Below, one piece after another: positions 1 to 64,000 of a DNA stretch of 64,000 nucleotides. The DNA is from Thermoleophilum album. GTDB lineage: Bacteria > Actinomycetota > Thermoleophilia > Solirubrobacterales > Thermoleophilaceae. The notes under the pieces are model-generated. The model searched no databases. It had not been told where the DNA came from and saw nothing but the letters and a program-made list of their open reading frames with translations. Location: the NCBI RefSeq assembly GCF_028867705.1, contig NZ_CP066171.1:1054001-1118000 (forward strand), written 5' to 3'. The first letter of the stretch is position 1. Every line of letters starts with the position of its first letter. The position numbers and the translations under genes were made by a program.

Positions 1-242
1 AGGGCGCCGCCTGGCTGCGCAAGATCGAGGAGGAGAACGCTGGCGATCTCACGCCTGAGCGGCTCGCGGCGCTCGAGGCGGCAGCAGCTGCCGAGCAGGC
101 GCTCGCCGAGGCGACACCGCTGCCAGTGGCGGGGCAAGCAGCTGCGCAACCCCGTCGCATTGAAGTCGGCGGCGGCGAGCGTGACGCCGTGCCCGCGCGC
201 GAACGCGTCGCCGGCAGGCGTTTCGCCCGCGTCCGGGAGTAG
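1..242 (+). CDS. C-terminal fragment of an unidentified protein (5' end outside window)
   Basis: An open frame enters from the left edge (first whole codon at 3) and ends at TAG 240-242. The readable 79 residues begin with a charged helical stretch (AAWLRKIEEENAGDL) followed by an Ala/Glu-rich helix and a low-complexity Ala/Arg/Val tail, which looks like a poorly conserved C-terminal extension. I do not recognise the family. In many actinobacteria the isoprenoid gene ispG lies just upstream of proS, so an extended IspG tail is possible, but nothing here proves it. The 79-nt gap to proS holds a -10-like box. Confidence 0.45.
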   Translation, partial: GAAWLRKIEEENAGDLTPERLAALEAAAAAEQALAEATPLPVAGQAAAQPRRIEVGGGERDAVPARERVAGRRFARVRE

Positions 243-303
243 CGCGCTCCGGCAGGTGCCACCCGCCCGGCCGGTGGCAGCCGCTTCGGCCCCGGGACAG
301 GAA

Positions 304-309
304 TAGACT
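304..309 (+). promoter_or_regulatory. Candidate -10 box (TAGACT) for proS
   Basis: TAGACT matches the actinobacterial TAnnnT -10 pattern and ends 12 nt before the proS ATG at 322. There is no purine-rich Shine-Dalgarno sequence in between, so the transcript would have a very short leader. No convincing -35 element is visible. Confidence 0.4.
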
Positions 310-321
310 CCGCGCTCCGGC

Positions 322-2028
322 ATGGCGCGACTGTCGTCCTTTTTCCTGCCGACGCTGCGTGAGGACCCCGCCGACGCCGAATCGGTGTCGCACCGGCTGG
401 TTGTGCGCGCCGGCCTCGCTCGTCAGCTCGGTGCCGGTCTTTGGACCTCTCTGCCGGCGCTGTGGCGCGCCCACCGCCGCTGCGAGCAGATCATCCGTGA
501 GGAGATGGATGCGATCGGCGCCCAGGAGATGTTGATGCCGTTGATCCAGCCGATCGAGCTGTGGCAGCGCACTGGTCGCGCCCAGATCGAGGAGCTCTTC
601 AAGCTGCGCGACCGGCGCGAGGCGGAGCTAGTTCTGGCGATGACGCACGAAGAGGCCGTTACCTGGCACGTGGCGCGCGAGGTGCGCTCCTACCGCCAGC
701 TGCCGTTGATCCTCTACCAGTTCCAGCTGAAGGCTCGCGACGAGCCCCGCCCGCGCGCGGGGCTTCTGCGCGTGCGCGAGTTCGTGATGAAGGACGCCTA
801 CAGCTTCGATCGCGACGCTGAGGGGCTCGAGCGCTCCTACGAGCTCCACCGCGGCGCCTACGCGCGCATCTTCGACCGCGCCGGCCTCGAGTGGTACGAA
901 GTCGAGTCGGATGTGGGGATGATGGGCGGTTCGGGTGCGCACGAGTACATGGCGCCGTGCCCAGCGGGCGAGAACGAGATCGCGCTCTCCGATGCCGGCT
1001 ACGCCGCGAACGTCGAGATCGCGCGCGGCACGCCACGAGCGCCCGGCGACCTGCCCGCACCCCGTGAGCGACCCGAGAAGGTCCACACCCCTGGCCAGCG
1101 GACGATTGAGGAAGTTGCGGCGTTTCTCGCAGTTCCTCCCGCCGCACTCGTTAAAGCGCTGCCGGTGCGCACCGAGTCGGGCCGTGTGCTTGTCGCGCTC
1201 GTGCGCGGCGACCACCGTCTCAACGAGGTGAAACTGCGCAACCACCTCGGCGAGCAGGTGCGCCAGCTCACCGCCGAAGAGATCGAGCGTGAGCTGCATG
1301 TGCCGCCGGGCTACATCGGCCCGGTCGGACTTGGCTGTGCGCTCGTCGCCGACGAGGCGCTGCGCGGCCTGCGCGGGCTCGTGACCGGCGCCAACGAAGC
1401 CGACGCCCACCTGGTTGGGGTCGAGCCCGGGCGCGACTTCGATTGCGAGTGGGCGGACATCCGTCGTGTCGAGGCCGGCGACCGCTGTCCGCGTGGCGGC
1501 ACGATTCGTATCGAAGCGGCGATCGAGGTGGGCAACATCTTCAAGCTCGGCACGCGCTACTCCGAGCCGCTCGGCGCGACCTTCCTCGACGAACAGGGCC
1601 GAGAACGTCCGATCGTGATGGGCTCGTACGGCATCGGCCCGGCGCGCGTCGTCGCTGCCGCGATCGAGCAGCGCTCCGACGAGGCCGGCATCGTCTGGCC
1701 CACAGCTCTCGCCCCCTTCGATCTCCACATCGTCGCGCTCGGTCGTCCCGGCGAACGCGCTCGCCAGGTCGCCGACCGCCTCTACGTCGAGCTGCGCGCG
1801 CGGGGATTGAGCGCCCTCTACGACGATCGCGACACGGCCACGCCGGGCGAGAAGTTCAACGACGCCGACCTGCTCGGTCTGCCGTGGCGGGTCACGGTCG
1901 GTCGCAAAGGCGTGGAGCAGGGCGTAATCGATCTGCGCAGTCGCGACGGCGAGACCGCGCGCCAGATCGCGATCGAACGTGCCGCCGACGAGCTCGCCGA
2001 GCTCGTGAGCGCCGGCGGGCAGAGGTGA
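322..2028 (+). CDS. proS: Prolyl-tRNA synthetase, bacterial type with editing insertion
   Basis: This class II aminoacyl-tRNA synthetase charges tRNA(Pro) in the cytoplasm. The 568-residue length is normal for the bacterial form with an INS editing domain. Visible motifs include the N-terminal block around EEMDAIGAQEMLMP, motif 2 (RVREFVMKDAYSF), a YbaK-like trans-editing insertion at about residues 230-390, motif 3 (GSYGIGPARVV) and an anticodon-binding C-terminal domain (DDRDTATPGEKFNDADLLG). The ATG at 322 fits the family's usual N-terminus (hydrophobic block, then the PTLRE-like segment). Its TGA overlaps the GTG of the next gene by 4 bp, so the two are probably translationally coupled. 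Confidence 0.97.
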   Translation: MARLSSFFLPTLREDPADAESVSHRLVVRAGLARQLGAGLWTSLPALWRAHRRCEQIIREEMDAIGAQEMLMPLIQPIELWQRTGRAQIEELFKLRDRREAELVLAMTHEEAVTWHVAREVRSYRQLPLILYQFQLKARDEPRPRAGLLRVREFVMKDAYSFDRDAEGLERSYELHRGAYARIFDRAGLEWYEVESDVGMMGGSGAHEYMAPCPAGENEIALSDAGYAANVEIARGTPRAPGDLPAPRERPEKVHTPGQRTIEEVAAFLAVPPAALVKALPVRTESGRVLVALVRGDHRLNEVKLRNHLGEQVRQLTAEEIERELHVPPGYIGPVGLGCALVADEALRGLRGLVTGANEADAHLVGVEPGRDFDCEWADIRRVEAGDRCPRGGTIRIEAAIEVGNIFKLGTRYSEPLGATFLDEQGRERPIVMGSYGIGPARVVAAAIEQRSDEAGIVWPTALAPFDLHIVALGRPGERARQVADRLYVELRARGLSALYDDRDTATPGEKFNDADLLGLPWRVTVGRKGVEQGVIDLRSRDGETARQIAIERAADELAELVSAGGQR

Positions 2029-2684
2029 GCGAACGCACGCGTCGCCGACGCTGGCTCGAGCTGCTCGGGGTCGACCGCTCGCGCCTTCCCCGCGCCGACG
2101 AGATCGCAGCGGGGCCGCTGCGACCGCTCACTATTCCCAACATCGTCGACTACCTGCGGCTCGCGGCGCTCGCCGTCTTCGTCGTGCTGGCGGTGGTCTA
2201 CGCGCAGCCTTCCCCGCTACTTGCGTCGCTTTTCGCCGCCATCGGTCTCGCCGACTTCTTCGACGGTCTTTTAGCGCGACTCACAGGGCAGTTCAGCCGC
2301 CTGGGGATGCTGCTCGACCCGGTCGTCGATCGGCTGTTGACGGTGGTCGGCGGGGCGGTAGCGCTGGCGATGGACGCGCTGCCCTGGTGGCTCGTGGCGG
2401 TGGCGGCCACGCGCGAGCTCGCGACCGTCACGCTGGCGCGCTACGCGCTCGCGCGCGGACTGGCGATCGAGGTCAACACGCTTGGGCGTGTCGCGGTCGC
2501 CGTAACGTTTCTCGGTCTCGCCGGTGCGCTGTGGAGCGCAGCGGACGTCTGGACCATCGTCGTAGCCATAGGTGTGGCCATTTCCCTTGCCGCCACAGGC
2601 GTTTACGTGCTACATGGCCTTCGCCGCCTAGCGGCGCAGCGACACGGTCGCAATTTCCAGACCAAAACCTCAAGCCAAACTTGA
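2025..2684 (+). CDS. CDP-alcohol phosphatidyltransferase family membrane protein (PgsA-like)
   Basis: This 219-residue integral membrane protein carries the complete family signature D-x2-D-G-x2-A-R-x8-G-x3-D-x3-D (DFFDGLLARL through GMLLDPVVDR, about residues 76-99). It should transfer a phosphatidyl group from CDP-diacylglycerol to an alcohol acceptor; glycerol-3-phosphate (PgsA) is the usual one, but the acceptor cannot be read from sequence. Several hydrophobic helices follow the signature. The start is GTG 2025, overlapping the proS stop as GTGA. In Streptomyces the pgsA gene normally sits between ftsK and cinA; here that position holds a RodZ-like gene and this one follows proS instead. 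Confidence 0.88.
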   Translation: MSERTRRRRWLELLGVDRSRLPRADEIAAGPLRPLTIPNIVDYLRLAALAVFVVLAVVYAQPSPLLASLFAAIGLADFFDGLLARLTGQFSRLGMLLDPVVDRLLTVVGGAVALAMDALPWWLVAVAATRELATVTLARYALARGLAIEVNTLGRVAVAVTFLGLAGALWSAADVWTIVVAIGVAISLAATGVYVLHGLRRLAAQRHGRNFQTKTSSQT

Positions 2685-2691
2685 CGGTTCG

Positions 2692-2697
2692 TATACT
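2692..2697 (+). promoter_or_regulatory. Candidate -10 box (TATACT) for the rsiG-like gene
   Basis: TATACT lies in the short gap after the phosphatidyltransferase stop, about 27-30 nt before the ATG codons at 2724/2727. A strong GAGGAGG Shine-Dalgarno stands at 2717-2723. TTGACG at 2681-2686 is too close to serve as its -35. Confidence 0.45.
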
Positions 2698-2723
2698 CGA
2701 GTTCCAAGGGGGAAACGAGGAGG

Positions 2724-2981
2724 ATGATGGACACCTTTCCCGACCTCGGCTCGCTCAGCGACGAGGAGCTCAAGCAGCTCATCCAGCAGCTGACCGAAGA
2801 GGAGCAAGAGATCTCCTACAAACGGCGCATTCTCCACGGCAAGATCGACATCCTCCGTGCCGAGCTCGTTAACCGGCCCAGACGGCGTCGCGAAGAAGGC
2901 GAGTCGATCATCACCGGCGCCGACGTCGAACAGCTCACCAACATTCTCGCCGGCAAGTCCCTGCCCGACACCGAAGGCTAG
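2724..2981 (+). CDS. rsiG: RsiG-like anti-sigma factor, single c-di-GMP-binding motif
   Basis: A small, highly charged, probably coiled-coil protein of 85 residues. Residues 27-42 read E27-x3-S31-x2-R34-x3-H38-x3-D42, which matches the E(X)3S(X)2R(X)3Q(X)3D c-di-GMP signature of the RsiG family except for His in place of Gln. In Streptomyces, RsiG holds two copies of the motif and uses c-di-GMP to sequester the sporulation sigma factor WhiG; the Rubrobacter radiotolerans form has one copy and works as a homodimer. One copy here suggests the homodimeric type. No WhiG/FliA-type sigma gene lies in the window, so the partner is unknown. It has its own promoter candidate and SD (start 2724, possibly 2727) and is followed 6 nt later by the Zn-ribbon/FHA gene. 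Confidence 0.78.
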   Translation: MMDTFPDLGSLSDEELKQLIQQLTEEEQEISYKRRILHGKIDILRAELVNRPRRRREEGESIITGADVEQLTNILAGKSLPDTEG

Positions 2982-2987
2982 CCCGGA

Positions 2988-3446
2988 GTGCACTGCCCGG
3001 AGTGCGGATTCGTCAACTCCGAGAGCGCTAGTTACTGCCAGCGCTGCGGGGCTTTTCTGGCCCGTATCGGCGAGAGCGAAGGCGGCACCACCGAGGCGTA
3101 CCAGATCGACCCGAGCGGCGAGCTTCGGCCGATCGATATCGAAGAGGCAGCGGCCGGCGGAGCGCTCGTGATCCGCTCGGGGGGTGGGCGAGCCGGAGAG
3201 CTCTTCGAGCTGTCGGGCGAACGCACGACGATCGGTCGCAGCCCCAACGCCGATGTCTTCCTCGACGACGTCACCGTTTCGCGCAACCACGCCGTCGTCG
3301 TCCGTCGTCGCGACGGCTTCTACATCGACGACCTCGGTTCGCTCAACGGCACCTACGTGAACCGGCGCCGCATCGAGTCGCACCGCCTCACCCACGGCGA
3401 CGAGCTGCAGATCGGCAAGTACCGCCTGACCTTCCTCGAGCGTTAG
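2988..3446 (+). CDS. Zinc-ribbon plus FHA-domain protein (GarA/OdhI-like context)
   Basis: This 152-residue protein has an N-terminal zinc ribbon (C3-x2-C6 and C17-x2-C20), a linker with a Thr pair (T34-T35) followed by EAYQID, and a C-terminal forkhead-associated domain with the GRS, SRNHA and SLNGTYVN motifs that bind phosphothreonine. In mycobacteria and corynebacteria the FHA protein GarA/OdhI is phosphorylated on an N-terminal TT pair by Ser/Thr kinases, and its FHA domain then binds that site intramolecularly; its gene precedes a MerR gene as here. A GarA-like role is inference: GarA lacks the zinc ribbon. The start is GTG 2988, only 6 nt after rsiG, so the genes are probably cotranscribed. 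Confidence 0.85.
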   Translation: MHCPECGFVNSESASYCQRCGAFLARIGESEGGTTEAYQIDPSGELRPIDIEEAAAGGALVIRSGGGRAGELFELSGERTTIGRSPNADVFLDDVTVSRNHAVVVRRRDGFYIDDLGSLNGTYVNRRRIESHRLTHGDELQIGKYRLTFLER

Positions 3447-3480
3447 GCGAGGACCGAGCGGAGATCGGGATCGGACGGGC

Positions 3481-4251
3481 GTGGCGACGATCGACCGGGC
3501 TGATAGCAAGAGCGGCGAGAGCACCCGGAATCAGCCCGCAAGCAGCGATGCGGGCCAAGGTCAGCGCGTTCGGGGGATGACGATCGGCGCTGTGTGCAAA
3601 CAGCTCGAGCGCGAGTTTCCCGGGCTTTCGATATCGAAGATCCGCTATCTCGAATACCAGAAACTGCTCTCGCCGCAGCGCACGCCCGGGGGCTACCGGA
3701 TCTACACGCCCGCCGACGTGGAACGGCTGCGCACGATCCTGCGCCTGCAGCGCGACGAGTTCCTGCCGTTGCGCGTGATCCGCCAGGAGCTCGAGTCGGG
3801 CGTCGCGACCACGGCGAGCGATCACGCACCGGTGCGTTCGCGGTCGCGCCCGGCGGTTTCGCTGCGCACCCCGCCCTCGCTGCGCCGGGTTAGCGACGCT
3901 CTCGCCGAGACCGGCGCCGACGCGCAGCTGCTGCGCGAGTTGCAGGAGTTCGGGATAGTGAAAGGCACGGTTCGCGACGGCGAGCCGATGCTCGACGACA
4001 GCGAAGTCGAGATCTTGCGTGCGGCAGTAAGGCTGCGCGAGTTCGGCGTCGGCGGTCGCAATCTGCGCTTGTTACGAACCTCGGCCGAGCGCGAGGTCAC
4101 GCTGCTCGAACAGGTGCTCGGCCCGAGCCTGCGCTCGCGCAACCCCGAGCGGCGCAAGGAGGCGCTCGAGCAGCTCGAGCGACTAGCTGAGGCGCTCTCG
4201 CAGCTCCGCCATCTCCTGCTGGTGCGCGACCTGCGACGCTTCGCCGGCTGA
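3481..4251 (+). CDS. ftsR: MerR-family transcription factor, FtsR-like
   Basis: A 256-residue DNA-binding regulator. The winged helix-turn-helix runs from about residue 33 (MTIGAVCKQLEREFPGLS) through SKIRYLEYQKLLSPQRTPGG and YRIYTPADVERL, the hallmark of MerR proteins. The C-terminal half has a central linker and a long helical segment but no obvious metal-binding Cys. In Corynebacterium FtsR, and its mycobacterial counterpart beside garA, regulate ftsZ and growth; the FHA-MerR order is the same here, which supports the assignment. The start could be GTG 3481 or ATG 3577, which would remove the poorly conserved first 32 residues. Confidence 0.8.
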   Translation: MATIDRADSKSGESTRNQPASSDAGQGQRVRGMTIGAVCKQLEREFPGLSISKIRYLEYQKLLSPQRTPGGYRIYTPADVERLRTILRLQRDEFLPLRVIRQELESGVATTASDHAPVRSRSRPAVSLRTPPSLRRVSDALAETGADAQLLRELQEFGIVKGTVRDGEPMLDDSEVEILRAAVRLREFGVGGRNLRLLRTSAEREVTLLEQVLGPSLRSRNPERRKEALEQLERLAEALSQLRHLLLVRDLRRFAG

Positions 4252-4262
4252 AGACCGCCGCG

Positions 4263-4814
4263 GTGCTGCGCGGGTTAGGCTCTCGCAGCGCGGTGGAGCT
4301 CAAGCGCTACATCACTGACATTCCCGACTTTCCGCGGCCAGGGATCGTCTTCAAGGACATCACCCCGCTGTTTCTTGACCATCGCGCCCTGCGCTATGTC
4401 GTCGACCGGTTCGCCGCTCTGGCGCGCGAGCTACGAGCCGACTACGTGCTCGCCGCTGAAGCGCGTGGTTTCGTGCTCGGTGGCGCGATCGCCGCTGCCG
4501 CCGACGCCGGCTTCGTCCTCGCCCGCAAGCCGGGCAAGCTGCCGCGCGAAACCCAGTCCGTCGAGTACCAGCTCGAGTGCGGCGTCGACGCTCTCGAGAT
4601 GCACGCCGACGCGCTTGCGGGCGGGGCTCGGGTGCTGGTGCACGACGACCTCCTGGCGACGGGCGGGACTGCGGCCGCGCTGTGCGAGCTCGTCGAGCGT
4701 TCCGGGGGCGAGATCGTCGCCTGTGCGTTCGTGATCGAGTTGGCGTTCCTCGGCGGACGCGAGCGGCTACGCGGACGGCGGGTCGAGAGCCTGATCGTTT
4801 ACGACTCGCCTTGA
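4263..4814 (+). CDS. apt: Adenine phosphoribosyltransferase
   Basis: This cytoplasmic purine-salvage enzyme makes AMP from adenine and PRPP. The 183-residue length is standard. Visible are the N-terminal IPDFPRPGIVFKDITPLF block typical of Apt and the PRPP-binding loop VLVHDDLLATGGTAAAL near residue 125. It starts at GTG 4263, 11 nt after the MerR gene, and its TGA overlaps a TTG start for the next frame. No purine regulatory element is visible upstream. Confidence 0.95.
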   Translation: MLRGLGSRSAVELKRYITDIPDFPRPGIVFKDITPLFLDHRALRYVVDRFAALARELRADYVLAAEARGFVLGGAIAAAADAGFVLARKPGKLPRETQSVEYQLECGVDALEMHADALAGGARVLVHDDLLATGGTAAALCELVERSGGEIVACAFVIELAFLGGRERLRGRRVESLIVYDSP

Positions 4815-5281
4815 TCGTTGTCGAGCGCAGACGGACCGTCGCCGCGCCCCGCAGCTCGGTGTGGGCGGTGCTAGTTGATCCGTGGCGATTCGGCGAGTGG
4901 TGGCCGCGCGCCGTATCCTCCGAGCGCGCCGGCGCCGGTGCTTGGCGTGCACGGCTCGCGCCCCCGCGGCGACCGCAAGCAACGGTGACGGCGGTGTTCG
5001 AGCGCTGCGAGACGCACGAGCCGACACGGTTCGTTTTCCGCCAGCGCGTCGACGGCACGCCGTTCGGACGCACGTTTCGCCGCGTCGAGTGGGCCTTCGA
5101 GCTAGCGCGCCGGGGCGACGGCGCGAGGGAACGGACGGAGATCGCGGCCACCGCGCGCGTCGAGCTCAAAGGCCTGGGCAGGCTTGGCCGTTGGCAGGTG
5201 CGTCGCGCCTTCCGCCGGACGGCCGACAGCGCGCTTGCGCGGCTCGACGCGCTGCTGGCCGGGGACCCGCGAAAGGCCTGA
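4811..5281 (+). CDS. SRPBCC/polyketide-cyclase-like small protein
   Basis: A frame of about 156 residues begins VERRRTVAAPRSSVWAVLVDP and has the SRPBCC (START-like) layout: a first strand, then a helix with W-x-V-L-x-D-P-x2-F-x2-W, and a C-terminal amphipathic helix after alternating strands. Such proteins bind hydrophobic ligands; the ligand is unknown. The proposed start is TTG 4811, which overlaps the apt stop (TTGA), a coupling style seen elsewhere in this window; no stronger start is visible upstream outside apt. Confidence 0.6.
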   Translation: MIVVERRRTVAAPRSSVWAVLVDPWRFGEWWPRAVSSERAGAGAWRARLAPPRRPQATVTAVFERCETHEPTRFVFRQRVDGTPFGRTFRRVEWAFELARRGDGARERTEIAATARVELKGLGRLGRWQVRRAFRRTADSALARLDALLAGDPRKA

Positions 5282-5332
5282 CGAGCGTCGGATGGGGCAA
5301 GAGTGCGTCCGCCGGTGACGAAAGGAATGCCC

Positions 5333-7012
5333 GTGAGCGAGGCCAGCAACTCGCGTTCGCAGCGCACAGACACGTACGTGCCGCCGGTGGCACCCATGCG
5401 GTGGTGGGGGTGGGGCCGCGACAGCGAGGCGAGCCCGCTCCCCGAGGCGGCGAGGAAGCTTCTGCGCGAACGCTTCGGTCTTGACGGTGCCCGGGTCGAC
5501 GCCCCTGTCGCGCTCGGCGACATCGAGCTACCCGATTGCAGGCTCGACGAGCGGGTGCGCAAGCGTCTCGGCGAGGCCGTCGGCGCGGCCCACGTCCACA
5601 GCGACCGCATCGCCCGCGTAAGTCACGCGGTGGGACGCAGCTACCCGGATCTCGTGCGCCTGCGAACGGGCGATCTCGCGACCGCGCCGGACGCTGTGGT
5701 GATGCCCGGCTCGGCAGCCGAGGTCGAGCGCGTGCTCGCGATCGCGCGCAGCGAAGGTGTCGCCGTGGTGCCCTTCGGTGGGGGTACGAGCGTGGTGGGA
5801 GGCGTCGAGCCGCTGCCCGGGAAACACGGTGCGGTCGTGACGCTCGACCTGCGGCGGTTAAGCGGCGTGCTGGCGGTCGACCCTGCCGCGCGCGTCGCCA
5901 CCGTCGGTGCGGGCACGACCGGCCCCGACCTCGAGCGCGCGCTAAGCGCGCACGGCGTGACGCTCGGACACTTCCCGCAGTCGTTCGAGTTCTCGACGGT
6001 CGGCGGCTGGGTTGCGGCACGCTCGTCGGGCCAGGCGTCGAGCGGCTACGGCCGGATCGACGACGTTCTCGTCGGCACCGATCTCGTCGCACCGGCCGGA
6101 AGGCTGGTGTTGCCGGCGCTGCCAGCTACTGCCGCCGGGCCCGATCTGCGCCGGTTGGTGCTGGGCAGCGAGGGCACGCTCGGCGTCGTCACGGAATGTT
6201 CCTTGCGCGTGCGCCCGCTGCCCGCCGCACGCCACTACGAAGCGTGGTCGCTGCCCTCCTTCGCCGACGGTTGCGAAGCGCTGCGTGCGCTCGCCCAGGA
6301 GCGCGTTCTCCCCGATGTGGCTCGGCTGTCGGACGAAGAGGAAACAGCCATCTCGCTGGCGCTGGCTGGCGATCACCCGGGCGTCGCGCTTGTGCGTCGC
6401 TACCTGCGTTTGCGCGGTCACCGCCAGCCGTGCTTGCTCGTCACGATCTACGAGGGCGACGGCCACGACGTCGCTTGGCGGCGCGCGCGTTGCCGCCGTG
6501 TGTTGCGCGGCCACGGAGGGCTGGCGCTCGGCGCGCGGCCGGCGCGCCAGTGGGAGCGCGAGCGCTTCCGCGGACCTTACCTGCGCGACGCGCTGCTCGA
6601 CTACGGCGTGCTCGTCGAAACGCTCGAAACGGCAACGCTGTGGAGCAACCTCGCGCGCTTGTACGGGGCGGTTCGCGGTGCGCTGCGCAGCGCGCTGACA
6701 CGGGTCACTCCCGACCCTGTGGTGATGTGCCACGTCTCGCACCTCTACGAGCCCGGCGCTTCGCTCTACTTCACCTTTCTCGCACCCGCCGAGGCCGAGG
6801 AGCGCATCGCGCTTTGGGCCGCTGCGAAGCGCGCTGCTTGTGAGGCGATCGTGGCGAACGGCGGCACGATCACCCACCACCACGGGGTGGGCCGCGACCA
6901 CCGCGAGTGGCTCGAGGCCGAAGACAGCGCCCTCGGTCTGGCCGCCCTCCGCGCGCTCAAGCGCGAGCTCGATCCCGACGGGATCATGAACCCGGGCAAG
7001 CTGCTGCCCTGA
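5333..7012 (+). CDS. FAD-linked oxidase, alkyldihydroxyacetonephosphate-synthase-like
   Basis: A flavoprotein of about 559 residues in the vanillyl-alcohol-oxidase/FAD-binding type 4 superfamily. N-terminal RWWGWG, the FAD-binding PFGGGTSVVGGVEP segment, PQSFEFSTVGGWVA and the C-terminal HHHGVGRDHREWL are hallmarks of alkyl-DHAP synthase (AGPS), which swaps an acyl for an alkyl group on dihydroxyacetone phosphate to make ether lipids. Glycolate oxidase GlcD-type enzymes share the FAD domain but not RWWGWG. The start is GTG 5333, 6 nt after AAAGGA; upstream GTG 5303 and ATG 5327 fit that SD less well. Many bacterial relatives have unproven substrates, so ether-lipid synthesis is likely but not certain. 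Confidence 0.82.
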   Translation: MSEASNSRSQRTDTYVPPVAPMRWWGWGRDSEASPLPEAARKLLRERFGLDGARVDAPVALGDIELPDCRLDERVRKRLGEAVGAAHVHSDRIARVSHAVGRSYPDLVRLRTGDLATAPDAVVMPGSAAEVERVLAIARSEGVAVVPFGGGTSVVGGVEPLPGKHGAVVTLDLRRLSGVLAVDPAARVATVGAGTTGPDLERALSAHGVTLGHFPQSFEFSTVGGWVAARSSGQASSGYGRIDDVLVGTDLVAPAGRLVLPALPATAAGPDLRRLVLGSEGTLGVVTECSLRVRPLPAARHYEAWSLPSFADGCEALRALAQERVLPDVARLSDEEETAISLALAGDHPGVALVRRYLRLRGHRQPCLLVTIYEGDGHDVAWRRARCRRVLRGHGGLALGARPARQWERERFRGPYLRDALLDYGVLVETLETATLWSNLARLYGAVRGALRSALTRVTPDPVVMCHVSHLYEPGASLYFTFLAPAEAEERIALWAAAKRAACEAIVANGGTITHHHGVGRDHREWLEAEDSALGLAALRALKRELDPDGIMNPGKLLP

Positions 7013-7024
7013 GGAAGGTCGGTG

Positions 7025-7050
7025 ACGGGGCGGCTCCTGCCCCGTGCTTT
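7025..7050 (+). terminator. GC-rich hairpin after the AGPS-like gene
   Basis: ACGGGGC (7025-7031) pairs perfectly with GCCCCGT (7039-7045) around a 7-nt loop and is followed by GCTTT. It lies 13 nt after the AGPS-like stop, between convergent genes. A second stem, GAGCCGG/CCGGCTC at 7066-7072 and 7084-7090, overlaps the stop codon of the minus-strand gene. The T tract is weak, so termination is only likely. Confidence 0.45.
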
Positions 7051-7088
7051 GGGCGCGGGTGCGGGGAGCCGGCGCGAGGGCACCCGGC

Positions 7089-8168
7089 TCAGCGACGGCG
7101 CGGGAGCGAGCCACGCAGCACCGAACGCCCCGAGTGGCTGCGGTTGCCGTCGAGCGCCTCGCGCGAGATGTCGACGTAGCGGTAGCGCCAGGCATCGCGC
7201 GGCAGGCGTGCGACACCGACGAAGTTGCCCTGCTGGTCGGTCACTTGTCCGCCCAGCGAGCGCAGATCGCGCGGCGAGTTATAGAGCCAGACCTCGTACA
7301 CCTCGTTGCGTGTTGAAGGCTCGAGCCCGGCGGCCTGAACGTTCAGCTCCCACCCTCCGCCACGGCGAACCAGGATCGCGATGCCGGCCGGGCGCCGGCT
7401 GGCGGTCGTGGTCGTCTGTTGGCCCGTGCTCGGGCTCGCCGCTGTGCTCTGAGGCGTCTGGCCGGGCGGCGAGAGCAGGGTGTACGAGACGACGCGCGGG
7501 GCCGTCGTGGTGCTCGCCGCCTGGCCGCTGCGCGAAGAGGCTTCTCCGCCACGCAAGAGCCCAAGCGGCCAGACCGCGACAGCGACAGCAAACACGACAA
7601 GCGACGCCGCTGCGAGTGCTACGCGCGCACCGCGGGGGAGACGGCGCAGAAGGGAAGCCGAGCTCGAGAATCGGCGAGCGAAAGCGAGCGCCAACGCCCC
7701 GGCGGCTGCGCTGACGTCGCGAACGCCGCGCGCTCCGCGTGCCGTGGACGTGCGTCGCTCGCGCGGCGCGCCGGCATCCGAGCGGGGCGCGGACGCGGCC
7801 CCCGACGCCAGCTCGAGCCCCGGAACCTCGGGAACCCGCTCCCCGAGCAGTGGCGCGAGCGTGTCAACTACCGACGCCGCCCAAACGCGTGCCGCTTGCG
7901 AGCGGCGCAGATAGGCGCGTGTCGCCTCGGCCTCGACAGCTTCCGCCTGCCCGAGGAGGTAGTCGACGATGTCGCTGCGCCACTCGGGATCGACGCCGGC
8001 GGCCGTCAGCGGCGTGAGGGCAGCTAGTGCCTCCTCTGCGAGAGCGCGCGCGCGCGCCTGCGACAAGCCGAGTTGGCGGGCGGCGTCACGGTAGCTAGCG
8101 CCACCGGCGGCCAGCAGCTCGAGCAGCTGCTGCTCATCCCGCGAAAGCACCGCGAACCCCACGCCCAT
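7089..8168 (-). CDS. Membrane protein: sigma-region-4-like HTH, one TM, RskA-type C-terminal domain
   Basis: From ATG 8168 the product has 359 residues. Residues 8-50 (LSRDEQQLLELLAAGGASYR onward) look like a sigma-70 region-4/LuxR-type helix-turn-helix. Residues 58-105 are helical and recall an anti-sigma domain without zinc ligands. A Ser/Arg-rich linker leads to a transmembrane helix at about 183-205, then a Thr/Ser-rich stretch and a C-terminal domain resembling the anti-sigma-K (RskA) extracytoplasmic domain (YEVWLYNSPRDLRSLGG through ISREALDGNRSHSG). An HTH fused to an anti-sigma-like sensor suggests a one-piece membrane regulator; this is inference. It is divergent from the thioesterase gene, and the two -10 boxes overlap. 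Confidence 0.7.
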   Translation of the reverse strand: MGVGFAVLSRDEQQLLELLAAGGASYRDAARQLGLSQARARALAEEALAALTPLTAAGVDPEWRSDIVDYLLGQAEAVEAEATRAYLRRSQAARVWAASVVDTLAPLLGERVPEVPGLELASGAASAPRSDAGAPRERRTSTARGARGVRDVSAAAGALALAFARRFSSSASLLRRLPRGARVALAAASLVVFAVAVAVWPLGLLRGGEASSRSGQAASTTTAPRVVSYTLLSPPGQTPQSTAASPSTGQQTTTTASRRPAGIAILVRRGGGWELNVQAAGLEPSTRNEVYEVWLYNSPRDLRSLGGQVTDQQGNFVGVARLPRDAWRYRYVDISREALDGNRSHSGRSVLRGSLPRRR

Positions 8169-8177
8169 GCCGCGCGA

Positions 8178-8187
8178 ACGATAGCCT
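8178..8187. promoter_or_regulatory. Overlapping divergent -10 boxes (TATCGT minus, TAGCCT plus)
   Basis: On the minus strand TATCGT (8183-8178) ends 9 nt before the ATG at 8168. On the plus strand TAGCCT (8182-8187) ends 8 nt before the GTG at 8196. The boxes share two bases, so polymerase could not open both at once. Neither gene has an SD sequence. Confidence 0.45.
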
Positions 8188-8195
8188 GACCGCCC

Positions 8196-8654
8196 GTGCA
8201 CCAAGGACGGTTCCTCGACCCGGCCGAGACTCTCGACGGCGCCCTCGGCTTCGAAATTCTCGCCCTCGAGCCTGATCAGGCGCGCGCTCGCTTCCGCGTC
8301 GAAAACCGCGTGCGCCAACCGTTCGGCATCGTCCATGGCGGCGCCTACGCCGCACTCGCCGAGTCGGTGTGCTCGGCGAGCACCTACTTCGCGGTTCGCG
8401 ACGAGGGCAAGTACGCCGTCGGGCTTTCGAACAGCACGAGCTTTCTGCGCCCCGTCTCAGGGGGCACGGTCCACGCGCAGGCGCGCGTTCGCCACCGGGG
8501 TCGGACGACGTGGGTGTGGGACGTCGACCTCACCGACGACGACGGCCGGCTGTGCGCGGTGTCGCGCGTGACGATGGCGGTGCGGCCCGTCCCACGCGAC
8601 GACGAACAGAGATCGGCTAGCGGCGGTCAGCGCCTGACCGGTAGCGGTTCGTGA
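8196..8654 (+). CDS. PaaI-type hotdog-fold thioesterase
   Basis: A 152-residue acyl-CoA thioesterase-like protein. The family pattern is clear: GIVHGGAYAALAES (about residues 44-57) forms the catalytic helix region, followed by strands including SNSTSFLRPVSGGTVHAQAR and a C-terminal TMAVRP strand. The acyl substrate is unknown; PaaI enzymes act on phenylacetyl-CoA derivatives, and many relatives are generic. The GTG start at 8196 has no SD and a TAGCCT box 8 nt upstream. Its 3' end overlaps the convergent nadE by 38 bp. Confidence 0.85.
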   Translation: MHQGRFLDPAETLDGALGFEILALEPDQARARFRVENRVRQPFGIVHGGAYAALAESVCSASTYFAVRDEGKYAVGLSNSTSFLRPVSGGTVHAQARVRHRGRTTWVWDVDLTDDDGRLCAVSRVTMAVRPVPRDDEQRSASGGQRLTGSGS

Positions 8655-10497
8655 TCGGGACGCGACGGTCGCGGCCGAACGCGCGCACCGACACCCGTAC
8701 CCCCGGCGGCGCCTGCCGGCGCTTGTACTCCGCCGCATCGACCATCGCCAGCACACGCTCGACGATGTCGGCGGGGTAGCCGCGCCGCACAAGTGCGGCA
8801 GCGTCGAGGTCGCGCTCGACGTAGCTCTCCAGGATCGCGTCAAGCAGTTCGTAAGGCGGCAGCGTCTCGTCGTCGCGCTGCCCGGGCCTGAGTTCGGCGC
8901 TCGGCGGACGGTCGATCACGCTCTGCGGGATCGGCGGCACCTCGCCGCGCCTTTGCGCTTGCTCGTTGCGCCAGCGCGCCAGCTGGTAGACGTGGGTTTT
9001 GAACACGTCCTTGAGCACCGCGAACCCACCGGCCATGTCGCCGTAGAGCGTCGCGTACCCGACCGACAGCTCGGACTTGTTGCCGGTGGTGAGCACCAGC
9101 CAGCCGAACTTGTTCGACAACGCCATGAGCAACGTGCCGCGAATGCGCGCCTGGATGTTCTCTTCGGTCACGTCGGGCGGGCGGCCGGCGAACTGCTCGC
9201 GCAGGATCGCGGAGAAGGCCTGCATCGCCGGCTCGATCGCGAGCGTCCGCAGCTCGACACCGAGCCGCTCGGCTATCGCACGGGCATCGGCTCGCGTGCC
9301 GGAGGACGAATAGGGGGAGGGCATCGTCACGAGCTCGACTCGGTCGCTGCCGAGCGCGTCGACCGCCACCACTGCTGTGAGCGCCGAGTCGATCCCTCCG
9401 GAGAGCCCGACGACCACACGTTGGAAGCGGTTTTTCTCGACGTAGTCGCGCAAACCGACGACGAGGGCGCGGTACACCTCCTCGTTCTCGTCGAGCAGTG
9501 ACACGATCGGGGCGGCGGGCCCGCCGGCATGCGGGTCGCTCCGCGACCCTCTAGCGCCGTCCGGCAGCGTCGTGCGCGACGCGCGTTCGATGTGCTCGAG
9601 CCCAACGCGCCGCACCGCGCCCGCCGAGGCCGGGAAAAGCGAGCGGTGGCGGGGATCGTGGAGCCGCTGTGCGCGCGCCGCGGCGATGTCGAGATCGCAG
9701 ACGAGAACGGTCTCTTCGAACTGGGCCGCGCGCGCCAGCAGCTCGCCGCGCGGACCGCAGACGAGAGAGTGGCCGTCGAAAACCAGTTCGTCCTGCCCGC
9801 CGACGAGGTTGCAGAAGACGACAAAAGCAACGAGGTCGGCGGCGCGCTGACGGAGCATCCGCTCGCGGTCGCGGCCCTTGCCGCGGTGATAAGGCGACGC
9901 CGAGAGGTTGACGATCACGTCGGCGCCGGCAGCTGCCTGCTCGACGTGCGGTCCGTCAGCGACCCAGATGTCCTCGCACACCGTCACGCCGACCGCGGCC
10001 TCGCCGAGCTCGACGAGCAGCGCGCCGTTGCCCGGGCGGAAGTAGCGGCGCTCGTCGAACACACCGTAGTTCGGGAGATGCACCTTGTGGTGACGCGCGT
10101 GCACGCGACCGCGGGTCGCGACGACCGCCGAGTTGTAGACGTCGTCGGCGAACGTGGGAACGCCGACGAGAGCGACCAGCCCATCGGGCAGCGAGCGGAC
10201 AAACTCGTCCAGCGCCGCCTCGGTGTCGCGCAGGAAGTGCGGTCGTAACAGCAGGTCCTCGGGCGGATAGCCGGTGAGGGCAAGCTCCGGGAAGATCACG
10301 AGATCGGCACCGCTCGCGTGCGCAGCGGCGGCTGCCTCGCGCAGACGCGCGACGTTGCCGGCAAGATCGCCGACCACCGTGTCGAGCTGGGCGAGCGCTA
10401 AGCGCAGCGCGCCGCGACCCGCGTCAGCGGAAACCGAAACGGTTCGCTGCGCCGGGTCGCCCGCCGACTCGGTCCCGGCAACCGCTAGTTCCGTCAC
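8617..10497 (-). CDS. nadE: Glutamine-dependent NAD+ synthetase
   Basis: This two-domain enzyme of about 626 residues makes NAD+ from deamido-NAD+, ATP and glutamine. The N-terminal nitrilase-type glutaminase domain shows its Glu-Lys-Cys triad in FPELALTG, HHKVHLPNYGVFDE and VCEDIW. The C-terminal synthetase domain has the PP-loop SGGIDSALT and a later TGNKSE segment. GTG 10497 is preferred over a longer frame because a near-consensus CATAAT lies exactly 6 nt upstream, implying a leaderless mRNA. The stop codon of the upstream WS/DGAT gene is inside that -10 box. The 3' end overlaps the thioesterase gene tail to tail. Confidence 0.94.
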   Translation of the reverse strand: MTELAVAGTESAGDPAQRTVSVSADAGRGALRLALAQLDTVVGDLAGNVARLREAAAAAHASGADLVIFPELALTGYPPEDLLLRPHFLRDTEAALDEFVRSLPDGLVALVGVPTFADDVYNSAVVATRGRVHARHHKVHLPNYGVFDERRYFRPGNGALLVELGEAAVGVTVCEDIWVADGPHVEQAAAGADVIVNLSASPYHRGKGRDRERMLRQRAADLVAFVVFCNLVGGQDELVFDGHSLVCGPRGELLARAAQFEETVLVCDLDIAAARAQRLHDPRHRSLFPASAGAVRRVGLEHIERASRTTLPDGARGSRSDPHAGGPAAPIVSLLDENEEVYRALVVGLRDYVEKNRFQRVVVGLSGGIDSALTAVVAVDALGSDRVELVTMPSPYSSSGTRADARAIAERLGVELRTLAIEPAMQAFSAILREQFAGRPPDVTEENIQARIRGTLLMALSNKFGWLVLTTGNKSELSVGYATLYGDMAGGFAVLKDVFKTHVYQLARWRNEQAQRRGEVPPIPQSVIDRPPSAELRPGQRDDETLPPYELLDAILESYVERDLDAAALVRRGYPADIVERVLAMVDAAEYKRRQAPPGVRVSVRAFGRDRRVPITNRYRSGADRR

Positions 10498-10503
10498 GGC
10501 CCG

Positions 10504-10509
10504 ATTATG
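10504..10509 (-). promoter_or_regulatory. -10 box (CATAAT) for leaderless nadE, containing the upstream stop codon
   Basis: On the minus strand CATAAT occupies 10509-10504, six bases before the GTG at 10497. The TAA in it (10507-10505) is the stop codon of the preceding WS/DGAT gene. Confidence 0.5.
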
Positions 10510-11992
10510 TCGCCGGCCGCGCGCCGTCGTCGCTGCCGGCGAACGCGGTCGCCTCAACGGCCGCCGGGTCGGGCACGGCGAGGTACGGCGACGGCTCCGT
10601 GAGTTCGATACCGGCAGCCTCGGCCAGCTCGCGCAGCGAGCAGCGCAGGCAGCGAGCGAAGGTCTTGAGGTCCCACATCAGGTCGTAGTCGCCGAGCAGG
10701 CCGAAGTTGATGCGACCGTCGTAGCTCATGAGAGCGATACCGAGCGCCTGGTCGCGCGCCAGTGGCACAACCGGGAACGGCTCGATCAACCGCCGCCCAA
10801 GGAGATAGAGGGGAAACTGCGGCCCCGGGACGTTCGTGACCACGAGGTTGAACACGCGCTGCGTAGCGAAAAGGCGACTCGCTTGGGCGAGGATCGTTGG
10901 CGGAGCGAAATCGCCGAGTTCGGTGAGCACCTTCGCGCCGACCGCTTGGCCCGACTCCTTAAGGTCGCGCATCTGCTCGCGGACGAGCGCGAGCCGCTCG
11001 CGCGGATCCTCGCACCACACGGGAAGCGTGGCGATCATGGCGGCGACACGGTTCCCGAGCACACCACGCTCGACCTCGGCGCGAACGCTGACGGGTACGA
11101 GCGCTTTCAGCTCGACGCCGGCGACCCGCTCACCACGAACCTGGAGATGGTGGTGGAGCGCACCGGTTACGCAGGCGAGCACGACGTCGTTTACGGTGCC
11201 GCCGAGCCGCTTCTTGATGGCGCGGAGGTCGTCGAGCGAGCAGCGCACCCAGTCGAAGCGCCGGTGAGGTCCGATCTTGCCGTTGTAGGGGGTGCGTGCC
11301 CCGCCTCGTAGGAAGGCGGCACGGGCGAGGGCAGCGGCACCGCCGAGCGCTGTGCGCGCATCGTCGAGCAGCCGCGCCGGGTCGTCAGCTGCGGCGCGGG
11401 CGGCGCGCGCGATCTGGAGCGGCCAACGCAGCGGCTCGACGGCCGCCTCGACCAGCTGCTCGGCGCGGCTAGGTAGCGGCCTCGGCAGCCACGGCGGCGG
11501 CGCGGGCGTCGGCACCGGGTCGCGCGCGGCGTCCAGCAAGACGGTGACGATGTCGACCCCGGAGATGCCGTCTACCACCGCATGGTGGGTTTTGGCCACG
11601 ATCGCAAAGCGGTCGCCCTCGAGTCCCTCGACGAGCCAAAGCTCCCAGAGCGGACGCTCGCGGTCGAGGCGCTGGGCGAGGATGCGCGCGGCGAGCTCTT
11701 TGAGCTGGCTCTCCGAGCCGGGCGCCGGTAGACCGGTGTGGCGGAGGTGGAAGCGCAGGTTGAAGTGGGGATCGTCGACCCAGCGCGGCCGGTCAAGCGG
11801 CAGGGGAGGGGCAAGCAAGCGTTGGCGGTAGCGCGGCACCAGATGCAAGCGCCGCTCGAGCAGCGAGAGAAGCTCTTCGTAGCGGGGGGCGTCACCGGCG
11901 AAGGTAAGGACCACACCCACGTGCATGTGGGCGTTCTCGCTCTCGATCTGCAAAAAGGCGGTGTCGAGACCGCTCAAGCGCTCGCCCCGCAA
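10505..11992 (-). CDS. Wax ester synthase/acyl-CoA:diacylglycerol acyltransferase (WS/DGAT)
   Basis: A 495-residue enzyme of the bacterial bifunctional WS/DGAT family, which esterifies fatty alcohols or diacylglycerol with acyl-CoA to make storage wax esters or triacylglycerols. The catalytic motif HHAVVDG is at 136-142, PLWELWLVEG at 114-123, and the downstream GGTVNDVVLACVTGAL block fits the family ND motif. The start is TTG 11992, supported by AAGGAGG 8 nt upstream. It lies directly upstream of nadE but the two probably have separate promoters. Mycobacteria carry many paralogues; which ester is made here cannot be read from sequence. Confidence 0.93.
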   Translation of the reverse strand: MRGERLSGLDTAFLQIESENAHMHVGVVLTFAGDAPRYEELLSLLERRLHLVPRYRQRLLAPPLPLDRPRWVDDPHFNLRFHLRHTGLPAPGSESQLKELAARILAQRLDRERPLWELWLVEGLEGDRFAIVAKTHHAVVDGISGVDIVTVLLDAARDPVPTPAPPPWLPRPLPSRAEQLVEAAVEPLRWPLQIARAARAAADDPARLLDDARTALGGAAALARAAFLRGGARTPYNGKIGPHRRFDWVRCSLDDLRAIKKRLGGTVNDVVLACVTGALHHHLQVRGERVAGVELKALVPVSVRAEVERGVLGNRVAAMIATLPVWCEDPRERLALVREQMRDLKESGQAVGAKVLTELGDFAPPTILAQASRLFATQRVFNLVVTNVPGPQFPLYLLGRRLIEPFPVVPLARDQALGIALMSYDGRINFGLLGDYDLMWDLKTFARCLRCSLRELAEAAGIELTEPSPYLAVPDPAAVEATAFAGSDDGARPAT

Positions 11993-12159
11993 CTGCCGCG
12001 CCCTCCTTCGCTCTTCAGCTGCCCCGTTTGCACCCCGACGCTCGGACGCTAGCGCCTTTCGATCCCGGCGTCCGTGATTGCGTGACCAACGTCACACTGG
12101 CTCGCGCTTCTCGCCCTAGCCTGCAGCGGCCGTCGTGTAAGGACGCAGAGAAGAAGAAG

Positions 12160-12354
12160 CGGCCCTGCCGAGCCGCGAGCTCCCCGAGCTCGCGGGCGGG
12201 GGAACCAAGAGCGCCCGGTCGCGCGCACACGAGCGCCAAGTGCGCTTGCTAGCGCGATGGGAGCAGGGGCGAATCGGCCGGTGGTCCGGTCGTAGCGCGG
12301 CGCAAGGACGCCGCTCCGCGCGAGCCCGTCAGCTAACCCCGTAGGCGGGGGCCG
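12160..12354 (+). promoter_or_regulatory. ydaO/yuaA-type (cyclic di-AMP) riboswitch
   Basis: The 318-nt gap before the RlpA-like gene contains the conserved ydaO-class blocks in order: GCGGGGGAACCAAG near 12195, GGGGCGAATCGG near 12266, and CCCGTCAGCTAACCCCGTAG at 12324-12343. The ends pair as a P1 stem, CGGCCCTGCC (12160-12169) with GGCGGGGGCCG (12344-12354), one G bulged. The 3' arm abuts the Shine-Dalgarno region. This class binds c-di-AMP and usually turns expression off; in actinobacteria it commonly precedes cell-wall hydrolase and resuscitation-factor genes, matching the gene downstream. Motif match is by eye; covariance scoring was not possible. Confidence 0.85.
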
Positions 12355-12370
12355 GGAAAGGAGCCCGATC

Positions 12371-13354
12371 GTGTCCCCCAGCGCCGGTACGACCGGTGCG
12401 CGTGGGTCGCTGCTCGCCGTGCTTGCGCTCGTGCTCGCGGGCGTCGGCGGCACCGCCTACGCGTCGCAGGCAGACGACACACAAAACAGCCCACTCGCCG
12501 CCTCCGCCACGCGCGACCACCGCGCTGACAGCTTTGCGATCACTCTCGCGATGTCGCCACAGCGCGTGGCGTTCGGAAAGAAAGTGATCGTTCGCGGACG
12601 CGCGCGCAATGCCGAGCTCGTCGTGGTCGCGCTGGCGCCGAACGGGCGTGCCCGTTTTCGGCCGTTGGCGGTCCTTCGCCCCGCGCCGAGCGGCGAGTTC
12701 TCGTTGCGCTGGCGCGCGCGCCACAGCGGCGTGGTGCGCGCGGTCGCGCTCGCCGGCGGCAGCGTTCGTGCCACCTCGCGGCCGCTCGCCGTCGCCGTGC
12801 TGCCGCGCGTCTCGGCGCGCGTGCTCAGCCGTCACCTGCGCATTGGGGGAGGGCTCGCTGCGGCGCTGCGCGCCCGCTCGTCGACAGCGCTCGTGGTGCG
12901 CCTGCAGATCCGCAGGGCCGGACGCTGGCGAACGCTCGCCCGCAGACGGGTCGCGAGCGGCGGGCGGCTGCGGCTGCGGGCGCGGCTTGCGCACGCCGGC
13001 ATCTGGCGGGCACGAATCGCCGTCGAGGCGCTCTATCCGGGCCGCCGTTATCGCGTGATCCGGAGCCTCGGCAGGATCTTCGTCTACCGACCGGCGTCAG
13101 CATCGTGGTACGGCCCGGGTCTCTACGGCGGCGCGCTGGCGTGCGGGGGTCGCCTCTACCCGGCGACAGTCGGCGTGGCCCACCGCTGGCTGCCGTGCGG
13201 GACGCGCGTCGCCTTCCGCTACGGGCGGCGGACGGTGATCGCGCGTGTCGTCGACCGCGGTCCCTTCGTCGCCGGGCGCGAGTGGGACCTGACCGCCGCG
13301 CTCAAATACCGCCTGGGCTTCGGCTCGACGGGAACGGTCTGGGTGGCGCACTGA
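12371..13354 (+). CDS. Secreted RlpA-like (double-psi beta-barrel) protein under c-di-AMP riboswitch control
   Basis: A 327-residue exported protein. The signal peptide (hydrophobic run SLLAVLALVLAGVGGTAYA, cleavage predicted after AYA) is followed by about 200 residues of Arg/Val-rich beta-type repeats. The C-terminal domain, about residues 240-327, is RlpA/3D-like: SWYGPGLYGGALACGG, LPCGTRVAFRYG and ARVVDRGPFVAGREWDLT, with the family aspartate in VVDRGPF. Such domains bind or cleave peptidoglycan (lytic transglycosylase in Pseudomonas RlpA). The GTG start at 12371 sits 8 nt after AAAGGA. Placement under a ydaO riboswitch supports a cell-wall remodelling role tied to osmotic or c-di-AMP signalling. 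Confidence 0.85.
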   Translation: MSPSAGTTGARGSLLAVLALVLAGVGGTAYASQADDTQNSPLAASATRDHRADSFAITLAMSPQRVAFGKKVIVRGRARNAELVVVALAPNGRARFRPLAVLRPAPSGEFSLRWRARHSGVVRAVALAGGSVRATSRPLAVAVLPRVSARVLSRHLRIGGGLAAALRARSSTALVVRLQIRRAGRWRTLARRRVASGGRLRLRARLAHAGIWRARIAVEALYPGRRYRVIRSLGRIFVYRPASASWYGPGLYGGALACGGRLYPATVGVAHRWLPCGTRVAFRYGRRTVIARVVDRGPFVAGREWDLTAALKYRLGFGSTGTVWVAH

Positions 13355-13372
13355 CCGTGCCGCGCCTAGACC

Positions 13373-14116
13373 CTAGAGCTGCTGGCGAATCGGCCGCAAA
13401 AGGATCTCGTTGAGGTCGACGCGCGGCGGTTGGTCGAGCGCGAAAAGCACGCAGCGCGCGACGTCCTCGGGCGCGAGCGCGGCGGTCGGTCGCTCGTCGA
13501 AAAACGGCGTGTCGACCATTCCGGGCTCGATCAACGTGACCTTGATGTCGGTGTCGGCAACCTCTTGGCGGAGCGCCTCGCCGATCGCGGTAACGGCGAA
13601 CTTGGTCGCCGAGTAGAGCGACCCGGGAAGGACGCGGCGTCCCGCGACGGAGCTCGTGAGCAGGAAGTGGCCGCGGCCGCGCTCGAGAAAGTGGGGGAGA
13701 ACGGCGCGGATCGAGAAGGCGACGCCGAGCACGTTGGTTTCGACCATCGCCCGCCAGTGTTCGGGCGTCTCGGCTAGGAAGCCGCGCTTGGCTCCGAACC
13801 CGGCGTTCGCGAAAAGAGCGTCGATGCGGCCGAACGCAGCGAGGGTGCGCTCGACAAGCTCTTGTTGCTCTTCGAAGCGCGTGACGTCACAGCGAACGGC
13901 GAGCGTCCGCTCGCTCCCGAGCTCGCGCACGAGCTCCTCGAGCAGAGCGAGGCGGCGTGCCGCGAGCGCCACACGCCAACCCGCCGCAACGGCGGCGCGC
14001 GCTGTCGCGGCGCCGATGCCGCTGGACGCCCCGGTGACGATCAAAACCCGCGACTCGGGCGGCAAGGCAACGGTCTGTTCCTGGCGGGAAGACGACGAGC
14101 TCTGCACGTGACGCAT
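13373..14116 (-). CDS. Short-chain dehydrogenase/reductase (SDR)
   Basis: A 247-residue classical SDR, an NAD(P)-dependent oxidoreductase with a Rossmann fold. TGASSGIG (28-35) binds the dinucleotide, NAGFG is the NNAG-type motif, and SS-x11-YSATK supplies the catalytic Ser, Tyr and Lys. The substrate is not predictable. It is divergent from the MMPL transporter gene across a 247-nt region with two palindromes. A GTG at 14107 is an alternative start. Confidence 0.9.
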   Translation of the reverse strand: MRHVQSSSSSRQEQTVALPPESRVLIVTGASSGIGAATARAAVAAGWRVALAARRLALLEELVRELGSERTLAVRCDVTRFEEQQELVERTLAAFGRIDALFANAGFGAKRGFLAETPEHWRAMVETNVLGVAFSIRAVLPHFLERGRGHFLLTSSVAGRRVLPGSLYSATKFAVTAIGEALRQEVADTDIKVTLIEPGMVDTPFFDERPTAALAPEDVARCVLFALDQPPRVDLNEILLRPIRQQL

Positions 14117-14207
14117 CTAAGCACGGCGTGCGCAGTGCGGCGAGAGCAGCTACTTGCCCTGCCGGTCGAGTTCGGGCGGCGCGCCAAGAGAAGGGGAAGG
14201 GGCGAGC

Positions 14208-14220
14208 GCAAACGGTTTGC
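14208..14220. promoter_or_regulatory. 13-bp palindrome GCAAAC-G-GTTTGC
   Basis: A perfect 6-bp inverted repeat around one G, in the divergent region between the SDR and MMPL genes. The half-site resembles LacI/GalR-family operators, but no such regulator is nearby, so the binding protein is unknown. Confidence 0.4.
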
Positions 14221-14241
14221 CCGGCTCGGCTAAGTAACCGT

Positions 14242-14263
14242 TGTACGACTGCACAGTGGTACA
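14242..14263. promoter_or_regulatory. 22-bp near-perfect palindrome upstream of the MMPL gene
   Basis: The site reads TGTAC-g-ACTG-ca-CAGT-g-GTACA: two nested inverted repeats sharing one centre, with 9 of 11 positions pairing. It lies 101 nt before the MMPL start in a locally AT-richer patch, and its right arm overlaps a possible -10 (TACAGT, 14260-14265). This size and symmetry suit a TetR- or MarR-type repressor, but no regulator gene is adjacent. The rest of the intergenic region (14117-14363) shows no reading frame I would support. Confidence 0.55.
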
Positions 14264-14363
14264 GTTGCACTCAATTGTCGGTTGCCTGGGGCGGCAGTCC
14301 CGTCGCCACAGGCGTTTCGAGAGCAGGCACACAACGGCCATCGCGATCCCCAGGAGGTCGACG

Positions 14364-16649
14364 TTGGAGACAGCGCACGCAGCGGGAGCAGGAACGAAGG
14401 GGCGAAGTCATGCTCAGGCAGGCCCTGACGGTGGCTCCGGCAAGGAGGCGGCGGGCGCAGACTCGCGCCACGGCCCGTTCGGGCGACTCGGGGTCTGGGC
14501 GGTACAGAGGCGACGACTTGTCTTCGGGGCCTGGCTCCTGGTCGTAGCGGTGCTGGGTGCCCTGGCGCCGCGTGCCGAGCACGCACTGTCCGGGGCGGGC
14601 TGGTACGCCGTCGGGTCGGAGTCGGTGCGCGCACGCGACACGCTCGACCGACAGTTCTCAGGAGCGTCTTCGAGCGCCCTCCAGGTCGTCGTCACATCGA
14701 AGCGCCTGACCGCCAGCGACCCACGCTTCGCCAGGGTGGTCGACGCCGTCTCGCGCACGTTGCGCAGTGACGACCGTATCGCCGGCGTGGTTCCACCGCT
14801 GCCCGGCCTCACGCTCTCAAGGGACAGCCGGACCGCTGTCGTGCAGGGGCTTGCTGGTGCAGCACCCGACGAGATGGTGCGTGCCGCGTCAGATCTGAAG
14901 AAGCGGCTGCGAGCGCTGGGTGACGCCGAGGTGCGCGTCTACACCACGGGCAGCTCCGCGATGTGGTCGGACTTCAACGAAGCGAACAAGTCAGCGATGA
15001 TGAAGTCCGAGCTTTTGTCGTGGCCTGTGACGCTGGCGATCCTGCTCGTCGCGTTCGGTTCGGTAGTCGCCGCAGGCCTTCCGCTGATGCTGACGATCGC
15101 CGGTCTTATCGCGGCTGCCGGTCTGCTCTTCCTCACGACGCAGCTCACCGACGTTTCGATCTGGGCGATGAACTTCGCCCTCATGTTCTCGCTGGCGCTC
15201 GGTATCGACTACGCGCTCTTCGTCGTCTACCGCTTCCGCGGTGCTCTGGCGCGCTCCCGCAACGACGTGCTGCGAGCGGTCGGCGAGACGATGGACACCG
15301 CAGGGAAGGCGGTCTTCTTCAGCGGGCTGACGGTGCTCGTGTCGCTGAGCGCGGTGCTGCTCGTGCCGAGCCCGGCGTTCCGCTCGATGGCGCTCGGGAT
15401 CATGCTCTCGGTGGTGTTCGTGCTGGCGGCGTCGCTGACGCTCTTGCCCGCGGTGCTCGGCTGGCTCGGTCCGCGCGTCGATCGCTTCGCGCTACCTTGG
15501 GTCAGCGTCGGTCGCCACCGGTCGCCACGGTTCGCAGCGTGGGCCCAGCGGTTGGTGCGCCGACCGTTCGCGTACGGGACGCCGGCTTTGGTGGCGCTGG
15601 TGGTGCTGTGCGTGCCGCTGCTCGACCTATCCACGGGGATGCCGTCGATCCGCGTCGTTCCCCGTGACGACGGATCCAGGCTCGGCTACCAGACGATCCA
15701 GAGCGCTTTCGGCGCTGGCGCCCCCGGCGCGCTGCAGGTAGTAGTGCCCGCACGCGACGCGGCGGCGGCCGTCTCGGCAGCGCGAAGGACGCCGGGAGTT
15801 GCCGCAGTAAGCGGACCCGTTCGCTCGCGGGACGGCAGCCTGGTGATGTTCCACGCGGTTCCAATCGCCGATCCCTCGAGCGCCGCGGCAAAGCGCTCGA
15901 TCGACGAGCTCCGAGCGGCGCTCCCGCCGAGCGCCCAGGTCGGCGGGGCCGCGGCCGAGTTCCGCGACCTCGAGCGCGCGCTGTCAGAGCGGACGCTGCC
16001 GGTGATCGCGGTAGTGCTGGGCCTCGGTTTCCTGCTCCTCCTCGTGGCTCTGCGTGCCCCCGCGGTCGCCGCTGTAGGCGTGGCGACCAACCTGCTCGCC
16101 ACCGGTGCAGCGTTTGGAGCGGCAAAGCTGATTTTCCAAGACGGACGTTTCGAGGGGCTTCTGGGCTTCGAGTCGCAGGGGTTCTTGAACGCCTGGGCGC
16201 CCGTGTTCTTCTTCGCGATGGTGTTCGCGATCGCGATGGACTACACGGTGTTCCTGCTCTCGTCGGCGCGGGAGCACCGTGAGCGAGGCGAGTCGGCACG
16301 GGAAGCTCTGGTCGGCGGCGTCGCCCACTCGGGCCGTGTGGTCTTGGCAGCTGCCGCGGTGATGGTCGCTGTGTTCTTCACATTCGCGCTCTCCGGGCCG
16401 CTGCCGCCGAAGGAGATGGGCGTGATCCTCGGTATCGCAGTACTCCTCGACGCCCTGCTCGTACGCCTGCTGCTGGTGCCCGTGGCGCTACGGCTGCTCG
16501 GCGAGCGGGCCTGGTGGGTGCCAGGATGGCTAGATCGGCTGCTACCGCAAGTGCATTTCGGGCACGGCACGCCCGGCGAACAACCGGGCGAAGCCGAGGC
16601 GCCGGGCCGTGCGGGGGCGAAGCCGGCCGCCGTGCTAGCGGAGCGATGA
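14364..16649 (+). CDS. MMPL-family (RND superfamily) transporter
   Basis: A 761-residue inner-membrane transporter in the MMPL/RND family, which in actinobacteria exports lipids or drugs using proton motive force. The layout is typical: TM1 (VFGAWLLVVAVLGALAP), an extracytoplasmic domain, a five- to six-helix block (MNFALMFSLALGIDYALFVV), a second extracytoplasmic domain and a second helix block with the matching FAMVFAIAMDYTVFLLS. The two Asp-Tyr motifs in the central helices are the proton-relay positions. The start TTG 14364 is 6 nt after AGGAGG; an open frame runs further upstream, but its sequence there is not protein-like. Palindromes upstream suggest repressor control. Confidence 0.93.
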   Translation: METAHAAGAGTKGRSHAQAGPDGGSGKEAAGADSRHGPFGRLGVWAVQRRRLVFGAWLLVVAVLGALAPRAEHALSGAGWYAVGSESVRARDTLDRQFSGASSSALQVVVTSKRLTASDPRFARVVDAVSRTLRSDDRIAGVVPPLPGLTLSRDSRTAVVQGLAGAAPDEMVRAASDLKKRLRALGDAEVRVYTTGSSAMWSDFNEANKSAMMKSELLSWPVTLAILLVAFGSVVAAGLPLMLTIAGLIAAAGLLFLTTQLTDVSIWAMNFALMFSLALGIDYALFVVYRFRGALARSRNDVLRAVGETMDTAGKAVFFSGLTVLVSLSAVLLVPSPAFRSMALGIMLSVVFVLAASLTLLPAVLGWLGPRVDRFALPWVSVGRHRSPRFAAWAQRLVRRPFAYGTPALVALVVLCVPLLDLSTGMPSIRVVPRDDGSRLGYQTIQSAFGAGAPGALQVVVPARDAAAAVSAARRTPGVAAVSGPVRSRDGSLVMFHAVPIADPSSAAAKRSIDELRAALPPSAQVGGAAAEFRDLERALSERTLPVIAVVLGLGFLLLLVALRAPAVAAVGVATNLLATGAAFGAAKLIFQDGRFEGLLGFESQGFLNAWAPVFFFAMVFAIAMDYTVFLLSSAREHRERGESAREALVGGVAHSGRVVLAAAAVMVAVFFTFALSGPLPPKEMGVILGIAVLLDALLVRLLLVPVALRLLGERAWWVPGWLDRLLPQVHFGHGTPGEQPGEAEAPGRAGAKPAAVLAER

Positions 16650-16714
16650 TGCCAGCCGCGCGGTGATCGCCCCTCACCAGTGATCGTCGCGGACGACAGT
16701 TCCGGAGGCAAACG

Positions 16715-17245
16715 ATGAGCAAAAAGGTGAACAACGTCGACGTGGAAGCGATCGAGAGGACGGCAGCAGCGGTCGCAGCCGATCCCGCCGCGGCGAGGTT
16801 GCCGGTCGAGCTCGGAGGCGAGTGGCGTTTCGAGGGCTCGCCGCAGTTCGTCGGCGAGATCCCGCTGCCCACCGGCGCCCGCGTGCGATTCGAGGCCGAC
16901 TTTCCGCCGGCGTTGGGCGGTGGCGGGACGGCGCCGAACCCTGTCGCCTACTGTCTGTGGGGAGGAGTCGCCTGCTACGCGATGACGTTCGCCCTCGAGG
17001 CGGCGCGTGCTGGCGTCGAGCTGCGGGCGTTGCGCGCACGAGTCGAAACTACGGTCGATCAGCGTCGCGCGCTCGGTGTCGCCGACGCTCCGCCGGTGGA
17101 GCATCTGGTGTGGACGCTGGCAATCGAGAGCGACGCCAGCGACAGCACGATCGACGAGCTCAAGTCATTGGCCGACGCGCGCTGTCCGGGTGTCTACTGC
17201 ATCACCAACCCGATCGCTTTGACGACACGCGTCGAGCGTGTCTAG
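16715..17245 (+). CDS. OsmC-family protein
   Basis: A 176-residue OsmC/Ohr-like thiol protein. The first cysteine lies in WGGVACYAMTF (about residue 90) and the second in ARCPGVYCITNP near the C-terminus, the two-Cys arrangement used by OsmC/Ohr enzymes to reduce organic hydroperoxides; an extra Cys lies in the same C-terminal segment. It differs clearly from the canonical OsmC at 26368. GGAGG precedes the ATG at normal spacing. Its stop TAG shares the palindrome CTAG with the stop of the convergent SDR gene. Confidence 0.83.
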   Translation: MSKKVNNVDVEAIERTAAAVAADPAAARLPVELGGEWRFEGSPQFVGEIPLPTGARVRFEADFPPALGGGGTAPNPVAYCLWGGVACYAMTFALEAARAGVELRALRARVETTVDQRRALGVADAPPVEHLVWTLAIESDASDSTIDELKSLADARCPGVYCITNPIALTTRVERV

Positions 17246-18027
17246 CCGCGCATAAGCCGGCTGGCGATCGGCAGCGCGATGGTGGTGGGCACGTAACGGT
17301 TGGGGGCGAACGCGGCGCGCACCTGGGGGCCGCCTGGAACCACGGTGCGCCGGCCGGCGTCGGCGGCGTCGAGGGCGTCGCGCGCGACGCGCTCCGGGTC
17401 GAGCCACACGAAGCGCGGCAGACGGTCGGCGAAGTGGGCGCCGTTGCGCTCCTGGAACTCGGTGTGCACGGGGCCGGGACAGACCGCGGTCACCGTCACG
17501 CCGTGCTCTTTCACCTCGGCGTGAAGCGCCTCGCTGAAGAGCAAAACGTGCGCTTTCGCAGCGGCGTAGCCGGCGTTACCGGGCAGCGGTTGGAAGGCGG
17601 AGACCGAGGAGACGTTGATCACGCAACCGCGCCGGCGCTCGACCATACCCGGCAGCCAGCGCGCCGTCAGATCGACCACGGCCTCAACGAGCACGCGCAC
17701 CTGAGTGAGCTCCATCTGGCGGTCGCTCTCGACGAACGGCTTGTAGATGCCGAAACCGGCGTTGTTAACGAGCACGTCGACGGTGCGCGTCACCGCCCGG
17801 GCGAGCTCGTCGCGCTCGCCGGCATCGGCAAGGTCGCAGACGAGCACGGTCGCCCGCTGCTCGCCACCCAGCTCTGCTTGCAGTTCGCGCAAGCGCTGTT
17901 CGTTGCGGGCGACGAGGGTGACGTGGTGCCCGCGTCGCGCCAGCAGGCGGGCGATCTCGCGCCCGATCCCGCTCGAAGCGCCGGTTACGAGGGCTGTCGA
18001 GGTCGAGCTCGGTTCCGGGATGGCCAT
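17242..18027 (-). CDS. Short-chain dehydrogenase/reductase (SDR)
   Basis: A 261-residue classical SDR: TGASSGIG for cofactor binding, NNAGFG, and S-x12-YAAAK as the catalytic tetrad region. Its closest general resemblance is to fatty-acyl or ketoacyl reductase-like SDRs of the DltE type, but the substrate is unknown. ATG 18027 is chosen over an upstream in-frame start because TAAGCT lies exactly 7 nt upstream, implying leaderless expression, and because the protein then begins just before the first Rossmann strand. Confidence 0.9.
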   Translation of the reverse strand: MAIPEPSSTSTALVTGASSGIGREIARLLARRGHHVTLVARNEQRLRELQAELGGEQRATVLVCDLADAGERDELARAVTRTVDVLVNNAGFGIYKPFVESDRQMELTQVRVLVEAVVDLTARWLPGMVERRRGCVINVSSVSAFQPLPGNAGYAAAKAHVLLFSEALHAEVKEHGVTVTAVCPGPVHTEFQERNGAHFADRLPRFVWLDPERVARDALDAADAGRRTVVPGGPQVRAAFAPNRYVPTTIALPIASRLMRG

Positions 18028-18034
18028 GGCGGCG

Positions 18035-18040
18035 AGCTTA
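18035..18040 (-). promoter_or_regulatory. -10 box (TAAGCT) for a leaderless SDR gene
   Basis: On the minus strand TAAGCT (18040-18035) is 7 nt before the ATG at 18027; no SD lies between. Confidence 0.4.
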
Positions 18041-18076
18041 GGCAGGCGTGGCGGCGCCGCCAATAACTCGAGAGGA

Positions 18077-20974
18077 TCAGCGTCGTCGCACGACGAGCGT
18101 GTGACGGACGTAGCGAAAAACGCTGTCGGGGCGGCGGCTAAGCACGACGACGATGCGACGGCCGCGCACCTGGCCGCTGGTTAGCGATCTGCGCGCGCGA
18201 CAGCGCCAGCGACCGCCCCCGAGACCGCGACAGCGGAGCTGCAAACGCCATGCTCGAACTCGTCGGTATCGCGTTCCGCGGCGAGCGTGCAGCTCCAGCT
18301 GCGCCCTCCACTCGCGGCGGGTGTGCGCCCGGAAGACGAGCTCGACGGTTCTGCCGCGAAGGCGAACCAGCGGAGCACCGACGAGCGCGTCGCGCAGCCG
18401 CGGCCGCGGCGCAGGCGGACGTGAAGGAACCGGTCCGGCGTTGCCGCCGGGAGCTCCACCAGCAGGAGGGTTCCCGCCACCGGAAGCGGGCGGCGAGCCG
18501 CCGGGTTGGCCGCTGCTGCCACCGCCGCTCGCACCACCTGTTGGTGGCGGGAGTGTCGCGACAGCTAGCTCGCGCCCGTCGCTCAGTTCCTCGCCGAGCG
18601 CGGTTGCACGCGCGGTGACACGCACCGTGCCACGCGCCGCTGTCACGGCAGTGACACGGACTTCTACGCGGGCGCTTTCCCCAGGGGCGAGGGTGCCGAG
18701 GGTGAAGCTCGCGGAGTCGACCGCCCGCAGCGACGGCGGCAGCTCGACGGCGAGCGCGACATCGCGGGCCGCGAGCTCGTCGGCCGGGTTGCGGACGGAG
18801 ATCGTCAGCGTGTCGCTCTCGCCGACCCGCAGGTCGCCGCTGCGGGCACGCTCGACGTTCACAGTGGGCACCGGCGCTGCGAGCGGTTCGAGCGGGCGGG
18901 TGGCGGCTATCGCGAACGGCTCGGCGGCGAGGCCGTCGATCTGCGATCTGGCGACCACTTTGTAGATCACTTGGCGGGGGAACGTTCCGCGCCGGGCGCG
19001 AACTTGCTCGACGTTGTCGATGCGCGACCCCGAGATCTCCTGAACCCGCTCGTCGGCTGCGGCCTGCACCAGATCGATGTCGGTGAGAGTCGCGGCGAGG
19101 ACCTCGTGCTCGTACGGTGAGACCCAGCGGATCGTGCCGCGCCGGTACCAGGCTACGGTCGCGCGATCGTCCGGGCTCTCGACGCGCGTCCGGTAGAAGA
19201 CCGGCGCCCCTGGTCTGACCACGCCCGATGCCCAGTTCGCGCGCTCGCGCCAGGCGCGCGCGAGGTCGAGCGCACCCCAACCCCAACACGGGTCCCACCA
19301 GCCCCACTTCGGGCTGTATCCCTGGCTGTCGCGACCGGAGCCGGAATCCTGAGGACAGCCGAGCGCGGGCGGCTTGTAGGCGCTGTTGAGGAGCAGCGCT
19401 TTGCGCGCGAGCGGGTCGACGACCCCGACGCTGTGCAAGAGAACGGACGCTGCGGCCGCCTGGGGTGCCGAGAACGACGTTCCCGTCCAGCGGCCGGTGA
19501 AGAGCGGCTCGCCGGAGTCGCGCCAGAAGGGGTTCGGGTAGCGGCCGAAGCCTGCGCCGACCGCGACCATGTCGGGCTTCTTGCGCCCTCCGGGTGTCGG
19601 TCCCCGCTCGGAGAAGTAGGTGATCTCGTCGTCGCTGCGGTCGCTGACGCTCGCTCCTGGCTGGAACGCACCGACACAGACCTCGTTCTGGCCGTCGCAC
19701 TTCGCGCGCGAGCCGCTGTCGTACAAATAGCCGCTGTTGCCGGCGCTGCGGAAAAACAGGATGCCGACCGACGACGTCACGGCGTCAGCCCCTCGATCCC
19801 ATTGCGTGTCGTCCCCTTCGCCCGGCTCGCCGGTGCCACCGTGACTGGCGCTCACGGTCTCGGCGGGGTCGGGAGCGATCGGCCACGTCCCCGAGCATCC
19901 CGACGAGCTCACGAAGCTGACTGGGAGTCCGATCGCCCACGAATAGCCGCTGAAGAACGGGTATCCCTCGCCGCCGCAGGGCAAGGGCGCGGGTTCGTCA
20001 AAGCGGGGCTCGCCGTCGACGATCAGCTTGTCGATTCCGGGCGCGATTCCGAGCTCGGCGCTGTTGCCCTGCTGTGCGCAGCGGCTGTCGTAGCGCTGGT
20101 CGCAGCCTTGACCGATTGCCATCGCCGCGATCGCGGTGCCGTGGCTGCAGGGATCGCCGATCGCATCGGTGGCCGTGCACAGCGGGCGGTAGCCAGGCGG
20201 CACGATCAGTCGCCCCTGCGCGAGGAGCGGGCGGTAGGCGGGGTGTTCGCCGTCGACAGTGTCCCCAGCGATGAACAGGTCGGGGCCTGTTCCCGTGCCG
20301 TCGGTTGGATAGCCGGGCAGCTGTTGGCCGAAAGCTCCGTTCACCCACCAGATCGGGGCACCGACGGCATCGGAGCCGACGCGCACCAGAGGGTCCCGCC
20401 GCGGGGCGAGCGACACCGACCAGACAAGCGGCGAGCGCGCGAGCCGGATGGCGGCACGCGTCGGCAGTTCCGCGGTTAGCGAGAGCGTGATCGGATCGGA
20501 CTCCTCGACGCGGCCCCCGAGGGCAAGAACGCGCTCTGTCGCACGGCCGAGCAGGTGCGCACCCGGCCGCAGCAACCTTGCTAGGAGGCGCAGGTTCCGC
20601 TCGCGCGCACGCTCGCTGCGCAGCGCCAACCGGCGACCGAGAGCCACATCGGCGCCCGCGCGGCGCGCGAGCGGCAAGGGCAGAGTTTGGGCCGCCTGGA
20701 CGCGGCGGGCCGCGCGCAAGACATCCCGTAGGACGCGCACACGACGCAGCTGGATGTGCACGCGCACACGTCCCCGGACTTTGCGCACAGCTGGGTCGAT
20801 CCCCGGGCGCGAGTAGGAGCGAAAGGGGGGAGGGAGCTGCTCGCGAGCCGCTCTGCGCTCGACGCCTTCGGGTCGCGGCGCTGCCGGCGGCGCAGCGGCG
20901 ACACCAGCAAGCAGCGCTAGCGCGAACGCCAGCGCGAGTGCGCGACTGCGCGCGGCGGGAAGCGTCGCGCTCAC
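18077..20974 (-). CDS. Secreted subtilisin-like (S8) serine protease with CARDB/DUF11-like domain
   Basis: A 965-residue exported protein. A signal peptide (ALALAFALALLAGVAAA) is followed by a roughly 190-residue Arg-rich pro-region, then an S8 catalytic domain. The triad is visible: Asp in IAGDTVDGEHPAY (about 238), His in DPCSHGTAIAAMA (about 278), the oxyanion Asn in FRSAGNSG (about 413) and Ser in TGTSFSAPQAAA (about 500). After it come a CARDB/DUF11-type beta domain (SGDLRVGESDTLTISVRNP), a Gly/Pro/Ser linker and a basic beta-rich C-terminus. No LPXTG or C-terminal TM is seen, so it is probably secreted or wall-bound by the basic tail. GTG 20974 overlaps the upstream stop as GTGA, so it is cotranslated with the Ig-like gene. 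Confidence 0.88.
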   Translation of the reverse strand: MSATLPAARSRALALAFALALLAGVAAAPPAAPRPEGVERRAAREQLPPPFRSYSRPGIDPAVRKVRGRVRVHIQLRRVRVLRDVLRAARRVQAAQTLPLPLARRAGADVALGRRLALRSERARERNLRLLARLLRPGAHLLGRATERVLALGGRVEESDPITLSLTAELPTRAAIRLARSPLVWSVSLAPRRDPLVRVGSDAVGAPIWWVNGAFGQQLPGYPTDGTGTGPDLFIAGDTVDGEHPAYRPLLAQGRLIVPPGYRPLCTATDAIGDPCSHGTAIAAMAIGQGCDQRYDSRCAQQGNSAELGIAPGIDKLIVDGEPRFDEPAPLPCGGEGYPFFSGYSWAIGLPVSFVSSSGCSGTWPIAPDPAETVSASHGGTGEPGEGDDTQWDRGADAVTSSVGILFFRSAGNSGYLYDSGSRAKCDGQNEVCVGAFQPGASVSDRSDDEITYFSERGPTPGGRKKPDMVAVGAGFGRYPNPFWRDSGEPLFTGRWTGTSFSAPQAAAASVLLHSVGVVDPLARKALLLNSAYKPPALGCPQDSGSGRDSQGYSPKWGWWDPCWGWGALDLARAWRERANWASGVVRPGAPVFYRTRVESPDDRATVAWYRRGTIRWVSPYEHEVLAATLTDIDLVQAAADERVQEISGSRIDNVEQVRARRGTFPRQVIYKVVARSQIDGLAAEPFAIAATRPLEPLAAPVPTVNVERARSGDLRVGESDTLTISVRNPADELAARDVALAVELPPSLRAVDSASFTLGTLAPGESARVEVRVTAVTAARGTVRVTARATALGEELSDGRELAVATLPPPTGGASGGGSSGQPGGSPPASGGGNPPAGGAPGGNAGPVPSRPPAPRPRLRDALVGAPLVRLRGRTVELVFRAHTRREWRAQLELHARRGTRYRRVRAWRLQLRCRGLGGGRWRCRARRSLTSGQVRGRRIVVVLSRRPDSVFRYVRHTLVVRRR

Positions 20975-23900
20975 CGTCTGCGCACTCCCACCTCGACGCT
21001 CACCACTGGGCTCGCGCCAGGCTCGTAGGGCCAACCCGCCTGGCGCAGCGCCACGGCGCGCAGCCGGAAGCGCGTCCTCGCGGTAACGGAGCGGAACGTA
21101 TAGTCGGCTTGGAAACGGCCGGAGCTGTCGGTGCGCACGGTCTCGAACGTGCGCCAGCGGTCGCCGGCAAGAGCTTGCAAAGCCACGATGACTCCTTCGC
21201 GTGGAACGTACCCACCGTCCACGTGGCCACGCAAGCCCAGCGTGTCGCCGTTGCGCAGGGTGCGACGCGACGCTGCGAGCCGTACGCGCGCTGCCACGCG
21301 CAGCTCGGTAGCGGCAGTGGCGGGCAAGGCGCGGCCGTCGCCGGCAAAGGTCGCGACTATCCGGCCGCTCGGCCCTGGTGGCACGAGGACGGTGAAGGCG
21401 CCGCCGTCACCGGTCACGGCTGTGCCCAAAGGCTCGGCCGGCCAACCGCCGAGGGGTCGGCGTTCGAGGGCGATCCTGGCGCCAGGGATCGCCCTGCCAT
21501 CGCTCGTAACGAGGCGGCCGGACACCACGCTCCCGACACCGAAGGCCAGCGCGAGCGGCGACCTGTCGAGGTCGAGCGAGCCGATGCGCAGGAGCCCGCT
21601 TCCCCCGCTCGGGCGTTTCGCGACGAAGGAAACCCGGGCCGAACGGACGGCCGCCGAGCCCGGGAAGACGACCGTGACGCGCGCGTTTTTGCTTCCACGG
21701 CCGAGACGCAGGCGCGCCGTAAAGCGACTGTCGCGCAAACGCACCGTGGCGCGCACCGTCCGCCGCCGGACGGTGGCGGCGACCTGCACCTTGCCGGCAG
21801 CTTGCGGGTCGATCCGCCCGCTGACCACGAGGTGCTCGCTCTGGAACCACGCGAAGGCGACGACGCTGGGTGGCGACGGGCGGGGGGTGAGCGGTGCCGC
21901 GAGCCCTAGGCGCGGCCGGTCGCGCAACGGCACCTCGACGATGGCGCGCGGGCGAGCGCCGCTCGGCGCGCCGAAAGTGTCGATCGACGCGATGTTGCCG
22001 GCAGCATCCTTCGCCAGCAGCCGCAGCTCGTAGCGCCCGGGCGCGAGCGTCTCGTCGCGCAGGCGAGCTTGGAAGCGGCCCGCTGCGACCTTCTCGGTGG
22101 CAAGCGGGCGCCAGTCGCTTTCGCCGAGCGCGCGGAACTCAAAGCGCGCTGCGGCGACGCCCGACACTGCGTCGTTGACTGCCGCGAGCAGCCGTGTCGG
22201 GTCGGACGGCGCGGGCCTCTCGATCCAGCCGCTCGGCGGCGTTCGGTCGATCAACACCACGGTTGCCGGGCCGACCGCACGGTTGCCGGCCACGTCGACC
22301 GCTTCGTAGGCGGCCACGTGCCGTCCGTCCGTGGCGATCTCGAGCGTGCAGGACGCCTCGGCGGGGCTGCGACCGTCGCACCGTCTCGCGGCGGTGCGGG
22401 TGGAGATCCGGACGAACCCGCCATCTTTGGTCTCGCTGCGGGCGGGAAGCATGCCCGATAGGTGCGCTTGGTCGCGGGCGGTGACCGTCACGCGGACACC
22501 GTCTCGCTGCCACACACCGGCGGGGGGCGCTTCGAGCTCCAGCGCCGGGGGCGTGCGGTCGACCGCGAGCGTGGTCGCGTCGATCTCGGAGCTCGCCGCG
22601 CCCGAGCCGGAGATTGCGCGAGCACGGAGCTCGTGAACACCTTCCGAGAGCTCCGCGAGGGTCACATGCGCCTCGTAACCGCTCGCGTGCCGACCGTCGG
22701 ACCAGACGTCGACGGTGTCGTCGGGGTCTCGGTCGAGCGCCACCGAGTAGCCGGCGATGCCCGACGCTGGCGCCGCGGTGCTTCTCTCGAGCTCCATGCG
22801 CACCGTCGACCGGTATGACCTGGCCTCGGCGTCGTTCAACCAGCCGTTGCGGCGGTCGACCTGCGCGCGTTCCGGGATCGTGCTGTCGTAGCGCAGAACG
22901 CGTGCCCGCGACCACGGTCCGGCGTGGCCGGCCTCATCGCGCAGGCGCACTCGCAACTGCCACTCGCCGACAGCGGGTACAGCAAGAACCAGCCCGTTCG
23001 ACGCACCGCTCGCGCCGTCGATGCGGGCCCGTTCCTCCCTGCACCTACCGCCGCCGAGAGCACAGATCTCCCACTCGACGGTCGAGTACGGGGCGCCGTT
23101 CAGACGATCGGGGTTGCGCCAACGCACGACGAAACGGTTCTCCCGCCGCCAGGCGCTCGCGTCCGAGCGGTTCAAGGCGAGCTGCGACGGCTCTACCACA
23201 GGTTCGATAGCCGGGGGCGGAGTGTTGTCGATGCGGAGCGCAGGTCCGGACTGGAGCGCACCGTTGCCGGCGGCGTCGGTGGCGGCGATCGCCATGCGGT
23301 ACTCGCCGTCGGCAAGCGTGGTGGTGTCGAGCACGTACTCGCCAGAAAGCTGCGGGCAGGGACGGAACGTGTGGTACGTGCGGCCGGCCTGATCGGCGAC
23401 GCGGATCCAGAACCACTCCTGTTCGTGGCCGCTGTCCCCGAAAGCAGCACCTTCCTCCGAAGCCGGGACACGGGCGCGGTCGCACGCGAGCGTGCGCTCC
23501 TGACGACGCACCACCGAACCACCGCTGCGCGCGACGACAACGACCTCGCTCGCAATCCCCGTGGCGTCGCTCGCGCGGTAAGTGATCGACCGCGGCCCCG
23601 TCAACCAAGGCACTGCGAGAGCGCTGCCGCCGGTAACCGCGAGCGTAGGTGCTGCTGTGTCTTCGACCGAGAACAGCATCCGCTCGGCGCCGGCGCGGTA
23701 GCGCCACTTGCCGTTCCAGGTGGGCCGCGAAGCGGCACAGCTAACCGCGCGACAGAGGACGCCCCAGCGCAGCGCTGTTCGCCCGCGCACGTTCAACGCC
23801 ATGTACGGCCGCGGCCCACTGTTCGGCATCGGCGGCAGGCAGTCCCAGCCAGTGGCAGCGGCACCGAGACCCCAGAACCACCCGTGGCCGCCGTCGAACA

Positions 23901-24249
23901 GGCCCGCATACCAGCCGTTGCCTCCGCACACCATTGTCAGCTGCGCGTACAACCAGCGGATGCGGTTGCCCGCAGCGTCGAAGTGGTAGTAGACGTGGTC
24001 GCCGTCGGTGAAGGGACCCGACTCCGCGCTCACGCCGGCCACGATCCCGCGAAAGCGGTCGCCGTTCGCAGGGCAAGCCGAGAATGCGGTCGCGCCCGAG
24101 CGCACACCGATGACGGGCACGCCAGCCTCCTGTCGGCCCGTTGCGCACGTGATCACGTTGAACGTGCCCGCATCCGCCGTCGCCGCACCGGGACCCGCAG
24201 CTAAGAAAGCGCTCGCCAGGAGCGCGACCGCCGTCCGCCACCGCCACAT
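20971..24249 (-). CDS. Large secreted protein with Ig-like repeats and a carboxypeptidase-regulatory-like domain
   Basis: A protein of about 1,092 residues with a signal peptide (WRWRTAVALLASAFLAAG, then ATADA). An N-terminal Cys/Trp-rich domain of about 200 residues comes first. At least four Ig-like/HYR-type repeats follow, each introduced by a D-x-T-(P/I)-P element (DNTPPP, DSTIPE, DRTPPA, DRTPPS). The C-terminal third has Arg/Val-rich strands and carboxypeptidase-regulatory-like folds (SGRLVTSDGRAIPGARIALE). No catalytic motif is visible; adhesion or matrix function is inference. An in-frame GTG at 24402 with GAGG upstream would add a 51-residue leader before the signal peptide, so the start is uncertain. 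It is the first gene of the pair with the S8 protease. Confidence 0.8.
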   Translation of the reverse strand: MWRWRTAVALLASAFLAAGPGAATADAGTFNVITCATGRQEAGVPVIGVRSGATAFSACPANGDRFRGIVAGVSAESGPFTDGDHVYYHFDAAGNRIRWLYAQLTMVCGGNGWYAGLFDGGHGWFWGLGAAATGWDCLPPMPNSGPRPYMALNVRGRTALRWGVLCRAVSCAASRPTWNGKWRYRAGAERMLFSVEDTAAPTLAVTGGSALAVPWLTGPRSITYRASDATGIASEVVVVARSGGSVVRRQERTLACDRARVPASEEGAAFGDSGHEQEWFWIRVADQAGRTYHTFRPCPQLSGEYVLDTTTLADGEYRMAIAATDAAGNGALQSGPALRIDNTPPPAIEPVVEPSQLALNRSDASAWRRENRFVVRWRNPDRLNGAPYSTVEWEICALGGGRCREERARIDGASGASNGLVLAVPAVGEWQLRVRLRDEAGHAGPWSRARVLRYDSTIPERAQVDRRNGWLNDAEARSYRSTVRMELERSTAAPASGIAGYSVALDRDPDDTVDVWSDGRHASGYEAHVTLAELSEGVHELRARAISGSGAASSEIDATTLAVDRTPPALELEAPPAGVWQRDGVRVTVTARDQAHLSGMLPARSETKDGGFVRISTRTAARRCDGRSPAEASCTLEIATDGRHVAAYEAVDVAGNRAVGPATVVLIDRTPPSGWIERPAPSDPTRLLAAVNDAVSGVAAARFEFRALGESDWRPLATEKVAAGRFQARLRDETLAPGRYELRLLAKDAAGNIASIDTFGAPSGARPRAIVEVPLRDRPRLGLAAPLTPRPSPPSVVAFAWFQSEHLVVSGRIDPQAAGKVQVAATVRRRTVRATVRLRDSRFTARLRLGRGSKNARVTVVFPGSAAVRSARVSFVAKRPSGGSGLLRIGSLDLDRSPLALAFGVGSVVSGRLVTSDGRAIPGARIALERRPLGGWPAEPLGTAVTGDGGAFTVLVPPGPSGRIVATFAGDGRALPATAATELRVAARVRLAASRRTLRNGDTLGLRGHVDGGYVPREGVIVALQALAGDRWRTFETVRTDSSGRFQADYTFRSVTARTRFRLRAVALRQAGWPYEPGASPVVSVEVGVRRR

Positions 24250-24697
24250 CACCGGCGTGCGTGAGACAGTGGCAGCCAAACGCCTGGAGAGGAAGAGCCG
24301 CCAACGCGGCGTGTGCGCACTTGGAAAGCGAACAGCGAACTGCGACACCGTGGAACTCCTCTTGCGCACGCGCACCCGCTGGGGCGCGGCCGTACGCTCC
24401 ACTTGTTTTTCCTCGGACCCGTCGTACCGCGGCGAGCGCGCGCCGCAGGCACACGCCCGTTTAAGTGCCTCCGGGAGCGATTTCGCCCCCGGCGGCGCAC
24501 AGGGGGAGAGCGAGCCTATCCCCGAGCGCGCCCGGCGCGCAAGTCTCGGGCGGTGGCGGGTTTAGTCGACCCCGGTAGTGCTCGGGTGGCGGCAGCGCAG
24601 ACCAGCACCGATTCGACATAATCCGCATTAGCGAGCGTATTAGCGAGCGTAGTGCGTCGCGGTGCTTCCAGCGTCGTAGCCTTGATGAAGGATCGCG
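24250..24697. other. 448-nt divergent intergenic region
   Basis: Between the Ig-like gene (minus) and the DUF2905 gene (plus). The part nearest the Ig-like gene could encode a longer N-terminus for it (from GTG 24402). The right half is less GC-biased and contains ATTCGACATAATCC (24611-24624) and a 12-bp tandem repeat. I see no structured RNA, tRNA or convincing small gene. Confidence 0.5.
24627..24650 (+). repeat. Tandem 12-bp direct repeat, two copies of ATTAGCGAGCGT
   Basis: Two identical, directly adjacent copies at 24627-24638 and 24639-24650, ending 47 nt before the DUF2905 start. This could be a direct-repeat operator of the response-regulator type, or replication slippage. Confidence 0.6.
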
Positions 24698-24910
24698 ATG
24701 GAAACGGCAGCACGCTTTTTGATCGTCGCCGGGTTGCTGCTGGTTCTCGCAGGTGTCTTGGCATATGGGTTCGCGAAGCTCGGCATCGGCAGGCTGCCCG
24801 GAGATCTCGTGTGGCGGCGCGGCCGCACGACGGTGTACGTGCCACTCGCAAGCATGCTCCTACTGAGCGTCCTGTTGACGCTGCTCCTCAACCTGCTTGT
24901 GCGGCGCTAA
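24698..24910 (+). CDS. DUF2905 small membrane protein
   Basis: A 70-residue protein with two transmembrane helices (FLIVAGLLLVLAGVLAYGFA and ASMLLLSVLLTLLLNLL) around a loop containing IGRLPGDLVWRRGRTTVYVPL, the diagnostic DUF2905 block. Members are widespread in bacteria and have no established function. GAAGGA ends 5 nt before the ATG. The convergent P450 gene ends 13 bp downstream. Confidence 0.88.
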   Translation: METAARFLIVAGLLLVLAGVLAYGFAKLGIGRLPGDLVWRRGRTTVYVPLASMLLLSVLLTLLLNLLVRR

Positions 24911-24922
24911 CCGGCGCGCCGA

Positions 24923-26281
24923 CTAGGCAGCGACGGGCACGCCTCGAGACGCGGGTTGGCGCACGTGCAGCACGACCTCTCCGTCGGCGGCAGGCGCCCA
25001 GGTCACGGCTCGGCGGAGTCGCCGCTCGTCACTGTCCCGTGCTGGGGTTATGTCGAATCGCGTGACGATCTGCTCGAGCGCGATCGCCAACTCCAGTTGC
25101 GCGAGGCTCGCGCCGATGCAGCGGCGAACCCCACCGCCGAACGGCAACCAGGTGTAGGTGCCCGGCGGGCGCTCGAGGAAGCGCTCGGGCCGGAACGCGT
25201 GCGGATCGGGATAGATGTCCGGCCGCATGTGCACGAGATAGATCGCCGGCGCCACTACTACCCCTGCGGGTAGCCGCCACGGCCCGAGCTCGACGGGCCG
25301 CTTCAACAGCCTCACCACGAGCGGTATCACCGGGCGCAAGCGCAGGATCTCTTGCACCGTCGCATCGCGCAGCGCGCGACCCTCCCCCGCTTCGATCTCG
25401 TCGCGCAGCCCATCGACCACGCGCCGGTGGCGAGCGAGTCGCTCGAGGCCCCACGCGAGCGCTGTCGCGGTGGTTTCGTGGCCGGCCACCAGCAGCGTGA
25501 TGAGTTCGTCACGGAGCTCAGCGTCGGTGAGTGCGCTCCCGTCCTCGCGGCGGGAGCGGACGAGCACCGCGAGCACGTCGTCACGCTCTTCGAGGCGTTC
25601 GTCGCGGCGGGCGCGCGCCACCTCGTTGCGAATCAGCTCCTCGACCGGAGCGAGCGCGCTGCGCAGCATCCCGCTGCGTTCCATGCGGTCGGGGCCGAGC
25701 AGGGCGAACGCGAACAGACGGCGCCGCTCCGATGCCCAAGCGAGCGCACGCCCGAGTAGTCGACAGGCACGTTCGACAGCGTCGCTGCCGCTGACACCGA
25801 AAACGGCGCGCGCGATCACCTCGAGTGTCAACGCCTGGGCGAGCGGACGCACCTTCACCACCGTGCCGCTCGGCCAGCGCGCGAGATGGCGCTCGCTGAC
25901 GTCGGCGATCAGCTCGCGGAACGACGCAAGCGCACGCCCGTGGAACGGCGGAAGAAGCAGGCGCCGCTCGCGCAGGTGCTCGTCCTCGTCGAGCAACAGA
26001 AGCGAGCGCGGCCCGAGCAACGGACGCAGCACGCGGTTTCCCTCGCCGGCGTGGAACGTGCGCGGGTCACCGCGGAAGATCTGTTCGATCAGCTTCGGAT
26101 CGGCGACAGGCACGAACGTTCCGATACGCGGCCCGAGGCGGAGCGTGAAAACATCGCCATAGCGGCGATGGTTGCGATCGAGCACCCTCCACGGCCGCAC
26201 CACCCACTCGGCGAACTGCAGTTGGGCGGGCAGGCGCGGCCCCGGTGGCAGACAAGTATCCGAGCCTGCGTTTGGCCGCAC
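24923..26281 (-). CDS. Cytochrome P450
   Basis: A soluble P450 monooxygenase of about 452 residues. The I-helix oxygen-binding motif AGHETT, the K-helix E-x2-R (QEILRLRP) and the heme-ligand loop FGGGVRRCIGA, with its Cys thiolate, are all present. Overall it resembles actinobacterial CYP135/CYP138-type enzymes; the substrate is unknown, and no ferredoxin or reductase gene is adjacent. GTG 26281 is chosen because TACCGT lies 6 nt upstream; an upstream TTG at 26287 is the alternative. It is divergent from osmC. Confidence 0.94.
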   Translation of the reverse strand: MRPNAGSDTCLPPGPRLPAQLQFAEWVVRPWRVLDRNHRRYGDVFTLRLGPRIGTFVPVADPKLIEQIFRGDPRTFHAGEGNRVLRPLLGPRSLLLLDEDEHLRERRLLLPPFHGRALASFRELIADVSERHLARWPSGTVVKVRPLAQALTLEVIARAVFGVSGSDAVERACRLLGRALAWASERRRLFAFALLGPDRMERSGMLRSALAPVEELIRNEVARARRDERLEERDDVLAVLVRSRREDGSALTDAELRDELITLLVAGHETTATALAWGLERLARHRRVVDGLRDEIEAGEGRALRDATVQEILRLRPVIPLVVRLLKRPVELGPWRLPAGVVVAPAIYLVHMRPDIYPDPHAFRPERFLERPPGTYTWLPFGGGVRRCIGASLAQLELAIALEQIVTRFDITPARDSDERRLRRAVTWAPAADGEVVLHVRQPASRGVPVAA

Positions 26282-26287
26282 AGCCAA

Positions 26288-26293
26288 ACGGTA
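26288..26293 (-). promoter_or_regulatory. -10 box (TACCGT) for leaderless P450 gene
   Basis: On the minus strand TACCGT (26293-26288) is separated by 6 nt from the GTG at 26281, with no SD sequence. Confidence 0.4.
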
Positions 26294-26367
26294 GCGCGGG
26301 CGCGAGCCGGCGGCCAGCGCGTAGAGTTCGCTGCCGGGACGAACGATCTTTGGAGGTACGAGCGACT

Positions 26368-26796
26368 ATGCCAGTGCGTACAGCGAGCGCGCGATGGGAA
26401 GGAACGCTGCGCGAGGGGAACGGTCGCGTTCGGCTCGGTAGCGGCGTGTTCGAGGGTGCCTACTCCTTCACATCGCGTTTCGAGGAAGGAACAGGCACCA
26501 ACCCCGAGGAGCTGCTCGCTGCCGCTCACGCGGGCTGCTTCGCAATGGCCCTGAACGCCACCCTCGAGCGCAACGGCTTCACCGCCGAGAGCGTCGACAC
26601 CGAGGCGCGCGTGAAGCTCGAGCGCGGCGAAGAGGGTTTCCGCATCACGCGCATCGAGCTCGAGGCCCGCGCAACCGTTCCGGGCATCGACGAACAGAAG
26701 TTCCAGGAGTTGGCGCAACAGGCCAAGGATGGCTGCCCGCTCTCGCAGGCACTGAAAGCGGTCGAGATCACGCTCGCGGCCGAGCTAGCGCACTGA
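26368..26796 (+). CDS. osmC: Osmotically inducible peroxidase OsmC
   Basis: A 142-residue peroxiredoxin-like enzyme that reduces organic hydroperoxides. It aligns closely with E. coli OsmC: GTNPEELLAAAHAGCFAMAL carries the peroxidatic Cys (about 56), followed by TVPGIDEQKFQELAQQAKDG and CPLSQALKAVEITL with the resolving Cys. The ATG at 26368 follows GGAGG; the open frame extends upstream, but that part is not OsmC-like. This is the second OsmC-family gene in the window and the canonical one. Confidence 0.94.
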   Translation: MPVRTASARWEGTLREGNGRVRLGSGVFEGAYSFTSRFEEGTGTNPEELLAAAHAGCFAMALNATLERNGFTAESVDTEARVKLERGEEGFRITRIELEARATVPGIDEQKFQELAQQAKDGCPLSQALKAVEITLAAELAH

Positions 26797-26820
26797 CCGA
26801 GCACCGACCGAGAGGCGACG

Positions 26821-27468
26821 ATGGCGAAGCAGCGACAGGTAAAACGTCAGCTGCGTGTCGGTGCGCTACAAGCGATACCGGAGCTCGAGTCTCGCTCTGA
26901 CGAGGAGCTGCTGCGCGAGCAACGCCACCGTGTCGCTGCACGCGCGATTCTGGGGGCGCGTGCCGCCGAGCGCTACGACGCGAAAACGGCGCGCCGCTAC
27001 TTCAACGAGGCGCTGGCAGGTGCCCATCCGCACGAGCGGCCGGCACTCAGGCAGATGATGAAAGCGTCGCTCGCACTCGCCGAGCGCCGTCCCGATGAGC
27101 TCGCCGAAGCTGTCCAGAAGCTCGGCCAGGAGCCCCCGTCGCGTCGGCAGCTCTTCGTGCTTCGTCTCGTCAGCCTGCTGGTGCCGCCGCCAGGATCGGG
27201 CGCGTTCGCACGCGTTCGCGCCGTGGCGCTGTTCCTCGTGGTGATCGCGCTGCTGCTGGGCGCGGGAGTCGGGCTCGCCGAGCTCGTAGCGCTGCCGTTC
27301 GGCGGTATCGGCTTTGTGGGGTCGGTGTTGCTCGGCGGGCTGCTTGTCGCAGCGGCGATCGCGGCGCTCGCCCTCGTCGGCCGGCGGCGCCAGCGCCGGG
27401 CGCGCGAGCGCCAGGGGGAACAGCTCGCGCGTTTGCGCGAGCGGGCGCGAAAAGCCAGCGGCCGCTGA
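26821..27468 (+). CDS. Hypothetical membrane protein, two TM helices
   Basis: A 215-residue protein I cannot assign. Residues 1-110 are charged and helical, with TPR-like spacing (ARRYFNEALAGAHPHERPAL). Two hydrophobic helices follow, VRAVALFLVVIALLLGAGV and GFVGSVLLGGLLVAAAIAAL, and then a strongly basic tail (GRRRQRRARERQ). The topology suggests both ends face the cytoplasm. It starts 24 nt after osmC and may be cotranscribed; the thioredoxin gene converges on it. Confidence 0.65.
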   Translation: MAKQRQVKRQLRVGALQAIPELESRSDEELLREQRHRVAARAILGARAAERYDAKTARRYFNEALAGAHPHERPALRQMMKASLALAERRPDELAEAVQKLGQEPPSRRQLFVLRLVSLLVPPPGSGAFARVRAVALFLVVIALLLGAGVGLAELVALPFGGIGFVGSVLLGGLLVAAAIAALALVGRRRQRRARERQGEQLARLRERARKASGR

Positions 27469-27480
27469 CGGCGGCGCCGC

Positions 27481-28305
27481 TCAGCTGACGAGGGCCGCCA
27501 AACGCCGCCGGAACTCGGTCGCGAGCGGATCTCCCTGCCCGAGCTCGGCGAAGATGCCGACCATCACGCGGCGCAAGAGGTCGCGGCGCTCGCGGTCACT
27601 CTCTCCCGCTAGCTCGGCCTCGAGCAGCTCGAGGCTCTCGCGATAGGCGCCGCGGTCGGCAAGCTCGAAGGCGCGCGCCAGGCGTGACAGATCCGGTCCA
27701 CCGGCCTCGAGCAGGGCGACGCGCGCGCGCAAACCGTCGGCGACGAAGTCGCCCGCCACTTCCTCCAAAAGCGCGGCTGCCTCCGCCAGCTCGCCGCGCT
27801 CGAGCACGAGCCGCGCTAGCGCGACGCGCGCCTCGCGGTTGCGCGGGTCGAGCGCCAGCGCCTCGCGTAGCTTCGCTTCGTCGCGGGTTCGCGCGCCCTC
27901 CCTCGCCAAGCGCTCGGCGCGGGAGGGGACGACGCGAGCAAGAAACGCGTCGACCGCGGCCGGTGGCTGCGCCCCCGTGAACTCCGCGACCACACCGCCG
28001 TCGCGGAACGCCTTCACGGCGGGAATGCCACGGACGCCGTAACGCGCGGCGAGCCCTGGATTCGCGTCGACATCGACTTTCGCCAACAGAACCTCGCCAC
28101 CACGTGCCTCGACCGCTCGCTCGAGTACCGGCGCGAGCATGCGGCACGGCGCGCACCAGCCGGCCCAGAAGTCAACGATCACCGGTACCTGGTGCGACCG
28201 CTCGATAACGTCGCGGTCGAACGAGCGCTCGTCGGTGTCGAAGACGGGCGCTGCCAGCTGTGCGCCCGGTCCGGACGCCGCTTCACGGGCACGTGGTGAG
28301 CTCAT
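27481..28305 (-). CDS. Thioredoxin-TPR protein (CnoX/YbbN-like)
   Basis: A 274-residue cytoplasmic protein with an N-terminal thioredoxin domain, active site WCAPC (about residue 52), and a C-terminal TPR region (ARVALARLVLERGELAEAAA) ending in a conserved helix (RRDLLRRVMVGIFAELGQGD). This layout is that of YbbN/CnoX, a redox-active holdase chaperone in E. coli; the two-Cys active site here is complete, as in forms that act as oxidoreductases. ATG 28305 is supported by TACCCT 7 nt upstream. Confidence 0.88.
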   Translation of the reverse strand: MSSPRAREAASGPGAQLAAPVFDTDERSFDRDVIERSHQVPVIVDFWAGWCAPCRMLAPVLERAVEARGGEVLLAKVDVDANPGLAARYGVRGIPAVKAFRDGGVVAEFTGAQPPAAVDAFLARVVPSRAERLAREGARTRDEAKLREALALDPRNREARVALARLVLERGELAEAAALLEEVAGDFVADGLRARVALLEAGGPDLSRLARAFELADRGAYRESLELLEAELAGESDRERRDLLRRVMVGIFAELGQGDPLATEFRRRLAALVS

Positions 28306-28312
28306 CGCTCCA

Positions 28313-28318
28313 AGGGTA
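28313..28318 (-). promoter_or_regulatory. -10 box (TACCCT) for leaderless thioredoxin-TPR gene
   Basis: On the minus strand TACCCT (28318-28313) lies 7 nt before the ATG at 28305. Confidence 0.4.
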
Positions 28319-28453
28319 GCCCCGGCTGCCCGGGCGTCGTCCGGGGCGGGCATGCAGCATGCTCGTCGCTAGCGAGTGCCCATCGCCCGCTCGCAGCCCA
28401 GCTCGCAGCGTGCCTGAGCGTGGACACGGAACGGACGCTACGCTGCGGCGGCT

Positions 28454-29338
28454 GTGGCATGGGCTCTGAGCGAATTCGCGGCCCGCTACGACGGCTTCAT
28501 CGTCGACCTCGACGGTTGTATGTGGGTCGGCGAGGAACCGATCGCCGGCTCGTCCGACGCGGTAGCCGCGTTGCGCGAGCACGGACGGCGAGTGGTCTTC
28601 GCGACCAACGACCCGCGCCGGTCACCCGAAGAGTACGTGCGCAAGCTGTGGCGACAAGGAGTGCGCGTGGCAGCCAGCGACGTTGTCACGGTCGGTCAGG
28701 CGCTGGAGCGCTTCCTAGCGACCGAGCACCCCGGTCGCAGCGCCTACGTGGTGGGAAGCGACGCGCTGCGGCGCCACGTTCGTGCCGCCGGGATCAAGGA
28801 CCTCGAGGGTCGCGCCGGCGAGCACGCCGAGCTCGTCGTCGTCGGCGGGAGCGACGATCTCGTCTTCGAGCATCTGCGCGTCGCCACGCTCGCACTGCAC
28901 AACGGCGCCTCGCTCGTGGCGACGGCGCGCGACCCCGTCTATCCGCATCCGGAGGGCCCGTGGCCGGGGACGGGCGCGCTCGTTGCGCTGTTCGAGTACG
29001 CAAGCGGCAAGCGCGCCCAGATCGTCGGCAAGCCCGAGCGCTACCTGATCGACGCCGCCCGCGAGCGGCTCGGCGCCGCCGAGCGGGTGCTCGTCATCGG
29101 CGACCGACTCGACAGCGACATCGCAGCCGCGGTGCGCGCCGGTCTCGACGGTGCGCTGGTGCTGTCGGGAACGACGAGCGCCGACGAGGTGCGCCGACAC
29201 CAGTCCGCTCGTTCGAGCGGTGGCGGCGCGCCACCGCGACCGGTTGCTGTGGCCGAGAACCTCGCAGCTCTGGTGCTAGCCGGCGGGGCTTCCGACAGCC
29301 GTGTCTCAGCCGCCGGCCCAGGGCCTGGGCGGAAATAG
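28454..29338 (+). CDS. HAD-superfamily hydrolase, NagD/phosphoglycolate-phosphatase-like
   Basis: A 294-residue HAD phosphatase of subfamily IIA. Motif I is FIVDLDGCMWVG (nucleophile and acid Asp, here DLDG), motif II is VFATNDPRR, and the C-terminal motifs appear as KPERYLIDAA and VIGDRLDSDIAAA. Substrates may be sugar phosphates, p-nitrophenyl phosphate-like compounds or nucleotides; none can be assigned. It starts at GTG 28454, 9 nt after TACGCT. Its TAG stop forms the first half of the next gene's -10 box. Confidence 0.88.
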   Translation: MAWALSEFAARYDGFIVDLDGCMWVGEEPIAGSSDAVAALREHGRRVVFATNDPRRSPEEYVRKLWRQGVRVAASDVVTVGQALERFLATEHPGRSAYVVGSDALRRHVRAAGIKDLEGRAGEHAELVVVGGSDDLVFEHLRVATLALHNGASLVATARDPVYPHPEGPWPGTGALVALFEYASGKRAQIVGKPERYLIDAARERLGAAERVLVIGDRLDSDIAAAVRAGLDGALVLSGTTSADEVRRHQSARSSGGGAPPRPVAVAENLAALVLAGGASDSRVSAAGPGPGRK

Positions 29339-29341
29339 ACT
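29336..29341 (+). promoter_or_regulatory. -10 box (TAGACT) built on the preceding stop codon
   Basis: TAGACT starts with the TAG stop of the HAD gene (29336-29338) and ends 6 nt before the GTG at 29348, the ideal spacing for a leaderless transcript. Confidence 0.5.
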
Positions 29342-29347
29342 GCCGCC

Positions 29348-30163
29348 GTGTGCCGCCTTTTGGGATCCGTCTCGGTTTCGCCGCACTCGCTCGCGGCCGA
29401 GCTTCTCGACGCGCCGAACGCTCTGCTGCGCCAGGCCGACGAACACGACTCGGGCTTTGGGCTGGCCGTCTATCCGCGCGCTGACGGCGGCGACCCCGGG
29501 GTCGTCCGCTTTCCGCAAGCGGGCGCGGCACGCGAGACGCTGCACACGCTCGCCGGTTTGCGCGGCCGCATCTTCCACGCCCACGTGCGGCGCGCGACGA
29601 TCGGCGGGTTGCGACTCGAGAACACGCACCCCTTCACATTCGGTGCTTTCAGCTTCAGCCACAACGGCACCCTCGCCCCCTATCCGCAGCTGCCGCCAGA
29701 TGCACCGTCGCCGCGCGGCGACACCGACTCCGAGCGCCTCTTCGCCCTTTTGCTGAGCCGCTTCGACGCACGCGACCCGCTGGCCTCGTTGCGCTCGGTG
29801 GTGGTCGATGTGATCGCCACAACCGCCTTTTCGGCGCTCAATTTTCTGTTCTGCGACGGCGAGCGTCTGTACGCCTACCGCCTCGGCATTTTCGAGCTCT
29901 ACTGGCTCGCGCGCGACGGACAGCTGCTGCTCGCCTCGGAGCCACTAACCGAGGAAAGCTGGCACCCCGTGCAGCAGGACGTGCTCTTGATCGCCGACGC
30001 CGAGGACCCCAGCGAGCTCCACGCCGAGCGCCTGGTCGGCGACATCTGGCGGGACCGCGCACGCATCGAGCGACTGGAGCTGAACCCCGCGCTGAGCGGC
30101 GAGGCGCGTGGCGCAGCGGCCGCCGAGCGGGCGCGAGCGCTGGCGACGCGTTCCTCGCAGTGA
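29348..30163 (+). CDS. Class II glutamine amidotransferase (YafJ/EgtC-like)
   Basis: A 271-residue N-terminal-nucleophile amidohydrolase. Cys2 (MCRLLGS) is the catalytic nucleophile, with the family blocks HAHVRRATIGG, NTHPFTFGAFSFSHNGTL and GDTDSERLFALLL. EgtC removes glutamate from the ergothioneine intermediate, but no other egt gene is nearby, so the substrate is open; YafJ is a generic relative. The GTG start places the nucleophile exactly at position 2, confirming it. It overlaps the next gene by 4 bp and probably heads an operon with the lipid kinase, murT and gatD. Confidence 0.9.
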   Translation: MCRLLGSVSVSPHSLAAELLDAPNALLRQADEHDSGFGLAVYPRADGGDPGVVRFPQAGAARETLHTLAGLRGRIFHAHVRRATIGGLRLENTHPFTFGAFSFSHNGTLAPYPQLPPDAPSPRGDTDSERLFALLLSRFDARDPLASLRSVVVDVIATTAFSALNFLFCDGERLYAYRLGIFELYWLARDGQLLLASEPLTEESWHPVQQDVLLIADAEDPSELHAERLVGDIWRDRARIERLELNPALSGEARGAAAAERARALATRSSQ

Positions 30164-31068
30164 CCCAGCGCTGGCGAGAGGTCGTGCTGCTCGTCAACCC
30201 GCATGCGGGTGGCGGGCGTTCGCGCAAGGTCGTGCGTCGCTGCGAAGACGAACTGGCGCGCCGCGGCGTGGTCGCCCGCACGATCTTCACGCATGACGCC
30301 GACGACGCACGCCGCCAAGCGGGAGCGCTGGCCGGTGCGAGCGATCGACTTGTGGCAGCGGTCGGAGGCGACGGCTTCCTGCGCCTCGTCGCCGGCGAGC
30401 TGCGCGGCACCCCGACGCCGCTAGCTGTCCTGCCGGCCGGGCGCGGCAACGACTTCGCACGCGCCCTCGGCATCCCGCGCGTCCCGGCCGCGGCGGTGGA
30501 AGTGGCGCTGACCGGGAGCGAGCGCGCGATCGACGTGGGTGTCGCCGGCGGCGAACCGTTCCTCGGGATCGCCAGTATCGGCTTCGATTCGCGGGCTAAC
30601 CAGTTCGCCAACGACGCGCGACTGGTGCGCGGGCGTGCCGTCTACGCCGTCGCTGCCTTGCGGGCGCTTGCCCGTTGGCGGCCGGCGCGTTTCGAGCTGC
30701 TCGCCGACGGCGAGCGCTTCGTGTTCCACGGCTACACAGCGGCAGCGGCCAACTCCGGGCGCTACGGCGGCGGGATGCGCCTGGCGCCGAACGCGTCGTT
30801 AAGCGACGGTCTTCTCGATGTCGTGACGGTGGCGCACGCCCCGCCGCTGCGCCTCCTGCGCAACCTCCCGCGCGTGTTCGCCGGCACCCACCTCGACCTA
30901 CCCGAGGTCGCGACCTGGCGCGTGCGCACCCTCGCACTCGCGAGCGACCCACCCTTCGATGTCTACGCCGACGGCGACCCGGTCGCGCGCACCCCGACCG
31001 AGATCACGGTCGAACCTGCGGCGCTGCGTGTCGTCGTGCCGGACCGCGAAGCCGCCGAGCGCCGGTGA
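30160..31068 (+). CDS. Diacylglycerol/lipid kinase family protein (DagK/YegS-like)
   Basis: A 302-residue cytoplasmic or membrane-associated lipid kinase. The N-terminus NPHAGGGRS, the nucleotide-binding VGGDGFLRLV and LPAGRGNDFARALG are the classical motifs of the DAG/sphingosine kinase fold; the C-terminal beta domain ends in YADGDPV. It would phosphorylate diacylglycerol or a polyprenyl/lipid alcohol; mycobacterial relatives act on PIM intermediates or DAG. It is linked by GTGA overlaps to the amidotransferase before it and murT after it. Confidence 0.9.
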   Translation: MTQRWREVVLLVNPHAGGGRSRKVVRRCEDELARRGVVARTIFTHDADDARRQAGALAGASDRLVAAVGGDGFLRLVAGELRGTPTPLAVLPAGRGNDFARALGIPRVPAAAVEVALTGSERAIDVGVAGGEPFLGIASIGFDSRANQFANDARLVRGRAVYAVAALRALARWRPARFELLADGERFVFHGYTAAAANSGRYGGGMRLAPNASLSDGLLDVVTVAHAPPLRLLRNLPRVFAGTHLDLPEVATWRVRTLALASDPPFDVYADGDPVARTPTEITVEPAALRVVVPDREAAERR

Positions 31069-32528
31069 CAGCGACCGACCCCGCACCGCGAAGCCGCGCC
31101 GCTGCGAGCCGCGAACTCCGGCACGCACGCGACCGCCGCCCACGCCGGCTCGTGCCGCTGGCGGTGGCGGTCATGGCGGCTCGCCTTGTGGGGCTAGTAA
31201 GCCGCGCGCTCGGGCGGGGAGGCACGACGCTGCCAGGCAGGGTTCTACTCGCTCTGCATGGCAACGCCCTCCCCCGCCTCGCTCGGCGGCTCGATCACGG
31301 CGCGGTGCTGATCTCCGCCACCAACGGCAAGACGACCACCGCGGCGATGCTCGCCCACGTGCTCGACGCCGCCGGTTTCGCGGTGGTCCACAACCAGGCC
31401 GGGTCGAACCTCGTATGGGGTGTCGGGACCGCCCTTCTCGGCGCGCGCCGTGGCGCGGGCCAGATCGGGATCTTCGAGGTCGACGAGGCGTGGCTCGGAG
31501 CGATCGCCCGGGCGGTGACGCCGCGCGTCGTGGTGCTCGCCAACCTCTTTCGCGACCAGCTCGACCGTTATGGCGAGCTCGAGCGCCTGGCCGACGACTG
31601 GTACGAGGTAGTGCGCGAGCTCTCGCCAACCGGGACGCGCTTCGTGCTCGCGAGCGACGATCCGCTGGTAGCCGACCTCGCGGGGGGTGTCGACCGTGCC
31701 TCCCCCCCACCCCTGTACTTCGGCATCGAGGACGACACTTGCGCGCTCGCCGCGCGCGACCACGCCGCCGACGCCACGCACTGCCGCCGCTGCGGCGCCC
31801 CGTACCGCTACCGCGCTGTGTGGGCGGGGCACCTGGGTCGCTACGAGTGCGCGAACTGCGGCCACCGCCGCCCCGATCCAGACATCGCCGCTGAGCGCGT
31901 AGTGTTGGAGGGCACGCGCGGCACGCGCATCGAAATCCGCGACCGCCCGCGCGACAGCGCCGCGACAGTCGCGCTGCCGCTGCCCGGTTTGTACAACGCC
32001 TACAACGCGCTCGCCTGCACAGCCGCGGCGCGTTCGCTCGGTGTCGATCTCGCGCGTTCAGCCGCGGCACTCGCGACGTTCCGGGCCGCTTTCGGCCGTG
32101 TCGAGACGGTCGAGCTCGACGGGCGCGAGCTCGTGATCTTGCTGATCAAGAATCCGGCGGGCGCCAACGCCGTGCTGCGCACGCTGGCGCTCGAGGAGGA
32201 ACCGCTCTGCTTGTGGATTGCACTCAACGACGGGGTCGCCGATGGTCGCGACGTGTCGTGGATCTGGGACGCCGACTTTGAGCTCTTGCGCGGGCGTGTT
32301 CGGTCGGTGGTCTGCAGTGGTAGCCGCGCCCCCGAGCTCGCCTTGCGCCTCAAGTACGCCGAGCTCGAGGCCCCGATCGCCGTCCAACGAGAGATGCGCT
32401 TGTCGCTAGAGGAAGCCGTCCGCAACGCCGACCGGCGGCTGTACGTGCTGCCGACGTACACAGCTTTGCTCGACATCCGCACGTGGCTCGCCAAGCGCGG
32501 GGCGGTGGCACACTGGGCGCGGGGGTGA
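31065..32528 (+). CDS. murT: Lipid II isoglutaminyl synthase, MurT subunit
   Basis: A 487-residue Mur-ligase-family protein that works with GatD to amidate the alpha-carboxyl of D-Glu in lipid II. The P-loop SATNGKTTTAAML is at about 84-96, NLFRDQLDRYGE is the next family block, and a zinc ribbon (CRRCG and CANCG) interrupts the central domain as in Staphylococcus aureus MurT. NPAGANA, LNDGVADGRDVSWIWDADFE and a PTYTALLDIRTWL end match the DUF1727 C-terminal domain. The GTG at 31065 overlaps the kinase stop; an internal ATG at 31173 also fits. The gatD gene follows. Confidence 0.94.
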   Translation: MTATDPAPRSRAAASRELRHARDRRPRRLVPLAVAVMAARLVGLVSRALGRGGTTLPGRVLLALHGNALPRLARRLDHGAVLISATNGKTTTAAMLAHVLDAAGFAVVHNQAGSNLVWGVGTALLGARRGAGQIGIFEVDEAWLGAIARAVTPRVVVLANLFRDQLDRYGELERLADDWYEVVRELSPTGTRFVLASDDPLVADLAGGVDRASPPPLYFGIEDDTCALAARDHAADATHCRRCGAPYRYRAVWAGHLGRYECANCGHRRPDPDIAAERVVLEGTRGTRIEIRDRPRDSAATVALPLPGLYNAYNALACTAAARSLGVDLARSAAALATFRAAFGRVETVELDGRELVILLIKNPAGANAVLRTLALEEEPLCLWIALNDGVADGRDVSWIWDADFELLRGRVRSVVCSGSRAPELALRLKYAELEAPIAVQREMRLSLEEAVRNADRRLYVLPTYTALLDIRTWLAKRGAVAHWARG

Positions 32529-32574
32529 ACGGGACGAGCGCGACAGCGCGATGCACGCGTCGGGAGGGTGCGCG

Positions 32575-33339
32575 GTGAGCGAGCGCCTGCGCGTCGTCGC
32601 GCTCTACCCCGAGCTGATGAACATCTACGCCGACCGTGGCAACCTGCTGATGTTGGAACGCCGTTGCCGTTGGCGCGATATCGGCTTCGAGCTGAAAGCG
32701 GTCTCCTTCGACGATCGGCTGGCGCCCGGCGAGTGCGATCTGATCTACATCGGCGGCGGCCAGGATCGCGACCAGGCGCTCTGTGCCCGCGATCTCGTAC
32801 AGCGAAAGCGCGACGCGCTGGTCGAAGCTGTCGCTGGGGGTTGCGCGCTGCTCGCTGTGTGCGGCGGCTACCAGCTGCTCGGCCGCTCCTACCGCGTGGG
32901 CGACGAGACGCTGCCCGGGCTCGGGCTGGTCGGCGCGGAAACGGTGCGCGAACCCGGGCCGCGCCTGATCGGTAATTGCGTGATCGAAACGACGCTGGGC
33001 GGCGAGCTCCGTCTGCTCGCCGGTTTCGAGAACCACGGCGGGCGCACCTATCTCGATCCCGGCGTCGAGCCGCTCGGGCGGGTAGTGCGCGGTCACGGCA
33101 ACAACGGCCGCGACGGGGGCGAAGGAGTCGTACAAGGCAATGTCATCGGCACGTACCTGCACGGCCCGCTTTTGCCGAAAAACGCCTGGCTCGCCGACTT
33201 CCTGATCGAGCGAGCTCTGGGCATCGCTCTCGCCCCGCTGGAGGACGGGCTCGAACAGGCTGCGCACGAGTGCGCGATCGAGGCGGCGGGCCTGCCGCTC
33301 GCGCGCCTTGATCGGGCCGCCTACGCCGACCTGCGCTAA
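32575..33339 (+). CDS. gatD: Lipid II isoglutaminyl synthase, glutaminase subunit GatD
   Basis: A 254-residue class I-type (triad) glutaminase related to CobB/CobQ. It releases ammonia from glutamine for MurT. The nucleophile Cys is in LLAVCGGYQLLG, the catalytic His in IGTYLHGPLLPKN, and the N-terminus starts ALYPELMNIYADRGN as in other GatD proteins. GTG 32575 is preferred; an in-frame ATG at 32551 would add 8 residues. It is the last gene of the murT operon, ending 4 bp before the convergent pilB-like gene. Confidence 0.94.
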   Translation: MSERLRVVALYPELMNIYADRGNLLMLERRCRWRDIGFELKAVSFDDRLAPGECDLIYIGGGQDRDQALCARDLVQRKRDALVEAVAGGCALLAVCGGYQLLGRSYRVGDETLPGLGLVGAETVREPGPRLIGNCVIETTLGGELRLLAGFENHGGRTYLDPGVEPLGRVVRGHGNNGRDGGEGVVQGNVIGTYLHGPLLPKNAWLADFLIERALGIALAPLEDGLEQAAHECAIEAAGLPLARLDRAAYADLR

Positions 33340-33343
33340 GGGC

Positions 33344-35092
33344 TTAGGCTGCCGTTCCGAGCGCGCGTAACACCTCGTCGAGCGAGGTAACGCCCGCGCG
33401 AACCTTGTCAAGCGCCGCCTCGCGCAGCGTGCGCAGTCCGCTTTGGCGGGCGGCGCGACGGATGCGGTCGGCCGACGCCCTTTCGAGCACGAGCGCGCGC
33501 AGCTCGTCGTCGAAGCGCAGCATCTCGTAGATCCCGACGCGCCCGCGAAAACCAGTGCCAGCGCAGCGCACGCAGCCGCCGGGCGCGAACGCGTCGATCG
33601 GACCGACCTGCCCGAAACCGTTCTCGCGCAGCACCTTGCGTGTAAGCCGCAGCGGCTGCTTGCAGTCGCACAGTCGCCGAGCGAGCCGCTGCGCAATCAC
33701 GCACTCCAGGCTTGACGCCACCAAAAACGGCTCGACGCCCATGTCGATCAGCCGTGCCGCCGCCGTCGCCGAGTCGTTGGCGTGCAGCGTCGACAGCACC
33801 AGGTGCCCGGTGAGCGCCGCCTCGATCGCGATCTGCGCGGTTTCGCGATCGCGGATCTCGCCGACCATCACCACGTCCGGGTCGGCACGGACGATCGCGC
33901 GCAGCCCGCGGGCGAACGTCAGGCCGGCTTTCACGTTCACCGGCACCTGCTTGATGCCGTCGATTTCGTACTCCACCGGGTCCTCGATCGTCACGATCGT
34001 GCGCTCCGGCTCGTTCAGCAGGTTGAGCGCCGCGTAGAGCGTCGTCGTCTTGCCCGAGCCGGTCGGCCCGGTGGCGAGGATCGCACCGTGGCCGAGCTTC
34101 AGCGTCCGTTCGAGCAGCTCGCGGTCCGCGTCGTCGAGCCCGAGCTCGTCGAGCTTGACGAGCGCCCGGCCGGGGTCGAGGACGCGCAAAACCACCGCCT
34201 CGCCGCGCGCGACCGGCAGGGTCGCGACACGAAGATCCACGTGGCGGCCGGCGACGGTCAAGCCGATGCGCCCGTCCTGGGGGACGCGGCGCTCGGAGAT
34301 GTCGAGCTCGGCCATGATTTTCAGACGCGAGACCACGCCCGGGACCAGCGCGCGCGGGATCGTCGTCGAGTCGCGCACCACGCCGTCGACGCGCAAGCGC
34401 ACGCGCATGTCGCCGCTGGTGGGCTCGAAGTGGATGTCCGAGGCGCCGCGCTCGACAGCGTCGGCGATCACCGAGTTGACGAGACGCACGACGGGCGCCT
34501 CTTCGGCGACGTCGCGCAGCTCGACGATTTCGGCCTCACCGGGCTCTTCTGAAATCGCGTCCTCTTCGATCTCGGCGACCGCGCTTTCCGCCTCGGACAG
34601 TTGGCGCAAAAGCGCATCGATCTCGCCGGCGGCAGCTATCGCTCGTTTTGTGCGCAGACCGGTGGCGAGCTCGATCTCGTCGAGAGCCGGCAGGTTCGCC
34701 GGATCGGCGACCGCGACGAGCAGCGTCCCTTCGTCCCAGAAAGCGATCGGCACGGCGCGCATGCGCCGCGCGTGAGCAGCGTCGATGAGGTTGGCGGCGC
34801 CCCAGTCGACTTCGAACTCGTTGAGGTCGACGTACAGCAGACGGTTGCGCTCGGCGAGTGCGCGCGCCAATCCCCGCTCGTCGACGACGCCCTCTTCAAG
34901 CAGAACGGGACCGAGCGGCCTGCCCTCGCGCTGTGCCCGCTCGGCACAGCGGCGCACCGTCGCCTCGTCGGCGAGACCGAGCGCGACCACCGCCTCGCCA
35001 AGGCGGCGCGGGCGCATACCCGCGGTTTGCGGCGGGTACACGCCACGGGGAAGCTCGGGCCTTTCGTCGGCCGCAGGGCGGAGCGACGTCAC
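33344..35092 (-). CDS. pilB: GspE/PilB-family type II secretion/type IV pilus assembly ATPase
   Basis: A 582-residue hexameric ATPase that powers pilus or pseudopilus assembly on the cytoplasmic membrane face. An N-terminal MshEN/T2SSE_N domain (RRLGEAVVALGLADEA) leads to the catalytic core: Walker A GPTGSGKTTTLYAAL, Asp box TIVTIEDPVEYE, Walker B VVMVGEIRDRETAQ and His box LSTLHANDSA. A tetracysteine zinc site is formed by LCDCK and CVRCAGTGFRGR. No other pilus genes (pilC, pilM, pilins) are near, so it is either an orphan or served by a distant cluster. The GTG at 35092 overlaps the dut stop (GTGA). Confidence 0.92.
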   Translation of the reverse strand: MTSLRPAADERPELPRGVYPPQTAGMRPRRLGEAVVALGLADEATVRRCAERAQREGRPLGPVLLEEGVVDERGLARALAERNRLLYVDLNEFEVDWGAANLIDAAHARRMRAVPIAFWDEGTLLVAVADPANLPALDEIELATGLRTKRAIAAAGEIDALLRQLSEAESAVAEIEEDAISEEPGEAEIVELRDVAEEAPVVRLVNSVIADAVERGASDIHFEPTSGDMRVRLRVDGVVRDSTTIPRALVPGVVSRLKIMAELDISERRVPQDGRIGLTVAGRHVDLRVATLPVARGEAVVLRVLDPGRALVKLDELGLDDADRELLERTLKLGHGAILATGPTGSGKTTTLYAALNLLNEPERTIVTIEDPVEYEIDGIKQVPVNVKAGLTFARGLRAIVRADPDVVMVGEIRDRETAQIAIEAALTGHLVLSTLHANDSATAAARLIDMGVEPFLVASSLECVIAQRLARRLCDCKQPLRLTRKVLRENGFGQVGPIDAFAPGGCVRCAGTGFRGRVGIYEMLRFDDELRALVLERASADRIRRAARQSGLRTLREAALDKVRAGVTSLDEVLRALGTAA

Positions 35093-35595
35093 GTGTTCGA
35101 TATCGGCTCGGCTTGGACGCGCTGAAGGGGTGCGACACCGGTCGACCCGAACCCGCGCTCGCCGCGCTCGCCTTCTCCTAGCGCCTCGCACTCGCTGACG
35201 CGGCAGAGCGAGAAGGGAACCACAAGCAGCTGGGCGATGCGATCGCCGCGGCGCACACGGAAGGTGTGTGTGCGGTCGGTGTTGATGAGCACCACACGGA
35301 TCTCCCCGCGATAGCCGGGATCGATCAGACCGGGAGCGTTGACGAGTGAGATGCCGTGCCGAAGGGCCAGCCCGGAACGCGGAACGACGAGCCCGGCGTG
35401 CCCTGGTGGGAACTCGACAGCGACACCGCAGCCGACGCTTGCGCGCTCGCCGGGCGCAAGCACCCTCTCTTCGCAAGCCGCTAGATCGAGTCCGGCATCG
35501 CCCGGGTGGGCGCGCTGGGGCAAGAGCGCCCCCGGGACGAGCCGCCGGCACCGCAGCACCGCGCCCTCGCCCACCGCTATCGCCGTCGAAGTCAC
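35089..35595 (-). CDS. dut: dUTP diphosphatase (dUTPase)
   Basis: A 168-residue trimeric dUTPase that hydrolyses dUTP to dUMP, keeping uracil out of DNA and feeding dTMP synthesis. All family motifs are visible: GDAGLDLAA (1), PRSGLALRHG (2), NAPGLIDPGYRGEI (3), RIAQLLVVPF (4) and the C-terminal Gly-rich arm ERGFGSTG (5). The GTG start is 6 nt after TACACT, implying a leaderless mRNA shared with the pilB-like gene downstream. Confidence 0.95.
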   Translation of the reverse strand: MTSTAIAVGEGAVLRCRRLVPGALLPQRAHPGDAGLDLAACEERVLAPGERASVGCGVAVEFPPGHAGLVVPRSGLALRHGISLVNAPGLIDPGYRGEIRVVLINTDRTHTFRVRRGDRIAQLLVVPFSLCRVSECEALGEGERGERGFGSTGVAPLQRVQAEPISNT

Positions 35596-35601
35596 GCAGG
35601 C

Positions 35602-35607
35602 AGTGTA
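35602..35607 (-). promoter_or_regulatory. -10 box (TACACT) for leaderless dut
   Basis: On the minus strand TACACT (35607-35602) is exactly 6 nt before the dut GTG at 35595. Confidence 0.45.
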
Positions 35608-35619
35608 AGCGGACCGTGC

Positions 35620-35686
35620 GCCGCCAATCCCGGCGGCAATCTTCGCGTGACGACGCGAGCGAGCGCGGCGATCCTGCCTCGCTCAG
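35620..35686 (-). terminator. Hairpin cluster between hflX and dut
   Basis: Three potential stems lie in 67 nt: GCCGCC/GGCGGC (35620-35637), CGCGT/ACGCG (35644-35657), and a 7-bp GAGCGAG/CTCGCTC pairing that includes the hflX stop region. No T tract follows, so this is a candidate factor-assisted terminator or insulator between hflX and the dut promoter. Confidence 0.35.
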
Positions 35687-37044
35687 GCCGGGGCAAGACC
35701 TGGGCGTGGCACCTCTCGACTCTCCAAGCGGTGTCCGTTGCGCGACGAGTCTTGCGCGGCGGCCGAACAGTCGAGACGGTACGGCGCGAAGCGCGCCGCC
35801 ACCTGCTTGGGGACACGCGCGCGCACGTGCACCCCCTCGGCGGTGTGGTTCTGCTCTACCTGGCCCGCAAGCGCGAACAGCTCGGCGAGGCGAGCTCCCT
35901 CGCGATAGGGCAAGAACAGTTCGACGGCTTCGAGACCTCGCGCAAGCTCGGCTGCGATCCGTCGGCGGAGCTGTTCCAGGCCCTCGCCGCTCTCGGCCGA
36001 GACCGCGACGGCGCGCGGCCAGCGGCGGCGCAGCGCCCGGCTGGCGGTGCTCGAAACGAGGTCGATCTTGTTGAAGACGAGCAGGCGCGGACGCTCGGCA
36101 GCGCCGATCTCCTCGAGCGTCCGCTCGACCGCCGCGAGCATCGCCGCGAGCTCTGGCTCTGGAACAGACGCGTCCTGGACGTGCAGCACCAGGTCGGCGC
36201 GACGTGTCTCCTCGAGCGTCGCCGCGAACGCCGCCACCAGCTGGTGAGGCAACTTGCGGATGAAGCCGACGGTGTCGGTGAGCAGATAGGTGCGGCCGTC
36301 GATGCGAAACGCTCTCGTGGTGGGATCGAGCGTGTGGAAAAGCCGCGAGCGGACGCTGACGCCCGCACCAGTCAGCGCGTTCATGAGCGTCGACTTACCG
36401 GCATTGGTGTAACCGGCGAGCGCGATCGTCGGCAGCGCTGCGCGCTCGCGCTCGGCGCGCATCGTGGCGCGCACACGCTGGATGTGCGCGAGCTTGCGCT
36501 TGATCTCGCTGATGCGATCGCGCGCCAGCCGCCTGTCGGTCTCGATCTGGCTTTCGCCTGGGCCACGCGTGCCGATCCCGCCGCCGAGCCGCTCGAGGTG
36601 GGTCCACAGGCCGCGCATCCGCGCGAGGTTGTACTCGAGCTGGGCGAGCTCGACCTGCAGCTTGCCCTCGGCCGTGCGCGCGTGGCGCGCGAAGATGTCG
36701 AGGATGATGGCGGTGCGGTCGACGACCGCCAGCCCAGTGGCGGCCTCGATGTTGCGCTCTTGCCGCGGCAGAAGCTCGTCGTCGCAGGCGATAACGTTGG
36801 CCCCGAGTTCGCGCGCTCGCTCGGCGAGCTCGGCGAGCTTGCCGCGCCCGAGGTAGCGGTCGGGGTCGGGGCGCTCGCGCCGCTGCCATAGCTCCCCGGC
36901 TACCGCCACGCCCGCGGTGCGCAACAGCTCGCGCAGCTCCGCGAAGTCCGGCTCGTGCGGGGCCGCTGCGATGCAGATCGCCCGTTGCCGCGCGCGGGGG
37001 TTGCGGATGCCCTCGCCGAAGCGCGTCTCGCGGCGGTCCTGCAT
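35683..37044 (-). CDS. hflX: Ribosome-associated GTPase HflX
   Basis: A 453-residue GTPase that splits stalled 70S ribosomes under stress in E. coli. The N-terminal HflX domain includes GRGKLAELAE and GTRGPGESQIETDRRLARDRI; the G domain shows GYTNAGKSTL (G1), DTVGFIRKLP (G3) and NKIDLV (G4). ATG 37044 has AGGAGG 3 nt upstream, and a TACACT box (37059-37054) abuts that SD. It starts a transcription unit 97 nt after the DUF429 gene. Confidence 0.95.
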   Translation of the reverse strand: MQDRRETRFGEGIRNPRARQRAICIAAAPHEPDFAELRELLRTAGVAVAGELWQRRERPDPDRYLGRGKLAELAERARELGANVIACDDELLPRQERNIEAATGLAVVDRTAIILDIFARHARTAEGKLQVELAQLEYNLARMRGLWTHLERLGGGIGTRGPGESQIETDRRLARDRISEIKRKLAHIQRVRATMRAERERAALPTIALAGYTNAGKSTLMNALTGAGVSVRSRLFHTLDPTTRAFRIDGRTYLLTDTVGFIRKLPHQLVAAFAATLEETRRADLVLHVQDASVPEPELAAMLAAVERTLEEIGAAERPRLLVFNKIDLVSSTASRALRRRWPRAVAVSAESGEGLEQLRRRIAAELARGLEAVELFLPYREGARLAELFALAGQVEQNHTAEGVHVRARVPKQVAARFAPYRLDCSAAAQDSSRNGHRLESREVPRPGLAPA

Positions 37045-37141
37045 TCGCCTCCTAGTGTAGGCCCGCAACCGGGCCGTCCAGGCGCCGCCACGGCGCGGCT
37101 GGGCTCGCCCCGCAGCGGCGCCGCGGTCGTCGGCGCTGCGA

Positions 37142-37855
37142 TCAGTGGAGGAGCAACCGCTCGACCACCGGCACGAGCGCGCGCTGATCGAAGGCGGCGA
37201 GCGCCTCGCGCCCCGGCAGCACGACCACCCCTTCGCTGCGATCACCGAGCTCGATCGCGTTGTCCGCCAGCGCCTCGAAGGCGCAGAGCGCGCACGCCAC
37301 CGCCTCGATCTCCTCGATACGCCGGTCCCACGGCGACCCACCACGGAAGCGCACGGCGGCGTGGCCGAGCGCCTCGATCCGCGCTCGCACGCCGAAGGGG
37401 TGCCGCCGCGCCGGCACGCGGGCGCCGAGCAGACGTGCGAAGACCGCGTCGGGAACGGTCTCGCAGAGGAAGCCGCGGTACGCCGTGCCCGCACCTGCCC
37501 TTGCGCCCTCCGCCCCCTTCTCGAGCCGCGCCAGGTCGGCCACCGCCGTCACCCAATCGCGCTCCGCGCCGGCGGGAAGTCGCGGGTTGGGGCGGATACC
37601 GACTTTCGCAAGCTGGCGGTCGCAGAGGCGCTCGCCGACCGCCGCCGGCCCAGGCGGCGGCAACCTGAACCCGCACGCGACAGCCGCGGGGGCGAGAACT
37701 GCGAGCTCGCGGCGCACAGCCTCGGCGCGTCCCGGCTCGAAGGTGAGGGCATCGAGCGCACCTGATGCAGCGCCAAGCCGCTGCTCGACGATCGCGAGCT
37801 GGAGCAGCGAACCGAAGGGGACGATCCCGCAGGCGAGAAGCGGTCGCGCGGTCAC
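37142..37855 (-). CDS. DUF429 family protein (predicted RNase-H-fold nuclease)
   Basis: A 237-residue protein matching DUF429. The C-terminal block EIEAVACALCAFEALADN with GDRSEGVVVLP is characteristic. The family is predicted to adopt an RNase H fold, but no member's reaction is well established. Its N-terminus begins with a strand (LLACGIVPFG) that departs from the usual G-x-D start, so a catalytic Asp may be missing there. It sits 15 nt after dapL and is probably in the same operon. Confidence 0.65.
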   Translation of the reverse strand: MTARPLLACGIVPFGSLLQLAIVEQRLGAASGALDALTFEPGRAEAVRRELAVLAPAAVACGFRLPPPGPAAVGERLCDRQLAKVGIRPNPRLPAGAERDWVTAVADLARLEKGAEGARAGAGTAYRGFLCETVPDAVFARLLGARVPARRHPFGVRARIEALGHAAVRFRGGSPWDRRIEEIEAVACALCAFEALADNAIELGDRSEGVVVLPGREALAAFDQRALVPVVERLLLH

Positions 37856-37870
37856 GCCACAGCGCGCCGA

Positions 37871-39034
37871 TCAGCCGAGCGACTCGCGCATCCGTTCGAC
37901 CGCTTCCAGCAGCCGCTCGTCGGGCACGGTCAGCGAGATGCGGAAAAAGCCCTCGCCCGCCGCGCCGTACGCACCGCCCGGCGATACGACCACACCGGCG
38001 CGCTCGAGCACGTGTTCGCACCAGCTCGCGGCGTCGGCGAACCCGTCGGGAACGGGCGCCCACACGTAGATCGTCGCGCGCGGCCGTTCGACCGCGACGC
38101 CGATGCGCTCGAGCGCGTCGCACACGAGGTCGCGACGCCGCTGGTAGAGCTCGGACATCTGGCGGGGGAACTCGCGCAGCTCGCCAAGCGCGGTGACGGC
38201 AGCGAGCTGCACCGCCTCGAACATTCCCGAGTCGATGTTGGTCTTGAGCTTCCAGTAGGTGGCAACGGCGTCGCGGTTGCCGACGATCGCGGCGACACGC
38301 CAGCCTGTCATGTTCCAGCCCTTGGAGAGCGAAAAGACTTCGACACCGACGTCGCGAGCACCGGGCGTCGCGAGGAAGCTGGGCGCTTCGTAACCGTCGA
38401 AGCACAGCTCGGTGTACGAGGCGTCGTGGACGACAAGCAGCTCGTGCTCGCGAGCGAACTCGACGACGCGCTCGAAAAAGCCGGCGGGCGCGACCGCCCC
38501 GGTCGGGTTGTTCGGGTAGTTGAGGTAGAGCAGCCGTGCGCGGCGTGCTATCTCGGCCGGCACCGCATCGAGATCGGGAACGAACCCGAGCTCGGGCACG
38601 AGCGGCAGCGGGTGCGCCTCGGCACCGGCGAGCAACGGCCCGCCCGTGTAGACGGGATAGCCGGGGTCGGCGGCGAGCGCCAACGTGTCCGCATCGAGGA
38701 ACGCGAGATTGAGGTTGAAGATGCACTCTTTAGCGCCGAGCGCGGGAACGATCTCGCTCTCGGGGTCGAGCTCCACACCGAAGCGCCAGCGATAAAAGTC
38801 GGCGACCGCCGCCCGGAACTCGCTGCGGCCACGGTTCGTCGGATAGCGGTGCGTCGCCGGGTCGCGCGCCGCCGCCGCCAGCGCGTCGACGACAGCCGCC
38901 GGCGTCGGGGTGTCGGGGTCGCCGATGCCCAAGCTGATTACGTCGACGCCCGCGCGCCGCTTCTCCTCGATCTTGCGTTCGAGCTCGGCGAACAGGTAGG
39001 GCGGCAAGCGGTCAAGCCGCACGCTCGCTCTCAT
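37871..39034 (-). CDS. dapL: LL-diaminopimelate aminotransferase-type PLP enzyme
   Basis: A 387-residue class I/II aminotransferase. The N-terminus RLPPYLFAELERKIEEKR and ISLGIGDPDTPTP are typical of the DapL family, which converts tetrahydrodipicolinate directly to LL-diaminopimelate with glutamate, bypassing DapC/D/E. YPNNPTGAVAP, HDASYTELCFDG and the PLP lysine in SLSKGWNMTGWR are visible. The ATG overlaps the dapF stop (ATGA); coupling to dapF strongly supports the DAP role over a generic aspartate aminotransferase. Confidence 0.88.
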   Translation of the reverse strand: MRASVRLDRLPPYLFAELERKIEEKRRAGVDVISLGIGDPDTPTPAAVVDALAAAARDPATHRYPTNRGRSEFRAAVADFYRWRFGVELDPESEIVPALGAKECIFNLNLAFLDADTLALAADPGYPVYTGGPLLAGAEAHPLPLVPELGFVPDLDAVPAEIARRARLLYLNYPNNPTGAVAPAGFFERVVEFAREHELLVVHDASYTELCFDGYEAPSFLATPGARDVGVEVFSLSKGWNMTGWRVAAIVGNRDAVATYWKLKTNIDSGMFEAVQLAAVTALGELREFPRQMSELYQRRRDLVCDALERIGVAVERPRATIYVWAPVPDGFADAASWCEHVLERAGVVVSPGGAYGAAGEGFFRISLTVPDERLLEAVERMRESLG

Positions 39035-39960
39035 CGTCCTTTCACCTCCTGGCCGGTTTCGGGGCTGCCGTCCCTGGCGTCGGTGCGAGCGTCGACGCCG
39101 TCCTCGCCGCGCTGCGACGCAGCCCGCCACAGACGCAGGCGGAAGTCGTCGCTGAGCTCGGCGCGGAAGAGCGGGCGCGCCCAGCCGTGGAGGTCGACGT
39201 GCAGGTCCTCCCCGATGTCGACCTGGAGCTCGCCACCGTCGAGCACCACTCGCACCGGGCTGTCGACGCCGCGCAAAACGGCGGCGACAGCGGCGCCGGT
39301 GGCGCCTGTGCCCGACGACCGTGTCTCCCCCACCCCACGCTCCCAGATGCGTGCCCGGATCGTACGCTCGTCCAGCCGTCGCCAAAACGACACGTTGGTG
39401 CGATTGGGAAACAGCGGGGCGTTTTCGATCGCAGAGCCGACCTCGGCGAGGTCGAGCGACTCGAGCTCCTCGCCGACCTCGATCGCACACTGAGGGTTAC
39501 CGACGTCGACGAACTGGAAGCGCCAGCTGCGACCGGCCGCGACCAGTTCGCCGCGCCCGTCGCGCGCGCCGCTCGGGTACGCGTCGCTCGCGAGGCGCAC
39601 ACGGCCGATGTCCATCGAGCACGTCTCGGGCCCGGTGATGCGCGCCCTGATCTCGCCTGCGGCGGTCGTGACGGAGAAGGCGTCGTGGGCGGCCAGACCG
39701 CGGCGGCGGATGTAGATCAGCGCCTGGCGGACACCGTTCCCCGACAGCTCGGCCTCGGAGCCGTCGGGGTTGAAGATCCGCAGATGCGCGACGGTGGCGC
39801 GCTCGCGAGGCGGTTCGATGAGGACGACGCCGTCGCTACCGATTCCCTCGTGGCGGTCGCAGAGCATGCGCACGACCGCGGGCGCCAGCGCGAACGGCAG
39901 CGCTCGCTGCTCGACGATCAGGTAGTCGTTGCCAAGCGCGTGCCACTTCTCGAGCTGCAC
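39031..39960 (-). CDS. dapF: Diaminopimelate epimerase homologue with Ser at both catalytic Cys positions
   Basis: A 309-residue DapF-fold protein expected to convert LL- to meso-diaminopimelate. Length, the KWHALGNDYL start, NPDGSEAEL and the GVGETRSSGTGATG loop are family features. In known DapF enzymes one catalytic Cys lies in a C-G-N-G motif (Cys73 of Haemophilus) and the other in an A-C-G-T-G motif (Cys217). Here both are serine: SGNGVRQ with Ser73 and SSGTGAT with Ser216. The codons are TCG and TCG, so no single-base error creates both. GTG 39960 lies 11 nt after miaA. Context in the dapL operon says DAP metabolism; whether it epimerises is open. Confidence 0.85.
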   Translation of the reverse strand: MQLEKWHALGNDYLIVEQRALPFALAPAVVRMLCDRHEGIGSDGVVLIEPPRERATVAHLRIFNPDGSEAELSGNGVRQALIYIRRRGLAAHDAFSVTTAAGEIRARITGPETCSMDIGRVRLASDAYPSGARDGRGELVAAGRSWRFQFVDVGNPQCAIEVGEELESLDLAEVGSAIENAPLFPNRTNVSFWRRLDERTIRARIWERGVGETRSSGTGATGAAVAAVLRGVDSPVRVVLDGGELQVDIGEDLHVDLHGWARPLFRAELSDDFRLRLWRAASQRGEDGVDARTDARDGSPETGQEVKGR

Positions 39961-39971
39961 GGCGCGGCACT

Positions 39972-40928
39972 CTATCCGTGCTCGCGGCGACGCAGCTGCG
40001 CGAGGATCCGCTCCGCCGCCCGCTCGGCGTCGAGGTCGGTGACGTCGACCGTGGCGAGGTCCGGAAGCTTGCGCAGCCACGTCAGCTGCGCCTTGGCAAG
40101 CCGCCGCGACTGCCTTTTCAGTCCCTCCAGATCGCCGCGCAGCACCTCCTCGAAGCCGATTGCTTGCCGCGCCGTGCGCGAGGCGCCGGCGGCGTCGGCA
40201 GCGACAACCTCGTCGCGTGCGCGGGCGAAGATGCGTTCAGCGCGTCGACCGATCCGCTCGTAGAGGTTCTCGCGCGCCATCACTACCCCCACGAGCACGG
40301 TCGGCAGCCGCGTTTCGCGGGTCCACAGACGGTTGCGCCCCGTGCGTACGGGCTCGGGGTTCACCCCCATCGCCAGGAGCTCGAGGGCGCGCACGATGCG
40401 GCTGCGGTCGCGCGGTGGTATCCGTGCGGCGAGTGCAGGCGCGCGCGCTGCAAGCTCGCGGTGGAGCTCCTCGGGGCCATGCTCGGCGAGCCGCGCTTCG
40501 AGCGCCGCGCGAAGGCCGGGTGGCGGGGCGGGCCGGAGATCGAGCTCGCACAGGGCGGCGCGTACGTACAGCCCGGTTCCGCCGACGACGATCGGCGTGC
40601 GGCCGCTCTCCAAGGCTGCGTCGACCGCCCGGTGGGCGAGCGGCATGTACTCGCCGACCGAAAAGGTGCGGGTAACCGGGACGAACGAGACGAGCTGGTG
40701 GTCGAGCTGGCGTCGCTCGGCTGGCGTCGGTGCCGCGGTGAGCGTTTCGAGGCCGCGGTACACCTGCATCGCATCGGCCGAGATCGCGACCGGGTCCTCG
40801 CCGAGAGCGCGCAGCCTCGCGGCGAGTGCGATCGCGAGCTCGGTCTTTCCCACCCCGGTGGGACCGAACAGCGCGATAACCGGTCGCCGGCGTCGCGCCG
40901 GGTTCACCGCGCGCTGCGTGGTCGTCAC
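39972..40928 (-). CDS. miaA: tRNA dimethylallyltransferase
   Basis: A 318-residue enzyme that adds a dimethylallyl group to N6 of A37 in tRNAs reading UNN codons. The P-loop is GPTGVGKTELA; SADAMQVYRGL, VVGGTGLYVRAAL and RQAIGFEEVL are family blocks. The product is the substrate of MiaB, encoded two genes away on the same strand. The GTG overlaps the stop of the baeRF gene by 4 bp. Confidence 0.96.
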   Translation of the reverse strand: MTTTQRAVNPARRRRPVIALFGPTGVGKTELAIALAARLRALGEDPVAISADAMQVYRGLETLTAAPTPAERRQLDHQLVSFVPVTRTFSVGEYMPLAHRAVDAALESGRTPIVVGGTGLYVRAALCELDLRPAPPPGLRAALEARLAEHGPEELHRELAARAPALAARIPPRDRSRIVRALELLAMGVNPEPVRTGRNRLWTRETRLPTVLVGVVMARENLYERIGRRAERIFARARDEVVAADAAGASRTARQAIGFEEVLRGDLEGLKRQSRRLAKAQLTWLRKLPDLATVDVTDLDAERAAERILAQLRRREHG

Positions 40929-42097
40929 TCGGCCGCGGCCGGCGGCGGAGGCGGCGGGAAGCGCAGTTCCGCTGCCACCAGCTGCTCGCGCAGAGGCGTC
41001 TCGACCTCAATGTGCTCGACAGTGCCCTGTTGGGCAATGACCTCCTCGGCCAGGTCATCGAGCACGTCGGGCACCGCCACCGTCGCGGTGTCGCACAGCG
41101 GGCAGCGCTCGCCCGCGCGGCCGAGCCACCCGCAGCTGGGGCAGCGCACACCCGCAGCGCTCCCCGAGCCGTCCACCACCAGCAGACCGATGGCGCCGAC
41201 AGACCCCGCCCAGAGGCAGGCGTCGAGACCGGTGACGGCGCCGTTGCCGCGTGCCGCTTCCGCCAGCACACGCTCGACGAGCTCGCGCTCCTCGCGCTCC
41301 TCGTAGCGACGCGCCGCCTCTTCGGCCGCCTGTTGCAGCTTGCGCGGATCGACGTTGTCGAGGTCGACAGCGAAGGTCGCGGCGACGCGCGCACGCAGTC
41401 GCGGCGAGAGGAAACGGACGAACTGCCTCACCTCGTGCTCCTGCCCACCCACCAACAGCAGCTCGATGTCGCGCAAGCGAACCACCTGCTCGAGCTCCTC
41501 GGCGACGGCACGAAAGTGGCGGTGAGCTAGCTGCTCGGCGCGGTTACGAACACGGTGCTCTTCGAGCCCGTACCAGCCGGCGAAGTCGCGCTTGCGAAGG
41601 TGCTCTGCGTCGAGCTCCGCCGTCGGCTTGAACTCGCCCGCGAAAAGCTCCCAGAGCTCGGCGCGCCGGCGGTCGAGGACGACGACGCAGTAGCGGTGGA
41701 ACGCGTCGAGCTGTGCCAGCAGTGGCCGCAGCCAGAGCGACTTGTCGACCACAGCGCGGTCGCGCACGCGACCGGGCAGCCGCACCCGCTCGAAAAGGCC
41801 GGCTCCCGAGCAGGCGAAGATAGCCAGCGCCGGCGGTTCGGGGAGCTCGCGCGCCACCGCTTCCTCTATGCGAGCTATGTCATCGCGCAGCGACAGACGC
41901 TGCTCGTGGTCGAGGCGCTCGTGGTCCTTGACGAGCTGGCGCGCCTCGGAGAGCAGGCTGTTCACCCTGCTCGCCACGCGTTGGCGCTCGTTGGGATCGG
42001 TCGGGACGGCGACGTACAGAGACAGGGTGGGCAAGCCCCCGCTGTCGAAAGCGACCAGCTTCTCGACCGTATGTGGTTCGAGCGTCGTGACCTTCAC
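40925..42097 (-). CDS. Bacterial archaeo-eukaryotic release-factor-like (baeRF) protein with Zn ribbon
   Basis: A 390-residue protein with eRF1-like architecture. Residues 20-130 match the N-terminal domain (LPTLSLYVAVPTDPNERQR), 130-200 the middle domain (YCVVVLDRRRAELWELFAG with a loop at 171-186, DFAGWYGLEEHRVRNR), 205-310 the C-terminal domain, and a zinc ribbon has C319, C322, C332, C335. In eRF1 and Vms1 the middle-domain loop carries the GGQ/GSQ catalytic glutamine; here no Gln is at that position, only E179/E180. The family is predicted to act on peptidyl-tRNA or stalled ribosomes. Placement between miaA and miaB supports a translation role. Start GTG 42097. Confidence 0.7.
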   Translation of the reverse strand: MKVTTLEPHTVEKLVAFDSGGLPTLSLYVAVPTDPNERQRVASRVNSLLSEARQLVKDHERLDHEQRLSLRDDIARIEEAVARELPEPPALAIFACSGAGLFERVRLPGRVRDRAVVDKSLWLRPLLAQLDAFHRYCVVVLDRRRAELWELFAGEFKPTAELDAEHLRKRDFAGWYGLEEHRVRNRAEQLAHRHFRAVAEELEQVVRLRDIELLLVGGQEHEVRQFVRFLSPRLRARVAATFAVDLDNVDPRKLQQAAEEAARRYEEREERELVERVLAEAARGNGAVTGLDACLWAGSVGAIGLLVVDGSGSAAGVRCPSCGWLGRAGERCPLCDTATVAVPDVLDDLAEEVIAQQGTVEHIEVETPLREQLVAAELRFPPPPPPAAAE

Positions 42098-42136
42098 CTC
42101 GCTGCTCCCGTCGACAAGATCTGCGTGTGCGGTCGC

Positions 42137-42158
42137 CGGCGCCCGCTAGTGGGCGCCG
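42137..42158 (-). terminator. 8-bp GC hairpin spanning the miaB stop codon
   Basis: CGGCGCCC (42137-42144) pairs perfectly with GGGCGCCG (42151-42158) around a 6-nt loop. The miaB TAG (42148-42146) lies in the loop. No T tract follows. It could attenuate between miaB and the baeRF gene or protect the miaB 3' end. Confidence 0.4.
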
Positions 42159-43492
42159 CCGCCGAGGCGGGCTAGGAGCACTTCCTCACCGGCCAGGGTG
42201 GTGCTAGTGGCGGAGCCTATACGCACCTGTGCGAACTCGCCGGGGCTGGCGATCCCGTCGAAGTTGACGGTTTTGTTGTGGCGGGTGCGGCCGCGCAAGC
42301 GGTCGGGATCGGTGCGCGACGGTCCCTCGACGAGGACCTCGAGCGTGCGCCCGACGAAGCGCTGCGCCCGCTCGCGCGCCACTTTCTGGGTGAGGTCGAC
42401 GAGCCGCTGCATCCGCTCGCGCTTCACTGCGTGCGGCACCTGGTCGGGCATCGTCGCCGCCTCGGTGTCGCGGCGTGGCGAGAAGATGAAGGTAAAGGCG
42501 CCGTCGAACCGGACCTCCTCGACGAGGCTGAGGGTCTGTTCGAAGTCCTCTTCGGTTTCGCCCGGGAAGCCGACGATGATGTCGGTGGTTATCGCGCAGT
42601 CGGGGACCAGCTCCCGGATCATCGCCACGCGATCGAGGTAGCGCGCGCGGTCGTAGGTTCGTCGCATGCGCTTGAGGACGCGGCTCGATCCCGACTGGAC
42701 CGGCAGGTGGATGTGCTCGCACACGCTCGGCAGCTCGGCGTGCGCGCGCACGACGTCCTCGCGAATGTCTTTCGGATGCGGGCTCGTGTAGCGGATGCGC
42801 TCGATACCCTCGATCGCGTCGAGCCGCGCCAGAAGCTCGGCGAACGTGGTGCGCTGCGAGCGGTCGAGATCGCGGCCGTACGAGCACACGTTTTGGCCGA
42901 GCAGCGTGATCTCGCGCACACCGTCGGCGGCGAGGCGCTCGACCTCGGCGACGATCTCGTCGGGCGGCCGCGAGACCTCACGACCGCGCGTCTGCGGCAC
43001 GATGCAGTAAGCGCACACACAGTTGCAGCCTTGCGAGATCTGCACCCACGCCTGGAAGGGGCGTGTGCGCGCTGCCGGCAGGTGGGCGGAGAAGTCCTCG
43101 AACTCGAAGAAGCCGGCCTGCGCTTCGAGCGAGTCCTGCAACAGCACCTCGCCGAGCTTGTGGATCTGCCCAGGACCGAACGCGACGTCGACGAACGGAA
43201 AGAGCTCGAAAACCTGCTCGCGCATCGACTGCGCCCAGCAGCCGCCGACAGCGACGATTCGGTCAGGTCGCTCCGCCTTGAGGCGTTTAGCCTCGCCGAG
43301 GTGGCCAATGAAGCGCTGGTCGGCAGACTCCCGGATCGAGCAGGTGTTGAACAGGATCACGTCAGCCTCGGCACGAGTCGGCGCCTCTTCGTAGCCGAGC
43401 GCGCGGAGCATCCCTTTGATGCGCTCCGAGTCATGCTCGTTCATCTGGCAGCCGAAGGTCGTGAGGTGGAAGGTGCGCGCCGCGCGTGCCAT
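42146..43492 (-). CDS. miaB: tRNA-2-methylthio-N6-dimethylallyladenosine synthase
   Basis: A 448-residue radical-SAM methylthiotransferase that converts i6A37 to ms2i6A37. The auxiliary cluster cysteines are in TFGCQMNEHD, FNTCSIRES and VGGCWAQ; the radical-SAM C-x3-C-x2-C is in GCNCVCAYCIVP. A C-terminal TRAM domain (ARERAQRFVGRTLEVLVEG) follows. The ATG at 43492 lies 9 nt after TATCCT with no SD. Confidence 0.97.
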   Translation of the reverse strand: MARAARTFHLTTFGCQMNEHDSERIKGMLRALGYEEAPTRAEADVILFNTCSIRESADQRFIGHLGEAKRLKAERPDRIVAVGGCWAQSMREQVFELFPFVDVAFGPGQIHKLGEVLLQDSLEAQAGFFEFEDFSAHLPAARTRPFQAWVQISQGCNCVCAYCIVPQTRGREVSRPPDEIVAEVERLAADGVREITLLGQNVCSYGRDLDRSQRTTFAELLARLDAIEGIERIRYTSPHPKDIREDVVRAHAELPSVCEHIHLPVQSGSSRVLKRMRRTYDRARYLDRVAMIRELVPDCAITTDIIVGFPGETEEDFEQTLSLVEEVRFDGAFTFIFSPRRDTEAATMPDQVPHAVKRERMQRLVDLTQKVARERAQRFVGRTLEVLVEGPSRTDPDRLRGRTRHNKTVNFDGIASPGEFAQVRIGSATSTTLAGEEVLLARLGGGAH

Positions 43493-43501
43493 CGTCGCGC
43501 G

Positions 43502-43507
43502 AGGATA
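43502..43507 (-). promoter_or_regulatory. Candidate -10 box (TATCCT) for miaB
   Basis: On the minus strand TATCCT (43507-43502) ends 9 nt before the miaB ATG; the transcript would be leaderless or nearly so. Confidence 0.4.
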
Positions 43508-43568
43508 GACGCGACAGCGCTGGCCCCGCGCCGCCCCTGTGGCCGTACGGACGGCAGAGGTGCGAACG

Positions 43569-44147
43569 CTAGGCGGCGTCGCCTCGCGCCCCGCGCTCGG
43601 CGCTGCGCACGGCGTCGTAGGCGATCTGGCACGAGTAGCCGCGTCGCACCAGGAACGACCAGGCGCGTCGCCGCGTAGCGTCGTCGCGCGGCGGACCGTA
43701 GCGCTCGCTGACGAGCCGGCGCGCCGCCTCGAGTTCCGAACTCGCGTCGATGTCGGCTACCGCGGCGGCGGCGACGTCGGCGGCGATCCCCCGCCGCCGC
43801 AGCTCGCGCACGATGCGCTCGGTCCCCCACCGCTCGAGCTCGCGCTTGTCGCTAACGAAACGTTGGGCGAAGGCGCGGTCGTCGACGTAGCCGTCACTGC
43901 GCAAACGCGCCACCACGGCCTCGATCGCCGCGGGCGCACAGCGACGCCGCTCGAGCAGCGCGCGCAGCTCGGCCTCGCTGCGATCACGACGGGCGAGCGC
44001 TCGCAGCGCGAGCTCCATCGTGCGCGCCATCTCCTCGCGCGGCAGCGCGAGCGCCGCGGCGGAGCGATCAGCGACCTCGCCGCCGTCCCAAGTGACAGGC
44101 ACGACATGTCCCTGCCCGCCCACTTCCCGGCGGTCGCGCGACAACAC
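43569..44147 (-). CDS. recX: Recombination regulator RecX
   Basis: A 192-residue protein that binds RecA filaments and limits their extension. It has the three-helix repeats of RecX: ALRALARRDRSEAELRALLE, then DGYVDDRAFAQRFVSDKREL and RGYSCQIAYDAV at the end. The GTG at 44147 lies 23 nt after the recA stop, the usual recA-recX arrangement. Confidence 0.9.
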   Translation of the reverse strand: MLSRDRREVGGQGHVVPVTWDGGEVADRSAAALALPREEMARTMELALRALARRDRSEAELRALLERRRCAPAAIEAVVARLRSDGYVDDRAFAQRFVSDKRELERWGTERIVRELRRRGIAADVAAAAVADIDASSELEAARRLVSERYGPPRDDATRRRAWSFLVRRGYSCQIAYDAVRSAERGARGDAA

Positions 44148-44170
44148 TGTGCAGACCTGCCGGAGACCTG

Positions 44171-45274
44171 CTACGCCGCCTGTGCCTCGTCGGCGGCGAC
44201 AGCGGCGACGGCCGCAGCGCCCTCGGGTTCCTGACCGGTGGCCGGCTGGAGCGAGCGACTGGCAAGGTCGAGGCCGACCTTGTCGAGGATCGCGCGCTCG
44301 ATCTCGCTCGCGATCTCGGGATGCTCGCGCAGAAACGCCTTGGCATTGTTGCGACCCTGACCGAGCCGGGTTTCGCCGTATGAGAAGAACGAGCCCGACT
44401 TCTGCACGATCCCGTGCTCGATGCCGAGATCGAGCAGACAGCCCTCGCTCGAGATGCCGCGCCCGTACTCGATGTCGAACTCAGCCTGCTTGAACGGTGC
44501 CGCGAGCTTGTTCTTGACGACCTTCACGCGCACCCGGTTGCCGATCGCCTCGGCACCCTCCTTGAGGGTCTCGATGCGGCGGATGTCGAGACGCTGGGAG
44601 GCATAGAACTTGAGCGCGCGCCCGCCTGGCTGCGTCTCGGGCGAGCCGAACATCACGCCCACCTTTTCGCGTAGCTGGTTGGTGAAGATGCAGAGCGTGT
44701 TGGCGCGGTTGAGGTTGCCGGCCAGCTTGCGCATCGCCTGGCTCATCATTCGCGCCTGGATTCCGACCGTCTGGTCGCCCATCTGCCCTTCCAGTTCCGC
44801 CTTGGGCGTGAGCGCGGCGACGGAGTCGATAGCGATCACATCGACCGCTCCCGACCGCACCAGCAGATCGGCGATCTCGAGCGCCTGCTCGCCGTAGTCG
44901 GGCTGCGAGACGAGGAGATCCTCGACGTTCACACCGATCCGCTTGGCGTAGGCGGCGTCCATCGCGTGCTCGGCGTCGATGAACGCACACACGCCGCCTG
45001 CACGCTGGGCGTTGGCGAGCACGTGGTAGAGGAGCGTCGTCTTGCCCGACGACTCCGGTCCGTAAATCTCGACGATACGGCCTCGCGGCAGACCGCCCAC
45101 GCCGAGAGCGATGTCGAGCGACAGTGCCCCTGTAGGGATGGCTTCGACACGAACGCTGGCAGCCTCGTTCATGCGCATGATCGAGCCCTGCCCGAACTGG
45201 CGCTCGATCTGCGCAAGAGCGTTTTTCAGCGCGGCTTCGCGTGCCTTCGCGATCTTCCCTTCGTCTCTATCCAT
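44171..45274 (-). CDS. recA: Recombinase RecA
   Basis: A 367-residue RecA, the strand-exchange and SOS coprotease protein. Walker A is GPESSGKTT (72-80); [28 protein letters not shown] (Walker B), [20 protein letters not shown] (loop L1/L2 region) and [10 protein letters not shown] are all intact. It ends in an Ala-rich tail. ATG 45274 follows AGGAG by 8 nt; an in-frame ATG at 45283 sits too close to the SD. recA has no visible LexA box in the 26-nt gap after thpR and is probably cotranscribed from cinA, as in many actinobacteria. Confidence 0.98.
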
Positions 45275-45300
45275 CGGCGGCATCTCCTGTGGGCTCAGGT

Positions 45301-45921
45301 TCACAAGGTAGGAGCGCCAGCGGACGTACTTTCGCCCCCCTCGCGGCGCGGGAAAGGAACCTCGGCGAGCGCCTCGTAACGAGCGCCACCTCCGCCAAGG
45401 TGCGAGCGATACAGAACGAGCCGCGCGGCGACGATCGGCTCGGCGGGCGGTGCCGCAAGCGCCGGCGGTGGCGGCGCGCTTGCCCGCCCGCGCTGCGCGC
45501 GCGGCACGCGCGCGACGGTCAGGTGGGGCCAAAACGGTCGCTCCTCGGGCTGCCAGAGCCCGCTTGCGACGAGCTCACAGGCGAGCGCTTCGTGGAGCGC
45601 TGTCAGGCGCCCGCCCTCGTCGGATAAGTCGAGCGCGTAGAGACGCGGCCGCCGCGGCGGCAGAGCGCGCAGACGCAGCGCCCGCAACCGTGGCGGTCCA
45701 GGCAGCGCCGTTGACACAGCGGCGTGCGCTGCGCGCATCAGCTCGGGAACGACTTCTGGCTCGCGACCGCCTAGGAAGACAAGGGTGATGTGCAGATCGC
45801 GGGCCGCTGGCAAGCGCACCGCCGCGCCGCCGAGCGCATCGTCGCGCCAGCGAACGAGCGCGCTCAGTGCGGGTTCTTCGATCGGGAGCGCGAAGAAAAG
45901 TCGCCAGCGCTCCGGGCTCAA
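45301..45921 (-). CDS. thpR: RNA 2',3'-cyclic phosphodiesterase (2H family)
   Basis: A 206-residue 2H phosphoesterase that opens 2',3'-cyclic phosphates on RNA and can act as a 2'-5' RNA ligase in vitro. The two catalytic H-x-T motifs are HITLVFLGG and [12 protein letters not shown] 45921 overlaps the cinA stop (TTGA). The same cinA-thpR-recA order is common in actinobacteria. Confidence 0.92.
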
Positions 45922-47207
45922 AACGGCAGTTCCTCGCCCCTCGCCGCCCGCCAGAGCGCGTGCAGCGCCGCAGTGACCGCGCGCGCCCGCACCTCTTCGC
46001 GGTCGCCCGGCAACCACAACCTGCCCGCCTGTGCGCTGCGGCCGTCGTAGGTGGCCACCCACACCGTCCCGACCGGTTTCTCGGCGCTACCGCCCCCCGG
46101 TCCCGCGATCCCAGTGACCGCTACGGCGAGATCGGCCCCCAGGCGTTCGGCAGCGCCCCGCGCCATCGCGCAAGCCACCTGGCGCGAAACCGCGCCGTGG
46201 CGGGCGAGGAGATCGTGCTCGACCCCCAGCGCCGCTTCCTTGACCGCGTTGTCGTAGGCGACGACCGCCCCGCGCACGTAGGCGGACGCGCCAGGGCGCG
46301 CGGTCAGACGGGCGGCGACGAGCCCGCCGGTACAGGACTCCGCCGTCGCGACCGACCGTCCCGCGAGCGCATCGGCGACGAGCTCGTCGATCGTCCGCCC
46401 GTCGGCAGCGAAAAGCTCGCGGGGAAAGCGGCGCGCGAGAGCGGTCACGAATTGCTCCACTAGCTCCGCGCGCTCGGCCGCGTAGCGTACGACGAGCTCG
46501 ATCTCGCCCTTGCGCACGTAAGTCCCCGGCCCGAGGGCGCGGGCTTCGGGGATTTCCTCTTCGATCTCGCGCACCGCGCGGGCGAGCTCGGACTCGGGGA
46601 TCCCGAAGAAGCGCACGACACGGCGCTGAGGTGGCTCGAGCCCCTCGAGCAGACGCGCCACGACCGGGGTGGCGATCGCGCGCTCGTAGAGCGTCTTGAG
46701 CTCGCGCGGAGGCCCGGGCAGAACGACGACCGTGGGACCGCCCGTCCCGTCGGCGGGCGGCACGACGAGGCCGGGCGCGGTGCCTACCGGGTCGAGCACG
46801 GTGGCGCCGGAGGGGACGAGCGCCTGCTTGCGGTTGGAGCGGCGCAGCGCCGCTTCGTCGAAGCGGTGCCAGCGCTGGGCGGCGGCACGCAGAATCGCGC
46901 CGATCCGCTCCTCGAGCGCAGGATCGACGGCAAGCGGGCGGTTCGCGTAGCGGGCCACAGCCTCGACGGTGCGGTCGTCGTCGGTCGGACCGAGCCCGCC
47001 GCTTGTGAAAACAAGCTCGCAGCCGCGCCGCGCGAAGGTGGCGAGCTCACTCGTGATCGCGGCGACGCTGTCCGGGCAAACGGCGATGCCGACCACCTTC
47101 ACGCCACGGTCGAGAAGCCGACGAGCGAGCCAAGGGCCGTTGCGATCAGCGGTCGCACCCTCTAGCACCTCGTCGCCGATGACGAGGATGCCCGCCCGCA
47201 CCGTCAC
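45918..47207 (-). CDS. cinA: CinA: competence/damage-inducible protein with NMN deamidase domain
   Basis: A 429-residue two-domain protein. The N-terminal MoaB-like domain (GDEVLEGATADRNGPWLARR, FTSGGLGPTDDD) has ADP-ribose pyrophosphatase activity in characterised CinA proteins. The C-terminal domain (AESCTGGLVAARLT through VTGIAGPGGGSAEKPVGTV) is the PncC-type nicotinamide mononucleotide deamidase. GTG 47207 overlaps the preceding RodZ-like gene as GTGA. Confidence 0.96.
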   Translation of the reverse strand: MTVRAGILVIGDEVLEGATADRNGPWLARRLLDRGVKVVGIAVCPDSVAAITSELATFARRGCELVFTSGGLGPTDDDRTVEAVARYANRPLAVDPALEERIGAILRAAAQRWHRFDEAALRRSNRKQALVPSGATVLDPVGTAPGLVVPPADGTGGPTVVVLPGPPRELKTLYERAIATPVVARLLEGLEPPQRRVVRFFGIPESELARAVREIEEEIPEARALGPGTYVRKGEIELVVRYAAERAELVEQFVTALARRFPRELFAADGRTIDELVADALAGRSVATAESCTGGLVAARLTARPGASAYVRGAVVAYDNAVKEAALGVEHDLLARHGAVSRQVACAMARGAAERLGADLAVAVTGIAGPGGGSAEKPVGTVWVATYDGRSAQAGRLWLPGDREEVRARAVTAALHALWRAARGEELPF

Positions 47208-48085
47208 GGCGACCCCGAGTTGACGTTGGTGCCGCTGCCGCTCACGCCCTGCCCGCTCGTCGTAGGTCCGGTGGCTGGCTGCGTGCTCGACCCGGTAGCG
47301 GTCGGGCGTGCGACACAGGGCCGCTGGGCGGGTGCGAGCGGGCGGACGCGTGCGCCGACGATGTCGTATCCGACCGGGTTCGGTCCTGGTGGGATCGTCA
47401 GCGCACGACCGTTGACACGCACCGTGACGCTCGTCTTGCCGAGGTTTAGGCGGATGCGCGGTCCCGAGAAGCGCAGCTCGCTGCTCGCGATGCCCTCGTA
47501 GGCGATCGCGGTCCCGGGGCCCCGGTCGACACAAACGTACGTCGGCACGGCCGGCTGGAGCACGACGACCGCTCGCGCCGTGGTCGAACGCCGACCGCGC
47601 GTCCGCGCCGGCGGCGCACCGCCCGGCCCGCGGCTCGTGGCGCGCGTTCCGGTGGTAGATGTCGCGCCGCTCTCCTCGCCGCTCTGGTCCTCGCCTGTCA
47701 AGCCAAGCACGAAAAGCACGGCCAGCAGCAAGCCGGCGAGCACAGCCGCAATAGCCAGCGGGCGTGGCCCGCGCGGCGGTGACGGCGGTCGCCGGCCGGG
47801 CTCTGGGGGCGGGGGCAGAGTCCCGCGCTGTTCGCTAGCGGCCGTCTCGGGCTCCCACTCGGCACGGTACTGCTCGACGAGCCGTCGCGCGTCAAGACCG
47901 AGGAACTCGGCGTACGTGCGCAGGAACGTGCGCACGTAAGTCGGCCCCGGCAGCAGCGAGAACTCCTCGTTTTCGAGCGCGCGCAGATACTTCGCGCGGA
48001 TCTTCGTGCGCTCCTCGACGTCGGCGATGTCGAGGCGCTGTCGCATCCGCGCTTGTCGTAGCGTCTCGCCGATGCAGGGCACCAC
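47204..48085 (-). CDS. RodZ-like helix-turn-helix membrane protein
   Basis: A 293-residue single-pass membrane protein. A cytoplasmic Xre-type HTH (IGETLRQARMRQRLDIADVE through EFSLLPGPTYVRTFLRTYAE) is followed by a Pro-rich linker, a TM helix (LAIAAVLAGLLLAVLFVLGL) and an extracytoplasmic Ser/Thr-rich and beta domain resembling DUF4115. This is the RodZ layout; RodZ links MreB to the elongation machinery in rods, but no mre genes are in the window. The end is low-complexity Gly/Ser/Thr. Start GTG 48085. Confidence 0.82.
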   Translation of the reverse strand: MVPCIGETLRQARMRQRLDIADVEERTKIRAKYLRALENEEFSLLPGPTYVRTFLRTYAEFLGLDARRLVEQYRAEWEPETAASEQRGTLPPPPEPGRRPPSPPRGPRPLAIAAVLAGLLLAVLFVLGLTGEDQSGEESGATSTTGTRATSRGPGGAPPARTRGRRSTTARAVVVLQPAVPTYVCVDRGPGTAIAYEGIASSELRFSGPRIRLNLGKTSVTVRVNGRALTIPPGPNPVGYDIVGARVRPLAPAQRPCVARPTATGSSTQPATGPTTSGQGVSGSGTNVNSGSP

Positions 48086-48157
48086 GGCTATTCTGCCGCA
48101 CGCGACAGGTACGTCCCCGACCTCGGCGCGCTTTCGCTGCGCCGGTCGCGATGCGGC

Positions 48158-50725
48158 TTAAGGCCCGGCGTTGCCGCTGACGGGCGCCGGCGCGGCGTCG
48201 TCGAGAGCGCTATCCGTTCCTTCCACCTGGGCGAGCACGCGCGGCAAGTCAGCCTCGCTGATCAACACCTGCCGAGCCTTCGAGCCCTCGTAGCCGGAGA
48301 CGACACCGAGTCGCTCCATCATGTCGATCAGGCGGCCGGCGCGCGTGTAACCGACACGCAGGCGCCGCTGCAGCATCGACGTCGAGGCGGTCCCGAGCGC
48401 AACGACCGTGCGGATCGCCTCGGCGAGGAGGGGGTCGTGGTCGGGGTCGGCGTCCCCCTGACCGTCGTCGTCGCCGGGCGGGGCGCCGAGCATCTCTTCA
48501 CGCAGCTCGGGCTCGCCCTGCGCATGCCAGTGAGCGGTGAGGCGGGCGATCTCCTCCTCGGAGATAAACGCGCCCTGGATGCGCGCGAGCTTGGAGGCTC
48601 CCGCCGGCCGGAAGAGCATGTCGCCCTGACCGAGCAGCGATTCGGCGCCGTTCTGGTCGAGGATCACGCGCGAATCCGTTTGCGACGAGACGGCGAAGGC
48701 GATCCGTGCCGGAATGTTCGCCTTGATCAGACCGGTGATCACGTCGGCGCTCGGCCGCTGGGTAGCGAGCACGAGATGGATCCCGACGGCTCGCGACTTC
48801 TGCGCGAGCCGGATGATCGAATCCTCGACCTCGGCGGGCGCGATCATCATCAGGTCGGCGAGCTCGTCGATCACGCACAGGATGTACGGGAGCGTCGCCT
48901 CGCCGGCCCGCGCCCGCAGGCGGTTCAGCTCGGGCAGCGAGCGCGCCTTGACGCGGCTCATCAGACCGTAACGCTCCTCCATCTCGCGCACCAGGTTGGA
49001 GAGCACGTTGGCGGCGGCGCGCGGGCTCGTCACCACCGGCGTGAGGAGGTGAGGAACCTGTTCGTAGTGGTTGAGCTCGACGCGTTTCGGGTCGACCAGG
49101 GCGAGCCGCACCTCGTTGGGGGTGGCGCGCAGGAGGATCGAGCTCAACATCGCGTTGACGCAACCGGACTTGCCCGAGCCGGTGGCGCCAGCGACAAGGA
49201 TGTGCGGCTGCTTGGCGATGTCGGCGGCGATCGCGTTGCCGGCGATGTCCTTGCCCAGCCAGACCGTGAGCGGTGACCAGCCGCGCGGCGGCTGGCCGAA
49301 GACATCGCCGAGGTGGACCATCCGCCGCATCCTGTTGGGCACCTCCACACCGACGGCCTGCTTGCCCGGTATCGGCGCGAGGATGCGAACGTGCTCGGCC
49401 GCCAGCGCGTAGGCGAGGTCGTCCTTGAGCTGCGCGATCTTGGACATCTTGGTGCCCGGGGCGAGACGCAGCTCGTAGCGAGTGACATGCGGACCGACGA
49501 CAGTGCCGATCACGCGCGCGTCGATGTGGAAGTGACCGAGCGCCTCGACGAGCTGGCGCCCGGTGCGCTCGATCTGGCGCTGGTCGAGCTCCGGCGCGGC
49601 CTCGCTGCGGCGCAAAAGGCGCGGCGACGGTAACGAGTATTCGGTCCCGTCAGCGAAGGTCACACCCCCGCGCGGAAGCCCCTGCGGTGTGCGCGCCGCG
49701 GCGCTGGCCGGCGCCGGTCGCGGCATCGGGACGGCCTCGTCGCTGACCGCGACCGACGGTTCGTCGAGCGGCACGGCGTCCGTGTCGCTCGCGCCGCCAT
49801 CATCGCCTTCGCCCGCGTCGTCGCCAGCCGAAAATGCGCTTTCGTCCGCGTCGACGCTCCCCTGCGCGCCGGCCAGTTCTGTCTCCGTGTGCTCGTCGGG
49901 CGTGTCGCTCCCCTCGTGCTCGCGGCTGTAGATGTCGGGAAAGCGCGCGGCTGGATCGATCGCCAGCGGCGCGGTGAAAGCGGAGGCACCGTCGGCGAGC
50001 TCGCCTTCGTCGCGGTGCGAGCCCGCCGCGTCGTCACCGGCAGGGGGCGGCCAAGCGGGAGCGTCGAACGCAGCCCCCTGCCCTACCGCCGTGCGAGCGG
50101 CTGCCGCCCGCCGCTCCCGCGCCCGCGCCACGCTGTCGCGGGCGATCGCGGCGAGACGCGGGGTGAGCGCGGCGAGCACCTCGGCTAGCGGACGCGCGCT
50201 TGCGAGGCGCAGCGCGGTGGCGAGCGCGAGCACGACGAAGAGGTAAGCGCCCGGCCGTTGCAAAAGCTCGTTGATAAGAACGTAGGTGCCGGCCCCAACT
50301 GCACCGCCCCCGTCGCGGAGCGCAGTCGTCGCGAATGCCGCCTCGGCGCTCGCTGGCGCGGGCCCGACGCCGAAGAGACCGCCAGCCGCGACCGTCGCGA
50401 CAGCAAGCCAGGCGAGTGCGACCGCCACCACCGCGCGCAACGGCACTACGAGTAGCGACCGCGCCACCAGTAGCGCCCCGCCGGCGACCAGCGCGGGCGG
50501 TACGAGCACCGCCGTCACGCCGAAAATCAGCTCGCAGCCGGCGACGAGAGCCTCGCCGAGGCGGCCGCCGGCGCTCCCCGTGTAGCCGACGACGGCACCC
50601 CACACTCCGACGGCGACCACGAAGATGCCGATCAGGTCGCGCTCGACCTGTCCGAGGGCTAGCTCGGGCAGGGGCGAGCGGCGCTTCGATGTCGCCGCGG
50701 AGCGTGAGCGACGCTTTTTCGACAT
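48158..50725 (-). CDS. ftsK: DNA translocase FtsK/SpoIIIE
   Basis: An 855-residue motor that pumps chromosomal DNA through the closing septum. Four to five N-terminal TM helices (first GIFVVAVGVWGAVVGY) are followed by an acidic, Asp/Ser-rich linker of about 180 residues. The RecA-like motor follows, with Walker A GATGSGKSGCVNAML and Walker B CVIDELADLMM, and a C-terminal winged-helix gamma domain (RRLRVGYTRAGRLIDMMERL) that reads KOPS-type polar sequences. The start ATG 50725 gives a basic N-terminus (SKKRRSRSAATSKRRS). Confidence 0.96.
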   Translation of the reverse strand: MSKKRRSRSAATSKRRSPLPELALGQVERDLIGIFVVAVGVWGAVVGYTGSAGGRLGEALVAGCELIFGVTAVLVPPALVAGGALLVARSLLVVPLRAVVAVALAWLAVATVAAGGLFGVGPAPASAEAAFATTALRDGGGAVGAGTYVLINELLQRPGAYLFVVLALATALRLASARPLAEVLAALTPRLAAIARDSVARARERRAAAARTAVGQGAAFDAPAWPPPAGDDAAGSHRDEGELADGASAFTAPLAIDPAARFPDIYSREHEGSDTPDEHTETELAGAQGSVDADESAFSAGDDAGEGDDGGASDTDAVPLDEPSVAVSDEAVPMPRPAPASAAARTPQGLPRGGVTFADGTEYSLPSPRLLRRSEAAPELDQRQIERTGRQLVEALGHFHIDARVIGTVVGPHVTRYELRLAPGTKMSKIAQLKDDLAYALAAEHVRILAPIPGKQAVGVEVPNRMRRMVHLGDVFGQPPRGWSPLTVWLGKDIAGNAIAADIAKQPHILVAGATGSGKSGCVNAMLSSILLRATPNEVRLALVDPKRVELNHYEQVPHLLTPVVTSPRAAANVLSNLVREMEERYGLMSRVKARSLPELNRLRARAGEATLPYILCVIDELADLMMIAPAEVEDSIIRLAQKSRAVGIHLVLATQRPSADVITGLIKANIPARIAFAVSSQTDSRVILDQNGAESLLGQGDMLFRPAGASKLARIQGAFISEEEIARLTAHWHAQGEPELREEMLGAPPGDDDGQGDADPDHDPLLAEAIRTVVALGTASTSMLQRRLRVGYTRAGRLIDMMERLGVVSGYEGSKARQVLISEADLPRVLAQVEGTDSALDDAAPAPVSGNAGP

Positions 50726-50811
50726 TCAGCGGTTCTGGTTAGCGCCGTTCGACGCGCGACCTCCTCTCCCTGCCTCGCGCCGACGGACGCCTTTTGGCGC
50801 GTCGCGCTCCC

Positions 50812-50817
50812 TAGCAT
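50812..50817 (+). promoter_or_regulatory. Candidate -10 box (TAGCAT) for the two-component operon
   Basis: TAGCAT ends 10 nt before ATG 50828. The in-frame ATG at 50816 begins inside this box, which argues that 50828 is the true start. Confidence 0.4.
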
Positions 50818-50827
50818 GGAAGCAGCG

Positions 50828-51508
50828 ATGGAGCGGCAGGCGCGCGTGCTGGTGGTTGAGGACGACCGCGAGATCGCCACCGTCTTGCGGCGCTCGCTGG
50901 TGCGCGAGGGCTACGACGTCGAGCTTGCCGCCGACGGCGAGAGCGCGCTCGAGCGTGCCCGCTTCTACGAGCCGGATCTAGTGATCCTCGATCTCGGCCT
51001 TCCCGACATCGACGGCATCGACGTCTGCAAGCAGCTGCGCACGCGAGCCAGCACCCCGATCTTGATGTTGACCGCGCGCGACGCGGTCGACGACCGTGTC
51101 ACCGGTCTCGACAGCGGCGCCGACGACTACCTCGTCAAACCGTTCGACCGTGCCGAGCTGCTGGCGCGCATCCGCGCGCTGTTGCGCCGCCACCCGCCGC
51201 GTGGCAGCGCCTCGCTCGTCGTCGGCGATCTGCGGCTCAACCCCGACACCCGCGAGGTGGTGCGCGGAAGCCGCACGATCGAGCTGACGGCGCGCGAATT
51301 CGACCTCCTCGAGTACCTGATGCGCAACGAGCGGATCGTCATCTCGCGCCAACGCCTGCTCGACGAGGTGTGGGGCTACGACCCGTTCAGCGAGACGAAC
51401 ACCGTCGACGTGTTCATCTCGAACCTGCGCCGCAAGCTCGAGGCAGGCGGCGAGCCGCGCATGCTCCACACCGTGCGCGGTGCAGGCTACGTGCTCAGGG
51501 CGCCGTGA
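50828..51508 (+). CDS. OmpR/PhoB-family response regulator
   Basis: A 226-residue response regulator. The receiver domain has the acidic pocket VEDD (11-13), phospho-acceptor D55 in LVILDLGLPD, and the Lys in YLVKPFDRAEL; a winged-helix DNA-binding domain follows (ELTAREFDLLEYLM, TVDVFISNLRRKLE, HTVRGAGYVLR). It resembles the MprA/TcrA group of actinobacteria. It overlaps the kinase gene by 4 bp, so the two form one unit. An alternative ATG 50816 adds 4 residues. Confidence 0.95.
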   Translation: MERQARVLVVEDDREIATVLRRSLVREGYDVELAADGESALERARFYEPDLVILDLGLPDIDGIDVCKQLRTRASTPILMLTARDAVDDRVTGLDSGADDYLVKPFDRAELLARIRALLRRHPPRGSASLVVGDLRLNPDTREVVRGSRTIELTAREFDLLEYLMRNERIVISRQRLLDEVWGYDPFSETNTVDVFISNLRRKLEAGGEPRMLHTVRGAGYVLRAP

Positions 51509-53040
51509 CAAGGCAACTACGATCGTCCCCCCACGCTGCCAAAAGGCGGGCGGGTGCCTGGCTCAAGCAGGCCCGCGTGCGCCTGCTGGTGCGGATCAAG
51601 CTGGCGATCGTCTCGGCGGCGTTGACGTTCTTGATTCTGTGCTTGTTTGCTCTCGTCGTCGGCGCTTTCGCCGCCGGTCGCTTGCGCGCCGGTTTCGACG
51701 ACGAGCTGCGTGCCACGGCCGCCGACCTTCAGGAGCAGTTGCGCGTCGAACGCGCCCTCGACGGTTCGCTCGAGGTACGTGCCCAGGACCTGTCGGTGAT
51801 CCGAGCTGCCGCCAGCGGCGGGGCGGTGATCCGCGTCCTCGACTACCACCAGCGCGTGATCGCACCAGCGGCGGCGCCGGAGCTCGGGCCGGCCCGCGAG
51901 GGCATCGTCGACGTCGGCCCCTATCGCGTCGTCTCGCGTCCGCTGCTCGGCACGCAGCGCGTGCGCAGCGAACCGTTCGGGCTGCTCGAAACGCCGTTCG
52001 CCTCTCCCGCCGGCTACGTGCAGTACGCGCGACCGCGCGCTTCCGTCGAACGTACGATCGCGCGCATCAACCTATTCCTGGCGCTGGGCGTGATCGGTGG
52101 TACGGGGCTTGCGTTCCTCGGCGGTTTTCTCGTCGCGTCGCGCGCGATGCGGCCGATCGCCCGTCTTACCGGGGCAGCGCGGGAGGTAGTCCGCACTCGC
52201 GACCCGCGCGTCGCCCTGCCCAAGCCCGAGGCGCGCGACGAAGTCCACGAGCTGGCGGTGACGCTGGAAGAGATGCTCCGCGAGCTCGCCGCCGCCAGGG
52301 CCGAGGTCGAGGCGACCCTCGCGATGCAGCGACGCTTCCTGGCCGACGCCTCGCACGAGCTGCGCACACCGCTCACGAGCGTGCTCGCCAACCTCGAGCT
52401 GCTTGAGCCCGAGCTCTCGGGCGAGGAGCGCGAGATCGCGCGCTCGGCGCTGCGCTCGGCCGAGCGCATGCGCCGCCTAGTCGCCGACCTTCTGGCGCTC
52501 GCGCGAGCAGATGCGGCGAAAGAGGGTCGCAACGGCTCGCGTGCGCAGCGCACACGCGTCGAGATGGGCGAGCTTGTACGCGAGGCGGTGGCGGAGCTCG
52601 CCCCCCTTGCCGAGCACCACGAACTGACCGTGGACCTTCGCGAGCCGGTTTTCGTGGTCGCCGAACGTGACGAGCTTTTGCGCGCGATCACCAACCTGGT
52701 CGAGAACGCACTCGTGCACACGCCCCCCGGCACGCACGTACGCGTCGCCGTCGGCAGCGAGCACGGCACAGCGCTACTTGTCGTCGAGGACGACGGTCCG
52801 GGGATCCCGCCGGCGGCGGCTGCCCGCATTTTCGAGCGTTTCACTCGTGGCACCACAGAGGTTCCGGGCAACGGCCTCGGCCTCGCGATCGTACGAGCGG
52901 TAGCCGAGGGCCACGGTGGCAGTGTCGTGCTCGTCCACCGCCCCGATCCCGGCACCCGCTTCGAGCTGCGGCTACCGTCGTGCGACGAGCAAAGGGCTGC
53001 GCACGCTCCGGTGGCGGCCGACGCGCAGGCCGGTCGCTAG
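51505..53040 (+). CDS. Membrane sensor histidine kinase
   Basis: A 511-residue kinase partnered with the preceding response regulator. TM1 is at about 31-57, an extracytoplasmic sensor of about 130 residues follows, and TM2 is at about 189-212. Then come a HAMP domain, a HisKA dimerisation domain with phospho-acceptor H284 (FLADASHELRTPLTS), and an ATPase with N box NLVENAL, G1 DDGPGIP and G2 GNGLGLAIV. The stimulus is unknown; MprB-like envelope-stress sensing is possible. Its TAG shares a CTAG with the stop of the convergent rnj gene. Confidence 0.94.
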   Translation: MTRQLRSSPHAAKRRAGAWLKQARVRLLVRIKLAIVSAALTFLILCLFALVVGAFAAGRLRAGFDDELRATAADLQEQLRVERALDGSLEVRAQDLSVIRAAASGGAVIRVLDYHQRVIAPAAAPELGPAREGIVDVGPYRVVSRPLLGTQRVRSEPFGLLETPFASPAGYVQYARPRASVERTIARINLFLALGVIGGTGLAFLGGFLVASRAMRPIARLTGAAREVVRTRDPRVALPKPEARDEVHELAVTLEEMLRELAAARAEVEATLAMQRRFLADASHELRTPLTSVLANLELLEPELSGEEREIARSALRSAERMRRLVADLLALARADAAKEGRNGSRAQRTRVEMGELVREAVAELAPLAEHHELTVDLREPVFVVAERDELLRAITNLVENALVHTPPGTHVRVAVGSEHGTALLVVEDDGPGIPPAAAARIFERFTRGTTEVPGNGLGLAIVRAVAEGHGGSVVLVHRPDPGTRFELRLPSCDEQRAAHAPVAADAQAGR

Positions 53041-54713
53041 ACCTCGACGACCACGGGCAACACCAGCGGCCGGCGGCGCAGCCGTTCGTACACGAAAGCG
53101 GCGACGTCGTCGTGCAGGTGGCTGCGCAGCAGGTCCGGCTCGAGCACCTGGTCGCGAGCTGCTCGCGCGAGCGAGCGCTCGATCTCCTCGCGCAGCTCGC
53201 TCACGAATGCGTCCTGCTCGCTGGTCAGGAAGGGCACGCCGCGGAACAGCACCTCCGGTGGCGCGACCGAGCGACCGTCCTGACTCGAGATCGTCGCGAC
53301 GACGATGAAGACGCCGTCGGCCGACAGCATCCGCCGGTCGCGAAGCGCGACGTCCTCAATGTCGCCCACCTCCATGCCGTCGACGAAGATCACACCTGCC
53401 GCGACCGGCTTGCCCAGTCGCGCGCCGTGCGCGTCGATCTCGAGCGGGCGGCCGTTTTCGGTAATGAAGATGCGCTCGGGCGCGATGCCCACCGATTCCG
53501 CGAGCTTCGCGTGCAAACGCAGGCGCCGGTAGTCGCCGTGCACCGGCATCACGTAGCGCGGATTGGTGAGACGGATCATCAGCTTGAGGTCCTCGGCGTG
53601 TCCGTGGCCGGACGCGTGCACCGTGATGTCGCGCGGGGTTACGACGTCGGCGCCGATCCGGTAGATGCGATCGATCGTTTCGTTGACAGCGCGTTCGTTG
53701 CCGGGTATCGGCGTTGCTGAGAAAACGACGGTGTCGCCTGCGCGCAGGCGCACGTGGGGGTGCTCGCCGTGGGCCATCCGGCGAAGCGCCGACAGCGGCT
53801 CGCCCTGGGAGCCGGTCGACAGGACAGCAAGCTTGTGGGGCGGAAAGTCTTCGACTTCGTGCGGGGGCACGAGCCGCCCGTCGTCGGTCTCGAGATAACC
53901 CAGCGAGCGCGCGACGTTGAACGCTTTGCGCATCGAACGCCCGACGATCGCCACGCGGCGGTCGGTGGCGCGCGCCGCGTCGAGCACCTGCTGGATGCGG
54001 TGGATGTTCGAGGCGAAGGAGGTCACGACTACGCGCCCCTCACACTCGGCGAACACGCGCTCGAGGTTGGGACCGACGCTGGCCTCCGACGGGGACAGGC
54101 CGGGACGGTCGGCGTTGGTCGAGTCGCCACACAGCAAGAGCAGCCCCTTGTGGCCGATCTCGGCGAGGCGGCGCATGTCGGGCGGTTGACCGTCGATCGG
54201 CGTTTGGTCGAACTTGTAGTCGCCTGTCACAAGCACCGGCCCGAGCGGCGTCTCGATCAGCACAGCGAAGCTGTCGGGGATCGAGTGCGCCATGCGGATC
54301 AGCTCGACGGTCATCGGTCCCGCCACTACAGGTTCGCCCGGCGGCAGGTCGCGGACGGCTGCGAGCGCAGGCTTCAGGCGGTGCTCGTCTAGCCGTGAAC
54401 GCACCAGCGCTGCCGTGAGGCGCCCGGCGTAGATCGGCGGCACCTCGTCTACCGCGAGCTCGCGCAACACGAACGGCAGCGCGCCGACGTGATCCTCGTG
54501 GGCGTGGGTAAGGACGAACGCCTCGATCCGGTCGCGGTTCTCGCGCAAGTAGCCGAAGTCCGGCAGAACGAGGTCGATCCCGAGCTGGTCCGGGGTGGGG
54601 AACATCAGGCCAGCGTCGACGACGACGATGCGCCCGTCGTACTCGACGACGGTCATGTTCTTGCCGATCTCGCCGAGCCCGCCGAGCGGCAGGACGCGCA
54701 GCCGACCGCTCAC
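53037..54713 (-). CDS. rnj: Ribonuclease J
   Basis: A metallo-beta-lactamase/beta-CASP nuclease of about 558 residues with endo- and 5'-3' exonuclease activity on mRNA and rRNA. LGGLGEIGKNMTVVEYDG, the metal site HAHEDHVGALP, GDSTNADRPG and HASGHGHAEDL are all visible. GTG 54713 lies 4 nt after the dapA stop; a TTG at 54731 would overlap dapA. dapA-rnj is a conserved actinobacterial pair. Confidence 0.95.
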   Translation of the reverse strand: MSGRLRVLPLGGLGEIGKNMTVVEYDGRIVVVDAGLMFPTPDQLGIDLVLPDFGYLRENRDRIEAFVLTHAHEDHVGALPFVLRELAVDEVPPIYAGRLTAALVRSRLDEHRLKPALAAVRDLPPGEPVVAGPMTVELIRMAHSIPDSFAVLIETPLGPVLVTGDYKFDQTPIDGQPPDMRRLAEIGHKGLLLLCGDSTNADRPGLSPSEASVGPNLERVFAECEGRVVVTSFASNIHRIQQVLDAARATDRRVAIVGRSMRKAFNVARSLGYLETDDGRLVPPHEVEDFPPHKLAVLSTGSQGEPLSALRRMAHGEHPHVRLRAGDTVVFSATPIPGNERAVNETIDRIYRIGADVVTPRDITVHASGHGHAEDLKLMIRLTNPRYVMPVHGDYRRLRLHAKLAESVGIAPERIFITENGRPLEIDAHGARLGKPVAAGVIFVDGMEVGDIEDVALRDRRMLSADGVFIVVATISSQDGRSVAPPEVLFRGVPFLTSEQDAFVSELREEIERSLARAARDQVLEPDLLRSHLHDDVAAFVYERLRRRPLVLPVVVEV

Positions 54714-54717
54714 CGCG

Positions 54718-55572
54718 TCAAACGGTCGCAAGCAGGCGGTGGCGTTCGAGCGCCTGCCTCACCACCGCCCGCTCCTCGGCGCTGGCCTCGACCAGCGGCA
54801 AGCGCAGACCGCCCACCTCGTGGCCGAGCATGTTCAAGGCGGCCTTGATCGGGATCGGGCTCGTGGTGACGAAGAGCGCGGCGAAGAGGTCGCGTAGCGA
54901 CTCGTGGATCTGCTGGCGCTGCTCGGGCTCGTCGATCATCCGCCGCATCTCGCGGCCGACGAGGTGCGAAGCGACGGTGATGCCACCGGTGCCGCCGATA
55001 TCGAGCACTCGTGCCAGCATGTCGTCGTTGCCGGCCAAGAGCTCGAGCCCCTCGATCGGCTCGAGATCCTCGTAGCGCGCCTGTTTGACAGCGACCACGT
55101 TCTCGATCTCGGCGAGCTCGCGCAACAGGTCGTTTGGCATGTCGACCGCACAGCGCGACGGGATGTTGTAGAGGATGATCGGCAGGTCGGTGGCCGCTGC
55201 CACTGCACGGAAGTGGGCGACCAAGCCCCGCCGATTCGGCTTGTTGTAGTAGGGCGCGACGACGAGCGCCGCGTCGACGCCAGCTTCGGCAGCTCGCTCG
55301 GTCAGCTCGATCGTGTGCCGCGTGTCGTTGCTGCCGGTACCGGCGATGATCCGTCCGCGGTCGCCGCACTCCTCGACGCCGAGTCGCCACAGGGCCGCCT
55401 TCTCGTCATCGGTGAGGGTCGGCGCCTCGCCGGTCGTGCCGGTCAGCACGATGCCGTCGGACCCGGTGTCGAAGAGGTGGTGCATCAGGTGCACCGCACG
55501 CTCTTCGGCGATGGCACCGCGCTCGTCGAAAGGAGTGACCATCGCCGTCAAGATCCCGCCGAAGGACGCCAT
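54718..55572 (-). CDS. dapA: 4-hydroxy-tetrahydrodipicolinate synthase
   Basis: A 284-residue class I aldolase that condenses pyruvate with aspartate semialdehyde in the first step of the DAP/lysine branch. The family signatures GTTGEAPTLTDDEK, the Tyr in LVVAPYYNKP, the Schiff-base Lys in VVAVKQARYEDL and a glycine-rich GGTGGITVA are present. The ATG at 55572 is 8 nt after GATAAT, suggesting leaderless transcription of dapA-rnj. Confidence 0.96.
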   Translation of the reverse strand: MASFGGILTAMVTPFDERGAIAEERAVHLMHHLFDTGSDGIVLTGTTGEAPTLTDDEKAALWRLGVEECGDRGRIIAGTGSNDTRHTIELTERAAEAGVDAALVVAPYYNKPNRRGLVAHFRAVAAATDLPIILYNIPSRCAVDMPNDLLRELAEIENVVAVKQARYEDLEPIEGLELLAGNDDMLARVLDIGGTGGITVASHLVGREMRRMIDEPEQRQQIHESLRDLFAALFVTTSPIPIKAALNMLGHEVGGLRLPLVEASAEERAVVRQALERHRLLATV

Positions 55573-55580
55573 CGACGGCG

Positions 55581-55586
55581 ATTATC
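55581..55586 (-). promoter_or_regulatory. -10 box (GATAAT) for leaderless dapA-rnj
   Basis: On the minus strand GATAAT (55586-55581) is 8 nt upstream of the dapA ATG at 55572. Confidence 0.45.
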
Positions 55587-55641
55587 GCACCGCCGGCGCA
55601 CCGGCGCCGAGTCGCGGGGAAACGCCGCGGCGAATGCCACA

Positions 55642-56106
55642 ATGAGCACGATGGGTAGTGAGGCGAGAGCGACGAGCGACCTCGCGCGCCGGCTTGGGAT
55701 CGAGGAGAACGAGCGCGTCGAGGTAGCTGGCGACGTGGGCAGCGATTTGCGCCGCGCTCTGCGCGAGGCGCTGGGGCGCGGGTTCGTGCGCTCCGGCGAG
55801 CTCGACGCTGCGGTCGTCGCCGTCGAGGACGCCAACGAGGCCGCGCAGGCGCTCGTGCGTTACCGCCCGCGTCTGCGCCCCACGGGAAGGATCTGGCTGG
55901 TCACGCCGAAGCGCGGCGGCCGCTGGCAGCTCGAGCAGCTACGCGTGCTTCCGGTGGCGCGCAAGCTCGGTTTGATTGACAACAAGACGTGCGCACTCGA
56001 CACCGAGCGGTCGGCGATCCGCTTTGTTATCCCACGTGCACTGCGCGGCCGCCAGACCGACAGCGGGGATCAGTCGAAGAGCAGACGCTCGAGTCCGACG
56101 ACGTAG
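55642..56106 (+). CDS. DUF3052 family protein
   Basis: A 154-residue protein matching the actinobacterial DUF3052 family, with the block GRIWLVTPKRGGRW, then ARKLGLIDNKTCALDTERSA and RFVIPRALRG. The family has no established function. It is divergent from dapA and its last 37 bp overlap the end of dapB tail to tail. The ATG at 55642 is preferred, with ATG 55651 possible. Confidence 0.8.
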   Translation: MSTMGSEARATSDLARRLGIEENERVEVAGDVGSDLRRALREALGRGFVRSGELDAAVVAVEDANEAAQALVRYRPRLRPTGRIWLVTPKRGGRWQLEQLRVLPVARKLGLIDNKTCALDTERSAIRFVIPRALRGRQTDSGDQSKSRRSSPTT

Positions 56107-56732
56107 CGCTCCGGAAGCGAGCGCACTCGCCGGATGGCGAGCAGAACGCCGGGCATGAACGCCTCCCGTGAAGTCGTGTCGTGGCGGATCGTGAGCGTCT
56201 CGCCGAGCCCACCGAAGATCACCTCCTGGTGGGCGACCAGTCCGGGCAGTCGCACCGAGTGGATCGGCTCGTGAACGTTGGCACCGGCTGAACGCAAGAG
56301 ATCGGCGGTGCGTTTCGCCGTGCCCGAGGGCGCGTCGAGCTTGCGGTCGTGGTGAAGCTCGACGATCTCGCACTCGCGCATGTGGGGCGCCGCACGGCGG
56401 GCGAACTCCATCATCAGCACGGCACCGATGGCGAAGTTGGGCGCTACGAAGAGGTTCGCCCGGCCGCTGCCGGCGAGCTGAGCGAAGTCGGCGCCGGTGG
56501 TTCCCATCACGACGTGAACGCCACGCTCGAGCGCAGCGCGCGCGTTGCCGACCGCAGCGTCGGGAGTGGTGAAGTCGACCATCACCTCGGCGTCGGCAAT
56601 CGCTTCCTCGACGCTGGTCCCGAGCCGCGGATCGGCACGACCAACGAGCTCCATATCCTCGGCCTCCGCCACCGCCCGGCAGACGGTCTCCCCCATCCGG
56701 CCGGCGGCGCCGCTGACCGCGACCTTGATCAC
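56070..56732 (-). CDS. dapB: 4-hydroxy-tetrahydrodipicolinate reductase
   Basis: A 220-residue NAD(P)H-dependent reductase acting after DapA. The N-terminal GAAGRMGETV binds the dinucleotide; ELHHDRKLDAPSGTAKRTAD is the substrate-binding H-H-x3-K motif. It is shorter than E. coli DapB (273) and the Mycobacterium form (about 245), mostly between the Rossmann strands, but the motifs are intact. GTG 56732 overlaps the M16 peptidase stop. Confidence 0.95.
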   Translation of the reverse strand: MIKVAVSGAAGRMGETVCRAVAEAEDMELVGRADPRLGTSVEEAIADAEVMVDFTTPDAAVGNARAALERGVHVVMGTTGADFAQLAGSGRANLFVAPNFAIGAVLMMEFARRAAPHMRECEIVELHHDRKLDAPSGTAKRTADLLRSAGANVHEPIHSVRLPGLVAHQEVIFGGLGETLTIRHDTTSREAFMPGVLLAIRRVRSLPERYVVGLERLLFD

Positions 56733-58066
56733 CCTGTCGCCTCCGCGGCTTGCGCTGCCGCCTCGGCGAGCGCCGGGGCGAGCGCCTCGAGCCCGCGCCG
56801 CCACACCTCCTCGTCGCGACCGATCGCTGCCGCCACCAAACGGTCGGGCTGCCACAGCTTGCCGGCCAGCGCGACGACGTCGTCGGCGGTGACCGCGTCG
56901 TAGCGCTCGAGAATCTCGTCGAGCGACAGAAGCGGCACGCCGGTGAGCAGCGAACCGCCGAGTCGGTTCATGCGCGCGAGCGTCGACTCCATCGCCAGAA
57001 CCGTGCGTCCCTTGGCGTTCTCGCGCGCGCGCTCGAGCTCGTCGTCGGTTATGCCGTCCTCGACGAGGCGGCGCAGCTCGCGGCCGATCACTTCGAGCGA
57101 CTCGGTCACCCGGTCGGGCCGCGTGCCGACGTAGATCGCTACCTGCCCGCAGTCCACAAACTGGGAGGCGTACGAGTACACCGAGTAGGCAAGACCGCGC
57201 TTCTCGCGCACCTCCTGGAAGAGGCGGGAAGAGGAGCTGCCACCGAGGATCGTGTCGAGAACGCGCAGCGCGAAGCGCCGCTCGTCGCCGCGCGCGAGCC
57301 CGGGAGCCCCGACACAGACGTGGAATTGCTCGGTGTCCTTGCGCTGGAACCGCACGCTGGCGCCGTAATGGGCCGGCGCATCGGCGGGCAGCTCGGTCGG
57401 GCCCGGTTCGGCGGGCTGGTCGGCGAACGCCTGCTCGACAAGCTCGCAGAGCCGCCCGTGGTCCACCGAGCCGGCGGCGGCCACGACGACGTTGCGCGGC
57501 CGGTAGCGCTCGTCGTGGTAGCGGCCAACGACCGCGACCGGCACGTTCGCGATCACCTCGGCGCGCCCGAGGATCGGTCGGCCGAGCGGGTGATCGGCGA
57601 AAAGCGCCCGGGCAAGCAGGTCGTGGACACGATCCTGCGGCTCGTCCTCGTACATCGCGATCTCTTCGAGGATCACCTGGCGCTCGGAGTCGACCTCGGC
57701 GTAGACCGGGCGCAGCACCATGTCCTGGAGGACGTCGAAAGCGCGCTCCAGGTGACGGTCGAGGAAGCGCGCGTACACCGACGTCGTTTCCTTGCCGGTG
57801 CCGGCGTTCGCCTCGGCGCCGAGAGCGTCGAAAAGCTCGTCGATCTCGCGCGAGCTGTAGCGCGCCGAGCCTTTGAACAAAAGGTGCTCGAGAAAGTGCG
57901 AGACGCCGGCCAGCTCCTCGCTTTCGTCACGCGAGCCGCAGCGGATCCAGAACCCGAGCGCGATCGAGCGCACCCCGTCGACGCGCTCGCTCGCGACGCG
58001 CACGCCACAGGGGAGCGTGGTGACCTGCGCGTCGCCGGCAGCGGCTGTCGGCGGCGACACCGCCAC
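56729..58066 (-). CDS. M16-family zinc peptidase (processing-peptidase-like)
   Basis: A 445-residue M16 metalloprotease related to mitochondrial processing peptidase beta and Bacillus YmxG. The inverted zinc motif H-x2-E-H is in HFLEHLLFKG, with the distal Glu in LEEIAMYEDEPQDR. Its gene lies between pnp and dapB, as in Bacillus and Streptomyces. GTG 58066 starts 4 nt after the pnp stop. The in vivo substrate is unknown. Confidence 0.92.
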   Translation of the reverse strand: MAVSPPTAAAGDAQVTTLPCGVRVASERVDGVRSIALGFWIRCGSRDESEELAGVSHFLEHLLFKGSARYSSREIDELFDALGAEANAGTGKETTSVYARFLDRHLERAFDVLQDMVLRPVYAEVDSERQVILEEIAMYEDEPQDRVHDLLARALFADHPLGRPILGRAEVIANVPVAVVGRYHDERYRPRNVVVAAAGSVDHGRLCELVEQAFADQPAEPGPTELPADAPAHYGASVRFQRKDTEQFHVCVGAPGLARGDERRFALRVLDTILGGSSSSRLFQEVREKRGLAYSVYSYASQFVDCGQVAIYVGTRPDRVTESLEVIGRELRRLVEDGITDDELERARENAKGRTVLAMESTLARMNRLGGSLLTGVPLLSLDEILERYDAVTADDVVALAGKLWQPDRLVAAAIGRDEEVWRRGLEALAPALAEAAAQAAEATG

Positions 58067-58070
58067 CGTC

Positions 58071-60332
58071 CTAGTGGCGGCCGCCGCGCCGGCGTCCGTT
58101 GCCGCCTCGGTCAGGGCGCTCGCCACGGCCGCCGCGGTCGCTGCGCTCGGACCCCTCGCGCGACGAGCGGTCGCCGGTGCCGATCCGCGCCAGCTCCTCT
58201 GGGGTCTTGCCTTGGATCTCGGGATCGTCGGCGAGTCGCAGACCGATCCGTCCGCGCTCGCGGTCGACCTCGACAACCTTCACCCGCAGCTCGTCGCCAC
58301 GCTTCAGCACCTCTTCGACCGTGCGCGGGCGACGCCCCGGCGCGATGTTCGAGATGTGCAGCAGCCCGTCGGTGCCTTTCGACAGTTCGACGAACGCACC
58401 GAAAGTGGTCGTCTTGACGACACGGCCGACGTACTCGTCGCCGACCTCGACCTCCTTGGTCAGCATGCGGATGCGCTGCACGAGCTGCTCGCCGAGCTCA
58501 CCGTCGCGCGCATAGATCCGCACCGTGCCGTCCTCGTCGACATCGATCTCGGCGTCGTACTCCTCTTGCAGGGCGCGGATCGTCTCGCCGCCCTTGCCGA
58601 TCAACGCGCCGATCTTCTCGGGGTCGATCTTGACCTGGGTGATGCGCGGCGCGTGCGGCGAGAGCGTCGACCGCGGCTCGGCGATCACCGCGCGCATCTT
58701 CTCGAGGATCTCGAGCCGCGCCTTGCGTGCCTGGGCGAGCGCGTCACGCAAAATGTCGAAGGTAACGCCCGAGATCTTGATGTCCATCTGGAGCGCGGTG
58801 ACGCCCCGTTCGGTGCCGGCGACCTTGAAGTCCATGTCGCCGAGGTGGTCTTCGACACCGGCGATGTCGGTGAGGATGATGTAGTCGTCACCCTCCTTGA
58901 TTAGGCCCATCGCGATGCCGGCGACCGGGCGCTTGATCTTCACGCCGGCGTCCATCAGCGCGAGCGTCGAGCCGCATACCGACGCCATCGACGAGGAGCC
59001 GTTCGACTCGAGGATGTCCGACACGACGCGGATCGTGTACGGAAACTCGTCCTCGGTGGGGATCACCGGCACGAGCGCCCGCTCGGCAAGCGCTCCGTGA
59101 CCGATGTCGCGCCGCTTCGGGCCTCGCATCGGGCCCGTTTCGCCGACGCAGAACGGCGGGAAGTTGTAGTGGTGGAGGTAGCGCTTGTACTCGACCAAGC
59201 CGAGATCGTCGAGCTTCTTCTCGTCACGCGTGGTGCCGAGAGTCGCGACCGAGAACGCCTGCGTCTGACCGCGCGTGAACAGCGCCGAACCGTGCGTGCG
59301 CGGCGCGACGCCGACTTCGATCGAGATCGGCCGGATCTCGTCGGCGGCGCGTCCGTCGGGGCGCTTCTTGGCCACCGCGATGCGCGTACGGATGATGTCT
59401 TTCTCGAGCTTGTCGAACGCCAGCTGTACTGCTTTGCGGCGCTCGAGAGCAGCGGCTGGATCGAGACCGGCGAGTGCCTCCTCGCCCGCGAACTCGGCAA
59501 GCACGCGCTCCTCGACTTGTTTCGTCGCTTCCTGGCGGGCGAGCTTGTCCTCGACTTGGGTCGCGGCGTCGAGATCGTCGCCGAAGCGCTCGCGGATCTG
59601 CTCGTAGAGCGCGCGGTCGACCTCGGGAGCGCGCACCTCGATCTTCGGCTTGCCCACCTTCTCGCGCAGCTCCCACTGCGCCCGGCAGATGCGCTTGATC
59701 TCGCCGTGGGCGATGTCGAGAGCGTCGAGGATCACGGCCTCGGGCACCTCGTCGGCGCCGGCCTCGACCATCAGGATCGCCTCCTCGGTGCCGGCGACGA
59801 CCAGGTCGAGCGGGCTCTCCAAAAGCCAGTCCTCGTCGGGATTGATGAGGAAGTTGCCCTCGCGGTCGAGCCCCACACGCACCGCACCGACCGGCATCGG
59901 GAACGGGATGTCGGACACCATCAGGGCGGCGCTCGCGCCGTTCATCGCCAGCACGTCGTAGGGATGCTTGTGGTCGACCGAGAGCGGGATCGCGATCAGC
60001 TGCGTCTCGCGCGTCCACCCCTTGGGGAAGAGCGGCCGCAGCGGTCGGTCGATCATCCGCGCGACGAGAATCGCCTTCTCGCCCGCCCGTCCCTCGCGGC
60101 GGAAGAAGCTGCCGGGGATCTTGCCCGCCGCGTACATCCGCTCTTCGACGTCGACGGTCAGCGGCAAGAAGTCGACGTCGCGGTCGGCGCCGGCCGTAGC
60201 CGTGCACAGCACCATCGTCTCGCCCGAGCTCACCAGTACGGCGCCGTTCGCCTGCCGAGCGAGACGGCCGGTCTCGAAAGTGATCTGCTTGCGCTCGACC
60301 TCGATCGAGACCCGCGTTGCCTCTAGATTCAT
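58071..60332 (-). CDS. pnp: Polynucleotide phosphorylase
   Basis: A 753-residue phosphorolytic 3'-5' exoribonuclease. Two RNase PH domains frame a helical linker: FFRREGRAGEKAILVARMID in the first, and FTRGQTQAFSVATLG, ESNGSSSMASVCGSTLALMD and the metal-site DIAGVEDHLGDMDFK in the second. A KH domain (GALIGKGGETIRAL) and S1 domain (YVGRVVKTTTFGAFVELSKG) follow. The C-terminus is an Arg/Gly-rich RGG-like tail that could bind RNA. ATG 60332 is chosen; ATG 60338 is two codons upstream. Confidence 0.97.
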   Translation of the reverse strand: MNLEATRVSIEVERKQITFETGRLARQANGAVLVSSGETMVLCTATAGADRDVDFLPLTVDVEERMYAAGKIPGSFFRREGRAGEKAILVARMIDRPLRPLFPKGWTRETQLIAIPLSVDHKHPYDVLAMNGASAALMVSDIPFPMPVGAVRVGLDREGNFLINPDEDWLLESPLDLVVAGTEEAILMVEAGADEVPEAVILDALDIAHGEIKRICRAQWELREKVGKPKIEVRAPEVDRALYEQIRERFGDDLDAATQVEDKLARQEATKQVEERVLAEFAGEEALAGLDPAAALERRKAVQLAFDKLEKDIIRTRIAVAKKRPDGRAADEIRPISIEVGVAPRTHGSALFTRGQTQAFSVATLGTTRDEKKLDDLGLVEYKRYLHHYNFPPFCVGETGPMRGPKRRDIGHGALAERALVPVIPTEDEFPYTIRVVSDILESNGSSSMASVCGSTLALMDAGVKIKRPVAGIAMGLIKEGDDYIILTDIAGVEDHLGDMDFKVAGTERGVTALQMDIKISGVTFDILRDALAQARKARLEILEKMRAVIAEPRSTLSPHAPRITQVKIDPEKIGALIGKGGETIRALQEEYDAEIDVDEDGTVRIYARDGELGEQLVQRIRMLTKEVEVGDEYVGRVVKTTTFGAFVELSKGTDGLLHISNIAPGRRPRTVEEVLKRGDELRVKVVEVDRERGRIGLRLADDPEIQGKTPEELARIGTGDRSSREGSERSDRGGRGERPDRGGNGRRRGGRH

Positions 60333-60406
60333 TCCCATCCTTTCACCGCCGCCTCCGGTTGGCGGCCGAACTTGCTTCGATCCTCGCTAGAGCGGGGCCG
60401 ATGCTA
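60333..60406 (-). promoter_or_regulatory. pnp leader with -10 box and hairpin
   Basis: The minus strand shows TAGCAT (60406-60401) about 68 nt before the ATG. A perfect stem-loop follows near the start codon: GCCGCC (60348-60353) with GGCGGC (60361-60366), loop 7 nt. E. coli pnp is autoregulated through a leader hairpin cut by RNase III; the same idea here is only inference. Confidence 0.4.
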
Positions 60407-60440
60407 GCAGCGGCAACGCCGCTTCGAGGGGGCGTGCAGG

Positions 60441-61010
60441 TCACAACGCCGGCGGCGTCTGGGTGTAACGCTGCCCACCGACGAAGAACGTCGGCGTCGC
60501 GACGACCCCGGCGCGCAGGCCGCTTGCGATGTCGCGCTCGACGCGCGCGGCGACCGCGCGCGAGCGTCGATCGCGTTCGAAACGTTCGAGGTCGAGACCA
60601 AGCTTCCGCGCTCGCTCCCAGAGGTGCGGCGGATCGACTCGCCCCTGGTCGACGAACAAAGAATCAGCGTACTCCCAGAACGCGCCCTGCCGTGCCGCCG
60701 CCTCGGCGGCGGTGGCGAGTGCGAACGCGCGCCTGTGTACCGAGCGCACCGGAAAGTGGCGGAACACCACGCGCACGCGGTCGGCGCGCGTCGCGAGCTC
60801 GCCGTGGGCGCGCGCGCAGTATGGGCATTCGAAGTCAGCGAAGAAGAACACCAGCGTCGACCCTTCGCCGCGGATGTGGTCGTCGGCGGCGAGGGCAGGC
60901 GGGGCGCTCGTCAGGTCACGCTGCAGCTTGACGCTCGAGTTCGTCGAAAACGAGGTTGATACCGGGGATCTCGAGCGGTGTCGGCGACTTGTGCGCCCAG
61001 CGCACGACAC
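60441..61010 (-). CDS. DsbA-like/thioredoxin-4 family disulfide oxidoreductase
   Basis: A thioredoxin-fold protein with C-P-Y-C (FFADFECPYCARAH) and the cis-Pro segment GVVATPTFFVGG, matching the DsbA/DSBA-like Thioredoxin_4 family. No signal peptide is visible, so it is probably cytoplasmic. The only standard in-frame start is GTG 61010, which makes a 95-bp overlap with the peroxiredoxin gene and adds about 30 non-conserved residues; the protein seems to begin near 60914-60926, where only CTG codons are in frame. The bacterioferritin-comigratory-type peroxiredoxin gene beside it suggests a thiol-redox partner. Confidence 0.78.
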   Translation of the reverse strand: MSCAGRTSRRHRSRSPVSTSFSTNSSVKLQRDLTSAPPALAADDHIRGEGSTLVFFFADFECPYCARAHGELATRADRVRVVFRHFPVRSVHRRAFALATAAEAAARQGAFWEYADSLFVDQGRVDPPHLWERARKLGLDLERFERDRRSRAVAARVERDIASGLRAGVVATPTFFVGGQRYTQTPPAL

Positions 61011-61383
61011 CGTCGGGATCGATCAACACGAGCGCGCGCTCGCCGTGCCCGCGCTCCTCGATGTAATAGCCGTACGAGCGCGTTACAGCGCCCTTGGGAT
61101 GAAAGTCAGCGAGTAGACGCGTCGTGATGCCAAGCTTCTGGCGGAACGCCCGGTGGCAGAACGCCGAATCGACGGAGATGCCGAGCACCTCAACGCCGCG
61201 CTCGCGCAACTCGGGCAGCGCCTCTTCGTAGACGCTCAACTGGTCGGTGCAGACAGGGCTGAAGTCGAGCGGGTAGAAGACGAGCAGCACCCAGCGGCCG
61301 CGCAGGTCCGACAGCCGGATTTCGTTGCCCTCGTGATCGGGAAGGACGAAGTCGGAAGCCGGCTGACCGACCGCGACCGCCAT
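60916..61383 (-). CDS. Peroxiredoxin (AhpC/TSA family, Bcp/AhpE-like)
   Basis: A 155-residue peroxidase. The peroxidatic Cys is in PLDFSPVCTDQLSVYEE, followed by the catalytic-site Arg region; GISVDSAFCHRAF carries an extra Cys that could resolve. The SPVCTDQ context is AhpC-like rather than the TPGCT of classical Bcp. It starts 2 nt after the rpsO stop, so it belongs to the rpsO-pnp operon. Confidence 0.9.
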   Translation of the reverse strand: MAVAVGQPASDFVLPDHEGNEIRLSDLRGRWVLLVFYPLDFSPVCTDQLSVYEEALPELRERGVEVLGISVDSAFCHRAFRQKLGITTRLLADFHPKGAVTRSYGYYIEERGHGERALVLIDPDGVVRWAHKSPTPLEIPGINLVFDELERQAAA

Positions 61384-61385
61384 CG

Positions 61386-61655
61386 CTACCGCCGCAGACC
61401 GAGCTCGCCGATGATCTTGCGGTAGCGGTCGACGTCGCGGCTTTCGAGGTAGCGGAGCAGGCGACGGCGCTTGCCCACCAGCATCAACAACCCGCGCCGC
61501 GAGTGGTGGTCCTTGCGGTGGGTGCGCAGGTGCTCGGTGAGGTGGTTGATCCGCTCGGTGAGCAGCGCAATCTGGACCTCGGGGGATCCCGTGTCGTGCG
61601 GGTTGCGGCCGAACCGCTCGACGATCTCGCGCTTTCGCTCGCTGGTCAGCGTCAT
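61386..61655 (-). CDS. rpsO: 30S ribosomal protein S15
   Basis: An 89-residue S15 that binds 16S rRNA and nucleates the platform. [18 protein letters not shown] and [20 protein letters not shown] are unmistakable, ending in [15 protein letters not shown] 61655 is the family's normal start; a longer frame upstream is not S15-like. TAGCTT lies 10 nt upstream. Confidence 0.98.
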
Positions 61656-61665
61656 CGCCGCGGGA

Positions 61666-61671
61666 AAGCTA
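61666..61671 (-). promoter_or_regulatory. Candidate -10 box (TAGCTT) for rpsO
   Basis: On the minus strand TAGCTT (61671-61666) ends 10 nt before the rpsO ATG; no SD is seen. Confidence 0.35.
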
Positions 61672-61720
61672 CCACGGCGAACGGCGCGGCCAATCGCTCG
61701 CACGCAGCGCGCCGGCGCTT

Positions 61721-62641
61721 TCAACTACCGTGCAGGACCGCGCGATCGAGCTGGGCGAGCTGGGCGGTGGCGCGCGCACACGCCTCGCGCGCCTGTTCGA
61801 CGTCGATGCGCATCTGCGCGACGAGCTCGCTCGCCGAGGCGAAACGCAGCTCGTCGCGGAGGCGTTCGATGAAAGCGAGGCGCAGCCGCTTGCCGTAGAG
61901 GTCGCCGGCGAAATCGATCAGGTACGCCTCGACGAGCAGCCCGCGCGCACTCGTAAACGTTGGTCGCTCGCCGATCGACACCGCAGCTGGCTGCCCGTCG
62001 GCGAGGGCGGCGTAGATCCCCTTGGCGGGCAAACACAGCCGCGGGTCGGGGACGATGTTGGCGGTCGGAAACCCGAGCTCGCGGCCGCGCCGGTCGCCGT
62101 GCGTAACTTCCCCCTCGAAGAGAAAGGGATGGCCCAGCAGCTCAGCTGCTGCTAGCACCTCGCCGCCGGCCACGAGCTCGCGGATGCGGCTCGAGGAGAT
62201 CGGCTCGCCGCCGGCGCTCGCGAGCGGGACGACGCGCGTCTCGAACCTGTCGTCGCGCGCCAGGAGTTCGGCGTCACCCGCTGCGCCACGCCCGAAGCGA
62301 AAGTTCTCGCCCACCGAGACGAACTCCGCCGTGAGTTGTTCGACGATCACTTCGTCGACGAAGCGCTCGGCGGGCGTGTCGGCGAGGCGCTGGTCGAACC
62401 GTGCGACGACGAGCTCCTCCACCCCCAGAGCGGCGAGCAGATCGCGCTTGATCGCTAGCGGCGAGAGCAGTGGCGGTGCGGCGTCGGGACGCAGCACCGC
62501 GAGCGGGTGCGGTTCGAAGGTGAGCACGGTGTCGCAACCGGCGATAACTCGGCGGTGGCCGCGGTGCACGCCGTCGAAAGTGCCGATCGCGACCCGTCGA
62601 CCGGGGCGGGGCCGCACCTCGTCTAACCACAGGAACTTCAT
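61721..62641 (-). CDS. ribF: Bifunctional riboflavin kinase/FAD synthetase
   Basis: A 306-residue enzyme that converts riboflavin to FMN and then FAD. The N-terminal adenylyltransferase domain shows [15 protein letters not shown] and the [10 protein letters not shown] loop; the C-terminal flavokinase domain has [15 protein letters not shown] and [15 protein letters not shown]. It lies between truB and rpsO as in most bacteria. Confidence 0.96.
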
Positions 62642-62753
62642 CGACCAGCGCCCTTGCGCTCGAGGGTGCGCACGGGGACCGCAGCGCGGCTTTTGCTCGG
62701 GGCCGGTGCCTGCCTTCGAATGACCATCTCGCCTCGTTGGCTGGCTGTCGCGT

Positions 62754-63632
62754 TCAGGAGGACGGCAGCAGCCTTGGGAACACTAAGGCCGGTCGCAGCA
62801 GTCCGTCGCGCGACTCGGCGACAGCGACGAGGCGCCCCTGCTCGTCGAGGACGCGCACGATCGCGTCCCGGCTCTCGGTGAGCCGCCCGCGCACTGCGCG
62901 CACCGGCAGCGCACGACCGTTGGCGAGCGCCCGCTCCCCGAGGTCGTCAACCGTGACCGCGGGCAGGAAGGCGAGCGCTTCGCCGAGCGGTACGACCCGT
63001 TCCGGATCGGCGTCGCGCAGATCGAAGGGACCTATACGCGTCCGCACGAGCCGCTCGCAGTACGCGTCACCGAGATCGGCGACGAGCTGGCGAATGTACG
63101 TGCCGGCCGAACACTCGATTTCGAACTCTGCTCGCTCGTCGTCATGCGCGAGCAGCTCGGCCCGATACACGGTGATCTCGCGGGCAGGCAACGCCGGCTG
63201 AGCGCCGCGCCGCGCGAGCCGGTAGGCGCGCTCGCCGCCCACCTTCACCGCCGAGTAGGCCGGTGGTACCTGGCGCTGCCGCCCGGTGGGGATGGCGAGC
63301 CGCTGCGGTCTACGGCCTGTGTGCTCGATCTCGCCCTCGGGATCACCGGTGGTCGAGCGCCAGCCGAGGCGCGCCACCGCCCGATAGGTCTTGGGCAGAC
63401 CGACGAACCAGCGTTGTGCTCGCGTCGCCCGGCCGAGCAGGATCAGGAGCAAACCCTCGGCGAAGGGGTCGAGCGTGCCAGCGTGGCCGACCTTTGTGCT
63501 GCGCGGGCACCGTCGCCGCACGGCAGCCACGGCGTCGTGCGACGTCGGTCCTGGCGGTTTCGGGTAGAGGATGACACCGCCCTCCGCCGGCACCGCGAGC
63601 CTGGCAGTTGTCTCTCTCCCTCGCTCCGCCAT
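62754..63632 (-). CDS. truB: tRNA pseudouridine(55) synthase
   Basis: A 292-residue pseudouridine synthase for U55 in the T-loop of tRNAs. The catalytic Asp is in VGHAGTLDPFAEGLL; KPPGPTSHDAV, PPAYSAVKVGGERAYRLAR and YIRQLVADLGDA are family blocks. The 112-nt gap to ribF (62642-62753) shows no supported gene. Confidence 0.95.
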   Translation of the reverse strand: MAERGRETTARLAVPAEGGVILYPKPPGPTSHDAVAAVRRRCPRSTKVGHAGTLDPFAEGLLLILLGRATRAQRWFVGLPKTYRAVARLGWRSTTGDPEGEIEHTGRRPQRLAIPTGRQRQVPPAYSAVKVGGERAYRLARRGAQPALPAREITVYRAELLAHDDERAEFEIECSAGTYIRQLVADLGDAYCERLVRTRIGPFDLRDADPERVVPLGEALAFLPAVTVDDLGERALANGRALPVRAVRGRLTESRDAIVRVLDEQGRLVAVAESRDGLLRPALVFPRLLPSS

Positions 63633-63677
63633 CGCTCTCCGCCGCGCCGCACCCGTGGCGAATGGCAGCCCGCTGCG

Positions 63678-64000
63678 TCAGGCGGAGTCGTCGAGCTGTG
63701 CACGCAGGAGCTGGGTCACGGTGGCGATGACTTCCTCGTGCGGCACGTCGGTGGTGAACCCGGCCGCCTGGCGGTGACCGCCACCGCCGAAGGCACGCGC
63801 TATGGCCGACACGTCGACGCCGCGACTCGACGTGCGCAAGCTGACCTTGCGCAGCCCGCGCCGACCGTCGTCGAGCTTGTCGCGCACGAGCACCGCCACC
63901 ACCGTTCCCTCGACGGCACGGAGCTGCTCGACGATGCCCTCGGAGTCAGACTCGCTGGCGCCCGCCTCCTCGAAGTCGGCGCGCGTCAACAGCGTGGCGG
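63678..64000 (-). CDS. nrnA: Bifunctional oligoribonuclease/PAP phosphatase, C-terminal part (5' end outside window)
   Basis: The frame runs off the right edge, so only the last 107 residues are here. They match the DHHA1 domain of NrnA: VSLRTSSRGVDVSAIARAFG followed by the diagnostic GGGGHRQAAGF, which binds RNA or nucleotide. NrnA degrades nanoRNAs and dephosphorylates pAp. The order nrnA-truB-ribF-rpsO is that of the infB region in actinobacteria, so rbfA and infB are expected just beyond the edge. Confidence 0.9.
   Translation of the reverse strand, partial: ATLLTRADFEEAGASESDSEGIVEQLRAVEGTVVAVLVRDKLDDGRRGLRKVSLRTSSRGVDVSAIARAFGGGGHRQAAGFTTDVPHEEVIATVTQLLRAQLDDSA

What the first reader, a model, noticed from the sequence alone, without database searches (positions are those of the whole stretch)
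39031..39960. DapF homologue with both catalytic cysteines replaced by serine
Seen: Ser73 (TCG) in SGNGVR and Ser216 (TCG) in SSGTGAT, exactly where the two catalytic cysteines stand in known DapF. Also the usual Cys after GNGVR is Gln. Known: DapF works by a two-base thiol mechanism and Cys-to-Ser mutants of Haemophilus DapF are badly impaired. Inference: either the enzyme uses serines, has changed function, or meso-DAP comes from another route. Coupling to dapL says it is expressed in the DAP pathway.
Basis: partly seen in the sequence, partly recalled or inferred. Interest (0 to 1): 0.66.

Follow-up and report, generated by a model that had tools for sequence, protein, structure and literature searches.

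The report
Serine-for-cysteine DAP epimerase across Solirubrobacterales
The enzyme that normally uses two reactive cysteines to make a key cell-wall amino acid has serine at both positions in this bacterium and in its whole taxonomic order, yet it appears to be the only such enzyme in these genomes, so a textbook rule about how this reaction works probably has natural exceptions.

Summary
Window 39031-39960(-) encodes a complete DapF-fold protein with Ser73 and Ser216 where DapF has its two catalytic cysteines. It is the only DapF in a 2.1 Mb one-contig genome that has LysA, the adjacent LL-DAP aminotransferase gene dapL, and no meso-DAP dehydrogenase. Ser/Ser is fixed in the order: all 157 distinct genes read, normally single-copy. 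Sister lineages of the class mostly have Cys/Cys at the same miaB-miaA-dapF-dapL-hflX position. Meso-DAP dehydrogenase passes its cut-off in 2 of 183 genomes. The order includes Conexibacter woesei, whose peptidoglycan contains meso-DAP. A separate Ser/Ser clade is the sole DapF in part of the Aquificota and in two Flavobacterium genomes whose other 28 congeners read have Cys/Cys. Mixed Cys/Ser and Ser/Cys pairs also occur. All DAP-binding residues are invariant, dN/dS is about 0.2, and the model matches solved DapFs. Best reading: a working DAP epimerase that uses no thiols, probably with Ser73/Ser216 as the acid/base pair. Activity is untested; Cys-to-Ser mutants of characterised relatives are nearly dead. 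Single-serine precedents exist in homologous hydroxyproline epimerases. I found no description of a natural Ser/Ser DapF. New variant of a known enzyme kind.

The parts
39031..39960 (-). dapF with Ser/Ser catalytic pair, 309 aa, GTG start
   Evidence: TIGR00652 203.8 bits against a cut-off of 114.65; PF01678, two stretches; AF2 model pLDDT 93.1, pTM 0.87; PDB matches headed by O-ureidoserine racemase Z 36.5 and DapF Z 35.4
39742..39744 (-). Ser73 codon TCG, in place of the first catalytic Cys
   Evidence: Ser in 157/157 distinct order genes
39313..39315 (-). Ser216 codon TCG, in place of the second catalytic Cys
   Evidence: Ser in 157/157 distinct order genes
37871..39034 (-). dapL, LL-diaminopimelate aminotransferase, start overlaps the dapF stop (ATGA)
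   Evidence: NF006756 532.7 bits against a cut-off of 507; overlap seen in sequence; neighbour of dapF in both Ser/Ser and Cys/Cys Thermoleophilia
39972..40928 (-). miaA, conserved upstream neighbour
   Evidence: TIGR00174 142.7 bits, just under its cut-off of 148.65; PF01715 over cut-off
42146..43492 (-). miaB, conserved upstream neighbour
   Evidence: TIGR01574 510 bits
35683..37044 (-). hflX, conserved downstream neighbour
   Evidence: TIGR03156 428 bits

Best explanation
The gene is the vertically inherited dapF of the class, in its normal operon, and its product still interconverts LL-DAP and meso-DAP but without thiols. Shown here: both catalytic cysteines were replaced by serine in the ancestor of the order and kept; everything that binds DAP is kept; there is no other recognised DapF or meso-DAP dehydrogenase. 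Inferred: the substrate is gripped as in ordinary DapF, with the reactive alpha-carboxylate held between the two helix N-termini (G74/N75 and G217/T218) and the far end by N64, N155, N189, E207 and R208. Ser73 and Ser216 then stand on opposite faces of C-alpha and act as the acid/base pair, one accepting and one donating the proton in the closed, water-free site. Second-shell changes (V205I, H157Q, E191S, A222G, residue 80 to Ala) would retune the site for hydroxyls. A plausible advantage, not tested, is immunity to the oxidative disulfide between the two cysteines that shuts down Corynebacterium glutamicum DapF.
For: Only DapF in the genome and single copy across the order: 177 of 183 genomes have one, second hits in few. 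No meso-DAP dehydrogenase in G000; over cut-off in 2 of 183 order genomes. LysA, which needs meso-DAP, is present. G115 has the exact length of the Conexibacter woesei type genome (6,359,369 bp; [quoted passage not shown] Solirubrobacter: Ser/Ser only, meso-DAP detected. Same operon in Ser/Ser and Cys/Cys relatives. The order's Ser/Ser genes nest among Thermoleophilia DapFs that are mainly Cys/Cys (branch support 96). Binding residues N11, N64, G74, N155, N189, E207, R208, G217, T218 are invariant in 157 genes. Median dN/dS 0.21. Ser/Ser stands in for Cys/Cys as sole DapF in 8 of 50 Aquificota genes and 2 of 30 Flavobacterium genes read, with no dehydrogenase over cut-off in G063 and G065. Natural Ser-Cys 4-hydroxyproline epimerase is known in the same fold (PMC4113996).
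Against: Cys-to-Ser mutants of PddB, and as cited there of M. tuberculosis DapF, keep under 0.1% activity (PMC8225329), and serine's pKa is far higher. No natural Ser/Ser DapF has been assayed to my knowledge. A non-homologous epimerase cannot be excluded by family searches. Cell-wall data are for Conexibacter and Solirubrobacter; I found none for the window's own organism. Which residue acts as base is inferred from position only.
Confidence: 0.72

Rival explanations
1. The protein still binds DAP but is a poor or dead epimerase; meso-DAP comes from an unrecognised, non-homologous epimerase or racemase (for example a PLP enzyme) elsewhere in the genome.
For: Single Cys-to-Ser mutants of characterised relatives are nearly inactive. 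My searches test only known families.
Against: Strong purifying selection, 100% fixed serines and invariant DAP-binding residues over an order; operon with dapL kept; Ser/Ser and Cys/Cys genes replace each other as sole DapF in Aquificota and Flavobacterium. The same hidden enzyme would have to exist in several phyla.
Confidence: 0.13
2. The protein has a changed reaction or substrate (another amino-acid racemase, or an elimination), with DAP pathway placement as a relic.
For: DapF-fold enzymes do change substrate (histidine, O-ureidoserine, 2,4-diaminobutyrate racemases), and serine-bearing members of the proline racemase family include dehydratases. The top structural match by Z is O-ureidoserine racemase, though DapFs score nearly as high. 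The window genus lacks a recognised MurI.
Against: The residues that hold the far end of DAP (N64, N155, N189, E207, R208) are 100% conserved; dapL follows dapF directly in most loci; order relatives with the same DapF mostly have a normal MurI.
Confidence: 0.08
3. These bacteria do not need the epimerase: LL-DAP goes into the wall and lysine is taken up or made otherwise, so DapF is free to decay.
For: dapL makes LL-DAP, and some actinobacteria use LL-DAP in their walls.
Against: Meso-DAP is reported for Conexibacter, Solirubrobacter and the order's members; LysA is present; no sign of decay.
Confidence: 0.05

Closest known systems
Diaminopimelate epimerase DapF (TIGR00652, PF01678; H. influenzae, C. 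glutamicum, Anabaena enzymes)
   Same: Family score above the equivalog cut-off, fold, all DAP-binding residues, operon and pathway neighbours
   Different: Both catalytic cysteines are serine; second-shell changes H157Q, E191S, V205I, A222G; the PROSITE active-site cysteine is absent
Ser-Cys 4-hydroxyproline 2-epimerase (Avi_0518, Agrobacterium vitis; proline racemase superfamily, PMC4113996)
   Same: Same DapF-like fold; a natural serine acts as catalytic residue in a 1,1-proton-transfer epimerase
   Different: Only one of the pair is serine; different substrate; distant sequence (an A. vitis hydroxyproline epimerase structure, 4lb0: 16% identity, Z 24.4)
Chlamydia bifunctional DapF (NF038284)
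   Same: DapF homologue in a genome without recognised MurI, as in the window genus
   Different: 56.9 bits against a cut-off of 350, so not this family
H. influenzae DapF C73S and C217S mutant structures (2q9h, 2q9j)
   Same: Same fold with an engineered serine at one of the same two positions (TMt 0.89 and 0.88)
   Different: Single laboratory mutants; here both serines are natural and conserved

Membership tests
DapF (diaminopimelate epimerase) | Sequence family TIGR00652 above curated cut-off | tested here: met
   203.8 bits against 114.65
DapF (diaminopimelate epimerase) | DapF fold, two pseudo-symmetric domains | tested here: met
   AF2 pLDDT 93.1; DapF 9mro Z 35.4, rmsd 2.1 over 268 residues
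DapF (diaminopimelate epimerase) | Two catalytic cysteines on opposite faces of C-alpha | tested here: not met
   Ser73 and Ser216; Ser in 157/157 distinct order genes
DapF (diaminopimelate epimerase) | PROSITE active-site signature with Cys (N-x-[DN]-[GS]-[SENGFT]-x(4)-C-[GI]-N-[GA]-x-R) | tested here: not met
   Sequence NPDGSEAELSGNGVR has Ser at the Cys position (signature as quoted in PMC8225329)
DapF (diaminopimelate epimerase) | DAP-binding residues (N11, N64, G74/N75, N155, N189, E207, R208, G217, T218) | tested here: met
   All present; 99-100% in 157 order genes and 97-100% in Cys/Cys genes; roles from PMC5296763 and PMC12039745
DapF (diaminopimelate epimerase) | Orthologous genome position | tested here: met
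   miaB-miaA-dapF-dapL-hflX in Ser/Ser and Cys/Cys Thermoleophilia
DapF (diaminopimelate epimerase) | LL/meso-DAP epimerase activity | not testable with these tools
Chlamydial bifunctional DapF / glutamate racemase (NF038284) | Score above curated cut-off | tested here: not met
   56.9 bits against 350
O-ureidoserine racemase (DcsC) | Fold and sequence similarity to solved DcsC 7vdy | tested here: inconclusive
   Z 36.5 at 32% identity, about the same as true DapFs; the neighbouring gene is dapL of the DAP pathway

The most novel reading that the evidence does not exclude
A cofactor-free, metal-free amino-acid epimerase that abstracts the C-alpha proton with a serine hydroxyl pair and no thiol at all, evolved separately in at least two lineages (Solirubrobacterales; a multi-phylum clade including Hydrogenothermaceae and some Flavobacterium) with mixed Ser/Cys forms also found.
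Probability: 0.6. Interest if true: 0.85.

Novelty: new variant of a known kind. Interest (0 to 1): 0.72.

Why it matters
DapF is a textbook example of thiolate deprotonation of an unactivated C-alpha and a long-standing antibacterial target attacked through its cysteines. If a whole bacterial order makes its meso-DAP with a serine/serine enzyme, the thiol pair is not obligatory, thiol-reactive DapF inhibitors would miss these organisms, and the natural series Cys/Cys, Cys/Ser, Ser/Cys and Ser/Ser, including a Cys/Cys to Ser/Ser replacement within one genus, allows the mechanistic role of each residue to be tested with evolved rather than crippled enzymes. It also means that annotation pipelines call these proteins DapF without noting the missing catalytic residues.

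Tried and rejected
Sequencing error or a single odd gene: rejected, 157 distinct genes agree. A second DapF in the genome: none. Meso-DAP dehydrogenase as bypass: not in G000, over cut-off in 2 of 183 order genomes. General cysteine loss in these bacteria: rejected, the MurI of relatives keeps both catalytic cysteines in 28 of 30 genes read. Recent horizontal gain of an odd paralogue: rejected for the order by operon position and tree. Pseudogene: rejected by dN/dS about 0.2. Whether V205I really co-evolves with Ser216: four independent contrasts exist and nearly all pairings go the same way, but four cannot reach significance. Residue distances in the AlphaFold model could not be measured because coordinates are not given. 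The literature library returned no paper describing a natural Ser/Ser DapF, but it lacks most subscription journals.

Full report
What is there. The reading frame 39960..39034 on the minus strand gives a 309-residue protein, with the stop codon at 39033-39031. It scores as DapF in NCBIfam (203.8 bits, cut-off 114.65) and Pfam. Ser73 and Ser216 stand exactly where solved DapFs have their two catalytic cysteines. The AlphaFold model is confident (mean pLDDT 93.1, pTM 0.87). Its nearest solved structures are O-ureidoserine racemase (Z 36.5) and the DapFs (Z 35.4 for the Anabaena enzyme); both single Cys-to-Ser mutant structures of H. influenzae DapF are also among the best matches. The dapF stop overlaps the dapL start as ATGA, and the dapL product is an LL-diaminopimelate aminotransferase by NF006756.

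Is there another enzyme? The genome (2,112,804 bases, one contig, 95.7% complete) holds no other DAP_epimerase-family protein and no meso-DAP dehydrogenase, but does have LysA, which decarboxylates meso-DAP. In 183 genomes of the order, 177 have DapF, normally one copy, and only 2 have a dehydrogenase over the cut-off.

How widespread is Ser/Ser? I read the catalytic positions in every fetched relative. All 157 distinct genes from the order (Solirubrobacterales/Thermoleophilales) are Ser/Ser; one further sequence reads Ser/Gly. The only Cys/Cys sequence met in an order genome was a distant second hit (32% identity, L260) on a short contig of one draft genome. Sister lineages in the same class are Cys/Cys, apart from one Ser/Cys (L293), with the same neighbours miaB, miaA, dapL and hflX, and the Ser/Ser genes of the order form one clade nested among them (supports 100 and 96). 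So this is the ordinary dapF, inherited in place, with both cysteines changed to serine in the ancestor of the order.

Independent cases. A second Ser/Ser clade (motifs EKSGNGLRIF and ASGSSSS) is spread over several phyla. In Aquificota, where every one of 61 genomes has a single DapF, 8 of 50 genes read are of this type and 42 are Cys/Cys. In the genus of Flavobacterium panacis, also single-copy, 2 of 30 genes read are of this type and 28 are Cys/Cys. The two types thus replace each other as the only DapF. Two cyanobacteria and Neobacillus cucumis carry this type beside a Cys/Cys gene. Mixed Cys/Ser and Ser/Cys genes also exist, and one of each was seen at the normal miaB-miaA-hflX position. 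The tree needs at least five changes at each of the two positions. None of the 12 genomes tested, most with serine-bearing DapFs, has a meso-DAP dehydrogenase over the cut-off.

Is it functional? The order's genes are under purifying selection (median dN/dS 0.21) and keep serine whether it is coded by TCN or AGY. Every residue reported to bind DAP (roles from PMC5296763 and PMC12039745) is 99-100% conserved. One order genome (G115) has exactly the length published for the Conexibacter woesei type strain, 6,359,369 bp; [quoted passage not shown] Solirubrobacter deserti likewise has meso-DAP (PMC10722151), and Solirubrobacter taibaiensis has a single, Ser/Ser DapF. Either the Ser/Ser protein makes meso-DAP, or an unknown enzyme does so in several phyla. 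The first is much simpler.

How could it work? In ordinary DapF the two cysteines sit at helix N-termini on either face of C-alpha, and closure expels water. The serines here occupy those places and the carboxylate-holding residues are kept, so I infer that they are the acid/base pair; this step is not shown. The difficulty is real: Cys-to-Ser mutants of PddB, and as cited there of M. tuberculosis DapF, keep under 0.1% activity (PMC8225329). Two things soften it. A natural Ser-Cys 4-hydroxyproline epimerase with the same fold uses Ser93 as a catalytic residue (PMC4113996). And the natural enzymes differ from laboratory mutants at further near-fixed positions: V205I, H157Q, E191S, A222G and a small residue at 80. 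Ile205 accompanies Ser216 in 40 of 42 tree rows and in 9 of 9 further genes; Cys216 accompanies Val or Thr in nearly all. Only four independent contrasts exist, nearly always in the same direction, so this is suggestive. A possible advantage is that a Ser/Ser enzyme cannot form the inactivating disulfide described for C. glutamicum DapF (PMC5296763); this is inference.

Comparison and novelty. By family score, fold, binding site and gene position it is DapF; by the defining catalytic residues and the PROSITE signature it fails. I therefore call it a DapF variant that probably works like DapF, and do not claim proven membership by activity. No paper in the library describes a natural Ser/Ser DapF, though that library is incomplete. 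Recognition of Sulfurihydrogenibium and Persephonella from contig lengths (1,640,877, 1,838,442 and 1,930,284) rests on my memory only.

Noticed in passing
G000 and G001 whole genomes (window genus); also five genomes of genus g19: No glutamate racemase MurI (TIGR00067) is found in either genome of the window's genus, whereas most order relatives have one. The source of D-glutamate is unexplained (a D-amino-acid transaminase or MurL route was not tested).
   Followed up: no
L444 (G042) and L445 (G033): In two relatives the second catalytic cysteine of MurI is serine as well (GSTHYP instead of GCTHYP), an analogous natural Cys-to-Ser change in a different racemase family.
   Followed up: no
DapF position 205 across the alignment (window codon 39348-39346): Val or Thr at position 205 when residue 216 is Cys, Ile when it is Ser, in four separate contrasts; a candidate compensatory second-shell change.
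   Followed up: partly
L303, L304, L315, L319, L325 (Cys/Ser) and L268, L280, L293 (Ser/Cys): Other Actinomycetota families carry DapFs with only one of the two cysteines replaced, as the single copy in the genomes listed.
   Followed up: partly
L322 (G263) and L323 (G371): A second DapF paralogue with Ser/Ser and an SATGA motif in genomes with two DapF hits; L323 also lacks the DAP-binding Asn at position 155, so it may have another function.
   Followed up: no
window 37142-37855 (-): 237-aa protein between dapL and hflX with no Pfam or NCBIfam match, recognisable at 35-44% identity in the same place in a number of relatives.
   Followed up: no
window 40925-42097 (-): baeRF-type protein related to ribosome hibernation factor families (below the NCBIfam cut-offs), between miaB and miaA.
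   Followed up: no
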